DNA of 64,000 bases from Pedobacter fastidiosus (GTDB taxonomy: Bacteria > Bacteroidota > Bacteroidia > Sphingobacteriales > Sphingobacteriaceae). The stretch spans positions 1-64,000 of the forward strand of contig NZ_JACRYL010000011.1 of NCBI RefSeq assembly GCF_014306625.1. The letters run 5' to 3'. The position numbers and the translations under genes are program-made. Position 1 is the stretch's first letter, and every line of letters begins with the position of its first letter. Shown here piece after piece: positions 1 to 64,000 of the stretch. Under the pieces are notes generated by a model, which was not told where the DNA came from, did not search any database, and saw nothing but the letters and a program-made list of their open reading frames with translations.

Positions 1-138
1 GGCAACAAATCGTTGTTTGCTCTTCGAAACTTAACTTCTTCCAATTATATGTCACTCAAGCCGAGTGCTGACAGACCACGGACCGCGAGCGTACACGCTT
101 TGGTACCCGGGCCTTCACCTCCGGTCTTGTTAAAAATA
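1..138 (+). other. 23S-5S internal transcribed spacer (probable)
   Basis: This stretch lies directly before a clear 5S rRNA and carries no open frame that makes sense, so it is probably the spacer after a 23S gene lying outside the window. A small hairpin (CAAC/GTTG, about 4-15) and a GC-rich stretch near 60-120 are visible. I cannot tell whether the first few bases still belong to the 23S 3' end. Confidence 0.5.
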
Positions 139-251
<113 letters not shown>

Positions 252-257
252 CTTAAA

Positions 258-297
258 GAGAGGCCCCGTAGCAACAGCTACGGGGCTCTCTTCGTTT
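258..297 (+). terminator. rRNA operon terminator
   Basis: A strong stem (GCCCCGTAGC 263-272 with GCTACGGGGC 277-286, loop AACA) is extended by GAGAG/CTCTC with one bulged G. It starts about 7 nt after the 5S rRNA and is followed by a short T-rich tract. It probably ends the rRNA transcript. From here to the next gene at 598 I see no gene, tRNA or repeat. Confidence 0.8.
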
Positions 298-544
298 ATG
301 GCCCTTTTCGAGCGGCATGGGCCTCCAATCACAAACCCGGGCCGGGCAAAGCCCTGCTCTTGACAGGCAAATTTTATTTATGTTATTCCAAAAAAGAGTG
401 AATTAGTGGTTGTTAGGTTTTTATTTTGCTTATAAACGCCTCTGCAAATATTAGGATGTAATTGCTCTACCAAAATAATTACATTTTCGTTAAAAGAACC
501 CTAGTATAAAACTGAATCGATGCAAATATGTTAATATGCTAAGG

Positions 545-570
545 TTTGCCGTAATATTTGGTTATCTTTG
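545..570 (+). promoter_or_regulatory. candidate promoter of the acyl-ACP desaturase gene
   Basis: TATCTTTG at 563-570 fits the Bacteroidota -7 consensus TAnnTTTG and lies 27 bp before the ATG. A TTTG at 545-548 could be the -33 box, but the 14-bp spacing is shorter than usual, so only the -7 box is convincing. Confidence 0.4.
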
Positions 571-597
571 TTTTTAATAAAAATATAAGTATAAGTA

Positions 598-1578
598 ATG
601 AGTTTTTTTGCAGATAAAAGAAGGGAAGTAATGATGCATATTGAAAAATATATGCTCGAATCGATGGGAACTTATTTGAAACCTATTGATACAAACTGGC
701 AACCTTCTGATTTTTTACCAGATTCTACAAGTGAAACATTTTATCAGGACATCAGAATTTTAAGAGATAATGCAAAAGATCTCTCTTATGATTTAGTAGC
801 CGTTTTAATAGGCGATACGATTACAGAAGAAGCTTTACCTACATATGAATCGTGGCTTGCAATGGTTGATGGACATAGTGGAGACGAAGAGGGTGGTTGG
901 ATGAAGTGGGTTCGTCATTGGACTGCAGAGGAAAATCGCCATGGTGATTTGCTTAACAAATACTTATATTTATCTGGTCGCGTTGATATGCGACAAATGG
1001 AGATTTCTACTCAGTATCTTATTGCCGATGGTTTCGATATTGGTACCGGACATGATCCTTACCGCAATTTTATATATACTAGCTTTCAGGAATTGGCAAC
1101 TAATGTTTCTCACAGAAGAGTAGCATCTTTAGCTAAGAAAGACGGTGATACCTTACTTTCGAAAATGTGTGGGGTTATTGCATCAGATGAAGCTCGACAT
1201 GCAAAAGCATACAAAGATTTCATGAATCGTATTTTCGAGGTAGATCCTAATGAAGCTATGTTGGCGTTTGAAGATATGATGCGTAAGAAAATCGTAATGC
1301 CAGCACATTTCTTAAGAGAAGTTGGTTTAAAAATAGGCCAAACTTTTGGTCACTTTACAGATGCAGCGCAACGTTTGGGCGTGTACACTGCGGTAGATTA
1401 TGTTGAAATTATGCAACAGTTAATTATCGACTGGAAAATTGAGGGGATGCGTGATTTAGATGAGGCAGGAGAAAAGGCTCGTGATTATATCATGAATTTA
1501 CCTTCGAGATTATTGAAAGTTGCAGAACGTATGAAAAACCCAACGATTGATTATAAATTCAGCTGGATTGCTGGATAA
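598..1578 (+). CDS. acyl-[acyl-carrier-protein] desaturase (soluble di-iron type)
   Basis: It probably introduces a cis double bond into acyl chains bound to acyl carrier protein, using O2 and reduced ferredoxin, in the cytoplasm. The 326 residues fit the plant-like stearoyl-ACP desaturase family. Two iron-binding motifs are visible: EENRHG at 111-116 and DEARHA at 197-202. Other likely ligands are Glu near 78 and Glu near 165. The family supplies unsaturated fatty acids aerobically. The gene stands alone, with its own -7 box upstream and a hairpin terminator downstream. The double-bond position cannot be read from the sequence. Confidence 0.93.
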   Translation: MSFFADKRREVMMHIEKYMLESMGTYLKPIDTNWQPSDFLPDSTSETFYQDIRILRDNAKDLSYDLVAVLIGDTITEEALPTYESWLAMVDGHSGDEEGGWMKWVRHWTAEENRHGDLLNKYLYLSGRVDMRQMEISTQYLIADGFDIGTGHDPYRNFIYTSFQELATNVSHRRVASLAKKDGDTLLSKMCGVIASDEARHAKAYKDFMNRIFEVDPNEAMLAFEDMMRKKIVMPAHFLREVGLKIGQTFGHFTDAAQRLGVYTAVDYVEIMQQLIIDWKIEGMRDLDEAGEKARDYIMNLPSRLLKVAERMKNPTIDYKFSWIAG

Positions 1579-1599
1579 GCATTTCATACAGTAAAATAT

Positions 1600-1632
1600 A
1601 ACCCTGTTTCTTATTCAGAAACGGGGTTTTTT
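1600..1632. terminator. terminator between convergent genes
   Basis: A hairpin ACCCTGTTTC (1601-1610) / GAAACGGGGT with loop TTATTCA is followed by TTTTTT on the plus strand. It ends the desaturase transcript. It abuts the stop codon of the convergent CoA-transferase gene and may also slow transcription from that side. Confidence 0.75.
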
Positions 1633-2908
1633 ATTTAAATCTTTCGTGAAATGCCCTTTCCAAATTCTCAATATGAGAAGGATGGGCAATACTAATGAGT
1701 GCCCTGGCTCTCTGTTTCAAGTTCATGCCGAATAAATTTACTTTTCCATATTCTGTAATAATCCAATGTACATGCCCACGTGTGGTAACCACGCCAGCGC
1801 CCTCTTTTAAATATGGAGTAATTCTAGAAATGCCCTTATTAGTGATTGATGGTAAAGCGATAATAGGTTTTCCACCTTGTGAAAGAGATGCCCCACGCAT
1901 AAAATCCATCTGTCCGCCAATACCAGAGTATTGATAAGTGCCTATTGAATCTGCACATACCTGTCCGGTTAAATCAATTTCTATTGCACTATTGATTGCG
2001 ATCATATCATTGTTTTTTCTAATGATACTCGTGTCGTTTACATAACTGATATCCAATACTTCTATTTCTGGATTATCATCTACAAAATCATATAGCCGTC
2101 TAGTACCAGCCATAAAACTAGTCACCGATTTACCTCTATTTATTTTCTTCTGACTGTTATTAATAGCTCCATTTTGGATCAACGGAATTACTCCATCGGA
2201 GAGCATTTCGGTATGAAGGCCTAAATTTTTATGATTTGTTAGATTTTTTAAAACTTGATCTGGAATTGTACCTATTCCAAGTTGTAATGTAGCTCCGTCA
2301 TCTACTAATTCTGCAATATTTTTGCCAATCTGTTTTATCGCTTCTGTTGCACCATGCTCATAATTTATTTCTGGTAAATCAGCTTCATGCCAAACTAAAT
2401 TATTTATTTTACTCACATGAATGAAACTATCACCGTGAGTACGTGGCATTTTTGGATTGACCTGTGCAATTATAAATCTTGCCATTTCCACTGCAGCTCT
2501 TGCTATATCCACAGATGTTCCTAGTGAACAATAACCATGTTTGTCTGGAGGAGAAACATGAATAATTGCTACATCAATTGGTAAAATATTACTTTTAAAA
2601 AGCTGTGGAATTTGGCTTAAAAATACGGGCACATAGTCACCGAAGTTGCTATTTGCAATTTGTCTTGTGTTAGCGGATACAAAGAGAGAATTTATGTAGA
2701 AACTCTCTCTGAATTTTTCATGATTGAAATCAACATCTCCAAAACTGGTGATGCTCACGAGCTCTACATTTTTTAATTCCTGGTATCTGTTTTGAAGTGC
2801 ATGAATAATATGAATTGGTGTTGCAGCACTTCCATGAAGAAATACACGATTACCAGAATGAATACTTTGAACGGCTTCAGCAGCACTTATATAATGAAAT
2901 GTGGACAT
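1631..2908 (-). CDS. acetyl-CoA hydrolase/transferase family CoA-transferase
   Basis: This family moves CoA between acyl groups and carboxylates (acetate, 4-hydroxybutyrate, succinate or similar) through a glutamyl-CoA thioester. The two-lobed CoA-transferase fold is suggested by an N-terminal part starting SAAEAVQSIHSGNRVFLHG and a C-terminal part with GIGTIPDQVL and GIGGQMDFMRGA. The frame can be opened at a TTG at 2950, but the ATG at 2908 (MSTFHYISAAEAV) fits the family start better, giving 426 residues. It lies about 106 bp downstream of the fused mutase gene on the same strand, so the pair may act together in short-chain acyl-CoA metabolism. Exact substrates are unknown. Confidence 0.85.
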   Translation of the reverse strand: MSTFHYISAAEAVQSIHSGNRVFLHGSAATPIHIIHALQNRYQELKNVELVSITSFGDVDFNHEKFRESFYINSLFVSANTRQIANSNFGDYVPVFLSQIPQLFKSNILPIDVAIIHVSPPDKHGYCSLGTSVDIARAAVEMARFIIAQVNPKMPRTHGDSFIHVSKINNLVWHEADLPEINYEHGATEAIKQIGKNIAELVDDGATLQLGIGTIPDQVLKNLTNHKNLGLHTEMLSDGVIPLIQNGAINNSQKKINRGKSVTSFMAGTRRLYDFVDDNPEIEVLDISYVNDTSIIRKNNDMIAINSAIEIDLTGQVCADSIGTYQYSGIGGQMDFMRGASLSQGGKPIIALPSITNKGISRITPYLKEGAGVVTTRGHVHWIITEYGKVNLFGMNLKQRARALISIAHPSHIENLERAFHERFK

Positions 2909-3014
2909 GGATACCTTGAAATTAGTTTGTACTAAGTTATTGATTGCCAAATGAGAGCATAGTTTTTACAATCTCAAAATAATATGATATTTATTACTTC
3001 TTATTCGAATTTCG

Positions 3015-6000
3015 TTACATATTTCTTCTATATTGCCCTCCAACCTCGTAAAGGGCTTTACTAATTTGCCCCAAGGAACAAATCTTACAAACCTCCATTA
3101 ACTGTTCAAAAATATTATCACCGGCAACAGCAGATTTCTGGAGTTGTTTTAATAGGCCAGCAGATTTATCTTCATTTCTATCTTGAAACTTTTGGAGGGC
3201 TGAAATTTGATATTGCTTTTCTTCTTCAGTTGCACGAATAACTTCACCAGGTATAATTGTTGGAGAACCATTTTTGTTTAAAAAAGTATTGACACCAACT
3301 ATAGGATATTCTCCGGTATGTTTTAGAGTTTCATAGTACAAACTTTCTTCCTGAATTTTGCCACGTTGATACATGGTTTCCATAGCACCGAGAACTCCAC
3401 CACGATCGTTAATTCTTTTGAATTCGGCCAGAACTGCATTCTCAACTAATTCTGTTAATTCTTCTATGATAAAAGCTCCTTGTAATGGATTTTCATTTTT
3501 TGCTAAACCTAATTCTCGATTAATAATGAGTTGAATGGCCATTGCCCTACGCACAGATTCTTCAGTGGGGGTGGTAATCGCCTCATCATAGGCATTGGTG
3601 TGAAGAGAATTACAGTTATCATATATTGCATACAATGCTTGTAAAGTTGTGCGAATATCGTTAAAGTCTATCTCTTGAGCGTGCAAAGATCGGCCAGATG
3701 TTTGGATATGATATTTTAATTTTTGAGAACGGTCATTTCCCTTATATTTATTTTTGATTGCTTTTGCCCAGATTCGTCTTGCTACACGACCGATAACTGC
3801 GTATTCCGGATCAATTCCATTAGAGAAAAAGAAAGAGAGATTTGGAGCAAAATCATCAATATGCATCCCACGACTTAAATAATATTCTACAAAAGTAAAT
3901 CCATTACTTAATGTAAAGGCAAGTTGCGAAATTGGGTTGGCGCCTGCTTCAGCAATGTGATAACCTGAAATAGAAACAGAATAAAAATTTCTAACTTTTT
4001 CATCAATGAAATACTTTTGAATATCGCCCATCATTCTCAAGGCAAATTCTGTTGAGAATATACAGGTATTTTGAGCTTGATCTTCTTTTAAAATATCTGC
4101 TTGAACGGTTCCACGGACTGAACTTATTGCTTTTGCCTTTATTTTTGAATAAACATCTGATGGTAAAACCTGATCTCCTGTTACACCCAAAAGTATTAAT
4201 CCCAAACCATCATTTCCTTCTGGTAAAGTGCCTTCATAAACTGGGCGGTCTATATTTTTATCTTTATAGATGATTGCTATTTTTTCCTGTATCTCAGTTT
4301 GTAAATCATTTTCGATGATGTATTTTTCGCATTGCTGATCAATTGCTACGTTCATGAAAAAGCCCAATAGCATGGGAGCGGGGCCATTTATGGTCATGGA
4401 TACCGATGTAGAAGATGCACAGAGGTCGAAACCTGAATAAAGTTTTTTTGCGTCGTCCAAAGTAGCAATGCTTACTCCCGAGTTTCCAATTTTACCATAG
4501 ATATCTGGGCGAATATGAGGATCTTCACCATAAAGTGTAACGGAATCGAAAGCGGTTGACAAACGGTGAGCAGGCTGACCTAATGATACATAATGGAAAC
4601 GTTTGTTTGTTCTTTCTGGGCCACCTTCTCCAGCAAACATTCTAGTAGGATCTTCTCCTTCGCGTTTTAAAGGGAATACGCCAGCAGCATAAGGGAATTC
4701 TCCGGGAAGATTTTCAGTTAGGAGCCAACGCAAAATATCGCCCCAATCTTCATATCGTGGTAAAGAAACTTTAGGAATGTTCAGTTTAGATAAGGATTCG
4801 TAGTATAGCGGAAGTTTAATTTCCTTATCCCTGACTTTATATATAAAAAACTCTTCTTTATAAGCTTTTTTTGTTTCAGGCCATTGGCGGAGTAGTCTCT
4901 TACATTCTCCATCTAACTGCTCTTCAAAAAAAGTGTAAGCTTCTTTTATTCCATCACCCAAAGAAAGAGATTGATGTTCTTCGGACAAATCAATAACGCC
5001 TTTAAGTTGATACATTTTTCTTGCAATACTAGCTTGCTTATCAACCCATTCATTATACGTTTGGCTAGATTCTGCAATTTCCGCTAAGTATCTAATTCGA
5101 TCTGGCGGAATGATGTAAATCTTTTCTGATTGATCGGAAGTAAGCTCCATTTTTGCATGGAAATCAGTTTGCGTTTTCTCTTTTATTTGTTGCATTAAGG
5201 CTACAAATAAATTATTCATTCCAGGATCGTTAAACTGAGAAGCCATTGTTCCGTAAACGGGAATCTCCTCATCCTTGGCATCAAAAATATTGTGATTTCT
5301 TTTATATTGTTTGCGTACGTCTCGCAAAGCATCCAATGCACCTCTCTTATCAAATTTGTTTATTGCCACTAAATCGGCAAAGTCGAGCATATCGATTTTT
5401 TCCAGTTGAGTTGCAGCACCAAACTCGGGTGTCATAACATAAAGGGAAACATCGCAATGCTCGGTAATTTCTGTATCAGATTGGCCAATTCCAGAAGTTT
5501 CTACAATAATCAAATCGTAGCCCGCCGCCTTGCAGATATCTATACTTTCTTGAACATTTTTTGATAGGGCAAGATTTGCCTGGCGTGTTGCTAGGGATCT
5601 CATATAAACTCTAGGATTATTAATCGCATTCATACGGATTCGATCGCCTAGAAGGGCTCCACCAGTTTTTCTTTTAGATGGATCGACAGAAATAATAGCA
5701 AGCGTTTTATCTTTAACTTCAACAAGAAATCTTCTTACTAACTCATCTACTAAGGAAGATTTACCTGCGCCACCTGTTCCAGTAATTCCTAAAACTGGTG
5801 CTTTATTATTTTTTGAAAGTTTTTTTAACTCATCAACAAATTTTTGTGCACCTTCGGGATCATTTTCTGCAACTGTTATTGCTCCTGCAATTGCTTTAAT
5901 ATCTTTTGATGGGATGGTTTCCAATTCATTGGTGATGCTAGTTTTTGTAATGAAGTCCGTTTTTTGCAACATATCATTGATCATTCCCTGCAAGCCCATT

Positions 6001-6386
6001 TTGCGCCCATCATCTGGAGAATAAATTTTTGAAATTCCATAAGCCTGCAATTCTTCGATTTCCGAAGGAAGAATTACACCTCCACCACCGGCAAATATTT
6101 TAATATGACCCGAACCTCTTTCTTGCAAAAGATCGTGCATGTATTTGAAATATTCGATATGCCCGCCCTGGTAGGAAGTCATCGCAATGCCTTGAACGTC
6201 TTCCTGAATGGCACAATTAACCACTTCATCTACCGAACGGTTGTGACCTAAATGGATAACCTCGGCACCAGATGATTGCAGAATTCGACGCATAATATTA
6301 ATAGTAGCATCATGACCATCAAATAAAGAAGCAGCGGTTACAAAACGTATTTTATTCTTTGGTTTATATATTTCTACTTGTTGCAT
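3015..6386 (-). CDS. icmF: fused isobutyryl-CoA mutase/G-protein chaperone (IcmF type)
   Basis: This is an adenosylcobalamin-dependent carbon-skeleton mutase that probably interconverts isobutyryl-CoA and n-butyryl-CoA. The 1123 residues have the IcmF order. A B12-binding domain spans about 11-145, with DGHDATIN at 23-30 and His25 as the likely cobalt ligand. A MeaB-like GTPase domain follows at about 195-420, with Walker A GTGGAGKS at 203-210 and an NKFD motif. The mutase barrel lies from about 540 to the end. In the substrate pocket the FPYAAGVFP segment carries Phe where methylmalonyl-CoA mutase has Tyr, which favours an isobutyryl-type substrate. The G-domain is thought to load and repair the cofactor. 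No cobalamin riboswitch was recognised upstream. Confidence 0.92.
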
Positions 6387-6404
6387 AGTACGGAATTTTT
6401 TGAT

Positions 6405-6425
6405 TAGGAATTTGAAGAATTCCTA
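6405..6425 (-). promoter_or_regulatory. perfect inverted repeat in the icmF leader
   Basis: TAGGAATT (6405-6412) and AATTCCTA (6418-6425) are separated by TGAAG, 19-39 nt upstream of the icmF ATG. A possible -7 box, TACATTTG on the minus strand (6453-6460), lies just upstream, so the repeat would sit in the 5' leader. It could be an operator for a dimeric repressor or an RNA hairpin. Confidence 0.4.
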
Positions 6426-6515
6426 GACTTTGGCCTATTTATATTTGGTATGCAAATGTAACAAATACTTATAATAGGATTGGTTTTTAATGGTATTGAT
6501 ACATTAATATAACAA

Positions 6516-6555
6516 AAATGCCCCCATTAAGTGTGTATCACTTTTGGGGGCATTT
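6516..6555 (-). terminator. rho-independent terminator of the phosphatase gene
   Basis: AAATGCCCCC and GGGGGCATTT pair around an inner AAGTG/CACTT stem, and the minus-strand copy runs into TTTTTG. It lies 21 bp after the stop of the pafA-like gene and separates it from icmF. Confidence 0.85.
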
Positions 6556-6575
6556 GGAGTTGGTGATTTTAAGCT

Positions 6576-8234
6576 TTATTTATTTGTAATTTCAGTTATA
6601 GGTTCTCCCACACATCCATTTGGCATTTGTATGTGGAGTAAAGCGGCCAATGTTGCCGAAATGTCCGTCATATAATGCGTTTTGTTTGATGCACCTTGTT
6701 TAATGCCCCAGCCCATAAATACCAATGGAATATGTGCATCATAAGGATTCCAGCTTCCGTGAGTGGTACCCGTGCTACCACCATTAAACCAGTTTGGATT
6801 TAGAATGTAATAAAGATCTCCGCTTCTTCTTGCATTGTAGCCATTAGTAATCATCTTTTTCTGAATCTCTGGGATGGTTGCCTGTGCTATTCTTGAAATA
6901 TCAACAACATTTGCAAAGCCATCCATTCTTTTTAAGAATTCAATAGATGCTGCTTTAATTACATCAAAACTTACGGTACCATTATCGGTTTTATCATGAT
7001 CGAAGATGATTTGATTGTTCATCGATTTTAGCACCACATTGTTCACTTTAAATTTTTCATTTAAGAATGCATTTAACTTAAAAACAATATCTCTGTCGCT
7101 AACAACACCTGCAGGGATTTTATTTTCAGCCATGAAACCTGGGACGTGGGCAGCACCATGATCTGCAGTTAAGAATATTGTATAGTTTCCTTTGCCTACT
7201 TTTTTATCTAAATAGTTAAGGAATTCTTCTAAATCTTTATCCAAACGCAAATAAGTATCTTCAGCTTCAATTGAATTTGGTCCATATCCGTGACCTACAT
7301 AATCGGTTGCTGAACAACTCACCGCAAGAAAATCGGTAATGTTATCTTGGCCCAAATCTTCTGATAAAATAGCCAGTTTAGCTAAATCTAAAGTGATTGT
7401 ATTGCCGTACGGTGTACTTCTAATCGCATCAAAGTTTTTATCGATATTTTGCTTAAGCATATGTGGAAAAGTACTTGTTTTTCCTTCATAAACTTTTTCA
7501 TCAGCTGTACTGTTTACGTAGGTGTTAATTGGGTAGAGTGTTTCCCAGTTTTTAGCATAAAACTTATTCGCCAATTTTAATTTATTGTAATCTGCAATCC
7601 AGGTTGGAACTTCTTTCATGTAATATGAACTGGTAATCCAGTTTCCAGTTGTACCTTGATACCAATATGCTGCGTTTGCTGCATGGCCAGCGGGAAGGAT
7701 TGAACCTCTATCTTTTAAAGAAATGCCAATTACTTTACCTCTAAAATTAGTCGCTAACCTAAGTTCGTCTGTAATTGTACTCGTTAGCATGTTTTTAGGA
7801 GACATTTGACCTTCGGGCGATGGGGTACTTCCAACCGTTACTACTGAAGTATCTTCCGTACAATACATATTCTTTTTGGTTTCAGAATCGTACCAATCGT
7901 TTCCAATTATACCGTGAATTGCTGGAACAGAACCTGTATAAATACACGTATGACCGCAAGCCGTATAAGTTGGAGTATAAGGAATGAACGTATTTTCTAC
8001 AGAAAAACCTTCGTTAACCAATCTTTTAAAACCACCATTTGTATAGCGATTATAATATCTGTACAAATAATCCCAGCGCATTTGATCGACTACTAAACCA
8101 ATTACCAACTTTGGTCTTGCAACTTCAGCAGGAAAAGCTTTTGGTTGAGCTGTAGTTGCTTTTTTTGTTTGTGCAGATGCAATAGATAGGGTAAAGAGAG
8201 ATAGGGAAAGGACTAAATAGGATATTTTCTTCAT
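6576..8234 (-). CDS. pafA: PafA-type alkaline phosphatase, secreted
   Basis: It is a periplasmic or secreted phosphomonoesterase of the alkaline phosphatase superfamily. In Bacteroidota, PafA releases phosphate even when phosphate is abundant. A signal peptide (MKKISYLVLSLSLFTLSIASAQ) is clear. The metal and active-site pattern is visible: VVDQMRWDY (Asp50), PTYTACGHT with the likely Thr nucleophile near 91, GNDWYD (Asn112), a LKDRGS motif with the Lys and Arg that contact phosphate in PafA, and DHGAAHVPG near the C terminus. The 552 residues match the family. A strong terminator follows. It begins 66 bp after folC on the same strand, so read-through is possible. Confidence 0.88.
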   Translation of the reverse strand: MKKISYLVLSLSLFTLSIASAQTKKATTAQPKAFPAEVARPKLVIGLVVDQMRWDYLYRYYNRYTNGGFKRLVNEGFSVENTFIPYTPTYTACGHTCIYTGSVPAIHGIIGNDWYDSETKKNMYCTEDTSVVTVGSTPSPEGQMSPKNMLTSTITDELRLATNFRGKVIGISLKDRGSILPAGHAANAAYWYQGTTGNWITSSYYMKEVPTWIADYNKLKLANKFYAKNWETLYPINTYVNSTADEKVYEGKTSTFPHMLKQNIDKNFDAIRSTPYGNTITLDLAKLAILSEDLGQDNITDFLAVSCSATDYVGHGYGPNSIEAEDTYLRLDKDLEEFLNYLDKKVGKGNYTIFLTADHGAAHVPGFMAENKIPAGVVSDRDIVFKLNAFLNEKFKVNNVVLKSMNNQIIFDHDKTDNGTVSFDVIKAASIEFLKRMDGFANVVDISRIAQATIPEIQKKMITNGYNARRSGDLYYILNPNWFNGGSTGTTHGSWNPYDAHIPLVFMGWGIKQGASNKTHYMTDISATLAALLHIQMPNGCVGEPITEITNK

Positions 8235-8300
8235 TCTTATTTTGTTATTTGGCTAAAGTAACAATTTTTAGATGAAGAATTTTTGAAGTTTTTGTAAAGT

Positions 8301-9590
8301 TTATATTGCTTCTGCTACTACAAAAGTACTTCCGCCGATGAATATTAAATCATTAGAACTTGCTGATTCTATTGCTTTTGCCTTTGCCTCGGCAACTGAA
8401 TTAAATTTGTGTCCTTTTAATCCAAATGTAGAAGCTTGTTCTTGTAAATCTTTAACTTCAAGACCACGCTCTAAATCTGGTTTGCAAAAATAATATTTAG
8501 CTTGTTTTGGAAGTAAGGATAGTACTTTGGAGATATCCTTATCTTTCACCATTCCAAAAACCATATGAAGATTTTGGTGTGGTGTTTGAATAATGTTTTT
8601 TACAACTTCAGTTATTCCAGCTTCGTTGTGGCCGGTATCGCAGATAATTAACGGATTTTTACTCAAGGTTTGCCAACGACCTTGTAAGCCGGTTCTTTTT
8701 TTAACTTCTTTCAACCCTTTATAAATACTTTCTATCGAAGTTTTAATTTCGGTTTGCTGATTTAAAATAGCAAAGGTTTCTAAAACTGTCAGAATATTTT
8801 TTGGTTGATAAAGCCCTGTTAAATCACTTTGGAGATTTTTATACTGTGGTTTGTTTCCCCGAAATATAGATAGTGATAGTTTGTTATTTTTTACCTTAAT
8901 CTCTTGAGCTGATAACACTGCATCGGCAAAAATAATCTGGGCGTTCATTTCCTCAGCCTTACTTAAGAAAACGGCTTTTGATTTATCTTGTGTTTCTCCA
9001 ATAACCACTGGCGTATTTTTTTTTATAATGCCCGCTTTTTCTCCGGCGATTTCTTCTATCGTATTACCGAGCATGTTTGTATGGTCTATACTGATGTTGG
9101 TGATTACTGAAATCTCTGGCTGAATGATATTTGTTGAATCCAATCGACCACCCAAACCAACTTCGATAACTGCGACATCAACTTTATGCCTGGCGAAATA
9201 ATCAAAAGCCATTGCTACGGTAACTTCGAAAAAGGAAGGCTCAACTTCTTTTATCAGTTTCTTTTGCTGTTGAACAAATGTTATCACCTCGGCTTTCGCC
9301 ATCATTTTACCATTTATTCGAATGCGTTCGCGAAAATCTTTTAAGTGAGGGGAGGTGTATAAACCGGTTTTATAACCCTGTGCCTGTAAAACCGAAGCAA
9401 GCATATGGGATGTGGAACCTTTACCATTTGTACCTGCAACATGAATACTTTTAAATTTATGCTGAGGATTATCTAAAGCTTCGCAAAAAATTATGGTGTT
9501 GGTTAAATCTTTTTTGAAGGCAGATGCACCAACACGAGTAAACATGGGCAGTTTACTGTATAAATAATCAAGCGTTTGCTGGTAGTTCAA
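8301..9590 (-). CDS. folC: bifunctional folylpolyglutamate synthase/dihydrofolate synthase
   Basis: This ATP-dependent ligase of folate metabolism adds glutamate to dihydropteroate and to reduced folates in the cytoplasm. The Mur-ligase-like P-loop HVAGTNGKGSTSHMLAS, the SPHLKDFRERIRING segment and the C-terminal ICDTGHNEAG motif are all present, and 429 residues is normal. The start appears to be TTG at 9590 (MNYQQTLDYLYSKLP), because the next ATG would remove conserved N-terminal sequence. It is the last gene of the envelope operon above it (39 bp after the TonB-like gene), probably for transcriptional rather than functional reasons. Confidence 0.93.
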   Translation of the reverse strand: MNYQQTLDYLYSKLPMFTRVGASAFKKDLTNTIIFCEALDNPQHKFKSIHVAGTNGKGSTSHMLASVLQAQGYKTGLYTSPHLKDFRERIRINGKMMAKAEVITFVQQQKKLIKEVEPSFFEVTVAMAFDYFARHKVDVAVIEVGLGGRLDSTNIIQPEISVITNISIDHTNMLGNTIEEIAGEKAGIIKKNTPVVIGETQDKSKAVFLSKAEEMNAQIIFADAVLSAQEIKVKNNKLSLSIFRGNKPQYKNLQSDLTGLYQPKNILTVLETFAILNQQTEIKTSIESIYKGLKEVKKRTGLQGRWQTLSKNPLIICDTGHNEAGITEVVKNIIQTPHQNLHMVFGMVKDKDISKVLSLLPKQAKYYFCKPDLERGLEVKDLQEQASTFGLKGHKFNSVAEAKAKAIESASSNDLIFIGGSTFVVAEAI

Positions 9591-9629
9591 GATGGATAAG
9601 GATAAGCGTAATAAAATTTAAATTCTAAA

Positions 9630-10445
9630 TTACTTCACTTTAAAGTTAAAAACAACCACACCAGTTTGGCTATCGCCACCTATATCTGTTTTGCTCAAAG
9701 CCGAATTCAAAACGGCTTGAATACATTTGTTAACCAATTCAGTATCTGTAATTGTAGAACCTTTTAACTCTTGATTGGCTCTTGTAATTGTTCCCGATTT
9801 ATTAAAATAAATCCTTATGGCAACCTTGCCGGTTTTTTGACCATCATCCTTCGGGATAACTAAATTTGAAAAACGACGTAATTCTATAGGTTTATTTCCA
9901 AAACCAGATCCACCTTCTCCATAATTATTTGATAAAGGGTCTCCATTAACAGATCCTTGATTGCCAGCTGTAGTTCCAGTTCCATCGCCACCACCTTGTC
10001 CGGTGCTTTTTTTACCTTTATATAAGGCATTTTGGTTGATAACAGGTTTTGAAGGTTTTTCTTCAGTTGTGGTAGTTGGTGTTGTGGCAGTTGCTTTTTT
10101 AGGTTTGGTATTAATACTCAAAGCTTCCTCAGTATTCTGAGTTTGAATGTCTTTATCGCTACTTTCTGTAGATGTTGTTGGTGTTACTTTTTCTTCAGGA
10201 GTTACCTTATCTGGTTTTTTATTGTTGGCGTTAGGATCTGCAGATGGCTCTTCGATACTTGTGTAATCATCGCCCATTCCTTCTGCCGAAGTTCCATAGT
10301 TTACAACCATGCCACCCATGCCCAGTTCTTCGGGTGGTTGGAAAGTACCAATCACAATAATAAAGCTTATGGCTAGTAAAATAGCCATAATGCCAGTAGA
10401 AATGGCAACTGCTTTTGGATAATTATTTTCTTCTTTATGAGTCAT
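9630..10445 (-). CDS. TonB-like energy transducer
   Basis: It probably carries proton-motive energy from the ExbB/ExbD motor across the periplasm to an outer-membrane partner. One membrane helix lies at about 12-33, after a short cytoplasmic tail. A long low-complexity periplasmic linker rich in Pro, Thr, Lys, Gly and Asn runs to about residue 190. The C-terminal domain (FSNLVIPKDD to FNFKVK) looks like a TonB/TolA-type domain. Its start codon overlaps the exbD stop as TAATG, so the two are translationally coupled. Its partner is likely the barrel protein encoded upstream in the same operon; the exact family is less certain. Confidence 0.8.
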   Translation of the reverse strand: MTHKEENNYPKAVAISTGIMAILLAISFIIVIGTFQPPEELGMGGMVVNYGTSAEGMGDDYTSIEEPSADPNANNKKPDKVTPEEKVTPTTSTESSDKDIQTQNTEEALSINTKPKKATATTPTTTTEEKPSKPVINQNALYKGKKSTGQGGGDGTGTTAGNQGSVNGDPLSNNYGEGGSGFGNKPIELRRFSNLVIPKDDGQKTGKVAIRIYFNKSGTITRANQELKGSTITDTELVNKCIQAVLNSALSKTDIGGDSQTGVVVFNFKVK

Positions 10446-10846
10446 TATTTCTTAGGCTCAACAGCTACAACAAGCTTTAATTTTAATTTGTTTGCAATAT
10501 CATTCACTACAAATCCATCCTGATAAGTTACATTACGAGATACATATAACAAAATCGTCATATCTGGCGCCAATTTTTGATAACCTTCTAATACGGGCTG
10601 TAATTCTTCTATAGTTACTGGTTTCTTATCAACGAAATATTTTAAATTTTCGTCTATCGTTACGGTAACTGCTTTTTTAGCAGTAGATTGTTGTCCGCTA
10701 GAGGATTGTGGCAAGAGTAATTTAACTACTGTTGGATTTACCACGGCAGAGGCCAATAAGAAAAACAACATCAGAAAGAACATGATATCGTTCAGTGCTG
10801 ATGTATGTACTTCTACACTTCCTTTTGTTCTTTTGCGTAAATTCAT
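10445..10846 (-). CDS. exbD: ExbD/TolR-type biopolymer transport protein
   Basis: This is the small proton-channel subunit that works with ExbB to power TonB-type proteins. Its 133 residues comprise a basic N terminus, one membrane helix at about 19-42 (ALNDIMFFLMLFFLLAS, Asp20 being the expected proton-carrying aspartate) and a periplasmic domain ending LKLVVAVEPKK. It overlaps exbB upstream and the TonB-like gene downstream by one base each (TAATG), implying fixed stoichiometry. Confidence 0.92.
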   Translation of the reverse strand: MNLRKRTKGSVEVHTSALNDIMFFLMLFFLLASAVVNPTVVKLLLPQSSSGQQSTAKKAVTVTIDENLKYFVDKKPVTIEELQPVLEGYQKLAPDMTILLYVSRNVTYQDGFVVNDIANKLKLKLVVAVEPKK

Positions 10847-11556
10847 TATTTGCCTGGTTCTTCTAATAAATCAATAAAATCAATTGCATCGGTTTCCATT
10901 TTAAGAATAATTTTCTCTACCATAATATTTAAAATGTGGTATAAAACATAAGCGATAATCCCGATAATTAGTCCAGTTGCCGAAGTAATCATTTTGGTAT
11001 ATAAACCACCAGAAATGGTTCCGATTTCAATGGCTCCTTTAATTGATACCTGGTGGAAAATGGTAATAACCCCAACAATTGTACCTACGAAACCAAGCAT
11101 TGGGGCAATACCCGCAACGATTCCTAAAATGCTGATATTTTTTTCCAGTTTGGAAACTTCTAATTTACCAACATTCTCAATGGCGCCTTCAATGTCTTTA
11201 ATTGGGCGACCAATGCGTTTTAGACCTTTTTGCAACATACGAGAGAGAGGAGAGTTGTTGTTCCTCAACATTGCAGACGCACCTTCTAAGTTTCCTGATT
11301 GGATATAGGATCTAACTTGAACCATTAAATTAGATTCATCTTTAGTTGCTTTTTTGATGGTTAAATAACGCTCAAAGAAAATAACCAAAGCTAAAACGGC
11401 TAAGAAAGCCAATGGAATCATTACCCACCCACCTTTAAAAAGCAAATCAATAAAATGTATTTCTGGTGCGGGCTGACTTAAATTTGGATTAACCGCGGTT
11501 GCCGTATCCTGCAATGCTTTTGTTGTATCTTGAATAATTGTTAATAAGGTTGTCAT
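10846..11556 (-). CDS. exbB: ExbB/TolQ/MotA-family proton channel
   Basis: This is the pentameric inner-membrane motor subunit. It has a periplasmic N-terminal stretch, a first membrane helix at about 39-62 (GGWVMIPLAFLAVLALVIFF), a cytoplasmic loop, and two helices near 145-168 and 183-207 with the family signature GIVAGIAPMLGFVGTIVGV. The 236 residues are normal for the family. It overlaps the SPOR/HU gene upstream and exbD downstream by single bases (TAATG), so three successive junctions of the operon are coupled. Confidence 0.93.
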   Translation of the reverse strand: MTTLLTIIQDTTKALQDTATAVNPNLSQPAPEIHFIDLLFKGGWVMIPLAFLAVLALVIFFERYLTIKKATKDESNLMVQVRSYIQSGNLEGASAMLRNNNSPLSRMLQKGLKRIGRPIKDIEGAIENVGKLEVSKLEKNISILGIVAGIAPMLGFVGTIVGVITIFHQVSIKGAIEIGTISGGLYTKMITSATGLIIGIIAYVLYHILNIMVEKIILKMETDAIDFIDLLEEPGK

Positions 11557-13052
11557 TACGGTGTGTTTATCTGTTTAATATCTAATTCTTTTATTCTAAC
11601 TTTTTTACTTAATGCTGGCCTTGCTTCTAAAGCCTCTTTTTCTGTTTTAAAAGAAGCTATACTTACCTTTTTATATGGCCCTTCAATCGGTACTATTTTG
11701 GCCACTATGCCATATCCTTTCATTTGCTGTACAAATTGCTCAGCCTTTTTAGTTGTTTTGAAAGATGCTCCAATAATTTCATAACTTAAGGTTCCAGTTT
11801 TTGTACCTAGAACTACAGGTTTTGTTGGAACAACAGCAACTTTTTTAACAGTATCTTTTTTCGGTATAACCTGATTGGCTTTTAAAATGCTATCTGTTTT
11901 TGCGATGGAATCTTGCTTTGCTTTATTTGTATCTATTACAACTTTAGGCGAATCAATAATTACTGCTGGAGTTGGGCTTTTCTCTATTTTGGCAATTGGA
12001 TTGAACAGCTCTGGATTGATGAAATAAACAATTGCGCCAATAACAATTAAAATTAAGATGCCAATAAATATTTTAGGCCAAACTGATTTGCTTTCTGCTT
12101 CAATTGGTTCATCCAAAAGTGGGTCATGACCAAATCGATTTGGATGTTCAGCATGCTGTTCCTTAATAAACTCTGGTGCTTCAATTATTTCTTCGTGAGG
12201 AACTACTTCTTCAGTTGAAACAACTTCATCATGTAAATTAATGTAAGTTTTGGGTGTTTCAACTTCTGGTGTATGTCCGAAACGGTTGGGGTTTTCCTCA
12301 TGTTGTTCTTTTATAAATTCTGGAACAACAACCTCTTCTTCGTTTGTGTTGACTAAACTCTCTTCAGATTCTGGTGTGTGCCCGAAACGATCAGGATTTT
12401 CTTCGTGTTGCTCTTTTATAAATTCTGGAACCTCAATTTCATCTTCTGATGGTTTTTCAGAATGTTTTAGTGTATTCTTAAGATCGTCTTGAACCTCATC
12501 TAACTCTACATTTTCTACGACAGGAAAAACATTTTCAGTCTCTTCAATTTTATCGTTTTGCTTTGAAGGTGCTTCTGCAATTTCATCGTAAACTTCCTCT
12601 TCATCTTCTTTTTGGGCTGAAGATATTACTTCCTCAGGAGGATGTACAGTTTCTGCAATGGTAGGTAAGCCAAAAAATTCTGATCCGTAATTTATATCAT
12701 TCGATGGCTCAAAACTTAAGCCATCATGCTCCGTATAAAATAATCTTCCGGTGTTTTCGAGTTCAGCTTCATGCTCAATTTCCAGCTTTTTATTAACATC
12801 CTCAACAAATTGAGAAATGTAATATTTAGCACTTTCGAGAGAGATATTTCTTTTACTAGAAATAAAGCTGGCTAAAGCTTCTTCATCTTTAACTTCCTTT
12901 GAAAACTGCAAAGTATATCCCGGAGGTAAAAACGATTGTTTTTCCTTATCGTATCTGCCCGGAAATTTCTTTTTATAGAAAGTTCCCAAGCCAGTAATAC
13001 CGACTTCTTTGCTTTGTTGCAAAAGTTCTAAAAGGTATGATAAGATATCCAT
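11556..13052 (-). CDS. HU-CCDC81/SPOR-domain transmembrane protein
   Basis: This protein joins a cytoplasmic HU-like region to a periplasmic SPOR domain. Residues 1-130 match the paired bacterial HU-CCDC81 domains (LLQQSKEVGITGLGTFYKKK and the following segment). An acidic linker at 135-320 contains three copies of a motif EFIKEQHxExPxRFGHxP at about 209-226, 244-261 and 293-310. A membrane helix lies at about 325-345, and a SPOR domain at 418-490 probably binds denuded septal peptidoglycan. HU/SPOR fusions have been proposed to link nucleoid and division site. The start codon is ATG, and the stop overlaps exbB. The linker repeats are unusual and their role is unknown. Confidence 0.85.
   Translation of the reverse strand: MDILSYLLELLQQSKEVGITGLGTFYKKKFPGRYDKEKQSFLPPGYTLQFSKEVKDEEALASFISSKRNISLESAKYYISQFVEDVNKKLEIEHEAELENTGRLFYTEHDGLSFEPSNDINYGSEFFGLPTIAETVHPPEEVISSAQKEDEEEVYDEIAEAPSKQNDKIEETENVFPVVENVELDEVQDDLKNTLKHSEKPSEDEIEVPEFIKEQHEENPDRFGHTPESEESLVNTNEEEVVVPEFIKEQHEENPNRFGHTPEVETPKTYINLHDEVVSTEEVVPHEEIIEAPEFIKEQHAEHPNRFGHDPLLDEPIEAESKSVWPKIFIGILILIVIGAIVYFINPELFNPIAKIEKSPTPAVIIDSPKVVIDTNKAKQDSIAKTDSILKANQVIPKKDTVKKVAVVPTKPVVLGTKTGTLSYEIIGASFKTTKKAEQFVQQMKGYGIVAKIVPIEGPYKKVSIASFKTEKEALEARPALSKKVRIKELDIKQINTP
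12120..12434 (-). repeat. three in-frame copies of an EFIKEQH linker motif
   Basis: Three related segments at 12120-12182, 12264-12329 and 12369-12434 each encode about 21 residues around PEFIKEQHxExPxRFGHxP. The two distal copies (12264-12434) are nearly identical; the one closest to the membrane is more divergent. They lie in the acidic cytoplasmic linker before the membrane helix. Confidence 0.9.
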
Positions 13053-13106
13053 TCGGGTAAAATTAAGCGTTTTTTCTAAACCTACACAATAATTAATTTA
13101 ATGTGT

Positions 13107-14804
13107 TTAAAATGAATAAGTTAGTCCGCCGAAAATATTAAATCCATTTACCTGATAAAATAAATACTTGCTGTAATTGCTATTTAAGATATTATTTGCC
13201 TTTGCAAAAACAGAGAATTTGTTGTTGATTCTATATTCTGCACCTAAACCCAAATCAACATAACCTTTAACAGTAACAATAGATTCTATTGCTGGATTTG
13301 GAACTACATATTGCAACGGACTAACTGGAGCAGAAACATTTATTTTAGCTTTTACATCATCTTGAATAACTACACCAGCATTAAAGCTTAGTTTTTTATT
13401 GTAGGTATAAACGAAGTTGGAGCTTACTTTTAATCCCGGTTTAAACCAGCTGTAAGTTTCTTGAGCAGGTTTCCAATCATCAATATTTAATTTTCCAGTC
13501 CATTTTAATGCATCGCTAACTTGAACAGAGATTTCGCCTTCTAAGCCAGTTAACTTTGTTTTGCCGAAATCATAAATAACATCGAACTTATTAAAATCTG
13601 TATAGTTATTTACGAAAAGAGGCATGTCATCAAATTGCTTAACGTAAACACGAGCTTTATAACCAAAACCTGGTCCGCCTGTACCTTTAATACCAGCACT
13701 GAAACTTAATTTCTCAACCGTATTTTTAATTAAGATATTGCTATTTAACCAAGGGTTTTCATCTGTGAAACCTTTTAAAGAATTTCTATTGACATCGCCT
13801 TTTACTTCTCCAAAAATCTGTAGATAATCTGGAATCAAAGTGAAGTCTGCCGTAACTGCAGGAAAGATTCTTGAGCTACTGAAAGCACCAAACTCTTGAA
13901 CGAAATTAATTCCTGCCGTAATTTTTGCGCCTTTAACCTGTAAACGGATGTATGGATTTAAACGCAATAAGTTATTACCAACTCTTGTTAAAGCGTCTTT
14001 AGTGTTTCCGAATTCTGCTGCTGCTGCTAAACCTAAATTTAATGAGCTAATGCGTTTATTTAAATAACCATTAACCGTAAAATAATTTTCTTTAGCATTG
14101 AATTTATCGCTCCATACGTATCCATCAGCTTTTAACGCATAACTTAAAGCATCTTCATCTTCTGTAAAGTTTTTAACCAATTCACCTTCGGCTTCGAACA
14201 TCGTTAAAGCCTGTTTTTCTGGATTAGGATTTAAAGTTGGGCGATCGTTATCGATGCCATAAAAATGAACACCATTGCGCTCGAAGTTAACCCGACCGCT
14301 AACCGTATTTTCATCTAAAATACTGCGACCAAAAACACTAAGTTGTTGGCTGCTGCTATTTTGTTTGTTTAATTTACCTTCCTGACTGAAGTGTTTAAAG
14401 TAACCGCCAACTTGCAGGCCTTCATCTTTTCCGGAGTTAAAATAAGCTTCACCTAAAAGCGTAGCTTGAGAACCAAATGCGCCCTTAACATAATTGTTAA
14501 TTAGCTCTGTTGCCTTTTCATCTACCAGTTGTTGTGCCTGTAGTTTTTTAATATCGCTATTCAGCTCTAATTTTCTATCCATTAGGCTGTAATTTAATTT
14601 TGCTTTGTATGTTTTTACATCATCCAAATTAGGGCTTCTTCTCAGCTTTACAGCTTCTGCCAAAATTGGTTTATAAGGACGTACAACTTCAATCTCTTCG
14701 TTAACTGCAGCTTTTTCTTCAGGTTTCTTATCCTGTGCCTGGGCTGTCATTAATCCGGCAGCCAAGAAAAAAAGTGAACTATATATATATTTAATCGACT
14801 TCAT
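13107..14804 (-). CDS. outer-membrane beta-barrel protein, TonB-receptor-like
   Basis: It is probably an outer-membrane barrel served by the ExbB/ExbD/TonB-like motor of the same operon. A signal peptide ends near AQAQ (24). A short conserved-looking periplasmic segment follows, EEIEVVRPYKPILAEAVKL (36-54), which could be the contact point with the motor. The remainder is rich in alternating aromatic strands and ends NIFGGLTYSF, with the C-terminal Phe typical of barrels. At 565 residues it is shorter than a normal TonB-dependent receptor, and I see no clear plug domain. It starts 4 bp after the TPR gene. The cargo or substrate is unknown. Confidence 0.72.
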   Translation of the reverse strand: MKSIKYIYSSLFFLAAGLMTAQAQDKKPEEKAAVNEEIEVVRPYKPILAEAVKLRRSPNLDDVKTYKAKLNYSLMDRKLELNSDIKKLQAQQLVDEKATELINNYVKGAFGSQATLLGEAYFNSGKDEGLQVGGYFKHFSQEGKLNKQNSSSQQLSVFGRSILDENTVSGRVNFERNGVHFYGIDNDRPTLNPNPEKQALTMFEAEGELVKNFTEDEDALSYALKADGYVWSDKFNAKENYFTVNGYLNKRISSLNLGLAAAAEFGNTKDALTRVGNNLLRLNPYIRLQVKGAKITAGINFVQEFGAFSSSRIFPAVTADFTLIPDYLQIFGEVKGDVNRNSLKGFTDENPWLNSNILIKNTVEKLSFSAGIKGTGGPGFGYKARVYVKQFDDMPLFVNNYTDFNKFDVIYDFGKTKLTGLEGEISVQVSDALKWTGKLNIDDWKPAQETYSWFKPGLKVSSNFVYTYNKKLSFNAGVVIQDDVKAKINVSAPVSPLQYVVPNPAIESIVTVKGYVDLGLGAEYRINNKFSVFAKANNILNSNYSKYLFYQVNGFNIFGGLTYSF

Positions 14805-14808
14805 AATT

Positions 14809-17800
14809 CTACTTCTTCTGGTTTAGTTTTTCTAATTTTTGTTTCGCAGTTGGGATAATATCATCCTTACCATCATAATTATCGATAATACTTAGAAGTG
14901 TACTTTTTGCCTGTAAATTATCTTTCAGCGCAACATAGTTATCAGATAATAAGATAAATGCTTTAGCTACCCAATAATCATAAGAAGCCATATTGTTAAT
15001 AATGTCGAAACACGATTTTGATGAAGTTTTATAATCACCCTTAGTATATTCCAATTGAGCTAAATTATATTTTGCTTCTGCGGCTGCAATAGTTTTAGTA
15101 GTTGCAACAACATTTTTGAATTCTTTAACCGCGGTTGTTGTATCTCCTTTTAATAGATAAGCCTTACCTGAGTATAATCCAGAACTGTTTTTTTCTTCTT
15201 CAGAAGCTTTTTCAGATTCTTTGGTTAATTGCGCATATTTCAACATATCATCAGGCATACTAAGTGCAGTATATGCTTTTAATAAACTGTTAATTGCGTA
15301 ACTATAATGTGCTTTATAATCTGTTGTGGTTTCTAATCTTTTCAGATAAACAATGGCCTCATTGTATTTTTTCTGATCCAAGAATACTTGTGAAATACTC
15401 AATAAAGAGCGTTCAGTATAGTCACTTGTCCAATCGTTCAAAATAAATTCGTAATCTGCAACGGCTTCATCTGGGCGCTTAAGTTTAACTAAAGATTCTG
15501 CTCTGATAAACTTGGCTTCTTTCTCATGAATTGCTTTCGGAAATTTATCGAAGTATGCATTAACAGCTTGCAAAGCACCGTTTGCATCACCCTTAAGATA
15601 TAGGTTGTTGGCAGCGCTGAATATTATATTATCCTGCTCTGCATTTGAGTAATTTCCAAGTGGAGTAGTTCCTGCGTAAGCAATAAAGCCATTTGCATCA
15701 CCTTTATCAACATAAATATTCTTGATCGATTCTAAGGCTTGCTTAGCTTCATCCGCACTCGGATAATCGCGGATAACTTTTTTGAAAGATTCTAAAGCCG
15801 CATCATCCTGATCTTGATTGTACTGAACCAAACCAATTGTTACTAAAGCTTTTGGAACATAACTGCTTCTTGGATATTTTGCAACGAGTTCTACCAAATC
15901 TGATTTAGATTTATCGAAATCGCCTTTGTTAAAGTAGGTATAGGCAGTTTCGAAACCAGCATCATCAGCGTAGTTAGAGTTAGGGAATGTTTTCAACAAG
16001 CTTTGCATGGTAGCAATTTTTGTATCATACTGAGTTTCCAAACCTTGGATCATTCCTTTTTGAAATAGGGCGTAATCTTCTGCGCTCGTTTTGCGACTGA
16101 TGATTTTGTTATAGTTCGCCATTGCATCGCCATAGTTTTTATTTACAAAATATGAATCGGCTAAGCGGATGGTTGCATCATCAATTGTTTTTTGATCTTT
16201 ATCGTTTCCGGCTAAAAATTTCTCAAAATAATTAGCTGCTGTGCTATATTTTTCATCTTCGAAAGCCGCATACGCTAAAGCATAGTTTGCAAAATTGTAA
16301 ACGCCGGTTTTATCGGCATCGGGCATTTTTAAGAACAGTTCGAATGTTTTAACAGCTTCGCTAAATTTACGAAGCTCGTACATCGATTCGGCTTTCCAAT
16401 AGGTGCTTAAAGCATGGATTTCATTGTCTTCAGGGAATTTTTCCGAACGTAAAAACATAGCTAATGCATTTGGGAAAGCCCTTTCGTTATAAAATTCTAA
16501 TCCTCGGAAATAAGTAACCTTTTGATAAGCTTCCTTGGCTTCTAATGTTTTATTCGGAATTGGCTCCAGAATATCAACAGCAGCTTGGTAATTTTTTGTC
16601 GTTAATAAAACTTCACCCAATAATGTTTTGGCTTCATTAATTTTTTTAGAGTTCGGGAACTGTTTTAAGAAACCTTGGGTGGCATCTAAAGCCTGCTGAT
16701 GAAATTCTAACTCGTAACTTAACTTGGCATAGTTTAACCAAGCTTCTTCTTGAATGGCTTTATCAAAACTTAATCTAGATGCTCTGAAAAACGCACTTTG
16801 TGCTTTAGGTTTATCACCCAGTTGAATAAATGCTTTACCTAAAGTGTGCATTCCGTTTTGAAGATAAACATCATCCGAATTAAGCTTCTCTAAAACAGAA
16901 ACAGATTCTTTATACTTTTTATTTTGGAATAAAGAATAGCCGTATTGATAAATAAAGAGGTTGTTTTTGGTGTCGCTTTTATCTTTTGCATAAAATTCGG
17001 CAAAATATTTTTCAGCATTTTTGAACTCAGATTTTGCGAAATAAGATGCTGCTACCAAGCTTAACATTTCTGGTTCGAACTGCTGTTTGGTTTTTTGCAT
17101 TGCAGGGATCGCATAACTAATCACATCATCATAACGCTCATCTAAATAATACATAGATGTGATGTAATACGGATAGCTAGCCTCATAAGTCGGAGAGCCT
17201 TTTAGCTTTTCAAAATTTGCTAGCGCCGTTTTGTACTCTTTGTTTAAATAATTAATGTAAGCAAAATAGTAGGTCGCACTTTCTTGAAAATCGCCTTTTT
17301 CTTTTTTAACCTGTTCAAATAAAGGTTCAGCCTTTTCATAATCTTTTAGCTCAAAATAGGAGTAGCCTTGTTTAAATTGATACTCATTGCGTTGCTTTCC
17401 AGAAAGAGTAGAAGGATCTGTTTTTTCGAACCATTCTAATGCTTTTTTATAGTTTTTTTGGTTGAAATAAGTTCTTCCAACGTAAAAATAAGCAAGTTTG
17501 GTATTAGGATTTAGAGGGTAATCGCGAATAAAAGCCTGAAATAAACTTTCGGCATCACTGTTAGTAAGTTCTAAAGCGCAAACAGCTGCGTAGAACTTAG
17601 CATTTTCTTTAAGTAAAGATAATTCCGCATTACTCTCGGTTTGTGTAGACGGTTTAAAGCGTTGTTGCTCAACAAGTTTAAACTGTTGCGAGGCCGCGGT
17701 GTATTTTTCCTTATCTAATAATTCTAAACCCGTTTGATAGTTTTTATTGAGGTTTTGTACCGCGCTAACTTGAGCGTATGTACTAAAACTTCCTGCTAAA

Positions 17801-17832
17801 AATAGCGGAATTAGTAAGTATTTTTTCTGCAT
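14809..17832 (-). CDS. large periplasmic tetratricopeptide-repeat protein
   Basis: About 1008 residues, made almost entirely of TPR-like helical pairs (recurring patterns such as AYFYVGRTYFNQKNYKKALEW), after a signal peptide MQKKYLLIPLFLAGSFSTYAQ. TPR superhelices act as protein-binding scaffolds; here it is probably periplasmic or anchored to the outer-membrane barrel encoded next. The frame can open at a TTG at 17841, but the ATG at 17832 gives the better signal peptide. It is the first gene of the TPR-barrel-HU/SPOR-exbB-exbD-tonB-folC operon, with only 4 bp to the barrel gene. No enzymatic motif is visible. Confidence 0.85.
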   Translation of the reverse strand: MQKKYLLIPLFLAGSFSTYAQVSAVQNLNKNYQTGLELLDKEKYTAASQQFKLVEQQRFKPSTQTESNAELSLLKENAKFYAAVCALELTNSDAESLFQAFIRDYPLNPNTKLAYFYVGRTYFNQKNYKKALEWFEKTDPSTLSGKQRNEYQFKQGYSYFELKDYEKAEPLFEQVKKEKGDFQESATYYFAYINYLNKEYKTALANFEKLKGSPTYEASYPYYITSMYYLDERYDDVISYAIPAMQKTKQQFEPEMLSLVAASYFAKSEFKNAEKYFAEFYAKDKSDTKNNLFIYQYGYSLFQNKKYKESVSVLEKLNSDDVYLQNGMHTLGKAFIQLGDKPKAQSAFFRASRLSFDKAIQEEAWLNYAKLSYELEFHQQALDATQGFLKQFPNSKKINEAKTLLGEVLLTTKNYQAAVDILEPIPNKTLEAKEAYQKVTYFRGLEFYNERAFPNALAMFLRSEKFPEDNEIHALSTYWKAESMYELRKFSEAVKTFELFLKMPDADKTGVYNFANYALAYAAFEDEKYSTAANYFEKFLAGNDKDQKTIDDATIRLADSYFVNKNYGDAMANYNKIISRKTSAEDYALFQKGMIQGLETQYDTKIATMQSLLKTFPNSNYADDAGFETAYTYFNKGDFDKSKSDLVELVAKYPRSSYVPKALVTIGLVQYNQDQDDAALESFKKVIRDYPSADEAKQALESIKNIYVDKGDANGFIAYAGTTPLGNYSNAEQDNIIFSAANNLYLKGDANGALQAVNAYFDKFPKAIHEKEAKFIRAESLVKLKRPDEAVADYEFILNDWTSDYTERSLLSISQVFLDQKKYNEAIVYLKRLETTTDYKAHYSYAINSLLKAYTALSMPDDMLKYAQLTKESEKASEEEKNSSGLYSGKAYLLKGDTTTAVKEFKNVVATTKTIAAAEAKYNLAQLEYTKGDYKTSSKSCFDIINNMASYDYWVAKAFILLSDNYVALKDNLQAKSTLLSIIDNYDGKDDIIPTAKQKLEKLNQKK

Positions 17833-17955
17833 TGGTTTCAAATATGGTTGGTACTAAATTATAAATAGTATCAAAGCTTATCAACAGAAGTAATTAACAT
17901 CTGTTAATAACACAAATAAACGAAGGGATTTTTGGTTTGGTATTAGGAAGATGGC

Positions 17956-18208
17956 GATTGTTGAAAATTAGGCTGGCTCAATGGTTCATTGGTCATTTGT
18001 TCATTGGTGGAATGAGCGCTAAAAAAAGCATATCGAGGATTGTTGAAAATTAGACTAGTTCAAAGGTTCATTGGTCATTTGTTCATTGGTGGAATGAGCG
18101 CTAAAAAAAACATATCGAGGATTGTTGAAAATTAGACTAGTTCAAAGGTTCATTGGTCTTTTGTTCATTGGTGGAATGAGCGCTAAAAAAACATATCAAG
18201 GATTGTTT
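17956..18208. repeat. 82-bp tandem repeat, three copies
   Basis: Three direct copies begin at 17956, 18038 and 18120 (periods 82, 82, 81), with a fragment at 18201. Each contains GTTCATTGGTCATTTGTTCATTGG and GGAATGAGCGCTAAAAAA. Copies 2 and 3 are nearly identical and copy 1 differs at a few sites. At 18300-18350 an inverted relative of the same words (ACTAATGACCAATGAACTAATG) lies before the pyrB stop. The rest of the 17833-18350 gap holds no gene that I can support. Confidence 0.9.
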
Positions 18209-18350
18209 ACAGGTTAATTGTTTAAACGCTTATTCGTTATGTGCTGAAAAATTATAATAAGACATAAAAATTAATCATGCGCAATTTGCTACGCTTTACA
18301 CTAATGACCAATGAACTAATGGCTAATAAACTAATGACTAATGAACTATC

Positions 18351-19280
18351 CTAACCTTGACTTGCTAATAAATAGAGTACAGCCATTCTAACGGCTACGC
18401 CATTTTCTACCTGTTCTAAAATAATAGATTGCTTGCTATCGGCAACATCGCTGGTAATCTCTACACCACGATTTATTGGACCGGGATGCATTACAATTAT
18501 CTCTTTATCAAGGCTATCCAGAATCTGTTTGTTTAAGCCATACATCATTGCATATTCCCTAAGTGATGGAAAATATTTAATATCTTGTCGCTCGAGTTGA
18601 ATGCGAAGCATGTTTGCTACATCACACCAGTTCAGGGCTTTAATTAAGTTATGCTCAACTTTTACTCCAAGTTGATGAATGTGTTTTGGGATTAGTGTAG
18701 TTGGTCCGCACACCATAACTTCTGCACCTAAACGTTGTAAACAAAGTATGTTTGAAATTGCTACTCTAGAGTGCAAAATATCACCAACTATAACTACTTT
18801 TTTCCCTGCAACATCACCAAGTTTTTGGCGAATGGAAAAAGCATCAAGTAAGGCCTGCGTTGGGTGTTCATGTGCGCCATCGCCAGCATTTACAATTTGA
18901 GCTTTAACATGCTTGCTTAAAAACTGACCCGCACCGGCGTACGGATGGCGCATTACAACCATATCAACCTTCATTGATAGAATGTTGTTAACGGTATCTA
19001 TTAAAGTTTCGCCTTTGCTAACGGATGAAGAAGAGGCTGCAAAATTTACAACATCTGCAGAAAGTCTTTTCTCAGCCAATTCAAAAGAAAGTTTTGTACG
19101 GGTAGAGTTTTCGAAAAATATATTGGCGATGGTAATATCACGGAGAGAGGGCACTTTTTTAATTGGCCTGTTAATTACCTCTTTAAAATTATCTGCAGTT
19201 TCGAAAATCAATTCGATATCATTCCGGTTAATATCTTTAATGCCTAAAAGATGTCGGGTTGATAGTCTGTCTGCTGCCAT
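18351..19280 (-). CDS. pyrB: aspartate carbamoyltransferase catalytic subunit
   Basis: It joins carbamoyl phosphate and aspartate in the first committed step of pyrimidine synthesis. The carbamoyl-phosphate loop FFENSTRTKLSFE, the RHP segment (VVMRHPYAGAGQ) and HPTQALLDAF are intact, and 309 residues is normal for a catalytic chain. No regulatory chain (pyrI) is nearby. The gene starts 7 bp after pyrR, so the two form an operon and are probably expressed together. Confidence 0.97.
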   Translation of the reverse strand: MAADRLSTRHLLGIKDINRNDIELIFETADNFKEVINRPIKKVPSLRDITIANIFFENSTRTKLSFELAEKRLSADVVNFAASSSSVSKGETLIDTVNNILSMKVDMVVMRHPYAGAGQFLSKHVKAQIVNAGDGAHEHPTQALLDAFSIRQKLGDVAGKKVVIVGDILHSRVAISNILCLQRLGAEVMVCGPTTLIPKHIHQLGVKVEHNLIKALNWCDVANMLRIQLERQDIKYFPSLREYAMMYGLNKQILDSLDKEIIVMHPGPINRGVEITSDVADSKQSIILEQVENGVAVRMAVLYLLASQG

Positions 19281-19287
19281 TTCTTAT

Positions 19288-19833
19288 TTATTGTTTTTCA
19301 GATAATAAAATCACTTTGTCTTCTGCACCTTCACTTGCCCAGGTTACTTTTACCTGTTGCGAATTTAAGCTATCTACTTGATGGCCAATGTAATCAGGCT
19401 CTATAGGTAGGTGTCTGCTAAATCTTCTGTCAATCAAAACCAAAAGTTCAACTTTTTCTGGTCTACCATAAGCCAAAAGCGCATCTAATGCAGCTCTAAT
19501 GGTTCTGCCTGTCCAAAGTACATCATCGATTAAGATAACTTTTTTGCCTTCAATTATAAAATCGATAGAGTTGCTATTGGCGGTTACCAAGCCATCTTTT
19601 CTTCTGAAATCGTCTCTAAAGAAAGTTATATCAAGGTTTCCCTTTAAAATTTTCTTGCTTTTTAGAATAATTTGAAGCTCTTGTTGAATCCGGTCGGCCA
19701 AAAAAATACCCCTCGGCTGGATGCCAATTAAAACGGTATTCGCGAAATCGTCGTGGTTTTCAATTAATTGATGGCAAAGCCTCTTAATTGTAATCTGAAT
19801 TTTTTGTCCGTCAAGAAGTGTTTTCTTTTGCAT
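19288..19833 (-). CDS. pyrR: PyrR bifunctional pyrimidine regulator/uracil phosphoribosyltransferase
   Basis: This is a phosphoribosyltransferase-fold protein that in other bacteria binds pyr mRNA in response to UMP and also converts uracil to UMP. The PRPP-binding motif VILIDDVLWTGRTIRAALDAL is clear. A TTG at 19851 also opens the frame, but it lies inside a promoter -7 box, so the ATG at 19833 (MQKKTLLDGQKIQITIKRL) is chosen, giving 181 residues. It sits just upstream of pyrB. I did not recognise a PyrR-binding anti-antiterminator in the leader, so RNA-based control is uncertain here. Confidence 0.93.
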   Translation of the reverse strand: MQKKTLLDGQKIQITIKRLCHQLIENHDDFANTVLIGIQPRGIFLADRIQQELQIILKSKKILKGNLDITFFRDDFRRKDGLVTANSNSIDFIIEGKKVILIDDVLWTGRTIRAALDALLAYGRPEKVELLVLIDRRFSRHLPIEPDYIGHQVDSLNSQQVKVTWASEGAEDKVILLSEKQ

Positions 19834-19848
19834 TGAAGAAGGATTGGG

Positions 19849-19856
19849 CAAATATA
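19849..19856 (-). promoter_or_regulatory. candidate -7 box of pyrR-pyrB
   Basis: TATATTTG on the minus strand fits TAnnTTTG and lies 16 bp before the chosen pyrR ATG, giving a leader of about 10 nt. It overlaps the alternative TTG start, which argues against that start. No good -33 box is visible. Confidence 0.35.
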
Positions 19857-19993
19857 TAAAAATGTTTCAAGGTTGGAAAGTTGCAGGCAGATTGTTTTAT
19901 TATTTCAACGCTAAATCGTTCTGTTACAACATTAAATTGTTTGTTTTTTAAACTTTATTAGAAAAGCAGGTTCCAGTTTACATCGGAAAAATG

Positions 19994-20066
19994 AATCCGG
20001 CTTTCCGCTTTACTTCGTAGGCAACCATGAAGGTTACCACTGCGTGTTCGCTTCAATCCGGTTTAA
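19994..20066 (-). repeat. dispersed hairpin element, copy A
   Basis: This intergenic element, read on the minus strand, begins TAAACCGGATTGAAGCG and ends AAAGCGGAAAGCCGGATT, with a central hairpin GGCAACC (20020-20026) / GGTTACC (20032-20038), one C-A mismatch and loop ATGAA. Its flanks and layout match copies at 29243, 55645 and 55768, although the stem sequence differs. Confidence 0.6.
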
Positions 20067-20084
20067 ATGGCCTGTTTTGTATTT

Positions 20085-20930
20085 CTATTTGTCTGCTAAC
20101 GGCATATACTCAACCATCTGATCTAATGCAATTAAGGCTAAAAGCTTTTCGTTAATCCTGCTGGTAATTTCATTTTTTCCATCGCCAATTAACTTTCCAT
20201 CCACTTTATAAATGGGAAATGCATTTTTTGTAGAACTGCTTATAAAGGCTTCTTTGGCATTATATACTTCAGCTAAAGTAAAATCTCTTTCCGCAAAAGT
20301 GTGATTTGGAAGATCTAAGCTCAAAATTTTACTTCGGGTAATTCCATTTAAAATTTCGTTTTTGGCCGTTATAATTTCGCTATCGGTAATTATGAAAAAA
20401 TTTGCTCTCGGGCATTCTCTCACTAAGCCATTATTATGATATAGAAGATCATCTGCATGGTTTTCCCTTACAAATTTCTGCAAGCGAATGGCCTGTAAAT
20501 AATCAATGGTTTTTACGTGAGGAAGTTGGCGCTGATGATTGTAGCTCACCAGGGCTATTCCTTGTTCGGGTAAAATTTCATTGATGTCTAAGGGTGTTTG
20601 AATAATCACCAAGTTAGGTTTAATCATGGTATAGCCATCTTCAGAATAACCTCCAGTAAGAATAATTTTTATCCCCGAATTTGGAATATCGTTCTTCTCT
20701 ATTAGTTTCTGAATTGAATTACGAAGTTGCTCTCTATTTAGCTCAACCTCTAGATTCATTTCTCGGGCAGAATTATAAAAACGATCTAAATAATTCTCAA
20801 TAAATATTGGTTTATTGTTAATCGTTTTTAGAAAATCGAAAATGCCATAACCTCTTTGAATGGATAAATCAGAAACCGATATTTTGGCATCTTCTTTTAA
20901 ATATAACTCGTTATTAATGGAAATATACAT
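20085..20930 (-). CDS. class IV (branched-chain/D-amino-acid type) aminotransferase
   Basis: It is a PLP-dependent transaminase of the fold IV family, which includes branched-chain aminotransferase, D-amino-acid transaminase and aminodeoxychorismate lyase. Family signs are the N-terminal SIQRGYGIFDFLK segment, the likely PLP lysine in HVKTIDYLQAI, and NGLVRECPRANFFII followed by LNGITRSKIL. The 281 residues are normal. Which substrate it uses cannot be decided; an aminodeoxychorismate lyase (PabC) role is possible because a pabB-like gene lies elsewhere in the window and no pabC is seen, but this is inference. It is a single gene, preceded by an AT-rich gap. Confidence 0.85.
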   Translation of the reverse strand: MYISINNELYLKEDAKISVSDLSIQRGYGIFDFLKTINNKPIFIENYLDRFYNSAREMNLEVELNREQLRNSIQKLIEKNDIPNSGIKIILTGGYSEDGYTMIKPNLVIIQTPLDINEILPEQGIALVSYNHQRQLPHVKTIDYLQAIRLQKFVRENHADDLLYHNNGLVRECPRANFFIITDSEIITAKNEILNGITRSKILSLDLPNHTFAERDFTLAEVYNAKEAFISSSTKNAFPIYKVDGKLIGDGKNEITSRINEKLLALIALDQMVEYMPLADK

Positions 20931-21058
20931 GCTTATTGGGCTTTAATAAGTTGAGCTAATGTACAGGAATATTCATTTTATTGCCAATAAATCTCGTTAA
21001 GAATATTAATAATACACAAATCTGATTTTTATTAAAGCTTAAATATCTAACTTTATTT

Positions 21059-21457
21059 ATGGCTCAACCTGTAATCTTCTTTGATGGTGTTTGCAACCTT
21101 TGCAATGCATCGGTTCAGTTTGTTATTGAGCATGATCATGAAAATCTTTTCAAGTTTACAGCTTTACAGAGCGCTTATGCAAAAGAGGTGTTGCCACAAT
21201 TTAATGTCGATCCGGAAAAGTTAAACTCTATTTTGCTTTTAGAAAATGGAATCCTCTATACAAAATCATCTTCAGCATTGCGAGTTGCCAAAAAGCTGAA
21301 TGGACTTTGGCCTTTACTTTTTGGGTTTATCATTATCCCGAAGTTTATTCGCGATTGGTTTTACGATATCATCGCCAAAAACAGGTACAAATGGTGGGGT
21401 AAACAGGAGAGTTGTTGGGTACCAACACCCGATTTAAAAAGTAAGTTTTATTTGTAA
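21059..21457 (+). CDS. DCC-family thiol-disulfide oxidoreductase (DUF393)
   Basis: A small protein of 132 residues with the family signature FFDGVCNLCNASVQFVIEHD (6-25), where the Cys-X2-Cys pair suggests a thioredoxin-like redox function. A hydrophobic stretch LWPLLFGFIIIPKFIRDWFYD near 82-102 may touch the membrane, and YKWWGKQESCW near the end is typical of the family. The physiological partner is unknown. The gene is monocistronic and convergent with a small membrane-protein gene. Confidence 0.88.
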   Translation: MAQPVIFFDGVCNLCNASVQFVIEHDHENLFKFTALQSAYAKEVLPQFNVDPEKLNSILLLENGILYTKSSSALRVAKKLNGLWPLLFGFIIIPKFIRDWFYDIIAKNRYKWWGKQESCWVPTPDLKSKFYL

Positions 21458-21470
21458 ATCTAATTTAAGG

Positions 21471-21665
21471 TTACTTAATTTTTCTGCTTGAGATCCAAAG
21501 CCAAAGTGTTAAAATAATTAATGGAACAGTTATGCTGAGCGCCGTTAATTCTAATTGGTTTCTTTGGCTTACAATATCAGCATCAGTTGAAGTGAAGATA
21601 TAAACAGTTTCCTTAATTGCAAAAATGGTTATTACAGTACACAGAACGGCTAGAATTTTACGCAT
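21471..21665 (-). CDS. small two-helix membrane protein, unknown
   Basis: A 64-residue frame with two predicted membrane helices: about 4-25 (ILAVLCTVITIFAIKETVYIF) and 41-59 (LTALSITVPLIILTLWLWI), with basic ends RKILA and SSRKIK. I do not recognise a family. The helix layout and the ATG start suggest a real gene, but at this length the evidence is limited. Confidence 0.55.
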   Translation of the reverse strand: MRKILAVLCTVITIFAIKETVYIFTSTDADIVSQRNQLELTALSITVPLIILTLWLWISSRKIK

Positions 21666-21765
21666 GTTTTAAGTTTGCAACAAAGATTGGATTATTTTGT
21701 GAGAACGCAAGTAACAAAAAAGCCAGCTGGAGTTCTCCAACTGACTTAATCTAACCAAATAAATA

Positions 21766-22140
21766 TTATTCTGCAATTTTAACGGGCTCGAGATCTTCGA
21801 GTTCCTCGGTAGTAAAAAGTCTATAATGTATTTTAAATGTTTTTTGTAATGGCGTTTCTAACGAGAAACCACCAACACCGAAGCCATCTAAAACATCTAA
21901 ATTAAAATGCGAAAATTTCCAGTATTCAAATAAATCTCTATCTACCCAAAATTCACAACCCTCAACTTCTCCAAGGCAAACATCACGCATTCTTAAGTAA
22001 TAGCCTCCTTTTTCAAAACACTGAGGTTGTGTGCCTTCGCAACATCCACCGGCTTGATAGAACATTAATTCGCCATGTTTTTCTTTAAGAATAGCAATTA
22101 ATTCCTTTGCTTTTTCGGTGCTATCAATTCTAATGATCAT
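21766..22140 (-). CDS. DUF779 protein, aldehyde dehydrogenase partner
   Basis: 124 residues with the cysteine-rich segment YQAGGCCEGTQPQCFEKGG (28-46) and CEFWVDRDLFEYWKFSHFNLDV, both characteristic of DUF779. Members are repeatedly found beside aldehyde dehydrogenases, as here (113 bp downstream of the dehydrogenase gene). The biochemical role is not known to me; a metal or redox role is suggested by the cysteines. It is probably transcribed with the dehydrogenase under the divergent AraC regulator. Confidence 0.85.
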   Translation of the reverse strand: MIIRIDSTEKAKELIAILKEKHGELMFYQAGGCCEGTQPQCFEKGGYYLRMRDVCLGEVEGCEFWVDRDLFEYWKFSHFNLDVLDGFGVGGFSLETPLQKTFKIHYRLFTTEELEDLEPVKIAE

Positions 22141-22253
22141 GTTTCGGATTTTAATTAAAATAGGTAATTTCCATCAGATTGAAATAAAATCGCAGATTAA
22201 TTTGATGAACCTGCGATTGCTTAACAATAGGATTAGAATTAAAATAAGTTTAA

Positions 22254-23759
22254 CTAAAAGAAACCTAATTTGTTTTTGTCGTAAGAGATTAACATATTTT
22301 TGGTTTGGCGATAGTGGCCAAGCATCATTTTATGGTTTTCTCTACCGACACCAGATTGTTTGTAACCACCAAAAGGAGCTCCGGCAGGATAAGAGTGATA
22401 TTGGTTTACCCAAACTCGCCCAGCTTGAATGGCTCTTGGAACTTGATAAAGCTCATGAGCGTCACGAGTCCAAACACCAGCACCTAAGCCATATAATGTG
22501 TCGTTAGCAATTTCGATAGCTTCTTCAACGGTTTTAAATGTGGTAACTGCCAATACCGGACCGAAAATTTCTTCCTGAAAAATCCTCATTTTATTATGGC
22601 CTTTAAAAATGGTTGGTTTAATATAATAACCAGTTTCTAAATCGCCTTCTAATTTATTTACATCGCCACCAGTTAAAAGCTCGGCGCCTTCTTCTTTACC
22701 TAACTTAATGTATTGCGCTATTTTTTCATATTGAATTTTCGATGCCTGAGCGCCCATCATTACGGTTCTATCTAATGGGTTACCAATTTTTATAGCTTCA
22801 GTTCGTTCAATTACCTTGGCAATAAACCTTTCGTAAATGTCTTCTTGAATCAATAATCTAGATGGCGCAGTACAAATTTCACCTTGGTTTAAAGCAAACA
22901 TTACAGCACCTTCAACGGCTTTATCCAAAAAGGCATCATCATGATCCATTACCGAGCTGAAGAAAACATTTGGAGATTTTCCGCCTAATTCTAGCGTTAC
23001 TGGAATAATATTTTCAGTTGCATATTGCATCACTAGTCTTCCAGTCGGGGTAGAGCCAGTAAATGCTGCTTTCGAAATTTTAGGATTGGTAACTAATGCT
23101 CTTCCAAGCTCTGCACCAAAGCCATTTACTACATTGATTACACCTGGAGGAAGGAGATCTCCGATTAGTTCCATTAAAATCATAATAGAAACTGGAGTGC
23201 TTTCAGCAGGTTTTAGCACTACACAATTACCTGCAGCCAATGCCGGAGCTAATTTCCAAATGCCCATTAACAAAGGGAAATTCCATGGAATAATTTGAGC
23301 CACAACACCAATAGGTTCGTGTACAATTAGCGAAACTGTATTTTGATCCAGCTCAGAGAGAGAGCCTTCTTCAGCACGGATAACGCCTGCAAAATATCTA
23401 AAATGGTCAATCCCTAAAGGTAAATCTGCGGCAAGCGTTTCTCTAACGGCTTTGCCATTATCAATTGTTTCTACAGTAGCCAGATATTCTAAATTATCTT
23501 CCATCCGTTGGGCAATTTTATTTAGAATAATGCTTCTTTCAGTTGAAGATGTTTTGCTCCAAGTTTTAAAAGCTTCATAGGCGGCATCAACAGCAAGTTC
23601 TAAATCTTCTTTTGTAGAATGTGCGGCTTTAGTGAAAACTTTTCCATCTATTGGCGAAATATTATCAAAATATGCGCCTTTTACCGGAGCTACAAATTTG
23701 CCTCCTATGTAATTATCATAATGGGTTTTGAATGCTGGTTTTTGAATTAAATTGCTCAT
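22254..23759 (-). CDS. NAD-dependent aldehyde dehydrogenase (AldB/ExaC-like)
   Basis: It oxidises aldehydes, probably acetaldehyde or similar short chains, to acids with NAD(P). The fold signatures are intact: [20 protein letters not shown], the catalytic Glu in [13 protein letters not shown], the catalytic Cys in [11 protein letters not shown], and the C-terminal [11 protein letters not shown] and [13 protein letters not shown] blocks. The 501 residues are normal. It is followed by the DUF779 gene, and an AraC-type regulator is divergently encoded 160 bp away, a layout that suggests inducible aldehyde detoxification or alcohol use. Confidence 0.95.
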
Positions 23760-23780
23760 GATTTATATAATTTGGTTATA

Positions 23781-23843
23781 CAAACCTAATGGCAAAGCCT
23801 AGCGGATAGATAGTATAATCGTAGCATTTGGTAGCATTATCGT
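23781..23843. promoter_or_regulatory. candidate AraC-type operator and dehydrogenase promoter
   Basis: A minus-strand -7 box TAGGTTTG (23781-23788) lies 21 bp before the dehydrogenase ATG. Upstream of it, GTAGCATT occurs at 23821 and 23831, exactly 10 bp apart, and ATAATCGT/ATTATCGT occur at 23815 and 23836, 21 bp apart. Such helically phased direct repeats are typical of AraC-family binding sites. On the other side, a plus-strand TATATTTG (23875-23882) could serve the regulator gene. Confidence 0.5.
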
Positions 23844-23919
23844 TTCAGGGTATGTAACCTTATTGAAATACTTTTATATTTGAGTATTAGGTAAATATCT
23901 CTAACCAAATCTTTTTGAT

Positions 23920-24843
23920 ATGCAACATACATTGGATCAGGTAAATCTTAGCAATTCGAAAAGTTTGCAAACACTCGTCGAAAATAGAACATCATACACT
24001 TTGGAGCGTTGCGAACTAAATGTTTTTGAAACCTATACCGAATCTTATAAAGTTCCACTTACATTCAATGATTTTGTAATTACCAGCATGTTGAGGGGTA
24101 AGAAGGTAATGCATTTGTTTGATAAAAAAGGCTTTGATTATTTTCCTGGTCAAACCGTTATCGTTCCACCAGCTATAACGATGGAGATTGATTTCCCGGA
24201 AGCTACAAATCTTAATCCCACTCAATGTATTGCATTGGCTATAGATCAAGAGCAGATAAAAAAGACGATTACTTATTTAAATGAATTTTTCCCGAAGGAG
24301 GGAAGTAATGAAAAATGGTTGCTAAATTATGATGAGTACCATTTTTATAATAATGAAGAGATTGCTTATCTCATTAATAAAGTAATTAGAATTTGCTCCG
24401 AAAGAACGAAGGAAAAGGATGTTTTGGCCGATTTAACTTTGAAAGAACTGTTGGTGAGAATTATGCAAACGCAGAATTTGAAAACCATAAGTGATGATGG
24501 CTATAACCTTAATCAAAATCCTTTAGCATTTGTATTAAGCTACATTAAAGCAAACCTGAACGAAAAGATTAGCATCAATAATTTAAGTGATAAAGCCTGC
24601 ATGAGCAAGGCAACGTTTTATAGGCTTTTTAAAAGAGAATTGGGCATTAGTCCAAATGATTTTATTCTTTCAGAGAAAATCGCGAAAGCAAAAATCCTGT
24701 TATCTCAACCAACCGCTAAAGTCGCATCAATAAGTTACGAGCTCGGATTTAGTGATGCAAACTATTTTATTCGTGCCTTTAAAAAGATTGTTGGAATTAC
24801 ACCGGGTGCTTATCAAAGCCAGGTAGTTCATACTATTCACTAG
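23920..24843 (+). CDS. AraC-family transcriptional regulator
   Basis: 307 residues. The N-terminal part (to about 195) contains the ligand-domain-like stretch DYFPGQTVIVPPAITMEIDFPEA. The C-terminal AraC DNA-binding domain (about 205-302) has two helix-turn-helix units, ISINNLSDKACMSKATFYRLFKRE and VASISYELGFSDANYFIRAFKKIVG. It is divergent from the aldehyde dehydrogenase gene and probably activates it in response to an aldehyde or alcohol. Its 3' end overlaps the convergent hexosaminidase gene by 11 bp. Confidence 0.92.
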   Translation: MQHTLDQVNLSNSKSLQTLVENRTSYTLERCELNVFETYTESYKVPLTFNDFVITSMLRGKKVMHLFDKKGFDYFPGQTVIVPPAITMEIDFPEATNLNPTQCIALAIDQEQIKKTITYLNEFFPKEGSNEKWLLNYDEYHFYNNEEIAYLINKVIRICSERTKEKDVLADLTLKELLVRIMQTQNLKTISDDGYNLNQNPLAFVLSYIKANLNEKISINNLSDKACMSKATFYRLFKRELGISPNDFILSEKIAKAKILLSQPTAKVASISYELGFSDANYFIRAFKKIVGITPGAYQSQVVHTIH

Positions 24844-26509
24844 TAATTAAGTACCTTTTACTGTAGGTAATTCCCATTAAATCGTAACGTTTAAACTGAG
24901 TTTTTAAGCGCTTTAAAAAATCAGGATAATTGCGTTTCTCTTTCGGACTCCATAAAATTTCGCTTAGTGCATCTAATCTTGGGAAGAGCATATATTCTGC
25001 TTTTGCAGGATTTGTAATGTATTCGCTCCACAAACAGCCTTGTGCTCCCCAAATATATTTTGCCTGCTCTGGGGTCAATTCTGCCGGCACTGGTTCATAA
25101 TTGTAAACATCTATTAATGGCGAAAATTTATTTGCTGTTAAGCTATCTTCTTTAACAAATTGAGCATGATTAAAGTACATTTTAATTTCTGGAGTCATGA
25201 TGGCTTTATGTTGAAGTTTAGCAGCATCTATTCCGCCTTTTTCCCCTTGCCAACTCATTACTACAGCGTTTGGAGCCAGTCCGCCTTGTAAAATTTCATT
25301 CCAACCAATTATGGTTTTGCCTTTGCTATTTACAAATTTTTCCATTCTGCGGATAAAATAACTTTGCAGTTCGCTTTCATCTTTGAGTCCATTTGCCTTC
25401 ATAATCTGTTGAGAAACCTCTGATTTTCTCCACCAAACTTTCGATCCTTCATCGCCACCAATATGTATATATTGCGAAGGGAACAGATTCATTACCTCGG
25501 TTAGTATATCTTCTAAAAATTGAAATGTTTTTTCTGATGGTTGTAAAACGTTATTGTATTTGTTCATCATTCCCCAAGTTTCTGCAACTTCATATTTTTT
25601 ATCGGGTTCGGTTCCCAATTCTGGATAAGCAGCCAAAATTGCCATGCTGTGAGCAGGCATTTCGATTTCTGGAATAATGGTGATGTATTTTTTAGACGCA
25701 TAATTAATCACATCTTTAATTTGTTCTTGAGTGTAAAAACCACCATATCGAATGCCATCGGTTTTAATTACCGCATCTTTAGGGGTAATTTTAATTTCTT
25801 TGGGTAGTATTTGGTATTTTATGTTTTCATTGCCTTTTCCTGGCCATAAACCAATAATACTGCCATTACGCCAAGCGCCGATCTCTGCAAGTTTCGGATA
25901 TTTCTTAATTTCAATTCTCCAGCCATGGTCATCAGTTAAATGCCAGTGGAAGTAATTCATTTTATGAAGCGCTAAATAATCGATGTACTGCTTAACAAAA
26001 GCAACGTCAAAAAAATGGCGACTTACATCAAGATGCATTCCGCGGTAATCGAAGCGAGGATAATCGGTTATATTAACTGATGGAACTTGCACGGGAAAAG
26101 CTTTACGAGAGTAGGGTAAAAGCTGAATTAAAGTTTGGATGCCGTAAAATATTCCTTTTGAGGATGAAGATAGAATTTGAATTTGTTTATTGTCTGAAGT
26201 TAATTCATAATAATCTGGTTTTGTGGTCTTAACATTACTTATACCCAGTTTAATAATGTTTGATACTTTGTTGGATGTTGAATCTCTTGTAATCGTAATT
26301 CCATAATATTTTGATAGATAATCCTGTAGATAGGAGATACTATTTATTAAGGAATCTGGTGCAATAATTTGCGTTCTGTTATCTATTTTGAAGGGTGATG
26401 TTTTCGGGTTTATTTCCAATTTTACAGGCTGTGGAATAATATTTACTTCTTGAGCAGACAGATTTAAGCAAAAAGCAATTGATAAAAATAGAAAGATAAT
26501 TTTTTTCAT
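24833..26509 (-). CDS. beta-N-acetylhexosaminidase, GH20, exported
   Basis: It cleaves terminal N-acetylglucosamine or N-acetylgalactosamine from glycans by substrate-assisted catalysis, probably in the periplasm or at the cell surface. A signal peptide is clear (MKKIIFLFLSIAFCLNLSAQE). An N-terminal GH20b-like domain (about 22-150) precedes the catalytic barrel, which has FDYRGMHLDVSRHF, HWHLTDDHGWRIEIKKYP and the acid-base pair Asp-Glu in HIGGDEGSKVWW. The 558 residues fit a single-domain bacterial enzyme. It is monocistronic and overlaps araC tail to tail by 11 bp. Confidence 0.93.
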   Translation of the reverse strand: MKKIIFLFLSIAFCLNLSAQEVNIIPQPVKLEINPKTSPFKIDNRTQIIAPDSLINSISYLQDYLSKYYGITITRDSTSNKVSNIIKLGISNVKTTKPDYYELTSDNKQIQILSSSSKGIFYGIQTLIQLLPYSRKAFPVQVPSVNITDYPRFDYRGMHLDVSRHFFDVAFVKQYIDYLALHKMNYFHWHLTDDHGWRIEIKKYPKLAEIGAWRNGSIIGLWPGKGNENIKYQILPKEIKITPKDAVIKTDGIRYGGFYTQEQIKDVINYASKKYITIIPEIEMPAHSMAILAAYPELGTEPDKKYEVAETWGMMNKYNNVLQPSEKTFQFLEDILTEVMNLFPSQYIHIGGDEGSKVWWRKSEVSQQIMKANGLKDESELQSYFIRRMEKFVNSKGKTIIGWNEILQGGLAPNAVVMSWQGEKGGIDAAKLQHKAIMTPEIKMYFNHAQFVKEDSLTANKFSPLIDVYNYEPVPAELTPEQAKYIWGAQGCLWSEYITNPAKAEYMLFPRLDALSEILWSPKEKRNYPDFLKRLKTQFKRYDLMGITYSKRYLITSE

Positions 26510-26590
26510 AGTAAGGCGATTTTCCTTTTCAAAAGTAATAATTATAGAGGGATGAAAGCGAAAGGTAGGGTAGAACGAATTATAGATGTT

Positions 26591-26630
26591 ACATAAACCC
26601 GATGGGAAGAAAATCCTTCTTGATGTAGCA
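26591..26630 (+). repeat. possible fragment of the dispersed hairpin element
   Basis: ATAAACCCGATGGGA near 26593-26607 is very close to the conserved start of the dispersed hairpin element, and a CCTTCTTG follows. The far end (AAAGCGGGACT) is missing, so this may be a degenerate or truncated copy. It sits just before a large palindrome. Confidence 0.3.
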
Positions 26631-26646
26631 ACCCTGAATATTCTGA

Positions 26647-26704
26647 CATGCTGAGGTACGAAGCATCTGCAACCGATGAAACAGATGCTTCGTGCCTCAG
26701 CATG
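26647..26704. repeat. 58-bp intergenic palindrome
   Basis: Arms 26647-26669 and 26682-26704 (CATGCTGAGG...AGCATCTG) are inverted copies of 23 bp with one difference that still allows a G-U pair. The loop is 12 nt. It resembles REP/BIME-type elements. A frame of 60 codons through it is not credible as a gene. Confidence 0.85.
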
Positions 26705-26776
26705 ACAATCGCCAAAAAGATTAAACGAACAGCGGGGCAGGAGTTAACGATTATTGCTTGCTTTCGTTTTCAAAAA

Positions 26777-26961
26777 CCTCACCCTGTTAAAGCAAGTGCC
26801 AAGGCTTATTGCTACAATCCCTCTCCTTAAAGAGAGGGGTTTATGGGTAGAAGCTATAACCTAATATTGATAAGGGTTCAAATCACAATCTCTTGTTTCC
26901 CTCTCTTCCGGAGAGGGACTACCACTAAAAAACATAAACCACAAACATTCATAGGGTGAGG
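26777..26961. repeat. composite palindromic element with CCTCACCCT ends
   Basis: The element is bounded by CCTCACCCT (26777-26785) and the inverted AGGGTGAGG (26953-26961). It contains two hairpins: CCCTCTCC/GAGAGGGG near 26819-26840 and CCCTCTC/GAGAGGG near 26899-26918. It has the build of a small non-coding palindromic repeat. No coding sequence is seen. Confidence 0.6.
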
Positions 26962-26962
26962 C

Positions 26963-27000
26963 AAAAAAAAACGCCCCCCCGATTTAACGGGAAGGCGTTT
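26963..27000 (-). terminator. rpsA terminator
   Basis: AAACGCC and GGCGTTT pair around CCCG/CGGG, and the minus-strand copy ends in a run of at least eight T. It lies 21 bp after the rpsA stop codon. Confidence 0.88.
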
Positions 27001-27021
27001 AATATATTTAGTTAAAAAGAA

Positions 27022-28956
27022 CTAGCCTTTTTTAGCTTTGCTTTCTTCGCCTTCTAATTGCGATTTCAATTGAGCCAATACGTCTAAATCTCCTAAAGTA
27101 GATTTCTCTACAGAATCTTTAACTTTTTTAACTGCTGTAATAGATGCTTTCGCTTCTTTTTTCTTAGCATTTCTTTCTTCTGCTACAGCTTCAGCTTTAA
27201 CTTCTTCCCAAATACGAGCGTGAGAAACAACGATGCGTTTAGCTTCTTTGTTAAACTCGATGATTTTGAAATCGTTAGTTTCTTCAGCTTTAACCGAAGT
27301 ACCATCTTCTTTAACCATGTGTTTAGTTGGTACGAAACCTTCTACACCATATGGTAAAGCAATAACAGCACCTTTATCAGTTACCTTAACAACAGTACCT
27401 TGGTGAACCGAATCTAAAGTGAAGATCGTTTCGAAAGTATCCCAAGGGTTTTCTTCTAATTGTTTGTGACCTAAGCTTAATTTACGGTTATCAACGTCTA
27501 ATTCTAAAACAACAACATCTAATACATCACCAACTTTAGTGAATTCGTTAGGGTGGTTTACTTTTTTAGACCAAGATAAATCAGAAATGTGGATTAAACC
27601 ATCGATACCTTCTTCAATTTCAACAAACACACCGAAGTTAGTCATGTTTTTAACTGTAGCTGTGTGCTTGCTTCCAACTGGGAATTTAGCAGCAACTTCT
27701 TGCCAAGGGTCGTTAGATAATTGTTTAATACCTAAGCTCATTTTGCGCTCGTCTCTATCTAAAGTTAAAACTTCAGCTTCGATCTCATCACCAACTTTTA
27801 AGAATTCTTGTGGATTTCTTAAGTTTTGCGACCAGCTCATTTCAGAAACATGGATTAAACCTTCAACACCTGGGATGATTTCTAAGAAAGCACCGTAATC
27901 TGCAACAGTTACGATTTTTCCTTTTACTTTAGAACCAACAGCTAAATTAGCATCTAAATTTTCCCAAGGGTGAGGAGTTAATTGTTTTAAACCTAAAGCG
28001 ATACGTTTTTTCTCATCATCGAAATCTAAAACAACCACGTTGATTTTTTCATCTAATGATAATACTTCTTTTGGATGCTCTATGCGGCCCCAAGAAATAT
28101 CAGTAATGTGAAGTAAACCATCAACACCACCTAAATCGATAAATACACCGAAATCTGTAATGTTTTTAACAGTACCTTCTAATACTTGTCCTTTTTCTAA
28201 TTTAGAAACGATTTCTACTTTTTGGCTTTCTAAATCGTCTTCAATTAACACTTTATGAGAAACAACTACGTTTTTAAACTCATGGTTAATTTTAACAACT
28301 TTAAATTCCATTGTTTTACCCACGTACACATCGTAATCGCGGATAGGTTTGATATCAATTTGAGAACCTGGTAAGAAAGCTTCAACGCCCATGATATCAA
28401 CAATTAAACCACCTTTAGTACGGCTCTTAACGAAACCGTTGATGATTCTATCATTTTCAAGAGCCTCGTTAATAGCTTCCCAAGATCTTTGAGTTTTTGC
28501 TCTTTTGCGAGAAAGGATCAATTGACCGTTAGCATCTTCTGGTGCTTCAACGAATACGTCAACTGAATCGCCGATTTTTAAATCTGGTGTATCACGGAAT
28601 TCTGAAGTAGAAACTAAACCGTCTGATTTAAAACCAACGTTTAATACTACATCTTTGTTGTTAATTGAAACAACGATACCGCTAATGATTTCACCTTTAG
28701 TGATTTGATTGAATGTTCCAGCATACATATCTTCAAACTTTTTACGGTCTGCATCATTGTAATTACCGAAAACTTTTTCATCTGCATCCCAATCGAAATC
28801 TTCGGTTGGTGTTGCTAATGATGATTTGATCGATTCGATCGAAACTGAATCAGCTTCAGATTCAATAGTTTCTTTTTCAGTCAGGCGTCCGCCTTCTCCC
28901 TGAAGTTCAGCTGTTTTAGCTGCTAATTCTTTTTCTGCTACTTGTTTTTTAGCCAT
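27022..28956 (-). CDS. rpsA: 30S ribosomal protein S1
   Basis: This is the mRNA-binding ribosomal protein of the small subunit. The 644 residues carry an acidic, lysine-rich N-terminal extension (1-85) and six S1 (OB-fold) domains starting at about 88, 173, 255, 340, 427 and 512, each with a motif of the type GVFVEIxxGxDGLIHISD. A charged tail rich in Lys, Glu and Ala ends the protein. The start is ATG at 28956. Unusually for this phylum an AAGGAG stretch lies upstream, about 12 nt from the ATG. A -7 box precedes the gene and a strong terminator follows it. Confidence 0.96.
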   Translation of the reverse strand: MAKKQVAEKELAAKTAELQGEGGRLTEKETIESEADSVSIESIKSSLATPTEDFDWDADEKVFGNYNDADRKKFEDMYAGTFNQITKGEIISGIVVSINNKDVVLNVGFKSDGLVSTSEFRDTPDLKIGDSVDVFVEAPEDANGQLILSRKRAKTQRSWEAINEALENDRIINGFVKSRTKGGLIVDIMGVEAFLPGSQIDIKPIRDYDVYVGKTMEFKVVKINHEFKNVVVSHKVLIEDDLESQKVEIVSKLEKGQVLEGTVKNITDFGVFIDLGGVDGLLHITDISWGRIEHPKEVLSLDEKINVVVLDFDDEKKRIALGLKQLTPHPWENLDANLAVGSKVKGKIVTVADYGAFLEIIPGVEGLIHVSEMSWSQNLRNPQEFLKVGDEIEAEVLTLDRDERKMSLGIKQLSNDPWQEVAAKFPVGSKHTATVKNMTNFGVFVEIEEGIDGLIHISDLSWSKKVNHPNEFTKVGDVLDVVVLELDVDNRKLSLGHKQLEENPWDTFETIFTLDSVHQGTVVKVTDKGAVIALPYGVEGFVPTKHMVKEDGTSVKAEETNDFKIIEFNKEAKRIVVSHARIWEEVKAEAVAEERNAKKKEAKASITAVKKVKDSVEKSTLGDLDVLAQLKSQLEGEESKAKKG

Positions 28957-28993
28957 TAATTAATTATCTCCTTTTTTCCCTATTTAGGGACTG

Positions 28994-29001
28994 CAAAGGT
29001 A
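28994..29001 (-). promoter_or_regulatory. candidate -7 box of rpsA
   Basis: TACCTTTG on the minus strand fits TAnnTTTG and lies 37 bp before the rpsA ATG. The same octamer precedes cmk and the fur-like gene. No clear -33 box was found. Apart from this, the dispersed element at 29243 and the toxin remnant, the 28957-29365 gap holds nothing I can support. Confidence 0.4.
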
Positions 29002-29242
29002 AAACTTTTTTAATAAATAGAAAAGATTTTTTTAATAAATGTTGCTGATTTTTAGTGGATTAGAAAAGGAGTATCAAGTATTTAGTCCCAAAGGGATGCT
29101 TTTGGCATATCAAGTATCAAGATTTGGATCGAAAAATAGACGTTTTGCAATTCCTCCCTATCAGATGATTCTCGATGTAGAGTGTTATTTTAAAAATATC
29201 AAGAAGTTAATTATTTGGAAATGAGCGTTCAGTTATTCTTCT

Positions 29243-29325
29243 GGGGCTGTAGTCCCGCTTTCGCTTATAGTCCTCGCCCGATAGAAGAAAATCGGGCTCC
29301 GGGCTATTCCGCTCCATCGGGTTTA
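29243..29325 (-). repeat. dispersed hairpin element, copy B
   Basis: Read on the minus strand it begins TAAACCCGATGGAGCGGAAT and ends AAGCGAAAGCGGGACT. The central stem is GCCCGAT (29276-29282) / ATCGGGC (29291-29297) with loop AGAAGAAA on the plus strand. The flanks match copies A, C and D; the stem is longer and different in sequence. Confidence 0.7.
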
Positions 29326-29365
29326 AGAATGAAATCTGTGCTTTGAACGCAGATAACCTAATTTT

Positions 29366-29693
29366 TTATTCTGAAATAGAACTCAGCAATTCTAGCAATT
29401 CTTTATCTGTGATATTATCTTTTTCAGATTTATCATAAATAGCAAGTAAATAAACTATTCCATCACTCACAACAAAATTAGTTATTATTCTTGCTCCACC
29501 AGATTTGCCTTTACCTTTGGACGCTATTGCAATTCGAATTTTATAACAGTTTTTTCCAATTGGAATGCCAATTTCTGGCTCAATTTTTATTCTGAACTAA
29601 TGCTAAAAGTTCGCCTTTTAGTGATGTGTACTTTTTGAACAGTCGTTTGGTTTGTTTTTCAAAAGACGAGATAGTTTTTACATTATAAACCGT
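29366..29693 (-). pseudogene. broken RelE/HigB-type toxin gene
   Basis: The remains of a toxin of about 109 residues of the RelE/ParE superfamily (mRNA interferase type). The first frame reads VYNVKTISSFEKQTKRLFKK...GELLALVQ; after a shift the second reads IEPEIGIPIGKNCYKIRIAI, then SKGKGKSGGARII and the tail ELLELLSSISE. Two lesions are visible. The frame is shifted at an A5 run (29584-29588 on the plus strand), where one base fewer would restore it. The expected ATG at 29691-29693 reads ACG, a change that is silent in the overlapping antitoxin. The antitoxin frame just upstream is open. The homopolymer shift alone could be a sequencing error; the start change is less likely to be. Confidence 0.8.
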
Positions 29694-29889
29694 TCAAAAA
29701 AGTCTCAGCATCATTACCCTTCAACTTCCCTTGCTTAATCAGATTCAATTCTTCAACAGCTTCTTTTATTTCCGCTTTTAAAATATCTTTCGGTTCAATA
29801 ATAGTTTTGGCTTTAACATATGGAATGCTATTAAGTACATCCATTAAAGAGGATGCCTTATTATCTGGAATTTCTAATAACACTTTCAT
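29683..29889 (-). CDS. antitoxin of a RelE-type toxin-antitoxin pair
   Basis: 68 residues, starting MKVLLEIPDNKASSLMDVLNSIPYVKAK and ending in an acidic, helical part (EIKEAVEELNLIKQGK). It fits small antitoxins that precede RelE-type toxins in Bacteroidota. The frame is intact and overlaps the remnant of the toxin gene by 11 bp. With the toxin broken, the antitoxin would no longer be needed for survival, unless it counters a related toxin elsewhere. Confidence 0.75.
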   Translation of the reverse strand: MKVLLEIPDNKASSLMDVLNSIPYVKAKTIIEPKDILKAEIKEAVEELNLIKQGKLKGNDAETFLNGL

Positions 29890-29916
29890 AACAACAAATA
29901 TACAAATTTTAAAAGC

Positions 29917-30636
29917 CTATTTCTTAGTAAAAGTGCCTCTCGTAAAGCCTTCTCCAATCAAAGTGTTTTCATCCCTAATTAATAACATAATCATATTCTG
30001 CTGATCATATAATTTAATCATATCACCTTCAATAACATATTTCGCTGTAAAGGTAGAATCTGTATAAACATCTTTAACGATAACAGAATCATTTGTGCCA
30101 AAATCAAAAGATTTATATTGAGTATCCGCATTACTTGCAAATGTTCCACTTATCGTTTTTTCTTTTATAAAAGTTATAAAGCAGAAGTAAGCAACAACAA
30201 GAACAATGATTGTGGAAAAGCTAATTAGAAATTTATTCTGACTAGAATATTTAAATATGAAGAATAAAATCGTTCCCATTAAAAGCGCAACAACAGCGAA
30301 AAAGATAATATTAGAATAATCTTTAGCAACTTTTGGAACTTCTACGGCAATTGTGGGTTTGGCTTGTGCTGGTTTTACTGCTGACGCAATTTTAACCAAG
30401 AACTCTTTGCTCACCCAACCTTCGCCATTGGTAACTTTAACTTTAAAGTATTTAGCATCTGCAGAATCTAAAACAACTACATTTTCATCTTGCTTTATAA
30501 AGCCAATAACCTTGCTTTTTGGATCATTTGTAGATCTAACATTTAATTTATCGGCCTTTACCCGATATATATCTTGAGCTTGCAAGTTGATAGAAAAAAG
30601 AGACAGGGCAATAAAAACGAAGAATATTCTAGTCAT
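29917..30636 (-). CDS. SH3-domain membrane protein, exported
   Basis: 239 residues from the ATG at 30636 (MTRIFFVFIALSLFSINLQAQ, a good signal peptide); an upstream ATG at 30660 adds eight residues. A bacterial SH3 domain follows (about 24-85: VKADKLNVRSTNDPKSKVIGF to GEGWVSKEFL), which often binds cell-wall peptides. Two membrane helices lie at about 106-127 and 136-158. The C-terminal part (about 165-239) is a small beta-rich domain resembling a lipocalin-like repeat of unknown role. The exact function is unknown. Confidence 0.7.
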   Translation of the reverse strand: MTRIFFVFIALSLFSINLQAQDIYRVKADKLNVRSTNDPKSKVIGFIKQDENVVVLDSADAKYFKVKVTNGEGWVSKEFLVKIASAVKPAQAKPTIAVEVPKVAKDYSNIIFFAVVALLMGTILFFIFKYSSQNKFLISFSTIIVLVVAYFCFITFIKEKTISGTFASNADTQYKSFDFGTNDSVIVKDVYTDSTFTAKYVIEGDMIKLYDQQNMIMLLIRDENTLIGEGFTRGTFTKK

Positions 30637-30765
30637 GATTGGTATATTGTTGGATTGCATTTTAATTAAATCGATGCATTGACGCTATGCGCAAACACCG
30701 TGCTAAACATTCCAAAACTATGAAATACTTTTAAACAGAAGCCAATAAGTTTTAATCGAAATGCT

Positions 30766-32274
30766 TTACCAACTTCCACCAGTTCCGCCACCGCTACTAC
30801 TGCCACCGCCCCAACTACTGCTAGATGAAGATGATGAAGAAGAACTACTACTTGATGATGATGAGCCTGATGAAGAGCTAGATTTTACCAACATGGCTAG
30901 TGTTATCCATTTTATAAATTCTGTATGCTTACAAAAGCCACATTCGTTTATAAGTTTAGCTTGTCCTTCATGGCTGTATGTTGCTTCTGTAACTGTTTCT
31001 CTCTTTTTCAGCTTATAAGTTCTAAAACTACAGGAAGGACATTCTACATAATCCTCATAGTTTTCTGCTGGCCATGCTTTAATAATATGTTCTTTATGAT
31101 CAGCACTTTCCCAAATATCATAATCGTAAGTTTTAATCGTTTCTTCTTTACGTTGGCCTAGAGATAAAAAAGGCTTACCTTCAATATTTATATCTCTATC
31201 CATCCGAATCATCTCATTTTTTTTGCTATCCAGAATGGGTTTAAAACGATCTGCAGTTTTATTTCGTTTTATCAAGTGAATAATTATGGCAATTAAAATT
31301 ATTGGCGAGAAAAAAATTAGCCACCAATTCCTTTTATGAAATGTTTTAACTTCATTAAAAAAGTTTTCATCATCGTTATGTGCCTTCCTTAAACTAGAAA
31401 TGTAAAAGAGATATCTAAAGAAAAGCCCTATCGCTAGTATACTATATAATATTATTGGAATATGTGTTAACCTTATTTTTTTTAATAATTCAAAACTTTC
31501 TGTGAAGACAATAACAAAAATAGAAATGAAAACAATGAAGAAAAGTACGGCGCAACCTTTTGCAATTGCAAGATCCGAACTTGGTTTTTTTATAAATTGA
31601 CTTCCAGAAATATTTTTTGCTTGTCTCTTTATAATTTTAAATATCCCGAAAAATACGAGCAAGATTATAGCTGTTGGAAGCCAAACATTTTCCCAGTCAT
31701 TATTGCCTTTTGTTATTTGAGTAAAAAATTGATTAAGCTCCGATTTGTTTTCAGGTTTTAGGATAATAACGCCTAAAGCATCAACTGTATTTATTATTCC
31801 TTTACCAAAATCATTTTCTCTAAAAGCGGGAATTAAATAATTTTCTGCAGTATGTTTAAGGGTAACATCCGGTAAAATACCCTCAGTGCCCGTGCCTGTT
31901 ATAAATCTATATTTACGTCTATCTTTAGAAATAAATAGGAGCAGACCATTATTGCTAGTTTTCTGCCCAATTCCCCAAGTATTAAAAAGCTCATAGGCAA
32001 AATCGAAGTCTTCTTTATCATGATCAAAATCATTTACAATGATTACCGCGAGTTGTAAATTTGTTTTGCTTTCAAAATCAGCGATGGTAGTATTAAGATT
32101 TGAAACGTCATCACTGCTTAAAATTCCATCAGGATTACTAACATAACCACCTCCATTATTTTTTGGATCGGGAATTTCATTTATTTTATAGGCGGTTTGA
32201 GCAAATGATACTACGGAAATAAATACAGCAAGTAAAAGTAAATTAACTCGTTTGTGCCAATTTTTGTTCAACAT
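30766..32274 (-). CDS. TPM-domain membrane protein with serine-rich tail (YgcG-like)
   Basis: 502 residues: a signal peptide (to about 25), a TPM domain at about 40-170 (NPDGILSSDDVSNLNTTIADF and RFITGTGTEGILPD), several membrane helices between about 193 and 335, and a cytoplasmic or periplasmic zinc-ribbon-like part with two Cys-X2-Cys pairs (CPSC, CGFC) at about 420-455. The tail at about 465-502 is nearly all Ser and Gly (WGGGSSSGGGTGGSW). TPM proteins are proposed to act in membrane protein turnover, including photosystem repair in plants; the bacterial role is unclear. The Ser run is encoded by mixed codons, so it is not a simple slippage tract. Confidence 0.8.
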   Translation of the reverse strand: MLNKNWHKRVNLLLLAVFISVVSFAQTAYKINEIPDPKNNGGGYVSNPDGILSSDDVSNLNTTIADFESKTNLQLAVIIVNDFDHDKEDFDFAYELFNTWGIGQKTSNNGLLLFISKDRRKYRFITGTGTEGILPDVTLKHTAENYLIPAFRENDFGKGIINTVDALGVIILKPENKSELNQFFTQITKGNNDWENVWLPTAIILLVFFGIFKIIKRQAKNISGSQFIKKPSSDLAIAKGCAVLFFIVFISIFVIVFTESFELLKKIRLTHIPIILYSILAIGLFFRYLFYISSLRKAHNDDENFFNEVKTFHKRNWWLIFFSPIILIAIIIHLIKRNKTADRFKPILDSKKNEMIRMDRDINIEGKPFLSLGQRKEETIKTYDYDIWESADHKEHIIKAWPAENYEDYVECPSCSFRTYKLKKRETVTEATYSHEGQAKLINECGFCKHTEFIKWITLAMLVKSSSSSGSSSSSSSSSSSSSSSSSWGGGSSSGGGTGGSW

Positions 32275-32329
32275 ATTTTTCGGTTAAAATTTATGCGTTG
32301 CATAATTTAACAATAGGGAAGGAGGATAT

Positions 32330-33160
32330 TTATTCTTTTAATATTTTTTCCAGTACCTGATCAAGCTTAGCCTTGTTCTTCATGTATGGTTCTAAATTGT
32401 AAAGTTGTACTGTTTTAAACTCAATCGGGTGGCTCTCACTTTGTAATGCAATATAACCAGATGTTAAAGCTTTACCATCAATTTTAACCTTTGGATCAAA
32501 ATTAGAAACATTTCCACCTCCAATTTGGGGCTTTGTGTATTCCAAAACGACTTCACCGCCAATTATGTGTTTTATAACGGAATCTTGCAACACTAAAAAC
32601 TCTGCCGTTACCCATTGATTACCTGCATAGGTTTTTGATTTTGAATCTAAACAATGAGGTGTAAATAATGCACCATTATAATTTATTAGTGTGCCTGGAG
32701 TACAAACATTGCTTGTATGGCGCTCATGTTCACCATCGCCACCTAAAATTTGTCCTTCAATAGAAATTGGAAAATCCTGATCTTTGAGCATGGTTGAAGG
32801 ATCTTGGCAATGCAACATTGCACCGCTGTTTCTTAAAGCCCAGCCTTCGCCGCCCTTGGCTTGTTCTCCAACAAAACGATAGGTTACTTTTAATAAATAT
32901 GCAGAGAAAGGTTTTTTATAAAAAATGTGTCCATATTGTTGATCAAACTCTTTATAACCATCATAACTTACTTTTATAAGTCCATCTTCAACCCGAAAAG
33001 TATTTGCATAGTTTTCTCTATACTCGTGCTTAGAGATTTTTATGTTCCAATCTTTTAGGTCTTTACCATTAAAAAGATCAATCCATCCTTTTTGAGCAAA
33101 AAGATTTTCTGCTGAAATTGAAAAAAGGAAAAGTAAGGTGCAAAATATTTTAATTTTCAT
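32330..33160 (-). CDS. DUF1080 (3-keto-disaccharide hydrolase-like) exported protein
   Basis: 276 residues with a signal peptide (MKIKIFCTLLFLFSISAENLFAQ). The family opening GWIDLFNGKDLKDWNIKI is followed by a concanavalin-like beta-sandwich with GEGWALRNSGAMLHCQDPS and SIEGQILGGDGEHERHTSNV. DUF1080 proteins bind or hydrolyse sugars, and some have been described as 3-keto-glycoside hydrolases. The gene is alone on its strand between a TPM gene and cmk, so the context gives no substrate. Confidence 0.82.
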   Translation of the reverse strand: MKIKIFCTLLFLFSISAENLFAQKGWIDLFNGKDLKDWNIKISKHEYRENYANTFRVEDGLIKVSYDGYKEFDQQYGHIFYKKPFSAYLLKVTYRFVGEQAKGGEGWALRNSGAMLHCQDPSTMLKDQDFPISIEGQILGGDGEHERHTSNVCTPGTLINYNGALFTPHCLDSKSKTYAGNQWVTAEFLVLQDSVIKHIIGGEVVLEYTKPQIGGGNVSNFDPKVKIDGKALTSGYIALQSESHPIEFKTVQLYNLEPYMKNKAKLDQVLEKILKE

Positions 33161-33218
33161 AGATAGGAGAATTTGGTTCTCGCTAAAAATATGAAATAAA
33201 ATTAAACTGATACTGCCA

Positions 33219-33896
33219 TTAACTTAAAAAAGGTTCGGCACGTTCTAATGCAAAGGCCAATTGTTCTTCTTGTGTTAAGTTGGTATTGTCTAAAATCACG
33301 GCATCTTCTGCTCTAACCAACGGACTTTCTTTCCGTGTTGTATCGGCATAATCGCGGTGTGCAAGATTTTCAAAAACTTCTTCTAAAGTGGTTTCGTTGT
33401 TGCCCTTGCTTTCTAATTCTTTGAATCTGCGTTCAGCTCTTATTTTTGGATCAGCAGTCATGAAAAATTTAACTGGCGCTTCAGGGAAAACTGTAGTGCC
33501 GATATCACGTCCGTCCATTACAATGTTTTTTGATTTGCCCATCCGTTGTTGTTGTTTCACCATTTCGTGGCGAACAATTTTGTGTGCAGAAACTTCGCTC
33601 ACTTTTTCAGAAACAGGCATTAATCGGATTTCATCAGAAACTTCTTCACCATTTAAAGTAATGTGCGATTGATAATCGCGTGAATGAAAGTTAAGTTCAA
33701 TATGCTGTAAAGCATCAATAACCTTATTGTCATCAGAAATGTTGATGTTATTTCTCAAAAAATATAAGGTAACTGCACGGTACATGGCGCCGCTATCAAT
33801 ATAAATAAAACCTAATTTTTTAGCTAAAGCTTTTGCTAAAGTACTTTTTCCGCAAGATGAATAGCCATCAATAGCTATAACCAAGTTTTTTTTCAT
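33219..33896 (-). CDS. cmk: cytidylate kinase
   Basis: It phosphorylates CMP and dCMP using ATP in the cytoplasm. The P-loop GYSSCGKSTLAKALAKKLG, the IDSGAMYRAV motif and MDGRDIGTTVFPEAPVKFFMTA are intact. A GTG at 33902 opens the frame, but it lies in a promoter -7 box, so the ATG at 33896 (MKKNLVIAIDGYSSCGKST) is the likely start, giving 225 residues. The -7 box ends at most a few bases upstream, so the mRNA may be leaderless. Confidence 0.95.
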   Translation of the reverse strand: MKKNLVIAIDGYSSCGKSTLAKALAKKLGFIYIDSGAMYRAVTLYFLRNNINISDDNKVIDALQHIELNFHSRDYQSHITLNGEEVSDEIRLMPVSEKVSEVSAHKIVRHEMVKQQQRMGKSKNIVMDGRDIGTTVFPEAPVKFFMTADPKIRAERRFKELESKGNNETTLEEVFENLAHRDYADTTRKESPLVRAEDAVILDNTNLTQEEQLAFALERAEPFLS

Positions 33897-33901
33897 TACC
33901 A

Positions 33902-33909
33902 CAAAGGTA
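33902..33909 (-). promoter_or_regulatory. candidate -7 box of cmk
   Basis: TACCTTTG on the minus strand fits the Bacteroidota -7 consensus. It is only 5 bp from the cmk ATG, so transcription would begin at or near the start codon. No -33 match is clear. Confidence 0.4.
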
Positions 33910-33986
33910 AAAAAAGACCATGTACTTGTTTAACTTTTTATCACAACTTCAGTCATAAAAACTATACCTAACTTAAATTCAAGATT

Positions 33987-34772
33987 TTATTTATCAAACT
34001 TGGCAATCCATACAGCTGTGTAAGGATGAAGCCAACCTTTGTGTTGCAAATACCAAAACAAACCTTCGTTTATATGGAACTCAAATAAACCATGCATGGC
34101 GTGTACGGCATTTTTGGTTGTATAATTTTTACGATACTGAAACGGCGTAATTAATACCGCTTTTTTGTAAGTTCCTTCATCAGTAATTTCAATTGTACAA
34201 GGATCAAAAGCTGCAGCAAACCTAAAATTACCATTTAAACGTTCATTCCATTTATTCCAGGCAACCGTATTTTTTCCTTTTTTATTTAACAATGGTTGAA
34301 TGTCATGGGCTCTCAGATAGGCGTTACTGTAAAAAACTCTCGTTTTATTTTCTTTGGGAAACAGCATGTAAAAATTCATTACACTCGCTTCACGTAGTGG
34401 GATGTAATCAAGAACAATGATCATTAAAACATTTCCATATATGCCACACTTCTCTTTAAAAGTAAGTGATTTGCCTCTATTTACCCTAGCCTGAAAACCT
34501 GCCGCGTTATTGTTGTATTGCGTTAAATTATAAGGTGTAGCAATTAAAAAAATAATTAATCCCACTACTAGAATTGCTGATAAATCTCTTCTTTTTTTTC
34601 TTCTGAAATAAAGAATCAAACCAATTGCTAAGACAATAATAAAAACGTAAAAAATATTTAAAGAGTAGCAGAATGTCCAGATTGTTAAGAAGAGGTAAAC
34701 AATACAGAGAATAGTGAACAGGAATGCTTTTAAGAAGCTTTTTAGTTTTTGAGCAAACGATTTTAAAGTCAT
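33987..34772 (-). CDS. multi-pass membrane protein of unknown function
   Basis: 261 residues with three hydrophobic segments near the N terminus, at about 14-34, 37-54 and 64-82, then a soluble part (about 85-261) rich in aromatic and basic residues (FYMLFPKENKTRVFYSNAYLRA; FEFHINEGLFWYLQHKGWLHPYT). I recognise no domain. Its neighbours (cmk and arfB) give no functional clue. Confidence 0.65.
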   Translation of the reverse strand: MTLKSFAQKLKSFLKAFLFTILCIVYLFLTIWTFCYSLNIFYVFIIVLAIGLILYFRRKKRRDLSAILVVGLIIFLIATPYNLTQYNNNAAGFQARVNRGKSLTFKEKCGIYGNVLMIIVLDYIPLREASVMNFYMLFPKENKTRVFYSNAYLRAHDIQPLLNKKGKNTVAWNKWNERLNGNFRFAAAFDPCTIEITDEGTYKKAVLITPFQYRKNYTTKNAVHAMHGLFEFHINEGLFWYLQHKGWLHPYTAVWIAKFDK

Positions 34773-34933
34773 GGGACGTTTAAGGGTATTTAGAGCTTAA
34801 TATGGATGAATCTTTGAAGTTAAGATTTTATCAACGAATTAGCAAAAAGAGCACTCAATTAACTATAATTTTAACATTATTGATTAATTTTTTCTAAATA
34901 TATTTGCATTCAATAAAATTTAGAAAAAATAAA

Positions 34934-35344
34934 ATGTTACCTACAAGAGAAGAAATTTTAAAATCAGTTGCATTCAATACTTCTCGAAGTGGTGGCAAAG
35001 GCGGACAAAATGTAAATAAAGTTTCGAGCAAAGTGGAGCTGATTTTCAACTTAGAAAACTCAGAATATTTAAGCGATGAAGAAAAGCTAATTCTAAAAAC
35101 CAGGCTCGAAAATCGTTTAGATTCGGAAGGGTTGTTACATATTGTTTCTCAAGAGGATCGAAGTCAGCTTTTAAATAAAGAAAAGACCGTTGCCAAATTA
35201 ATTGATTTGCTTAAACGTTCTCTTATAGTCCAAAAAAAGCGAAAGCCAACTAAAATCCCAAAGGCGGTAATTCAGAAAAGATTGAGGAATAAATCCGTTA
35301 ACGCAGAAAGGAAAGAAACTAGAAAGAAACCAGGTTTTGATTAA
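34934..35344 (+). CDS. arfB: ArfB-type ribosome rescue peptidyl-tRNA hydrolase
   Basis: It is a release-factor-like protein that frees ribosomes stalled without a stop codon. The GGQ-bearing core TSRSGGKGGQNVNKVSSKVEL is intact, and the long basic C-terminal tail (KRKPTKIPKAVIQKRLRNKS to RKKPGFD), which enters the empty mRNA channel in ArfB, is present. The frame opens at TTG 34904, but the ATG at 34934 (MLPTREEILK) is the natural start, giving 136 residues. It is monocistronic. Confidence 0.9.
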   Translation: MLPTREEILKSVAFNTSRSGGKGGQNVNKVSSKVELIFNLENSEYLSDEEKLILKTRLENRLDSEGLLHIVSQEDRSQLLNKEKTVAKLIDLLKRSLIVQKKRKPTKIPKAVIQKRLRNKSVNAERKETRKKPGFD

Positions 35345-35346
35345 CC

Positions 35347-36297
35347 TTAGATTTTGCCAAACCTGTAATATAAACTCAAGCCACCGTAATTTTGTGCTTT
35401 TGCAACACTCTTAACTTCTTTGGTTTTAAAAATCACGTTAAAATCTGCCGTAAATCTTTTCGAACTGTAATTAACGCCAAACTGTTGCTCAAAAACGATT
35501 GGCTTAACTCCAAAAGTTACTGGGCTATTATTGTTAAACAAACTTCCCTGAATGGTTGCATCATAGGCAACAATGTTTAATTGAGGTTTTGCGTAAAAAA
35601 ATAGTTCTGATTTATTGAGACTAGCGGTTTTTGAATTTCCGATTACTGCATTATGATAAGCACTATTAAATAATTGATTTAATCTTCCTGCTCTAAACAA
35701 TACAGAGCCTCCCAAACCTGAAAATGTTGTGCCTAAATTAGCATAACCTTGTCCACTAAAATCAACCACATTATCGTCTGTTCTATAAAGTAATTTGCTG
35801 TAATTCGCAGCTAAATTAACAGCAACCTCATTCTTAATTTGATAATCCCACCCAGCAGGAGTGTAAAATCCTACCGTTTCATGAAGAAATCTTTGCGCAT
35901 CTTGAGCGAGAGAATTTGGCCCAACCGTTCCAATTTCTGTACTTAATTTCAGTACACTTTCGTTTTTGTAAAATATAGAATAAGCACCACCAACATATAG
36001 GTATCCAGCAAAAGGCCTGTCTTGATCTGCCTTATTAGGTACCTGTCCCCAATATGGCGTGTACATTTTTTGGCCAGCAGAAATTTCGTAGGTTTTCTTC
36101 TCTATTTTTTCTCCAAATTTTTCTGGATTTATCGCTCTGCGGAAATAAATAAATAATCCATTAGTGTAGTATCGATCATTTAATGTGGCCAAATAAGCAT
36201 CATTTTCTGTTTTAAAACCGAATTCATTTTTGTAGGATTGGGCAAAACTTGTAGAAACAACCAATGAAAGGATTACTGCGAATAAAAAAAATCTCAT
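35347..36297 (-). CDS. LpxR-like lipid A deacylase family protein (DUF2219)
   Basis: An outer-membrane beta-barrel of 316 residues with a signal peptide (to SFAQ). LpxR removes the 3'-acyloxyacyl group of lipid A. The family marks are GFKTENDAYL (Asn-Asp pair), DRYYTNGLFIYF, DRPFAGYLYVGGAYS and a His in FLHETVGF. It ends with YYRFGKI rather than a terminal Phe. The ATG follows the lon terminator by only a few bases, so it may rely on read-through from lon or on an unseen promoter. Confidence 0.82.
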   Translation of the reverse strand: MRFFLFAVILSLVVSTSFAQSYKNEFGFKTENDAYLATLNDRYYTNGLFIYFRRAINPEKFGEKIEKKTYEISAGQKMYTPYWGQVPNKADQDRPFAGYLYVGGAYSIFYKNESVLKLSTEIGTVGPNSLAQDAQRFLHETVGFYTPAGWDYQIKNEVAVNLAANYSKLLYRTDDNVVDFSGQGYANLGTTFSGLGGSVLFRAGRLNQLFNSAYHNAVIGNSKTASLNKSELFFYAKPQLNIVAYDATIQGSLFNNNSPVTFGVKPIVFEQQFGVNYSSKRFTADFNVIFKTKEVKSVAKAQNYGGLSLYYRFGKI

Positions 36298-36327
36298 AAA
36301 AAAAGCCTAGGTGATTTAACCTAGGCT
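36298..36327 (-). terminator. lon terminator abutting the next start codon
   Basis: AGCCTAGGT (36304-36312) pairs with ACCTAGGCT (36319-36327) around a 6-nt loop, followed on the minus strand by a run of seven T that ends at the ATG of the LpxR-like gene (36297). Confidence 0.85.
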
Positions 36328-36382
36328 GTAAAAGTATTTATTGTAATCGAATTTTAAAGCTATAAAGCCAAAAGATTACAAA

Positions 36383-38854
36383 TTAGTTAACGATTGGAGC
36401 AATTTTAATGCTTAAATCCAATGGTTTTTTAACCTTATTTTTTGTTAAAGCTAATTCAATTACCTCACTCATTTCTGTAACGTAATGGAAAGTTAAATCT
36501 TTAACGTAGCTTTCTTTAATCTCTAAAATATCTTTGCGATTGCTTTTACAAAGGATAATTTCTTTGATGTTCGCTCTTTTAGCTGCTAATATTTTTTCTT
36601 TGATTCCACCAACTGGTAACACTTTTCCACGAAGTGTAATTTCACCAGTCATGGCCAAATGTTGTTTTACCTTACGCTGCGTAAATGCCGAAGTTAATGC
36701 GGTTAACATGGTTACACCTGCAGATGGACCATCTTTTGGCGTTGCCCCAGCAGGAACGTGAACGTGAACGTCCCAATTATCAAACAGGGAATAATCAATG
36801 CCAAATTCTGATGCGTGCGCACGTAAATAAGCTAACGCAATTACAGCAGATTCTTTCATTACATCGCCTAAATTACCAGTTAAAGTTAATTTTCCCTTAC
36901 CCGGACTTAAACTCGATTCAATAAAAAGAATGTCACCCCCAACGCTAGTCCAGGCCAAACCTGTAACAACTCCGGCAACTTCATTTCCTTCATATAAATC
37001 TTTATCGTAAATGGGCGCACCTAAAATACGTTCAACATCGGCAACAGTTAAATTAGGATCGTAAGTTTCTTCCATCGCAATTTTTGTAGCTACCCCACGA
37101 ACTAACGAACCAACTTTTTTCTCTAATCCGCGTACTCCAGACTCTCTTGTATAATCTTCAATTACTTTTTCAATTAACGAAGTTTTTAAGTTGATGTCTT
37201 TATTCTGCAGGCCGTGATTTTCTTTTTGTTTTGGAAGAAGGTATTTTTTTGCAATCTCAATTTTCTCTTCGATTGTATATCCATTTACCTCAATAATTTC
37301 CATTCTATCTAACAACGCAGGCTGAATCGTACTTAATGAATTGGCTGTTGCAATGAAAAGAACATTCGATAAATCGTAGTCCATTTCCACATAGTGATCA
37401 TAAAAAGAGCTGTTTTGTTCAGGATCTAAAACCTCAAGCAAAGCTGATGAAGGATCGCCACGATGATCTGTACCTACTTTATCAATTTCATCTAAAACAA
37501 ATACAGGATTATCTGCACCAGCTTTTTTAATGGATGAAATAATACGGCCTGGCATTGCGCCAATGTATGTTTTACGGTGCCCTCTAATTTCGGCTTCGTC
37601 GCGAATACCACCAAGGGCCATTCTTACATATTTACGACCTAAAGCTTTCGCAATTGATTTTCCCAATGATGTTTTACCCACTCCCGGAGGACCAACTAAA
37701 CATAAAATTGGTGCTTTCATATCTCGTTTTAACTTTAATACGGCTAAATATTCAATAATGCGTTGTTTAACTTTTTCTAATCCAAAGTGATCTTTATCTA
37801 ATATGCGTTGAGCACGTTTAAGATCAAAATTGTCCTTAGTAAATTCGCTCCAAGGCAAATCCAATAAGAGCTCGAGATAATTTAATTGGATTGAATAATC
37901 TGGCGCTGCCGGATTCATTCTTCCAAGTTTATCGAGTTCTTTATCAAAGTGGTCATCAACTGCTTTAGCCCATTTTTTCTTTTTTGCTCTTTCCTGCAAA
38001 GCATCAAACTCTAAATCTGCAGAGTTTCCTCCAAGTTCTTCTTGGATGGTTTTTAATTGTTGATTTAGAAAATAATCGCGTTGTTGCTTATCAAGATCGG
38101 TTCGGACTTTAGATTGAATTTGATTTCTCAATTCCAACATCTGTAATTCGACCATTAAAAGCTCCATAACTTTTTGAGCTCTTTCCTGCAATTTATCCAT
38201 TTCAAGGATTTTTTGCTTATCAGCCATTTCGGCATTCATGTTTGACGAAATAAAATTGATCAAAAATGAATTGCTTTCAATGTTTTTAAGTGCAATACTA
38301 GCCTCGCTCGGTATGTTTGGAGAAAGCTGAATAATCTGAGAAGACATCTCCCGGATTGAGGCAATTAAAGTCTTAAATTCTTTATCTGCTTTATGTTTTT
38401 GCTCTTCAAATTTTTTAACAACCGCTTTAATATATGGCTCATTCTGCGCCTCTTCTATTAAACTAAAACGTTGCTTCCCCTGAATAATAACTGTTGTATT
38501 ACCATCGGGCATTTGAAGCAATTTTATAATATTTGCAACTGTACCAACGGTGTTAAGTTGCTCAAAGGTAGGGTCTTCTATAGAAACATCCTTTTGAGAA
38601 ACAACACCTATAATTTTATTTCCCTTGTAAGCTTCTTTAATTAATTTGATGGATTTATCCCTCCCAACGGTAATTGGAATTACCACCCCAGGAAATAAAA
38701 CAGTGTTTCTTAGTGGCAAAATTGCCAAGGTTTCTGGAGTTTCCTCATTATTCATTTCCTCCTCGTCTTGTTGAGACATTAGTGGGAAAAACTCGGTATC
38801 TTCATTTATGATCGGCATAGCTGAATTGAAATCAAATATATCTTGTTTACTCAT
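36383..38854 (-). CDS. lon: ATP-dependent endopeptidase La
   Basis: This cytoplasmic AAA+ protease degrades damaged and regulatory proteins. The N-terminal Lon substrate-binding domain (about 40-240, [22 protein letters not shown]), Walker [20 protein letters not shown], Walker [11 protein letters not shown], and the Ser-Lys protease site with the Ser in [11 protein letters not shown] and the Lys in [13 protein letters not shown] are intact. The 823 residues match the family. It is followed by a strong terminator. The gene is probably stress-regulated, but no element was recognised upstream. Confidence 0.97.
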
Positions 38855-39148
38855 TATCTACATCTTCCTCTAACGACAAACTGGCAGTATCATCGTGTAT
38901 TCATTGTTTAATTTAATTGTTAAGGTAATAATTTCAACTCTTGTGCCAAAGTGAAAATAACATTAATCTTTTGTTAAAAAGGCAGGTTTGTTTTTAAATA
39001 TTTATTGTATTATCATATTAAGCAAAATTTAGCGTTTAAGCTAATGTTTGCTGGATAAGGTTGTGCGAAAGAAATTAAAAAAACTTTTAAATTCTCAGAA
39101 TAGGATTATATTGCGGAAAAATATTCCCTATTAATCCCACTGATGTGT

Positions 39149-39156
39149 TAGATTTG
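39149..39156 (+). promoter_or_regulatory. candidate -7 box of the TPR gene
   Basis: TAGATTTG fits TAnnTTTG and ends 18 bp before the ATG at 39175. No -33 box at the expected distance. The rest of the 320-bp gap between lon and this gene is AT-rich and shows nothing else recognisable. Confidence 0.35.
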
Positions 39157-39174
39157 TTAACTTATTATTAATAC

Positions 39175-39795
39175 ATGAACTATTTTAAACAAGCCGTTTT
39201 AGGACTTATTCTTTTCTCATCGACAGCCAGTTTTGCTCAAAGCAATTATGATAAAAGCATGCAGGCAATGATGAAAGGCGATTATAAAACTGCTGTTATT
39301 CAGCTAGAAAAGGCCGATACAAAAGATCCTGATAATGCAAACGTTTTAAAAATGCTGGGTTATTCTTATTTTCAAAATGGAGAATATGAAAAATCTATTT
39401 CAACTTATAGCCGTTTAGTGGTGATAAAACCAGGTGAAGTTTCTGCGTATTATTACCGTGGAAAAGCTCGCTTAAATATTGCCAACGATCCGAAAGAATC
39501 CTTAAATTCTATGCGGGAGAACTTTTATACTGCCTCCATTAAAGATTTTACAAAAGCAATTGAAATTAGTGGTGAAGAAGATTCACAAATGTTGCAAAAT
39601 AGAGCCTTAGCTTATAAAGATTACGCCATTTTCAGATCTTTCAAAGTAAAAAAGAAAGAAGAAAAGGCTGCTTGTGTGGCGTTGTTTAACAATTCTATTT
39701 CTGATTTTCAGAAAGTGTTAACTATGCAACCTTTGCGAAAAGATATTATTGATTGGGTAGCCTATGATAAAGCTCAGATTTTGAGCCTGAAGTGA
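39175..39795 (+). CDS. exported TPR-repeat protein
   Basis: 206 residues with a signal peptide (MNYFKQAVLGLILFSSTASFAQ) and at least three TPR-like repeats at about 25-130 (MKGDYKTAVIQLEKADTKDP, LGYSYFQNGEYEKSISTYSRL, YYYRGKARLNIANDPKES). It probably acts as a periplasmic protein-protein adaptor. It is alone on its strand between convergent genes, so the partner is unknown. Confidence 0.8.
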   Translation: MNYFKQAVLGLILFSSTASFAQSNYDKSMQAMMKGDYKTAVIQLEKADTKDPDNANVLKMLGYSYFQNGEYEKSISTYSRLVVIKPGEVSAYYYRGKARLNIANDPKESLNSMRENFYTASIKDFTKAIEISGEEDSQMLQNRALAYKDYAIFRSFKVKKKEEKAACVALFNNSISDFQKVLTMQPLRKDIIDWVAYDKAQILSLK

Positions 39796-39810
39796 ATAGA
39801 CCCTAAAGCA

Positions 39811-39848
39811 AAAAAATAGTCCTGAATTTCTTCAGGACTATTTTTTTT
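39811..39848. terminator. bidirectional terminator
   Basis: A perfect 16-bp stem (39811-39826 with 39831-39846, loop TTTC) with A and T runs on both sides serves the TPR gene on the plus strand and the lipoprotein gene on the minus strand. Confidence 0.9.
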
Positions 39849-40377
39849 ATCTCAGTTTTCCGATTATGCTATATTTCTTTGCACTAAGCAACCTTATTTT
39901 CTGTCGCTTTTCAATTTGATACAAACTATCTGGGTAATAAGTTAAAGTATCATTTGAGGTATAAAGAATGTTTTTATTTGCAATGAAAATTTCAACTTTT
40001 CTAATTTTATTCCCATTCTTTTCTATCAAAATCTTTTTAACCGGAATCTTCTTGCTAGAAGAAGTATAAGTTTCTTGATGATTATTTTTTATAGCTACAA
40101 AACTTCCCTTCCAAGATGTTTTATTAATATCAGCATCTACAAATACAGAGAGCTCTTTGGTCCAATCCTTTATTACCAAAGATTTGTTTTCTAATGCTCC
40201 ATTTATGCTCACCGATTTTTTAACCACAGGTTTAAGCTCCTGAAGATGGATTATTTCCTTTGCAAAATAACCTTTAATATCAAAATAAATTAAATCTGTA
40301 TTTGCTTCAGATTCTTTACGCTGATTGCAGGAAAAAAGTGCTAAAGCAAATACAAATAAATATCGTTTTTTAATCAT
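39847..40377 (-). CDS. small lipoprotein, unknown function
   Basis: 176 residues with a lipobox (FVFALALFSC, Cys near 17), so the mature protein is likely lipid-anchored. The rest is beta-rich with no motif I recognise. Its start overlaps the gpmI stop (TAATG), so it is translated after gpmI, though a functional link is not evident. Confidence 0.6.
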   Translation of the reverse strand: MIKKRYLFVFALALFSCNQRKESEANTDLIYFDIKGYFAKEIIHLQELKPVVKKSVSINGALENKSLVIKDWTKELSVFVDADINKTSWKGSFVAIKNNHQETYTSSSKKIPVKKILIEKNGNKIRKVEIFIANKNILYTSNDTLTYYPDSLYQIEKRQKIRLLSAKKYSIIGKLR

Positions 40378-41897
40378 TATACCAAAACGTTTCCTGTCAT
40401 TTCTTCTGGAATAGCTACGCCCAATATTTTTAAAACAGTAGGGGCAATATCACCTAGTTTTCCATCCTCAATCATTTTATAATCTGTATCAATCAAAATG
40501 CATGGAACCAAGTTGGTTGTGTGCGCAGTATTTGCAGATCCATCTTTATTTACCATAAATTCTGAATTGCCATGATCTGCTAAAAGGATAAATGAATAAC
40601 CATTTTCCAAACCTTTATTAACGACAATTTCTGCGCATTTATCTGCAGTTTCTACTGCTTTAATTACGGCTTCAAAAACACCTGTATGTCCAACCATATC
40701 TGGATTTGCAAAGTTTAAACAGATAAAATCTGCCCAACCGCTTTCCATTTCAGCCGTTATGGCTTCTGTGATTCCTGCAGCGCTCATTTCTGGTTGTAAA
40801 TCGTAAGTTGCAACTTTTGGCGAAGGAATTAAAATGCGTTTCTCGTTTTCAAATTCGGATTCTCTTCCGCCAGAAAAGAAGAATGTTACGTGTGGGTATT
40901 TTTCTGTTTCCGCAATGCGGATTTGATTTTTTTGACTGCCCGCCAATACTTCACCCAAAGTTTTGCTCAAATCATCTTTGGTAAAAACCACATTTACTTT
41001 TTCAAAATTTTCATCGTATGTAGTCATCGTAACATAATACAATGGCAATTTATGCATTTGCTGTTCTGGATAATCTTTTTGTGTTAGTGCCGAGGTAATT
41101 TCTCGTCCTCTATCGGTGCGGAAGTTAAAGCAAATTACAACATCATCGTTTTGAATGGTTGCAATTGGTTCTCCATTATCTTGGGTTAAAACAATGGGTT
41201 GCAAAAACTCATCTGTAACGCCAGCCTCGTATGATTTTTTGATTGCGGCTAAAGCATCTTGGGTTTTTTCTCCGATGCCATTAACCATAACATCATAAGC
41301 CTGTTTTACACGCTCCCAGCGATTATCTCTATCCATTGCATAATAACGGCCAACCATTGTAGCAAGCTTTGTATTAGAGTTTTTAATGTAGTTTTGTAGA
41401 TCGGTAATAAATCCTAATCCTGAATTTGGATCAGTATCTCGTCCATCAAGAAATGCATGCACAAAAGTTTTTTGAACATTTGCTTGGTTTGCAGCATCGC
41501 TTAATGCTTTTAAATGCTCAATGTGGGCATGAACGCCACCATTGGAAACCAAACCAATAAAATGAACCGCTTTGTTATTTTTCTTGGCATAATCAAATGC
41601 ACTCAGCAAAACAGGGTGGCTATGTAATTCTCTATCAGTAATCGATTTATTTATTCTGCCCAGTTCTTGATAAACCACTCTACCTGCGCCTAAATTCATG
41701 TGGCCAACTTCTGAGTTCCCCATTTGGCCAGCAGGTAAGCCAACCGCCTCGCCAGAAGCCTCTAACTTTGAATTAGGATATTTTTGTAATAATGAATCAA
41801 AAAAAGGTGTATTGGCCGCATAAGCAGCATCGGATTTGTCTTGATTTCCGTAGCCCCAGCCATCTAAAATAATAAGTGCGAGTTTTTTATTTGTCAT
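40377..41897 (-). CDS. gpmI: 2,3-bisphosphoglycerate-independent phosphoglycerate mutase
   Basis: It interconverts 3- and 2-phosphoglycerate in glycolysis through a phosphoserine. It belongs to the alkaline phosphatase superfamily and is Mn-dependent. The N-terminal ILDGWGYGNQDKSDAAYAA, the catalytic Ser in NSEVGHMNLGAGRVV, HAFLDGRDTDPNSG, and C-terminal LADHGNSEFM and TAHTTNLVP are intact. The 506 residues match the family. It overlaps a lipoprotein gene by one base. Confidence 0.97.
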   Translation of the reverse strand: MTNKKLALIILDGWGYGNQDKSDAAYAANTPFFDSLLQKYPNSKLEASGEAVGLPAGQMGNSEVGHMNLGAGRVVYQELGRINKSITDRELHSHPVLLSAFDYAKKNNKAVHFIGLVSNGGVHAHIEHLKALSDAANQANVQKTFVHAFLDGRDTDPNSGLGFITDLQNYIKNSNTKLATMVGRYYAMDRDNRWERVKQAYDVMVNGIGEKTQDALAAIKKSYEAGVTDEFLQPIVLTQDNGEPIATIQNDDVVICFNFRTDRGREITSALTQKDYPEQQMHKLPLYYVTMTTYDENFEKVNVVFTKDDLSKTLGEVLAGSQKNQIRIAETEKYPHVTFFFSGGRESEFENEKRILIPSPKVATYDLQPEMSAAGITEAITAEMESGWADFICLNFANPDMVGHTGVFEAVIKAVETADKCAEIVVNKGLENGYSFILLADHGNSEFMVNKDGSANTAHTTNLVPCILIDTDYKMIEDGKLGDIAPTVLKILGVAIPEEMTGNVLV

Positions 41898-42153
41898 TAG
41901 TTTTGCTTTTTTAAGATAACACTGCTAATAGAGTTATAAATTAATTTTAAAATGAACAACTTTAACAGCTATTTTATCTAAAGTGATTCTATAATTAGGA
42001 AACATTTTTAAAACATTTTCAAGCTGCTCATGTTTTATTATTTTGTTTCGAACGCAAATATAACTTTATTGAAGGTTATACAAATTAAGAAATCCTTTTT
42101 TTGATAAGCTAATGGCATAATTTTAGCTATAGGGTTCTGTATAAAATGCAGAA

Positions 42154-42552
42154 ATGATCCGGAGCTTATTTTTACTAGTTATTAGTTTGTCGTCATTATA
42201 TCGTCCTATAGCCTTCCAAGCGGATATTATTGATGATTTATCTTCGTATTTTAAATCTAGTAATTCAAAAGAAATTGCCAAAAATTTTGCTTCAACCATA
42301 GAATTGATCATTATTGATGAGGAGGATGTATATTCTAAAGCACAGGGTGAGCAGATTTTAAAAGATTTTTTCATCAAGCATCCCCCAGTAAAAACAAGTA
42401 TTTTTCATAAAATTAATACCAATCCCAACTACCGTTTCGGCGTAATTCTTTTTAGCACCGCTAAAGAAACTTTTCGGGTTTCCATTACCATGAAAAAGTT
42501 TAACACAAGCTTTTTAATTACCGAATTGCGCATCGAGCCAGCTAAAGATTAA
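42154..42552 (+). CDS. DUF4783 exported protein
   Basis: 132 residues with a signal peptide (MIRSLFLLVISLSSLYRPIAFQAD), then an alpha/beta domain like the NTF2-type DUF4783 fold (IIDDLSSYFKSSNSKEIAKNF; VYSKAQGEQILKDFFIKHPP). In Bacteroidota this family often lies just before nadC, as here. Its function is unknown. Confidence 0.8.
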   Translation: MIRSLFLLVISLSSLYRPIAFQADIIDDLSSYFKSSNSKEIAKNFASTIELIIIDEEDVYSKAQGEQILKDFFIKHPPVKTSIFHKINTNPNYRFGVILFSTAKETFRVSITMKKFNTSFLITELRIEPAKD

Positions 42553-42614
42553 TTCAATTTATTTATTTCTCGATTAGAATCTGCTTAAATTAACTTTTTA
42601 AGCCTGTCAGGCAA

Positions 42615-42644
42615 TTGTCTGATGATAAATAATTCTTATTTTTG
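42615..42644 (+). promoter_or_regulatory. promoter of nadC
   Basis: TTG (42615-42617) and TATTTTTG (42637-42644) are separated by 19 bp, matching the Bacteroidota -33/-7 promoter layout well. The -7 box ends 17 bp before the nadC start, giving a short leader. Confidence 0.6.
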
Positions 42645-42661
42645 TAATCAAATAACTTGTT

Positions 42662-43504
42662 TTGGATAAAGAACTTATAGATCAATTCATAAAAAATGCC
42701 CTCGCTGAAGATATAGGTGATGGCGATCATACCTCATTATCAACCATTCCTGTCGGTACTCAAGGCAAAGCAAAACTTATTATTAAAGAGAATGGAATTT
42801 TAGCTGGGGTGGAACTAGCTTTAGAAATTTTTAAAGTTGTAGATGCCAATTTAAAAGTTGATTTATTATTAAACGATGGAGTGCCTGTAAAAGTCGGCGA
42901 CATCGGATTAACGGTAAGTGGCAGTACACATTCTATTTTAATTGCCGAACGTTTGGTTTTAAACTGCATGCAAAGAATGAGTGGCATTGCTACCAAAACA
43001 AATCACATTGTGGCGCTTTTAAAAAACACCAAAACTAAAATATTAGATACTAGAAAAACAACCCCAGGTTTACGCTATTTAGAAAAATGGGCTGTAAGAA
43101 TTGGTGGTGGTGTAAACCATCGAATTGGTTTATACGACATGATTTTGATAAAGGATAATCATGTAGATTATGCTGGTGGAATTTCAAACGCAATTAAATC
43201 TGCTCAAAAATATTTATTAGATCAGCAAAAAACTCTACAGATTGAGATAGAAGTGAGGAATATTGGGGAATTATCTCAAGTTTTAGAAATAGGGGGAGTG
43301 GATCGGATTATGCTTGATAATTTTAGTTTTGAAAAATTAAGAGAGGCAGTAAAATTGATCGACGGAAAGTTCATAACTGAAGCATCTGGAGGAATTACAG
43401 AAGAGAATGTAAAGGAATATGCCGATTGTGGTGTAGATTATATCTCGATGGGCGCACTAACGCATTCAGTTAAGAGTTTAGATATCAGCTTAAAAGCATA
43501 TTAA
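42662..43504 (+). CDS. nadC: nicotinate-nucleotide pyrophosphorylase (carboxylating)
   Basis: It converts quinolinate and PRPP to nicotinate mononucleotide in NAD synthesis. The family motifs are EDIGDGDHTSLSTIP, ERLVLNCMQRMSGIAT, LDTRKTTPGLRYLEKWAV and GGVNHRIGLYDMILIKDNH. It begins with TTG at 42662, since no ATG lies near and the following sequence matches the family start (DKELIDQFI). It has 280 residues. It leads a run with plsY (49 bp downstream). Confidence 0.95.
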   Translation: MDKELIDQFIKNALAEDIGDGDHTSLSTIPVGTQGKAKLIIKENGILAGVELALEIFKVVDANLKVDLLLNDGVPVKVGDIGLTVSGSTHSILIAERLVLNCMQRMSGIATKTNHIVALLKNTKTKILDTRKTTPGLRYLEKWAVRIGGGVNHRIGLYDMILIKDNHVDYAGGISNAIKSAQKYLLDQQKTLQIEIEVRNIGELSQVLEIGGVDRIMLDNFSFEKLREAVKLIDGKFITEASGGITEENVKEYADCGVDYISMGALTHSVKSLDISLKAY

Positions 43505-43553
43505 CATGATGAGCTACTCAATAAAAGGCTTATTTTTTGTATCATTGTAGGCT

Positions 43554-44201
43554 ATGGTTACGGTTTATTCTCTCAGCGCTCTATTACTCGCTTACCTTTT
43601 TGGGTCGATACCAACGGCTGTCTGGTTAGGACAGGCTTTCTATGGTGTTGATGTTAGAGAATATGGAAGTGGGAATGCTGGTGCCACGAATACCTTCAGG
43701 GTTTTAGGCAAAAAGGCAGGCATTGCAGTGATGGTTATTGATATTGCAAAGGGCTATACTGCTACTAATCTCGCTTATCTAATCGGTATGTCCGTAACTG
43801 GGCCACAAAATTCGGTTGTTTTTGTTAATTATCAATTGGCACTTGGTGTAACTGCAGTTATGGGGCATTTGTTTCCTGTTTTTGCTGGTTTTAGGGGTGG
43901 TAAAGGTGTCGCTACACTTTTTGGAATGATTTTGGCAGTTAACTTCGAAGCATCTATGCTTTGTGTTCTGGTTTTTGTGGTCATTTTATTATTAACTAAA
44001 TATGTTTCATTAAGTTCAATATGTGCTGGATTTACCTTTCCGCTTAGTGTTGTCTTTTTGTTTCAGGTTTCCATAAAATCCGAAGTGCTATACGGAATGG
44101 TTGTTTGTATTCTGATTTTAGTTACACATCAAAAAAATCTTGAAAGATTGCTGAAAGGCAAAGAATCCAAAGTGTATTTGTTTAGGAAGAAAACTAATTA
44201 A
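43554..44201 (+). CDS. plsY: glycerol-3-phosphate acyltransferase PlsY
   Basis: It transfers an acyl group from acyl-phosphate to glycerol-3-phosphate in the inner membrane, starting phospholipid synthesis. The three PlsY motifs are visible: FGSIPTAVWLGQAFYGVDVREYGSGNAGATNTFR, FAGFRGGKGVAT, and the later loop near HQKNLERLLKGKE. Four or five membrane helices are predicted within 215 residues. It follows nadC. Confidence 0.95.
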   Translation: MVTVYSLSALLLAYLFGSIPTAVWLGQAFYGVDVREYGSGNAGATNTFRVLGKKAGIAVMVIDIAKGYTATNLAYLIGMSVTGPQNSVVFVNYQLALGVTAVMGHLFPVFAGFRGGKGVATLFGMILAVNFEASMLCVLVFVVILLLTKYVSLSSICAGFTFPLSVVFLFQVSIKSEVLYGMVVCILILVTHQKNLERLLKGKESKVYLFRKKTN

Positions 44202-44305
44202 TTAACAATTCACACACGCTTTGAAACTTATTTGTAAGCTAAATGTTACTACATTGTTTGCTTATGATTAAAGTTCACAATCCTTAAAAAAAAATATTAT
44301 TTTTT

Positions 44306-45112
44306 ATGAAAAAGTTATTACTAACCGCTAGTGTTGCAGGTTTACTTTTATTTAATTCTTGCTCTACTGTTCCTTTAACCGGACGTAGTAGATTAAATTT
44401 AGTAGGCAACGACCAAGTTTTGCCAATGGCTTTCCAAGCTTACAGCGAATTTTTAACCGAAAATAAAACGGCTGTTTTGCCAGCATCCAATGCTCAGGCT
44501 TTAAAAGTAAAAACAATAGGTAGCCGATTAATTACAGCGGTGCAAACCTATATGAACAATAATAACTATGGTAATTTAATTCAGGATTACAAATGGGAAG
44601 TTAATGTTGTACAAAACAATGAAAAAAATGCTTGGTGTATGCCGGGAGGGAAAATCGTTGTTTACACCGGTATTTTATCGGTAACACAAGACGATGCAGG
44701 TTTAGCAACTGTTATGGGTCATGAGATTGCTCACGCAATTGCAGGGCATTCGGCAGAGCGTATGTCGCAAGAAATGGTGGCGCAAGGAATTGGTACAGCA
44801 GGAGGAGTAGCCTTATCTAAAAATCCTAAAGCGCAATCTACATTTAATACGCTTTATGGTGTTGGTGCTCCAATTGCAATGTTAAAATACTCTCGTAACC
44901 AAGAATTAGAAGCAGATAGATTAGGCTTGATATTTATGGCAATGGCTGGATATAATCCTCAATCTTCAGTAGGTTTTTGGAATAGAATGGCTTCCGCATC
45001 AGCAAATGCGCAAAAACCAGCTGAGTTTTTAAGCACGCACCCGAGTGATGCGACACGTATTGCTCAGATTCAAAAATACTTGCCAGAGGCGCAACAGTAT
45101 TACAAGAAATAA
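44306..45112 (+). CDS. M48-family metallopeptidase lipoprotein
   Basis: A periplasmic zinc endopeptidase of 268 residues, probably anchored by a lipid at Cys 19 (LLLFNSCSTVPL). The zinc site HEIAHA (about 152-157) and the downstream Glu in NQELEADRLG are intact. It resembles the BepA/LoiP type, which helps outer-membrane protein quality control. A strong terminator follows. Confidence 0.9.
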   Translation: MKKLLLTASVAGLLLFNSCSTVPLTGRSRLNLVGNDQVLPMAFQAYSEFLTENKTAVLPASNAQALKVKTIGSRLITAVQTYMNNNNYGNLIQDYKWEVNVVQNNEKNAWCMPGGKIVVYTGILSVTQDDAGLATVMGHEIAHAIAGHSAERMSQEMVAQGIGTAGGVALSKNPKAQSTFNTLYGVGAPIAMLKYSRNQELEADRLGLIFMAMAGYNPQSSVGFWNRMASASANAQKPAEFLSTHPSDATRIAQIQKYLPEAQQYYKK

Positions 45113-45134
45113 AAACTTTAGTTAGAAGGTTTCG

Positions 45135-45180
45135 AGGTGGAAAGTTTTTGTATTAGCAAAAGTTTCCACCTTTTTATTTT
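45135..45180 (+). terminator. terminator of the M48 peptidase gene
   Basis: A long stem (AGGTGGAAA...TTTTTG with CAAAAGTTTCCACCT) is followed by TTTTTATTTT, starting 23 bp after the stop. Confidence 0.85.
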
Positions 45181-45226
45181 GATGATTTAGTTCAGGATTT
45201 TATTAGTTATTTGGCATAGCCTAAAA

Positions 45227-45267
45227 GATGCTGATCCGATAGCTTTCGGATCAAGTTTAGCATGACG
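45227..45267. repeat. intergenic palindrome of the GATGCT...AGCATGACG type
   Basis: An inner stem GATCCGA (45233-45239) / TCGGATC is framed by ATGCT and AGCAT. The end AGCATGACG is like the right arm of the 26647 palindrome (CAGCATGACA), so it may belong to the same family. Confidence 0.6.
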
Positions 45268-45324
45268 AGGCTTTTTGATTAAGGAAATCATAAACTAAGC
45301 GGATTGTTTTCACTAGTAAATAAA

Positions 45325-46590
45325 CTAATCTCCTAAAACTTTTAATATTGCTGACGCTTTAAGTAAACACTCCTCGTACTCCTTTTTTGCATTACATTGA
45401 TAAGTAATTGCCCCCCCAACTTGAAAGGAAAGATATTTTGATTCCGAATTATATAAAATACTTCTGATTACCACATTAAAATCGAAATCTCCGTTTGGAT
45501 TAATGCAACCAAATGATCCAGAGTAAATACCTCTTTTGGTTTCTTCGTATTGTTCAATTAACTGCATTGCCTTAATTTTTGGCGCACCAGTCATTGATCC
45601 CATTGGAAAAGCATTTTTAATCGCATCAATAAAATGTATTTCTGGATTAAGCTGGCAGCTGATGGTCGAGATCATTTGATGGACTTGGGCAAAAGTATAG
45701 ATACCGAAAAGCTCTTCTACTTTGACTGATCCTTTAACAGCGGATTTTGTAAGGTCATGGCGGACTAAATCTACAATCATTACATTTTCTGTTTGTTCTT
45801 TAATGTCACCTCTAAGAGCATATTTAATTGCTTCATCTTCGGCAGGATCAAGACTTCGCTTTGCGGTACCTTTTATCGGTTGAGAAATTAGTTTATTGCC
45901 TCTTTTGCATAAAAATCTTTCGGGCGTAGCAGATAAAATATAATGTTCATTAACTTTAAAGAAGCCCGCAAATGGTGTGGGCGATAATCTATTTAAAGCT
46001 TCAAAGGTTTCAAGAGGATTAATTTCTGCGTGTTCTGCAAAAAACTCTTGACAAAAATTAATCTCATAAATATCACCTCTAGAAATGTGTTCTTTTAGAG
46101 AATCAATTTTTGTGAGATATTCAGCTTCTGATAATCTGGATTTGATTTCTAATTTTCCGCTCTGCTTCGAGGGAATTTTCTCAAAATTTTCTATTTCATT
46201 TAATACAGAATCATGGCCAATTAAGACTTTTTCGATCCCATCTTTATATGCGATAAGATATTTTGGAACGAAGAAATAGAGGTTTGGAAAATCTAATTCA
46301 TCTCGATTATTGGACGTTAGATCTTCAATTTGATTTTTTAAATCGTAACTGAAGAAGCCAAAAACCCATTGCTGATGCGCTTCATAGAAAGCTTTTAGAT
46401 CGTCGAAAGAGTTTCTGCTAGATGATTTTAATTCAAATTGAAAATCTGCAGCTAATAAAAAATCAAATTCTGAATAAGCTTGATTGTATTGATTTGAATC
46501 CAGGAAGCAACAAACATCAAATTGGTTGGCCCAGTTTAATGCCTTGTATTTAAAATCGGTAACGGTTTGGAGGTGTTTCAAGCAGAACAA
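45325..46590 (-). CDS. pabB: aminodeoxychorismate/anthranilate synthase component I (PabB-like)
   Basis: It makes aminodeoxychorismate (for p-aminobenzoate and folate) or anthranilate from chorismate. The chorismate-binding domain is clear: KEHISRGDIYEINFCQEF, SPERFLCKRGNKLISQPIKGTAKR, KENVMIVDLVRHDL-like segment and GSMTGAPKIKAMQLIEQYE. The 421 residues suit PabB. No glutamine amidotransferase lies next to it. The start is uncertain: the frame opens with TTG at 46590 and no ATG is near. A trp cluster is absent, which favours PabB. Confidence 0.85.
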   Translation of the reverse strand: MFCLKHLQTVTDFKYKALNWANQFDVCCFLDSNQYNQAYSEFDFLLAADFQFELKSSSRNSFDDLKAFYEAHQQWVFGFFSYDLKNQIEDLTSNNRDELDFPNLYFFVPKYLIAYKDGIEKVLIGHDSVLNEIENFEKIPSKQSGKLEIKSRLSEAEYLTKIDSLKEHISRGDIYEINFCQEFFAEHAEINPLETFEALNRLSPTPFAGFFKVNEHYILSATPERFLCKRGNKLISQPIKGTAKRSLDPAEDEAIKYALRGDIKEQTENVMIVDLVRHDLTKSAVKGSVKVEELFGIYTFAQVHQMISTISCQLNPEIHFIDAIKNAFPMGSMTGAPKIKAMQLIEQYEETKRGIYSGSFGCINPNGDFDFNVVIRSILYNSESKYLSFQVGGAITYQCNAKKEYEECLLKASAILKVLGD

Positions 46591-46751
46591 AGGTAACTAA
46601 ACCCAACATAAGTGTAAAGCCCCTTGATGGATTCTTTCGTCTGTAAAAACTTTAATTACCATTTTAAAACATTATCGGGACTGAATAGGTGCACCGACAC
46701 TAGTTTTCAAATTGAAAGATAAAAACCTTAGCTTTTAATGAAGCACTATTT

Positions 46752-47588
46752 TTATTCTAAATTTTTACCGCTTTGTTTATCGTTAAGCTGTTTAAAATTT
46801 TGGCTACTAACTATCTTTTTGCCTGACTTTTGTTCTAAATCTTCTCGAGCTTTACCTGCAACACTACCACCAGCTTGTGCAGCAACATGATTTTCTTCGA
46901 AGCCTTTTGCATCTCTATTTTTAGCAATTTCTGTTGTAGAGGCTTCTCCAAGCATAGAAAAAATCAATTCCAAATCTGTCATATGATCTCTCAGATTCTC
47001 AGAAGATTTTGTTAAACCTTTTAGTTTCTTGTAATCACTTGGAATGATGCCGAAGGTTGCTTTACTTATTTCTGCGGTTAAAATAGAATATTCTCTTCCT
47101 TCTTTTACCCCTCTTTGTTTCCATTCGTTGGTTAATTCATCACGAACGAGAACGCCTCTGATTCGTTTTTCGATCCATTCATCACTATAACCTTTGGCTT
47201 TATAAGTTGCTCTAATTCTGGATTGTGCTAATTCAGGGTTTTCTATTTCGGCAATTCTTTCTGCACCAACTTGTGCTAGCCATTGTTTAAAGGGTTCAGC
47301 TTTTGGCGAGGGAATAGATTGGATAAGACGTAAAATTTGTTCGGTGTCGGCGACGTCGGTCATTCGCATTTTTCCATCATCTGCCGACATTTTCAACTGT
47401 CCCAATTTATGGGACAGTTCACTTCCTTCATTTTGTAACTTTGTTTTTAGAGCATTCCAATATTTCCTAGGGCGTGGAGAATTTGTTAGTACTTCAACAA
47501 CGTCAATTATGGAGAAATACCATTTGTCTTCCTGTTCATTCCAAGTGGAACGTACTTTTTTGTCTTCAAATAATTTTAAGCTATTCAT
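46752..47588 (-). CDS. DinD-like Bro-N domain protein
   Basis: 278 residues. An N-terminal Bro-N/antirepressor-like domain (about 1-110: WYFSIIDVVEVLTNSPRPRKYWNALK and LIQSIPSPKAEPFKQWLAQVG) is joined to a C-terminal part like E. coli DinD (AKGYSDEWIEKRIRGVLVRDELT; LRDHMTDLELIFSMLGEASTTEIAK). DinD is damage-induced and takes RecA filaments apart. The relation is good, but the role here is inferred. It is isolated between pabB and purA, so transfer is possible. A 25-bp palindrome lies in the coding region (47395-47419). Confidence 0.8.
   Translation of the reverse strand: MNSLKLFEDKKVRSTWNEQEDKWYFSIIDVVEVLTNSPRPRKYWNALKTKLQNEGSELSHKLGQLKMSADDGKMRMTDVADTEQILRLIQSIPSPKAEPFKQWLAQVGAERIAEIENPELAQSRIRATYKAKGYSDEWIEKRIRGVLVRDELTNEWKQRGVKEGREYSILTAEISKATFGIIPSDYKKLKGLTKSSENLRDHMTDLELIFSMLGEASTTEIAKNRDAKGFEENHVAAQAGGSVAGKAREDLEQKSGKKIVSSQNFKQLNDKQSGKNLE
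47395..47419. repeat. perfect 10-bp inverted repeat inside the DinD-like gene
   Basis: AACTGTCCCA (47395-47404) and TGGGACAGTT (47410-47419) flank ATTTA. The segment encodes ELSHKLGQ, part of a stretch that looks conserved in the family. It may simply reflect codon choice, or form an mRNA hairpin. Confidence 0.75.
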
Positions 47589-47694
47589 TTACAATTATAT
47601 TATTTTGATACAGAAATAAAAGGATGTGATTTTACAGGGAAGGTGCTCTAAGATAGATAAAGGCTACTAAAAAACTAAATAATGTTATAAACAA

Positions 47695-47730
47695 AAGAAG
47701 CAACCCAAATATGGATTGCTTCTTAATTTT
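47695..47730 (-). terminator. terminator of purA
   Basis: AAGAAGCAACCC (47695-47706) pairs with GGATTGCTTCTT (47713-47724), with one mismatch near the loop. T-rich tracts lie on both sides. It is 64 bp after the purA stop. Confidence 0.7.
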
Positions 47731-47787
47731 TTTCAATATTTAACCTCAACAAAATCTCTCCGCAATGCTTGAGATGATGAGTTTAGG

Positions 47788-49089
<1,302 letters not shown>

Positions 49090-49107
49090 TTATTATTTTG
49101 GATTTAT

Positions 49108-49605
49108 TTAATTTGATTCAATTTTTGCAGCAGCTGCCGCGTTTTCAATTACTTTTCTTGATACACTGCAATCGGAGCAGAAACCATACATATTTAATGA
49201 ATGGTGTTTAATATCAAATTTTAAAAGATCACCAACCATAGTTTGAATTTGGTGTACACGTGGATCACAAAACTCTACAACTTTACCGCATTCAATACAT
49301 ATTACGTGATCGTGTTGACGATATCCATAAGATTTTTCGAATTGTGCCATGTTTTTACCAAACTGATGTTTGGTAACTAAATCACAAGATACGAGTAACT
49401 CCAAAGTATTATAAACCGTAGCACGGCTTACACGATACTTTTGGTTTTTCATGTGAATGTAAAGGGTTTCAACATCAAAGTGGTCGTTTCTAGAATATAT
49501 TTCTTCCAATATGGCGAAACGCTCTGGTGTTTTACGTAGATTTTTGTTTTCTAAATAAGCCTCAAAAATCTTGCGAACGAGCTCATTTGTTTTTTGTTCA
49601 GACAT
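49108..49605 (-). CDS. Fur-family metal or peroxide regulator
   Basis: 165 residues: a winged-helix domain (about 1-90; ETLYIHMKNQKYRVSRATVYNTLELLV) and a dimerisation domain with zinc-type Cys pairs CIEC and CSDC and the HDHVICIECGKVVEFCDP stretch. The four cysteines suggest a structural zinc. Whether it is Fur, PerR or Zur cannot be told from the sequence. It lies in an operon with purA, and a direct repeat overlaps its promoter. Confidence 0.9.
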   Translation of the reverse strand: MSEQKTNELVRKIFEAYLENKNLRKTPERFAILEEIYSRNDHFDVETLYIHMKNQKYRVSRATVYNTLELLVSCDLVTKHQFGKNMAQFEKSYGYRQHDHVICIECGKVVEFCDPRVHQIQTMVGDLLKFDIKHHSLNMYGFCSDCSVSRKVIENAAAAAKIESN

Positions 49606-49622
49606 AGTTTTCTAACTCCATT

Positions 49623-49665
49623 CAAAGGTAGGTAAATTGTTTGATTGTTCTATTGTTTGATTGTT
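49623..49665 (-). promoter_or_regulatory. candidate promoter and direct repeat upstream of fur
   Basis: A minus-strand -7 box TACCTTTG (49623-49630) lies 17 bp before the ATG. Just upstream, ATTGTTTGATTGTT occurs at 49636-49649 and 49652-49665 (period 16). They could be operator half-sites or simple-sequence drift. Confidence 0.45.
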
Positions 49666-49782
49666 GAAATGTTGTCAAAGTCAGAAAGTCTGAGGTCGGG
49701 AGTTAGGAGATTATATGATCAATAGTTTCTAACATAAACTTAAAATCATCTCTTCGAACCCCAGACTCCAAACTCCCAACTT

Positions 49783-51990
49783 CTAAGCATCAAATCTTGT
49801 TACACCAGTAACGCCTCTAACTTTTAATAAATTCTTAATTAGGTTTTCTAAATGTTCGGTATCGTTTACAAAAATCATAATAGATCCCTCAAAAATCCCA
49901 TCGTTTGTATCCACAGTAATTGAACGCATATTAACTTTAAAATCAGTAGAAATTACTCTTGTAATGTTGTTAATTAAACCAACATCATCAATCCCAACAA
50001 TTTTTAAGCCTGTCAAGAATGTAAGTTCTTGCTGTTTATTCCATTTTGCTTTAACTACGCGATAACCATAATTGGCCATCAATTGAGTGGCATTCGGACA
50101 ATTTGTTCTGTGGATTTTGATGCCTTCACTTACCGTAATGAAGCCAAAAACATCATCGCCTGGAATTGGATTACAACACGCAGCAAGTGTATAATCAATG
50201 CGTTGCATATCTTCGCCAATCAGTAAAATATCCGATTCGCCTCCTTTGATTTTATTTTTAATTCCATCAACAGAAAGATTTTCTGGACGTTCCGGCCCAC
50301 GGCTTTCTACCTCTTTTTCGCTATTTAAATATTCCTTAATATCCTTAAGTTCTATTTTACCCAACGCCACATTTACAAAAAGTTCTTGTGTAGATGGAAG
50401 CTTGAAAAAGTAACTTATTTTTTGAAGATTATCTGTGTTGTAGGTGATTTTGAGTGATTTTAACTTCCGCTCTAAAATCTCTTTTCCATTATCGGCAATT
50501 TTCCTCTTTTCTTCTTTTAGGGAGGATTTAATTTTGGATTTAGCTTTCGCAGTAACCACAATATTAAGCCAATCTTCTTTAGGTGTTTGCTTATTGGAGG
50601 TGATAATTTCTACCTGATCGCCATTTTGCAGTTTGTACGAAATGGGAACCAATTTGTGATTAACCTTGGCGCCAATACAGGTTGCACCAACGCCAGTATG
50701 AATTTCAAAAGCAAAATCTAAGGCAGTTGCACCTAATGGTAACTGAATTAAAGAACCTTTTGGTGTGAAAATGAAAATCTCATCAGAGAAGAGATTCATT
50801 TTGAAATCATCCAAGAAATCGAGCGCATTTGCTTCAGGGTTGCTCAACATTTCTCTAACTTTCTGAATCCATTGATCCAAACCGTTATCGTTACTAGATT
50901 CTTTATATTTCCAATGTGCAGCAAAACCTTTTTCAGCAATTTCGTTCATTCTCTGCGTACGAATCTGTACTTCAACCCATTGTCCGCGTGGACCCATTAC
51001 CGTCGTGTGCAAACTTTCGTAACCATTTCCTTTCGGAGAAGAAACCCAATCCCGTAAACGATCCGGATTTGGACGATATAAATCGGTCACGATAGAATAA
51101 GCTTTCCAACAATCGGCTTTTTCGTTTTCTGGCGGACTATCCAAAATAATTCTAATGGCAAAAAGATCATAAACCTCTTCAAAAGGAATGTTCTTTTTCT
51201 TCATTTTATTCCAGATGGAATGAATCGATTTCGGTCTTCCGTAAACATCTGCAACCAAGCCTTGTTCGTGCACAATTTCATCAATAGGTTCTACGAACTT
51301 TTTGATAAACATGGCACGTTCTGCTTTTTTCTCGTTTAATTTTTTGGCAACAAATTTATAGGTATCAGGCTCCAGATATTTCATTGAAAGATCTTCGAGC
51401 TCGGATTTTATGGCGTATAAACCCAAACGATGGGCAAGGGGTGCGTATAAATAAATGGTTTCTGAAGCGATTTTAAGTTGCTTATGGCGAGGCATAAACT
51501 CCATGGTCCTCATGTTGTGTAAACGATCGGCCAATTTGATCAGAATTACCCGAACATCATCTGCAAGGGTAAGCAACATTTTTCTAAAATTTTCTGCCTG
51601 TAAGGAGCTATTGGTATCAAAAACACCAGATATTTTAGTTAAACCATCTATAATTTTGGCCGTTTTTTTGCCAAATTCGCGTTCAATATCTTCAAGGGTA
51701 ATATCGGTATCTTCAACAACATCATGTAGAAGGGCGCAAACGATAGAAGTTGTGCCCAAGCCAATTTCTTCTGCAGCAATTTGCGCTACAGCAATTGGGT
51801 GATAAATATAAGGTTCGCCAGATTTACGGCGCATATCTTTGTGGCTTTCTAGCGCCATATCGAATGCTTTGCGTATTTCTTTTTTATCGCCTTTTTGTAA
51901 AGTAGATTTGCTTGCCCGTAATAATGCTCTGTATCTTTTTAGAATTTCCTGCTTTTCCGCCTCTAAATCAATCACTAACTCTGTTTTCAT
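49783..51990 (-). CDS. spoT: bifunctional (p)ppGpp synthetase/hydrolase (RelA/SpoT)
   Basis: It controls the stringent response by making and breaking (p)ppGpp. In order: the HD hydrolase domain (about 50-200, with YHPIAVAQIAAEEIGL and HDVVEDTDITLED), the synthetase domain (about 230-370, with RPKSIHSIWNKM and NGYESLHTTVMGP), a TGS domain (about 400-460, FIFTPKGSLIQLPLGATALDF), a conserved Cys segment (AACCNPIPGDD) and a C-terminal ACT domain. Both catalytic halves look intact, so it is likely bifunctional. It has 735 residues. Confidence 0.96.
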   Translation of the reverse strand: MKTELVIDLEAEKQEILKRYRALLRASKSTLQKGDKKEIRKAFDMALESHKDMRRKSGEPYIYHPIAVAQIAAEEIGLGTTSIVCALLHDVVEDTDITLEDIEREFGKKTAKIIDGLTKISGVFDTNSSLQAENFRKMLLTLADDVRVILIKLADRLHNMRTMEFMPRHKQLKIASETIYLYAPLAHRLGLYAIKSELEDLSMKYLEPDTYKFVAKKLNEKKAERAMFIKKFVEPIDEIVHEQGLVADVYGRPKSIHSIWNKMKKKNIPFEEVYDLFAIRIILDSPPENEKADCWKAYSIVTDLYRPNPDRLRDWVSSPKGNGYESLHTTVMGPRGQWVEVQIRTQRMNEIAEKGFAAHWKYKESSNDNGLDQWIQKVREMLSNPEANALDFLDDFKMNLFSDEIFIFTPKGSLIQLPLGATALDFAFEIHTGVGATCIGAKVNHKLVPISYKLQNGDQVEIITSNKQTPKEDWLNIVVTAKAKSKIKSSLKEEKRKIADNGKEILERKLKSLKITYNTDNLQKISYFFKLPSTQELFVNVALGKIELKDIKEYLNSEKEVESRGPERPENLSVDGIKNKIKGGESDILLIGEDMQRIDYTLAACCNPIPGDDVFGFITVSEGIKIHRTNCPNATQLMANYGYRVVKAKWNKQQELTFLTGLKIVGIDDVGLINNITRVISTDFKVNMRSITVDTNDGIFEGSIMIFVNDTEHLENLIKNLLKVRGVTGVTRFDA

Positions 51991-52077
51991 TTGTATTTTT
52001 TGCGTAAAAAATTGCGTCTTATTTATGAATAAAACCTATATTAGTTTTGTGAAACACCTAATATATGAAATAACACC

Positions 52078-52085
52078 TAACTTTG
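52078..52085 (+). promoter_or_regulatory. candidate -7 box of the DUF4294-gpx-bshB1 operon
   Basis: TAACTTTG fits TAnnTTTG and ends 15 bp before the ATG at 52101. No -33 box is obvious. Confidence 0.4.
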
Positions 52086-52100
52086 TAAAAGTATAAATTT

Positions 52101-52715
52101 ATGAAATTTAAAGGGCTCTTTTTTCTGTGTATTGTAATGATTTTTAGCATTTCGCTAAAAGCACAAGACCCTGTTGCGCCAGTTTTTCCTAAATTGGGTA
52201 AAGCGGATACCATTAGAGTTGCTTCTACAAATGATAACGGTGTAATGATTCCCTGGATGCAGCTTAATGATGTAACCATTTTGGCTGCTAGAATTTGGAA
52301 ATCGCCAGCAGAACAAGCAGCTTACAACCGTTTGCGTTATAATGTTTTAAAAGTGATGCCTTACGCTTTGTTTGCTAAACGCAGATATGAGCAATTGGAG
52401 CAGGATTTAGCTAGAACCCCAGAGAAAAAAGAACAGAAACAGTTGGTTAAAGCCTGCGATAATGAAATTAAAGATATGTTTAATCGAGAGATTAAGGAGT
52501 TGACCATAACGCAAGGACAAATTTTAACCAAACTTATAGATAGAGAAGTTGGAAGAACTACTTATGATATTGTGAAACAGACTAAAGGTGGTTTTGCCGC
52601 GTTTTCTTATCAAATTGTAGCCCGAGTTGTTGGGCATAATTTAAAAAGTACTTACGATCCCAATCAAGACAGAGACATAGAATCCATTATTCGTACCTCT
52701 GGATATTATCAATAA
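52101..52715 (+). CDS. DUF4294 exported protein
   Basis: 204 residues with a signal peptide (MKFKGLFFLCIVMIFSISLKAQ). The DUF4294 signature is PWMQLNDVTILAARIW followed by a helical region (NRLRYNVLKVMPYALFAKRRYEQLEQDL) and a tail with GGFAAFSYQIVARVVGHNLKSTYDP. The function is unknown. It is the first gene of a tight operon with a glutathione peroxidase homologue (8 bp) and bshB1 (7 bp). Confidence 0.85.
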   Translation: MKFKGLFFLCIVMIFSISLKAQDPVAPVFPKLGKADTIRVASTNDNGVMIPWMQLNDVTILAARIWKSPAEQAAYNRLRYNVLKVMPYALFAKRRYEQLEQDLARTPEKKEQKQLVKACDNEIKDMFNREIKELTITQGQILTKLIDREVGRTTYDIVKQTKGGFAAFSYQIVARVVGHNLKSTYDPNQDRDIESIIRTSGYYQ

Positions 52716-52723
52716 TCCAAAAA

Positions 52724-53233
52724 ATGCAGGAAAGCGTTCCGAATATTTACCCATTCAAAGTAAAGAGAATTAATGGCGATGAACAGCCGTTATCTGCTTA
52801 CAGAAACAAAGTTGTTTTAATTGTAAATACTGCTTCAGAGTGTGGTTTCACCCCTCAACTTAAGGAACTTCAGCAACTTAAAGACGAAATAAATAATCCT
52901 GATTTTGAAATATTAGGCTTCCCGACCAATGATTTTGGAAAGCAGGAACCACTTAATGGAAGTGATATTAGTGCATTTTGTGAGATAAATCACGGCGTTA
53001 AATTTCCAGTATTTGATAAGATTATGGTTCGTGGAAATCAAGTACATCCTTTATATCAATTTTTGAGTAATAAAAAACAAAATGGAAAATTAAGCTCGAA
53101 ACCGAGATGGAATTTTCACAAATATCTCATCAATAAAAATGGTGAGCTTGTAGATTTTTTCTTCCCTTTTACAAAGCCGTTAAGCTCAAAAGTTAAAAAG
53201 AAAGTTCAACGTTTGTTGGATCAAAACTCGTAG
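52724..53233 (+). CDS. glutathione peroxidase family thiol peroxidase
   Basis: It reduces peroxides with a catalytic cysteine. The active-site segment VNTASECGFTPQLKELQQLK has Cys in place of selenocysteine; GFPTNDFGKQEP and the WNFHKYLI motif near the end (with the catalytic Trp) are present. It has 169 residues and no signal peptide, so it is cytoplasmic. The next gene makes bacillithiol, which suggests that thiol rather than glutathione as reductant, though thioredoxin is also possible. Confidence 0.93.
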   Translation: MQESVPNIYPFKVKRINGDEQPLSAYRNKVVLIVNTASECGFTPQLKELQQLKDEINNPDFEILGFPTNDFGKQEPLNGSDISAFCEINHGVKFPVFDKIMVRGNQVHPLYQFLSNKKQNGKLSSKPRWNFHKYLINKNGELVDFFFPFTKPLSSKVKKKVQRLLDQNS

Positions 53234-53240
53234 TAAAATA

Positions 53241-53957
53241 ATGAAATTAGATATTTTAGTAATTGCCGTACATCCTGATGATGCTGAACTTTGCTGTTCG
53301 GGAACTATTTTAAAACACATTGCTCTCGGTAAAAAAGTAGGAATAGTAGATTTAACCAGAGGCGAACTTGGTACTCGTGGTACAGCCGAAACCCGGGATG
53401 AAGAAGCTGCGGATTCTGCAAAGATTTTAGGTTTACATGCTCGTGAAAACCTAAGATTTAGAGATGGTTTCTTTCAAAATGATGAACCTCATCGTTTAGA
53501 GGTTATTAAGATGATAAGAAAATACCAACCAGAAATTATTTTGAGTAATGCTTTAGAGGATCGTCACCCAGATCATGGTAGAGCCGGAGATTTAGTTTAT
53601 GATTCTGTGTTCTTATCGGGCTTACCAAAAATTGAAACCGAATTAGATGGAGTAAAACAGGAAGCCCATAGACCGAGATTATTGTTGCAGTATATTCAGG
53701 ATAGATACATCAAACCAGATATCATAGTAGATATTACGGATCATATGGATGCTAAAATTAAATCTGTTCAAGCTTTTAAAACACAGTTTTTTACACCAGG
53801 AGTTGAGGGATTAAATACATATATTTCTTCTCCCGAATTTTTTGAAAGTTTTATTGCAAGATCGAGAGAGTTTGGTAAAAATATTGGCGCAACTTTCGGT
53901 GAAGGTTTTACTTCAAGAAAATTGTTGGGTGTAGATAATTTGTTCGATTTGAAATAG
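53241..53957 (+). CDS. bshB1: bacillithiol biosynthesis deacetylase BshB1
   Basis: It deacetylates N-acetylglucosaminyl-malate in bacillithiol synthesis. The zinc motif AVHPDDAELCCSG, the segment GELGTRGTAETRDEEA, EDRHPDHGRAGDL and the C-terminal GVEGLNTYIS stretch fit the LmbE/PIG-L-like BshB1 family. It has 238 residues and starts 7 bp after the peroxidase gene. The other bacillithiol genes (bshA, bshC) are not in this window. Confidence 0.93.
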   Translation: MKLDILVIAVHPDDAELCCSGTILKHIALGKKVGIVDLTRGELGTRGTAETRDEEAADSAKILGLHARENLRFRDGFFQNDEPHRLEVIKMIRKYQPEIILSNALEDRHPDHGRAGDLVYDSVFLSGLPKIETELDGVKQEAHRPRLLLQYIQDRYIKPDIIVDITDHMDAKIKSVQAFKTQFFTPGVEGLNTYISSPEFFESFIARSREFGKNIGATFGEGFTSRKLLGVDNLFDLK

Positions 53958-54116
53958 GTTTTTTTATAAAATCTACCACCTCAGACACCTAATAAGATCT
54001 TAGTTTTATTTGCCCTTTTAGATATTGCTTGATCTCAGATCTAAGTTTTCTTAGGTGCTTAAAAACTCGCCTCCAACAAAACCATTAGTTATTTGTTACT
54101 CTAAAAACGAATAATA

Positions 54117-55478
54117 ATGGCGAATATATTTTCTTCACTCAAAAATGCTTACAATCTTTTTAAACACGTAGATTTCGACAAGTTAGAAGCTTTATCCAAG
54201 AAAGTTGATCTCCCAAAAATGGTCGAAACCATTTCAAACCTGGATGATAAGCAAATTCAGGGCATGATGAAAATGATGGGTGGTTCTGGTAAAAAAAGAG
54301 AATTACCGCCGATAGAAGGCGATTTTTATCATCTGGGAGATGAAGCACTTAAAGATGAAGATAGAGCGTTACAACTTAAAGTACGAGCTTTTTTAGAGAA
54401 GGAAGTAAAGCCAATTGTAAATCACTACTGGAACAAAGCCGAATTTCCTTTTGAAATAATTCCGAAACTAGCGGAGTTAAATATCTGCGGATTAACTTAC
54501 CAAGGTTATGGTTGCCCGGGAAAATCTAATTTAATGGAAGGTATTTTAGCTATGGAAATGGCGAGGATTGATACTTCTATCTCAACATTTTTCGGCGTTC
54601 AGAGTGGCTTAGCAATGGGTTCAATCTACCTTTGTGGATCAGAAGAGCAGAAACAACAATGGCTTCCCTTAATGCAACAGTTTGAAATTATTGGCGCTTT
54701 CGGTTTAACTGAGCCTGAAGTTGGATCGGCCGCTGCCGGAGGTTTAACAACCACCTGTAAAAGAATAGACGATAAATGGGTTTTAAATGGACAGAAAAAG
54801 TGGATTGGTAATGCAACTTTTGCCGATATATTAATAATTTGGGCAAGAGATGAGGATAGTGGAGAAGTAAAAGGTTTCATTGTTAAAAAGGATAATCCAG
54901 GTTTTGCAGTCGAAAAGATGCAAGATAAAATGGCCCTTAGGATTGTGCAGAACGGAATTATAACCTTAACCAATTGTGAAGTTGATGAAACAGACCGTTT
55001 ACAAAACGCTAATTCATTTAAAGATACAGCCAAAGTTTTACAGATGACAAGAGCAGGTGTGGCTTGGCAGGCTGTGGGTTGCGCAAGAGGTGCATATGAA
55101 AATGCATTGGAATACACCAGAACTCGAAAACAGTTCGGAAAACCAATTGCTTCATTTCAGTTGATTCAGAATCATTTGGTTGAGATGTTATCTAATTTAA
55201 CGGCGATGCAAACGTTGTGTTTTCGATTGTCTCAATTGCAAGACCAAGGATTGTTAAAAGATGAGCATGCTTCTTTAGCTAAGGTTTTTTGCTCTTTACG
55301 TACCCGCGATGTTGTGAGTAAAGCCCGTGAGGTTATGGGTGGAAACGGAATTTTGCTCGAATATAACGTTGCAAGATTTGTGGCCGATGCTGAAGCAATT
55401 TATTCTTATGAGGGTACCAAAGAAATTAATACTTTGATTGTTGGAAGAGCAATAACTGGATTTTCAGCATTTGTTTAG
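54117..55478 (+). CDS. acyl-CoA dehydrogenase, glutaryl-CoA-dehydrogenase-like
   Basis: A flavoenzyme that oxidises an acyl-CoA and passes electrons to electron-transfer flavoprotein. The FAD-binding parts are GAFGLTEPEVGSAAAGGLTT, WVLNGQKKWIGNATFADI, and RTRKQFGKPIASFQLIQNHL; the catalytic Glu lies in YSYEGTKEINTL. These match the glutaryl-CoA dehydrogenase group best, but I cannot confirm a decarboxylating function. An extra 60-70 residue N-terminal helical segment (HVDFDKLEALSKKVDLPKMV) is unusual. A lysine 6-transaminase gene lies about 1 kb away, which would fit lysine breakdown to glutaryl-CoA. Confidence 0.85.
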   Translation: MANIFSSLKNAYNLFKHVDFDKLEALSKKVDLPKMVETISNLDDKQIQGMMKMMGGSGKKRELPPIEGDFYHLGDEALKDEDRALQLKVRAFLEKEVKPIVNHYWNKAEFPFEIIPKLAELNICGLTYQGYGCPGKSNLMEGILAMEMARIDTSISTFFGVQSGLAMGSIYLCGSEEQKQQWLPLMQQFEIIGAFGLTEPEVGSAAAGGLTTTCKRIDDKWVLNGQKKWIGNATFADILIIWARDEDSGEVKGFIVKKDNPGFAVEKMQDKMALRIVQNGIITLTNCEVDETDRLQNANSFKDTAKVLQMTRAGVAWQAVGCARGAYENALEYTRTRKQFGKPIASFQLIQNHLVEMLSNLTAMQTLCFRLSQLQDQGLLKDEHASLAKVFCSLRTRDVVSKAREVMGGNGILLEYNVARFVADAEAIYSYEGTKEINTLIVGRAITGFSAFV

Positions 55479-55644
55479 CATGCCAAGTTGTTAAGTTTAA
55501 CGAAAAAAAAGTATAGTGAAAACTTTTTCATCTTCCTTAACTTCAATCAGCTTTGAATACTTTTTCTCTAAAAGTCTAACAAAGTTGTGAAAACTTTTGT
55601 ATTGATGAAATTTTTTGAAAATGAAAGTCAGTATTTCATGGGTG

Positions 55645-55708
55645 CTAAAGTCCCGCCATTCGCTTTAGCCCAATGAAGAATTGGGGCAATCGCTTCTGTC
55701 TGGTTTAT
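55645..55708 (-). repeat. dispersed hairpin element, copy C
   Basis: Read on the minus strand it starts ATAAACCAGACAGAAGCGAT and ends AATGGCGGGACTTTAGC. Its stem is CCCAAT (55669-55674) / ATTGGG (55680-55685) with loop GAAGA. It is in inverted orientation to copy D, 60 bp away. Confidence 0.7.
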
Positions 55709-55767
55709 TAACATAGATTGTTCTAATAAATAGCACAAAACCCTTCAAAAAGGCAGTAAACTTTGTT

Positions 55768-55830
55768 TATAAACCCGATTGGAACGGATGCCAATTTCTT
55801 CAATTGGCAGGAGGAAAAGCGGGACTGAAA
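55768..55830 (+). repeat. dispersed hairpin element, copy D
   Basis: Starts TAAACCCGATTGGAACGGAT and ends AAAAGCGGGACTGAAA. Its stem is GCCAATT (55790-55796) / AATTGGC (55802-55808), loop TCTTC. The stem sequence differs from those of copies A-C although position, loop and flanks agree. Confidence 0.75.
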
Positions 55831-55910
55831 TGGCCAAAAGTACCGAACCACTCATTTCCAAGTATTAAAATCAGTCAGTCAATAAGAAATTAGGCTGAGA
55901 TTATGTAATA

Positions 55911-56020
55911 AGATTCCCGTCTGCGTGAGAATGACGGTTTAAATGAGTGAAGACGTTTATGGCATTTATTGAAAAAACTAAACATAAACGGTCGTCATCC
56001 CCAATTTAGTTGGGGATCTT
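55911..56020. repeat. inverted pair of REP-like 27-28 bp units
   Basis: AGATTCCCG...GAATGACG (55911-55936) and the inverted CGTCATCCCC...GGGGATCTT (55993-56020) are related copies facing each other across about 57 bp. The second holds a CCCCAA/TTGGGG hairpin. Such paired palindromes resemble BIMEs made by REP-associated transposases. The remaining parts of the 55479-56100 gap show no gene. Confidence 0.65.
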
Positions 56021-56100
56021 AATACGATTGCTGGGCTGATGCATCAAGATTTATACTTATTGGAAATGACTATGAACTATAAGCAAATAAAAATATTTTT

Positions 56101-56502
56101 TTAAAACGGATGCTTATTAAATGCAACTTGGCTCATTGCACTTTTCTCGAATAAGGCAATACAAGATTTATTATATTGAGGATCAAAGTTTACTTCTCCC
56201 GGATGCAATGTTTTGGGGATATTTGAATTTTCCATGAAGAAGTAAACCTTGGTATTTCCATATTTTGTATGAGGCATTATATTTCCATAATCTTCCATTT
56301 CGCTCCAAATACTGTCTTTTACCGTAACAACGTAAATTCTTTGTACTGGGCCGGTATTATTGTCATTTCTATATTTTACAATTTCTTTAAAACCCGATTT
56401 CATATCATCGATTCCGGGTTGGTTAAGTGTATCTCTAACAATAAAAAAAATTAAGATTAAAATACCAATTATAAGAATGTAGAATAAGGATTTTTTGCTC
56501 AT
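56101..56502 (-). CDS. small membrane-anchored protein, unknown
   Basis: 133 residues with one N-terminal membrane helix (about 6-23: LFYILIIGILILIFFIVR) and a soluble part with no motif I recognise (KYGNTKVYFFMENSNIPKTL). It follows the lysine transaminase gene by 2 bp on the same strand, so it is probably cotranscribed. A link to lysine metabolism is not evident. Confidence 0.6.
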   Translation of the reverse strand: MSKKSLFYILIIGILILIFFIVRDTLNQPGIDDMKSGFKEIVKYRNDNNTGPVQRIYVVTVKDSIWSEMEDYGNIMPHTKYGNTKVYFFMENSNIPKTLHPGEVNFDPQYNKSCIALFEKSAMSQVAFNKHPF

Positions 56503-56504
56503 GC

Positions 56505-57836
56505 TTACAATAAAGGCAATATTTTTTCCATAACTGTCAAGCCCTCGTCAATATGCTTTTGTTCAATACATAGGGCAGGGCGGAAGCGGATTGTTTTGTC
56601 GCCACAGCCTAAAAACATCACATTATTTTCTACTCCTTTATTAATGAAATTATTTCTTATTTCTTTTGTTGGGAAATCAAATGAGCACAATAAACCTCTT
56701 CCACGCACATTACTCATTTTATCATATTTCTGTGAAAGTTTGTCTAGATTATCTTTCAAATAAGCACCAACTTTTGTCGCATTCTCACAAAGATTATCTT
56801 CTTCCAAAATTTGAAGAATTTGTGTAGAACGAACCATGTCTACTAAGTTTCCGCCCCAAGTAGAATTTATTCTGCTCGGCACTTTAAACACGTTGGTTTC
56901 TATTTCATTTACCTTATTGCCAACTAAAATTCCGCAAACCTGCATTTTCTTGCCAAAGGCTACAATATCTGGTCGAGCTTTTTCGCTAAAGTGCTGGTGG
57001 CACCAGAATTTGCCTGTTAAACCAACGCCCGTTTGCACCTCATCGTAAATCAAAAATGCTTCGTTTTCATCTGCCAAGGTTTTCAATTGAATTAAAAACT
57101 CTTCGCGTAGGTGATTATCACCACCTTCAGATTGAATAGGCTCGATAATTATAGCGCAGATTTCATCTTTGTTTTCTGCGAATGCTTGTTTTACCTGAGC
57201 TATAGAAATTTCTTCTGTTTGAATGGCATGTTCTAAATTACTTCCCTGTAATGGAAATTTAACCTCTGGAATACTAACTCTAGGCCAATCGAATTTTGCA
57301 AACCATTTCGTTTTATCGGGTAAAGTATTGGTTAAGCTTAAAGTATAACCTGTTCTTCCGTGAAAGGCACGCTCAAAATGTAATACCTTAAATCCTTTTT
57401 CTTCTTTATATCCTTTGGCGAAGTTTTTCTGTACTTTCCAATCCATGGCCACCTTAATGGCATTTTCTACAGCTAAAGCACCGCCAGCAATAAAAAATGC
57501 GTGAGGCAAATAATCTGGAATACCGATTTTAGAAAATGTTTTTACAAACTGAGCATATTGTTGCGTGTAAACATCAGAGTTTGATGGGTTGGCAATGGCG
57601 GCTTGCAATAGACTACTTTTAAAAGCTTCATCGTTAATCATTTTAGGGTGGTTATAACCTAAAGGAACTGAAGCAAAACAGGTAAAAAAATCGAGTAGGG
57701 TACGGTTGTATTTGGAATCGTAAATATATGCCCCGTTACTTTTTTCCATATCATAGGTAAGGTCGAAACCATCAGCTAAAATATGTTTACTTAGCGCTTC
57801 GTTAACTTGATCTGCTGGTACTGTTAATTGGTACAT
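56505..57836 (-). CDS. lat: L-lysine 6-transaminase
   Basis: This PLP enzyme moves the epsilon-amino group of lysine to 2-oxoglutarate, giving 2-aminoadipate 6-semialdehyde. Class III aminotransferase signs are FFIAGGALAVENAIKVAMDWK, HFERAFHGRTGYTLSLTNT, AIIIEPIQSEGGDNHLREEF, IYDEVQTGVGLTGKFW and the PLP lysine in VAFGKKMQVCGI. The segment match to lysine 6-transaminase is good. The frame opens at TTG 57860; the ATG at 57836 (MYQLTVPADQVNEAL) is chosen, giving 443 residues. Together with the glutaryl-CoA-dehydrogenase-like gene it suggests lysine catabolism. Confidence 0.9.
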   Translation of the reverse strand: MYQLTVPADQVNEALSKHILADGFDLTYDMEKSNGAYIYDSKYNRTLLDFFTCFASVPLGYNHPKMINDEAFKSSLLQAAIANPSNSDVYTQQYAQFVKTFSKIGIPDYLPHAFFIAGGALAVENAIKVAMDWKVQKNFAKGYKEEKGFKVLHFERAFHGRTGYTLSLTNTLPDKTKWFAKFDWPRVSIPEVKFPLQGSNLEHAIQTEEISIAQVKQAFAENKDEICAIIIEPIQSEGGDNHLREEFLIQLKTLADENEAFLIYDEVQTGVGLTGKFWCHQHFSEKARPDIVAFGKKMQVCGILVGNKVNEIETNVFKVPSRINSTWGGNLVDMVRSTQILQILEEDNLCENATKVGAYLKDNLDKLSQKYDKMSNVRGRGLLCSFDFPTKEIRNNFINKGVENNVMFLGCGDKTIRFRPALCIEQKHIDEGLTVMEKILPLL

Positions 57837-57997
57837 AAATTTGGTTTTGATGTTTTTCAAATTTAGTTAAATGTGCCTAAAATCAAAATTTAAGCACTTT
57901 TTGTACTCATTGGAGAAAAATAGGTTTAAACTGTTTAAAGTATGATTTTGTCTAGAAATCAACAATTGCTTAAAATAATGTGGAAAACTTTTTCTCA

Positions 57998-58036
57998 GAA
58001 ACGTTCCTAACAGCACTTTTTATTTGCGAAACGTTC
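57998..58036. promoter_or_regulatory. direct repeat GAAACGTTC, 30 bp apart
   Basis: GAAACGTTC occurs at 57998-58006 and again at 58028-58036, exactly three helical turns apart, between the divergent lat and porin-like genes. Each contains AACGTT, a palindrome. It may be a paired operator. No clear -7 box was placed for either gene. Confidence 0.4.
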
Positions 58037-58191
58037 AAAATAATTTGTTCGCATATTTTTTATTCATTGCCAATAGATTGAGTAAGATTAGCTCGCTCTC
58101 AGCACAGTTGAGAAGGCAGAAAAACCGTTAAGTGAGGTGTTTTTAAAAACATTGCTCGATTTTTCTTGTTCTACGCCCAAACAGTAATCAG

Positions 58192-59028
58192 ATGAAAAAT
58201 TTATACTTCATATTATTTGCGACTATTTTCTTAAGCTCGACTGTAATGGCGCAGGAGAAAAAAAATATTTATTACAATCTATTTCTTCCAGTTCCTAAAA
58301 AAGCGTTAAGGGAAATGGAAACCGACAGGCCTAATGTTACCGAGTCGCCGATAACGGTTGACGCTGGTCACTTTCAGTTTGAGAGTGATCTTTTTAGGCT
58401 AGACCGGGAAACAACAGAAAGCACTTTGAAAAATACTTATTTATTCAATCAAGCCAATTTAAAATTAGGGATAACCCATTCTACTGCTATTCAGTTAGTG
58501 GTTCAGAGTTTTGCTTATCAAACAGAAAAGTCTTTAGAGGATGGAACGATAGAACGCTCTCATGGATTTGGAGACCTTACCTTACGCATTAAACAGAATT
58601 TGATGGGAAATGATCATGGGAGCTTTGCGATTGCCATTCTGCCCTATGTTAAATTTCCAACCGCTGAGACAGAAAAAGACGAGCGCTATGAAGGCGGGCT
58701 TATTGTGCCGATGTCGCTAAAACTGCCGAGTGATTGGAAGCTGGGGATGCAGGTTGAGGCCGACCGCTTGCAGGATAGTGAGGGAAGTGGATTGCATACT
58801 CAATTGTTGCAATCATTAACCATCGGGCACAGCCTTATAAACCATGTTGATGGAATTGCGGAAACTTATTTTACTTATGATCTCAAACAACACCACTGGA
58901 ATAATTTTCTCAATGCAGCGATCCAGATCGAGCTTGCAAAAGATGTAAAACTGGATGGTGGATTAAACTATGGAATTAAACAGGATGCCATGAAAAGTTA
59001 CTTTCTAGGACTTTCATTTAGGCTTTAA
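58192..59028 (+). CDS. outer-membrane transporter-like protein (phenol MetA-degradation family)
   Basis: 278 residues with a signal peptide (to VMAQ). The family opening METDRPNVTESPITVDAGHFQFES is followed by alternating strands typical of a beta-barrel. The family was named after a phenol pathway gene but is a general group of putative porins; no substrate can be given. It leads the stress-gene group, though a 343-bp gap separates it from the next gene. Confidence 0.78.
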   Translation: MKNLYFILFATIFLSSTVMAQEKKNIYYNLFLPVPKKALREMETDRPNVTESPITVDAGHFQFESDLFRLDRETTESTLKNTYLFNQANLKLGITHSTAIQLVVQSFAYQTEKSLEDGTIERSHGFGDLTLRIKQNLMGNDHGSFAIAILPYVKFPTAETEKDERYEGGLIVPMSLKLPSDWKLGMQVEADRLQDSEGSGLHTQLLQSLTIGHSLINHVDGIAETYFTYDLKQHHWNNFLNAAIQIELAKDVKLDGGLNYGIKQDAMKSYFLGLSFRL

Positions 59029-59371
59029 GTAGGTGTTAATTAGCTTAATTTGCCTCAAAATCTAGTTCTAAATAGGCTCAAACGTTTCTTTTAAACTTGC
59101 TCAACATGCCATAGTGATAAAGCAAGATTCCCTTTTTTCAATTTTCCCATTTGACACTGCATAGGAATATTTCTTTGAGCCTTGTTTAACCCAATCTGCG
59201 CCTAGATCTTACGGCTTATTATTTCCTACTTCTTTCAGAAAATACATAAAAATTTTAAGTGAGGGTTACTTGCAAAAAAGTAAGCTGAGTTTTTTGCATC
59301 AGCTAAAATTAGCTAAAACTTAAATGCTTTTTCTAGGGTTCTAATTAGACTAAGAACAAACATCATCCATA
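59029..59371. other. 343-bp intergenic region without recognised features
   Basis: An AT-rich gap between the porin-like gene and the ferritin-like gene. A direct repeat AGCTAAAA (near 59302 and 59312) and a short ATTAGCTTAAT motif are visible, but no gene, terminator or convincing promoter could be placed. Control of the stress genes probably lies here. Confidence 0.4.
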
Positions 59372-59926
59372 ATGAAAACAAAGCAGACCGGAAGCGATCC
59401 GAAATTCGCCACGAAAACTACCCCGCAGGATGCGCCTGCTCTGAATGAACTTTTTAAAGACTCAATTGCTGATTTATACTGGGCGGAGAACCACTTGGTA
59501 AAAGCACTTCCAAAAATGATATCGGCGGCAACGGCTCCTGAATTAAAAAATGCAATTGAATCGCATTTAGATGAAACCAAAACCCATGTAACAAGATTGG
59601 AGCAGGTTTTTGAGCATCTTGGTGTAAAGCCAATAGCGAAAAAATGCGATGCAATGGATGGGTTAACCAAAGAAGCAGAGGGAATTGTGGAGGAGACAGA
59701 GCCAGGTACAGCCACTCGGGATGTTGGAATTATACTGGCCTCACAAAAAGTGGAACATTATGAAATTGCAAGTTATGGCGGATTGTATCAATTGGCAACC
59801 ACCTTGGGGCTTACAGAGATTGCCGACATTTTGGAACAAACCTTGGCAGAAGAGAAACTCGCAGATCGTAAGCTGACTGACATTGCAGAAAACGAGATCA
59901 ACTATAAAGCAGCTGAAGAGGCTTAA
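59372..59926 (+). CDS. YciE/YciF-type ferritin-like protein (DUF892)
   Basis: 184 residues of mostly helical sequence with the family core LNELFKDSIADLYWAENHLVKALPKM (27-52), LKNAIESHLDETKTHVTRLEQVF and EKLADRKLTDIAENEIN. Ferritin-like proteins of this group have a four-helix bundle with possible di-metal sites (Glu/His in AENHL and ESHLDETKTH) and are usually stress-induced. It lies 11 bp before the catalase gene, so they are cotranscribed. Confidence 0.88.
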   Translation: MKTKQTGSDPKFATKTTPQDAPALNELFKDSIADLYWAENHLVKALPKMISAATAPELKNAIESHLDETKTHVTRLEQVFEHLGVKPIAKKCDAMDGLTKEAEGIVEETEPGTATRDVGIILASQKVEHYEIASYGGLYQLATTLGLTEIADILEQTLAEEKLADRKLTDIAENEINYKAAEEA

Positions 59927-59937
59927 ATCTAAAAAAA

Positions 59938-62130
59938 ATGGCTAAGAAAACATCAGATAAAAAAAATTCTCCCGCTCAGCAGGAAAATGATAAAACAAAA
60001 AAACTGGAATCCATCACTACAGATTCTGCCAATCAATTTATGACAACAGATCACGGGGTTAGGATTAACGACGACCAGAATTCGCTGAAGGCTGGAGATC
60101 GTGGCGCAACACTTCTTGAAGATTTTATCCTTAGGGAGAAAATTACACACTTCGATCATGAACGGATTCCCGAACGCGTGGTGCATGCAAGGGGTTCCGC
60201 TGCGCATGGTACATTTAAGGTTTATGAAGACATGTCTGAACTTACACGTGCAGCTTTTTTATGTGATCCTGGAGCAGAAACCCCAGTATTTGTTCGTTTT
60301 TCTACGGTTGCTGGCTCACGTGGCTCAAGCGATCTCGCTAGAGATGTGCGTGGTTTTGCTGTAAAATTTTATACTCAAGAAGGCAATTTTGATCTTGTAG
60401 GAAATAATATGCCAGTCTTCTTTATCCAAGATGCAGTTAAATTTCCGGATCTAATACACGCGGTAAAACCAGAGCCAGATAACGAAATGCCTCAAGCTGC
60501 ATCTGCGCATGATACTTTTTGGGATTTTATATCTCAAATGCCTGAGTCTTCGCACATGGTGATGTGGGCTATGAGCGACCGTGCATTGCCGAGAAGTTAT
60601 CGAATGATGGAAGGATTTGGCGTTCATACCTTTCGTTTTGTAAACAATAAGGGTGTTGCCAGCTTTGTAAAATTTCACTGGAAACCGCTTCTTGGAGTCC
60701 ATTCGGTAGCTTGGGATGAAGCGCAGAACATTTCTGGTAAGGATCCCGATTTTCATAGAAGGGATCTTTGGGATGCAATCGAGGCAGGGGCTTTTCCGGA
60801 ATGGGAACTCGGCGTACAAATTGTGCCTGAAGAGGATGAATTTAAATTTGAATTTGATCTGTTGGATCCTACCAAATTGATTCCTGAAGAGTTAGTGCCC
60901 GTACAGCGAATTGGAAAAATGACTCTGAATAGAAATCCAGAGAATTTTTTCTCTGAAACAGAACAGGTGGCCTTTCATGTTGGGCATGTGGTTCCGGGAA
61001 TTGATTTTACCAACGACCCGCTTTTACAGGGTAGATTGTTTTCTTATACCGATACGCAACTTATTCGTCTCGGTGGGCCTAATTTTCACGAAATTCCAAT
61101 TAATCGGCCTGTTGTTCCGGTGCATAATAACCAACGAGATGGTTATATGCGCCAAACGATAAATCGGGGTAAAACCAGTTATGGTCCGAATGCTATCGCA
61201 GCAAATGATCCTAAACAGGCCAAGGCAGATGAGGGTGGCTTTGTTAGCTATAATGAGCGGATAGATGCTAAAAAGATTAGGGCAAGAAGTCGGAGTTTTT
61301 TCGACCATTTTTCGCAGGCACGTCTCTTCTTCAATTCGCAAAGCGATCCCGAAAAAAATCACATTACCGATGCTCTAAGTTTCGAGCTTGGCAAGGTTAA
61401 GGCTATTGAAATCCGTGAAAGGATGCTTGCTTTGCTCTCGCAAATTGATAAGGGACTAGCTACAGAGGTTGCCTATGCGCTTGGGCTGCATATACCAAAT
61501 ATTGCCTTGGAGGATTTGAATAACAGCATTCCTGCAGATGCAGATAGAAGTGAATATGCATCATTAAACCCAAAAGGTAGTTTGGAAAAATCGGAAGCGC
61601 TTAGTATGGCTGGAACCATAAAAGATACCATTCAGACAAGAAAGATAGCCATTCTTGCTGCGGATGGGGTGGATGAAAAATCATTAAGTTCGGTAAAAGA
61701 TATGTTGATTGCGGAAGGTGCGGTGGTGCACATCATAGCACCAAAGCTAGGGATGATAATTTCCAAAGGCAACAAACAAATTATGGCTGACGAAAGCTTT
61801 TTAACAGCTGCATCAGTACTATATGATGCTGTATATGTTCCAGGAGGAGGAAATGCCGTAGCAACACTAGAAGCAGAGGCAGATGCGATACATTTTCTTA
61901 ATGAGGCATTTAAGCATTGTAAAGCTATTGCTGCGGATGAATCTGCACTTCAGGTGTTGGAATCTACCTATTTCTTCAAGAAACTTCCAGCAGAATATTC
62001 TTTGGAAACGGTTTTGCGTGAAGGTGTTTTAATCTCCTCCGATTTAAAACAACTCACTGAAACTTTTATTAAAATGATTGGAATGCACCGTTTCTGGGAA
62101 CGTGAAAATCCCAGAAAGATTCCTGCATAA
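59938..62130 (+). CDS. katE: large-subunit monofunctional catalase (KatE/HPII type)
   Basis: It splits hydrogen peroxide into water and oxygen with haem. The catalytic His lies in ERVVHARGSAAHGTFKVYED, the Asn in LVGNNMPVFFIQDAVKFPD, and the proximal Tyr in GRLFSYTDTQLIRLGG. After the catalase core (to about 500) comes a flavodoxin/DJ-1-like C-terminal domain (about 560-710, RKIAILAADGVDEKSL, DAVYVPGGGNAVATL), typical of the large clade 2 type. The 730 residues fit. The start follows the ferritin-like gene by 11 bp. Confidence 0.96.
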   Translation: MAKKTSDKKNSPAQQENDKTKKLESITTDSANQFMTTDHGVRINDDQNSLKAGDRGATLLEDFILREKITHFDHERIPERVVHARGSAAHGTFKVYEDMSELTRAAFLCDPGAETPVFVRFSTVAGSRGSSDLARDVRGFAVKFYTQEGNFDLVGNNMPVFFIQDAVKFPDLIHAVKPEPDNEMPQAASAHDTFWDFISQMPESSHMVMWAMSDRALPRSYRMMEGFGVHTFRFVNNKGVASFVKFHWKPLLGVHSVAWDEAQNISGKDPDFHRRDLWDAIEAGAFPEWELGVQIVPEEDEFKFEFDLLDPTKLIPEELVPVQRIGKMTLNRNPENFFSETEQVAFHVGHVVPGIDFTNDPLLQGRLFSYTDTQLIRLGGPNFHEIPINRPVVPVHNNQRDGYMRQTINRGKTSYGPNAIAANDPKQAKADEGGFVSYNERIDAKKIRARSRSFFDHFSQARLFFNSQSDPEKNHITDALSFELGKVKAIEIRERMLALLSQIDKGLATEVAYALGLHIPNIALEDLNNSIPADADRSEYASLNPKGSLEKSEALSMAGTIKDTIQTRKIAILAADGVDEKSLSSVKDMLIAEGAVVHIIAPKLGMIISKGNKQIMADESFLTAASVLYDAVYVPGGGNAVATLEAEADAIHFLNEAFKHCKAIAADESALQVLESTYFFKKLPAEYSLETVLREGVLISSDLKQLTETFIKMIGMHRFWERENPRKIPA

Positions 62131-62178
62131 TTTATTTATAATTTGAAATTTTGAGGTGAAGGTCCTTTTGGATAATGC

Positions 62179-62295
62179 AATTAAGTTGAGCCTTTATTGT
62201 GCTAAATATTTAACCATAAATGAACAATATGGACATAAGGATTAAAATCAGTTTTTATCTGTTCATATTTATGATTAAAAAAGCTTAACTTAATT
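62179..62295. repeat. imperfect inverted repeat downstream of katE
   Basis: AATTAAGTTGAGCCTTT (62179-62195) is mirrored by AAAAGCTTAACTTAATT (62277-62294), and inside lie CATAAATGAAC and GTTCATATTTATG. The whole forms a 117-bp imperfect palindrome with a bulge in the left arm. It could be a MITE-like element or a structured terminator of the katE operon. Confidence 0.6.
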
Positions 62296-62334
62296 TCCTT
62301 GCCACTTGGGCTTTTACTTTTCCTACTAAGATTT

Positions 62335-62940
62335 ATGGAGAAACAAAGAGATTTAGGGATAATACCTGTTCAGTGTATCGGAAGCCAGATGGATGTGGTT
62401 GAAAAACGCATTTTCAAGGATGAAGCAGTTGCAAGAGTCAAGTTTGGAGGAATTAAAGAACGTTTGCTCGATGTTAATAACTGGGGAAAATATGCAGGAA
62501 TTTCGGCTTTTCGATTAATGGATACTCATGGAATACGTGCAGAAAGATTGGCAATAAAAACAGATTTTATCCGCATTGATATCCCAGGACCAGGCACGCA
62601 TGCAGGCATGGGGTATGATTGGGTTTTAATTGAGGATATTGAGGAGATTGAAAGTGAACAGGAGCGGATACTTTACATGCGGGTTAGGCCTTGTCCGCAT
62701 CCCCTTTCTGGAACGCATGAAACGGCTCATTTTCTAAAACAAGATGCCACTTCAACTTTTATTGTTAGGCAATTGGGTTCTTATATTTATGCAGAGGAAC
62801 ATGGTAGAAATGAAATGCCCAATATTGCAGACGGAAGCTTTTATGATAAAGGTCGGAACTTTGTGGTAGGGATGGCGGCAAAATTTGGGCTATCCTACCC
62901 TCAATGGAAAAGCTTGGTTAAAGGGTTATTGGCCGATTGA
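62335..62940 (+). CDS. conserved-looking protein of unknown function
   Basis: 201 residues from the ATG at 62335 (MEKQRDLGIIPVQCIGSQ); a TTG at 62299 would add 12. The sequence has an alpha/beta look (VKERLLDVNNWGKYAGISAFRL-like start, FIRIDIPGPGTHAGMGYDWVLIEDIEEIE) but I recognise no domain. It follows the katE operon after the inverted repeat and ends 7 bp from the convergent ankyrin gene. Confidence 0.6.
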   Translation: MEKQRDLGIIPVQCIGSQMDVVEKRIFKDEAVARVKFGGIKERLLDVNNWGKYAGISAFRLMDTHGIRAERLAIKTDFIRIDIPGPGTHAGMGYDWVLIEDIEEIESEQERILYMRVRPCPHPLSGTHETAHFLKQDATSTFIVRQLGSYIYAEEHGRNEMPNIADGSFYDKGRNFVVGMAAKFGLSYPQWKSLVKGLLAD

Positions 62941-62946
62941 TGTAAA

Positions 62947-63417
62947 TTAGGATTTTATTAGATCCATTCCAATTTCATTTCCCTGTAGTGCTGCAAATTC
63001 CAATGCACTTTGGCCACTTGTATCTAAAATTGTTCTGTCGGCGCCACTTTCCAATAATAACTTCAAAACGTCGTTTCTCCCAAACATTGCGGCAAACATC
63101 ATTGCGGTTCCGCCGTTGCCATGTTGCAGATTTAGTTGAGCGCCTTGTGAAATTAAAAGTTGCACAATTTCCAAATAACCTTTAAAAGCGGCGCCCATTA
63201 GTGCTGTATTTCCACCGTTATCGGCTATGTTCAGATTAGCACCAGCATCAATCAGTAATTTGGCGGCCTCTACCTGATTGTTGTAACAGGCAATAATTAA
63301 AGCCGTATATCCTTTTTCGTCCCTATAATTTAAATCAACTTTCCGGAGAATAAGCTCCTTTAAAACTTCGATTTCGCCTTTTCTGGCTGCGGGAATGATC
63401 AGCTGATTAATATCCAT
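62947..63417 (-). CDS. ankyrin-repeat protein
   Basis: 156 residues made of about four ankyrin repeats (NYRDEKGYTALIIACYNNQV, NIADNGGNTALMGAAFKGYL, NLQHGNGGTAMMFAAMFGR, DTSGQSALEFAALQG). It has no signal peptide. In Pseudomonas an ankyrin protein (AnkB) encoded next to a catalase is needed for full catalase activity, and this gene lies close to katE here, so a similar support role is possible. Confidence 0.85.
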   Translation of the reverse strand: MDINQLIIPAARKGEIEVLKELILRKVDLNYRDEKGYTALIIACYNNQVEAAKLLIDAGANLNIADNGGNTALMGAAFKGYLEIVQLLISQGAQLNLQHGNGGTAMMFAAMFGRNDVLKLLLESGADRTILDTSGQSALEFAALQGNEIGMDLIKS

Positions 63418-63569
63418 AACGATACAACCCTTGTTTCGGGATTAAAGTTTTGAAGGATTTTTTTATCAGCATAAAGCCACAGTCTAACGCACATCTTTTA
63501 ACAGACGATTGAATTTGCCCTTTTCCAGAAACAGCGAAGTATGCCTAAAGTATTTATCACCACCAGAAG

Positions 63570-63857
63570 CTATTGTTCTAATTGATGAGTCTTGAAGATG
63601 GCTCTGGTAATTATTGCGGTATTCTCTTTTAGTTCGTCCAAGCAACAATGTTTTATGCCGATTGGTACTGCGAGGCCTGCTATATCTTCGGTAAATTCCA
63701 GTAAGATATATCTTGATCCGCTAGGTGTTGTAGTTCCTTTTAGCAGCGTAAATAACTCTGTTGCGGTTTCCCTATTAGCACCAAGTTCAAAATTTCCGAA
63801 TTCTTTTCTTCCAGTCGAAGTTTCTATTGTGATGTGCACAGAAAATCTGATTTCCAT
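63570..63857 (-). CDS. small protein of unknown function
   Basis: 95 residues, MEIRFSVHITIETSTGRKEFG to ITRAIFKTHQLEQ, with no signal peptide and no motif that I recognise. The frame is well formed and its composition is coding-like. The neighbouring genes give no clue. Confidence 0.5.
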   Translation of the reverse strand: MEIRFSVHITIETSTGRKEFGNFELGANRETATELFTLLKGTTTPSGSRYILLEFTEDIAGLAVPIGIKHCCLDELKENTAIITRAIFKTHQLEQ

Positions 63858-63895
63858 AACATTTCAAATTCTTAGGTTCAAAATTCCTTAAAGAA

Positions 63896-63920
63896 AAAAT
63901 GCCGCCATTTGGCGGCATTC
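63896..63920 (-). terminator. terminator of the Hsp20 gene
   Basis: ATGCCGCC and GGCGGCAT form a perfect 8-bp stem with loop ATTT (63899-63918), followed on the minus strand by TTTTTTC. It lies 5 bp after the stop of the partial Hsp20 gene. Confidence 0.85.
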
Positions 63921-63923
63921 CCA

Positions 63924-64000
63924 CTATTGAATCTCTATTTGTTTTGAAAATGCTCTGGATTCCTCTTTTTTTGGAATGCTAAGCTTCAGAATCCCATCTG
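63924..64000 (-). CDS. Hsp20/alpha-crystallin small heat-shock protein (partial, C terminus)
   Basis: The window cuts this gene; only the last 24 or so residues are present, reading DGILKLSIPKKEESRAFSKQ then IEIQ and stop. GILxLxIPK is the end of the alpha-crystallin domain and the adjacent tail. This small chaperone holds unfolded proteins. The N-terminal part lies outside the window. A terminator follows the stop. Confidence 0.8.
   Translation of the reverse strand, partial: DGILKLSIPKKEESRAFSKQIEIQ

Follow-up and report, generated by a model that had tools for sequence, protein, structure and literature searches.

The window, a stretch of 64,000 nucleotides from Pedobacter fastidiosus (contig NZ_JACRYL010000011.1, positions 1 to 64,000), contains a cluster of six genes on the minus strand. 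According to the open reading frame calls and Pfam, they encode in order a giant TPR protein, an outer-membrane barrel, an HU/SPOR protein, ExbB, ExbD and a TonB-like protein, and are followed by folC (Table 1). The positions assigned to the six genes in the initial annotation agree with the open reading frames and with the Pfam and fold evidence, and its three TAATG overlaps could be read directly at the HU-SPOR/ExbB, ExbB/ExbD and ExbD/TonB junctions. Its length of 1008 residues for the TPR protein has to be corrected to the value in Table 1. The TPR/barrel junction reads TAG-AATT-ATG, with a gap of 4 nt, and the coordinates place the barrel and HU/SPOR genes 54 nt apart. The annotation as an eight-kilobase operon holds for the six close-packed genes; the operon may be longer, because folC starts 39 nt past the TonB-like gene and accompanies the complete set of six in 65 of the 80 Sphingobacteriaceae loci described below. 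The folC product is not thought to be a component of the machine. Between pyrB and the TPR gene lie an 82-bp tandem repeat of 3.1 copies (17956-18207) and a 15-bp repeat (18300-18348), and positions 3015-8234 of the window carry genes for an IcmF-type fused mutase/GTPase and a PafA alkaline phosphatase.

Table 1. Features of the six-gene cluster and of folC (coordinates in the window).
Feature	Position (strand)	Description	Basis
Giant TPR protein	14809..17832 (-)	1007 aa from ATG at 17832; alternative TTG start at 17841	ORF, Pfam
Plugless outer-membrane barrel of TonB-dependent-transporter type	13107..14804 (-)	565 aa	Predicted fold, profile matches
TonB-box-like segment, barrel residues 38-58	14631..14693 (-)	Contains best conserved 15-residue windows	Conservation
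Predicted disordered stretch, barrel residues 19-102	14499..14750 (-)	Usual place of the plug	pLDDT <50
HU-CCDC81 - membrane helix - SPOR protein	11556..13052 (-)	498 aa	Pfam
ExbB/TolQ-type proton-channel subunit	10846..11556 (-)		Pfam, NCBIfam
ExbD/TolR-type subunit	10445..10846 (-)		Pfam, NCBIfam, Asp motif
TonB/TolA-type force transducer	9630..10445 (-)	Helix 9-33, disordered linker, TonB C-terminal fold ~190-268	
folC	8301..9590 (-)	Conserved downstream neighbour	Pfam

The giant protein matches many TPR models of Pfam. Its N-terminus resembles by eye a signal peptide, ending in ...STYAQ, and the protein is therefore read as periplasmic. In NCBIfam it scores 193.9 bits against tol_pal_ybgF (cut-off 90.1) and 55.2 bits against PorW/SprE, which is below the cut-off of 250. 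The closest solved structure is that of the cell division coordinator CpoB (6g5s, E 4.9e-9); the likeness to CpoB/YbgF may reflect the TPR repeats alone. A second TPR-family gene lies between the TPR and barrel genes of Parapedobacter soli (L169), an order shown by two loci, and another genome (G042, C1:1170325-1172766) has an additional TPR match that adjoins a match to the barrel tail.

The HU/SPOR protein scores above the Pfam cut-offs for HU-CCDC81_bac_1, HU-CCDC81_bac_2 and SPOR, and we read its HU-CCDC81 part as cytoplasmic and its SPOR part as periplasmic. Among the 18 members scanned, the window's included, SPOR is present in 15 and HU-CCDC81 was detected in 10; two HU proteins of family f19 (L197, L198) have no SPOR part by eye. 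HU-CCDC81 (PF18175) matches at E 0.001 in 149 of 296 genomes, in 54 of them above the cut-off, and the weak matches were not trusted since the controls E. coli and B. subtilis also match. No barrel adjoins the further HU matches L210 to L213. Outside the window's own class, a small separate gene of the HU/SPOR group (64-91 residues) is found between barrel and HU/SPOR at L090-L094, L096, L102, L108, L199, L201-L204, L207 and L208; the one in L090 matches Pfam Bac_DNA_binding.

The motor subunits match the Pfam families MotA_ExbB (2.9e-22) and ExbD (1.3e-21), and remain below the equivalog cut-offs for TolQ (68.2 of 221 bits) and TolR (30.3 of 127.3). The Asp motif is present in 43 of 43 ExbD relatives of 110-160 aa. 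A second ExbB is encoded elsewhere in the genome, on the same contig as three ExbD genes, and is 22% identical to the cluster ExbB; the cluster ExbBs of 13 other genomes are 30-76% identical to that of the window. The cluster motor is a different one from this second ExbB/ExbD set. For the TonB-like protein, Pfam gave no match at E 0.1 or below. Its membrane helix is followed by a long linker and then by a strand-strand-helix-strand fold, for which the best 16 Foldseek rows are all TonB or TolA C-terminal domains with probabilities of 0.91-1.00 (best E 8.2e-3, none at 0.001), and the profile of its family matches TonB (6i97_D) at 2.2e-8. All three parts of an ExbB-ExbD-TonB motor, namely ExbB, ExbD and the TonB C-terminal fold, were found. 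The TonB/TolA helix has a histidine; one lies within residues 10-40 in 20 of 41 transducer relatives, and the window's protein has none there. The TonB-like profile matched 19 of the 20 genomes queried.

The barrel protein likewise has no Pfam match at E 0.1 or below, and was modelled with AlphaFold2 from 70 sequences (mean pLDDT 77.6). The predicted structure consists of a disordered stretch, whose first residues overlap the end of the signal peptide, and a barrel that extends from there to the C-terminus. All 50 Foldseek matches listed are TonB-dependent transporters (BtuB, 5.2e-17), as are those listed by VIA, which aligns the barrel with BtuB and FhuA at a Z of 22.7 (rmsd 3.7, 395 aligned). 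DSSP assigns 24 strands of useful length to the model, the first two of which are possibly one strand, and the predicted fold is that of a 22-strand transporter barrel. An N-terminal plug domain was found neither by Pfam nor in the model, where residues 19-102 are disordered, nor in the trimmed VIA alignment, in which residues 100-565 superimpose on BtuB 134-594, past the plug of BtuB; when the low-confidence tail is kept, some rows begin at model residue 38-50 and extend into the plug region of the target. The initial reading of this protein as an outer-membrane barrel without an obvious plug is thus borne out by Pfam, predicted disorder and the transporter-barrel fold. The family profile of the barrel matches transporter sequences (PfeA, 1.6e-9) and gives a further match to 9hmf_C at 0.051, and a single-sequence search with the tail yielded nothing useful.

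Within the barrel protein of Sphingobacteriaceae, conservation peaks in the disordered tail: residues 44-58 show a conservation of 0.88 against a protein mean of 0.56 across 70 proteins. In relatives, the segments that follow the signal peptide include EEIVVTTAYKP, PQDIEIRSEF, LPEFIVTG and similar ones, which we take to resemble TonB boxes. Similar boxes were seen by eye, uncounted, in many of the 69 barrels sampled more widely; some barrels, such as those of L098 and L105, have no clear box by eye, and in a few mis-started ORFs the stretch inspected stops short of it. A 1047-residue ORF among the fetched loci, taken for an ordinary receptor, has LEQVIVTAYGG. Most genomes carry one strong copy of the barrel, and three (G033, G364 and G378) carry two. 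At L012 (G005) the barrel match has one TAA counted inside, and at L072 and L209 an ORF of ~288 residues lies between TPR and barrel.

The conservation of the cluster was analyzed in a family sample, for which the TPR alignment served as bait and the best 80 loci were kept, all from Sphingobacteriaceae by title or near them. The genome scan named Pedobacter and other Sphingobacteriaceae among the relatives. All six genes occur in order in 70 of these loci; seven of the remaining ten are on short or cut stretches, and three (L110, L113, L165) keep TPR and barrel, with other genes over the remaining 8 kb. In L110, L111, L113 and L165, which are close Pedobacter relatives, additional gene blocks lie between barrel and HU/SPOR; those of L113 and L165 include a 1033-residue gene that is SusC-like by eye, and ~2.7 kb separates the two genes in L111.

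A broader sample of 73 loci with the barrel leaves out the window, one duplicate, two receptor-like-only loci and the second barrel in L051. The TPR gene lies directly upstream in 59 of these and HU/SPOR downstream in 42, ExbB and ExbD are both present in 30, and all six genes in 12. In 7 loci no TonB gene was detected past ExbD, and 4 that retain HU-SPOR and TonB showed no ExbB/ExbD. Genomes of 16 families beyond the class contribute 27 of the 73 loci, with the full or partial cluster. HU/SPOR is present in 16 of the 17 outside-class loci that were picked by the barrel. The other ten (L199-L208) were picked by an HU-CCDC81 match, so that their HU-SPOR presence is partly due to selection; they contain the barrel in 10/10 and the TPR gene in 9/10. 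ExbB and ExbD occur in 21 of the 27. Inside the class, HU/SPOR adjoins the barrel in 16 of 46 loci and does not in 30, some of which are cut by contig ends. Because HU/SPOR and ExbB/ExbD are mostly kept outside the class, with HU/SPOR beside the barrel in only 16 of 46 loci inside it, the long cluster looks ancestral and fragmented in parts of the window's own class. Parts of it survive where it is broken up: of 13 loci of the TonB-like gene retrieved from other genomes of the class, 11 have ExbB and ExbD ahead of this gene and 8 have folC behind it. The gene order, which the initial annotation had proposed to compare across Bacteroidota, is thus not restricted to this genome, and its conservation far outside the source genome places the six-gene cluster beyond chance and rules out a merely local arrangement.

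With the window's barrel as query, relatives were detected in 105 of 296 genomes of the phylum and in 72 of 73 of its own class; the sole in-class exception (G308) has an HU/SPOR-family gene with no adjoining barrel. The barrel profile matches 255 of the 296 genomes at 1e-10; the barrel matches of family f32 (~1e-10 to 1e-20) were too weak to be counted as relatives. An even draw of 80 class genomes was then evaluated at thresholds of 1e-10 for the barrel and 1e-60 for the TPR protein. Each was found in 74, both in 73 and neither in 5, one of which is a 0.5 Mb genome; G382 has the TPR protein alone and G354 the barrel alone, as a weak match (9.9e-28). The co-occurrence gives a Fisher p of 1.5e-6, uncorrected for kinship or assembly gaps. 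In ten examined genomes whose barrel cluster has no adjacent TPR gene, this gene is located elsewhere in 10/10.

We further clustered 765 neighbour genes of 74 loci. The commonest group is an ABC ATPase, present in 14 loci. In 12 of these loci, from 7 families, it is encoded on the strand opposite the TPR gene, mostly head to head with it and otherwise one to few genes off; L204, where it occupies another place, and L065, whose ATPase is LolD-like, are not counted. FtsE is the best NCBIfam model for all 8 of these 12 that were scanned, with 222-250 bits, below the curated cut-off of 264.85. An identity of the recurrent ATPase as LolD was rejected, since FtsE ranks first in 8 of 9 scanned and LolD in L065 only. 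FtsK is the second gene upstream of the barrel in 9 loci, which belong to two families; in L098 it is more distant (domains checked in L090). A LolA-like gene is found near the barrel in 9 loci, with weak matches: one of the eight scanned (L108) passes the Pfam cut-off and L090 shows no match. A flippase-like gene (LPG_synthase_TM, checked in L090) occurs in 11 loci, and in L191 and L192 a thioesterase beside HU/SPOR is followed by an M23/EnvC-like gene (4HBT and Peptidase_M23, Pfam-checked in L191). Sphingobacteriaceae have pyrR, pyrB and folC as neighbours, not FtsE/FtsK. Other frequent neighbours, among them folC, gcvT, gyrB and, by eye, a DNA polymerase subunit, are functionally uninformative. 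The FtsE and FtsK neighbourhoods may each stem from one inherited event, and the link to division that gene context provides is suggestive only.

With a probability of roughly one half, we interpret the cluster as a proton-driven, Tol-like trans-envelope machine whose hold on the outer membrane is a plugless barrel bearing a TonB-box-like segment; a CpoB-like TPR protein would serve as scaffold, alongside a SPOR protein. Sequence and predicted fold lend fairly good support to the mechanics of such a machine. To judge by their families and folds, the ExbB/ExbD-type proteins of the inner membrane would draw on the proton gradient to set the TonB-like protein in motion, and the C-terminal domain of the latter would grip the TonB-box-like segment of the barrel tail by strand addition, as in TonB-transporter pairs; the two conserved ends are consistent with such a contact. 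The motor is likely to pull the barrel. In a plugless barrel there is no gate for the pull to open; the force would act on the outer membrane itself, with the barrel as a handle. The TPR protein probably acts with the barrel, and would be positioned beneath it or its tail on the periplasmic side as a scaffold or cap that, in the manner of CpoB, could couple the force to the wall machinery. The SPOR domain would recruit the assembly to septal wall glycan, while the HU-CCDC81 part would face the chromosome. The anticipated outcome is that the outer membrane would constrict in a coupled manner as the cell divides, a task performed by Tol-Pal in Proteobacteria. The dedicated energised envelope device proposed initially is supported by the conservation, the distinct motor, the TonB-type domain, the plugless barrel with its N-terminal box and the TPR/barrel co-occurrence. 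Of the functions then considered, constriction or division is the one towards which the context leans, with about even chances of being right; transport of lipids or lipoproteins is possible, and uptake is unlikely.

The main rival is an energised export of lipoproteins or lipids, in which surface lipoproteins, lipids or further envelope components would pass through the plugless barrel. The TPR protein would seal this channel from beneath, and a pull on the box would open it. A wide, empty barrel suits a conduit, the LolA-like genes and the LolD-like gene of L065 would fit, as would the class-wide presence, and the route of surface lipoproteins across the outer membrane of Bacteroidota is described as unsettled in the available part of PMC12611786. 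We nevertheless regard export as unlikely: it leaves the SPOR and HU parts and the FtsE/FtsK neighbours unexplained, the cluster is found in distant classes too, and no substrate-binding part was seen in it. The barrel and TonB folds would equally match a TonB-dependent nutrient uptake system, a reading that we consider quite improbable. The single strong copy of most genomes and the class-wide distribution argue against it, and with the plug absent there is no known transporter gate or substrate site. An ordinary uptake system was rejected on the missing plug, the disordered tail and the other ExbB/ExbD set of the genome.

Type IX secretion and gliding also involve large TPR proteins and proton motors. 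An accessory role in either would be in keeping with these parts and with the sub-cut-off PorW/SprE match; it is very improbable, as that match is explained by TPR repeats and none of the type IX genes was recognised by eye in the 16 largest neighbour groups. Membership in the Bacteroidota BAM complex, which has BamG as an additional, essential barrel, is extremely improbable. In the available parts of the Bacteroidota BAM papers, BamG is described as an outer-membrane barrel that is essential in this group and whose N-terminal extension is conserved, a likeness to the cluster barrel. It is also described there as a 14-strand relative of FadL, which makes it unlikely that the cluster barrel is BamG. 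The cluster barrel matches transporters among the matches listed, with no BAM chain among its sequence matches, and an identity with BamG, known here by description only, was rejected on fold and sequence matches.

Among the papers listed by a literature search whose scope left out bioRxiv and most subscription journals, there was none on the TPR/barrel/motor set, no experiment on the six genes and no earlier description of a plugless barrel as an outer-membrane handle. According to the available part of PMC12204202, a 2025 paper that does not name the cluster there, tol-pal loci are not identifiable in Bacteroidetes. For the tethering and drawing-in of their outer membrane, the class-wide TPR/barrel pair with its motor and box provides concrete candidate genes. 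We tentatively propose, at somewhat less than even odds, a Bacteroidota-wide replacement of Tol-Pal, in which a proton motor would draw the outer membrane inward by means of the plugless barrel handle, a giant CpoB-like scaffold and an HU/SPOR protein reaching from chromosome to septum.

A comparison of the Tol-like machine proposed here with known systems reveals both likenesses and differences. With Tol-Pal it shares a proton motor with a TonB/TolA-type transducer, a match at the superfamily level only, as well as a TPR protein whose YbgF/CpoB-like character may lie in its repeats alone, a wall-binding partner and, in some relatives, division-gene neighbours. By contrast, the cluster has no TolB or Pal, its outer-membrane end is a transmembrane barrel rather than a lipoprotein, and a SPOR/HU membrane protein is added. 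Pfam found no OmpA-like gene or Pal among the six cluster genes; TolB_N was not found in the source genome, and occurs in 2 of 80 class genomes, both above the cut-off, one of them (G277) with Bacteroides-like gene content; the control Bacteroides ihuae also matches. On these absences, the cluster is not classed as Tol-Pal. PorE, a proposed outer-membrane-wall tether of Bacteroidetes described in the available part of PMC12204202 as a single lipoprotein that combines parts resembling CpoB, TolB and Pal, is a candidate for the same missing Tol-Pal function; none of the six cluster genes has its combined make-up. The conserved barrel with a conserved N-terminal extension recalls BamG, from which it differs in fold and strand number, and no motor is named for BAM in the available parts of those papers. 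The Ton system with BtuB and FhuA shares ExbB, ExbD, the TonB C-terminal fold, a transporter-type barrel and a TonB-box-like segment. Unlike it, the cluster has a plugless barrel and a giant TPR partner, is present as one strong copy in most genomes and is widespread in the class. If the proposed reading is true, a transporter barrel with a TonB-box-like segment and no plug would put TonB force to use for mechanics instead of transport gating.
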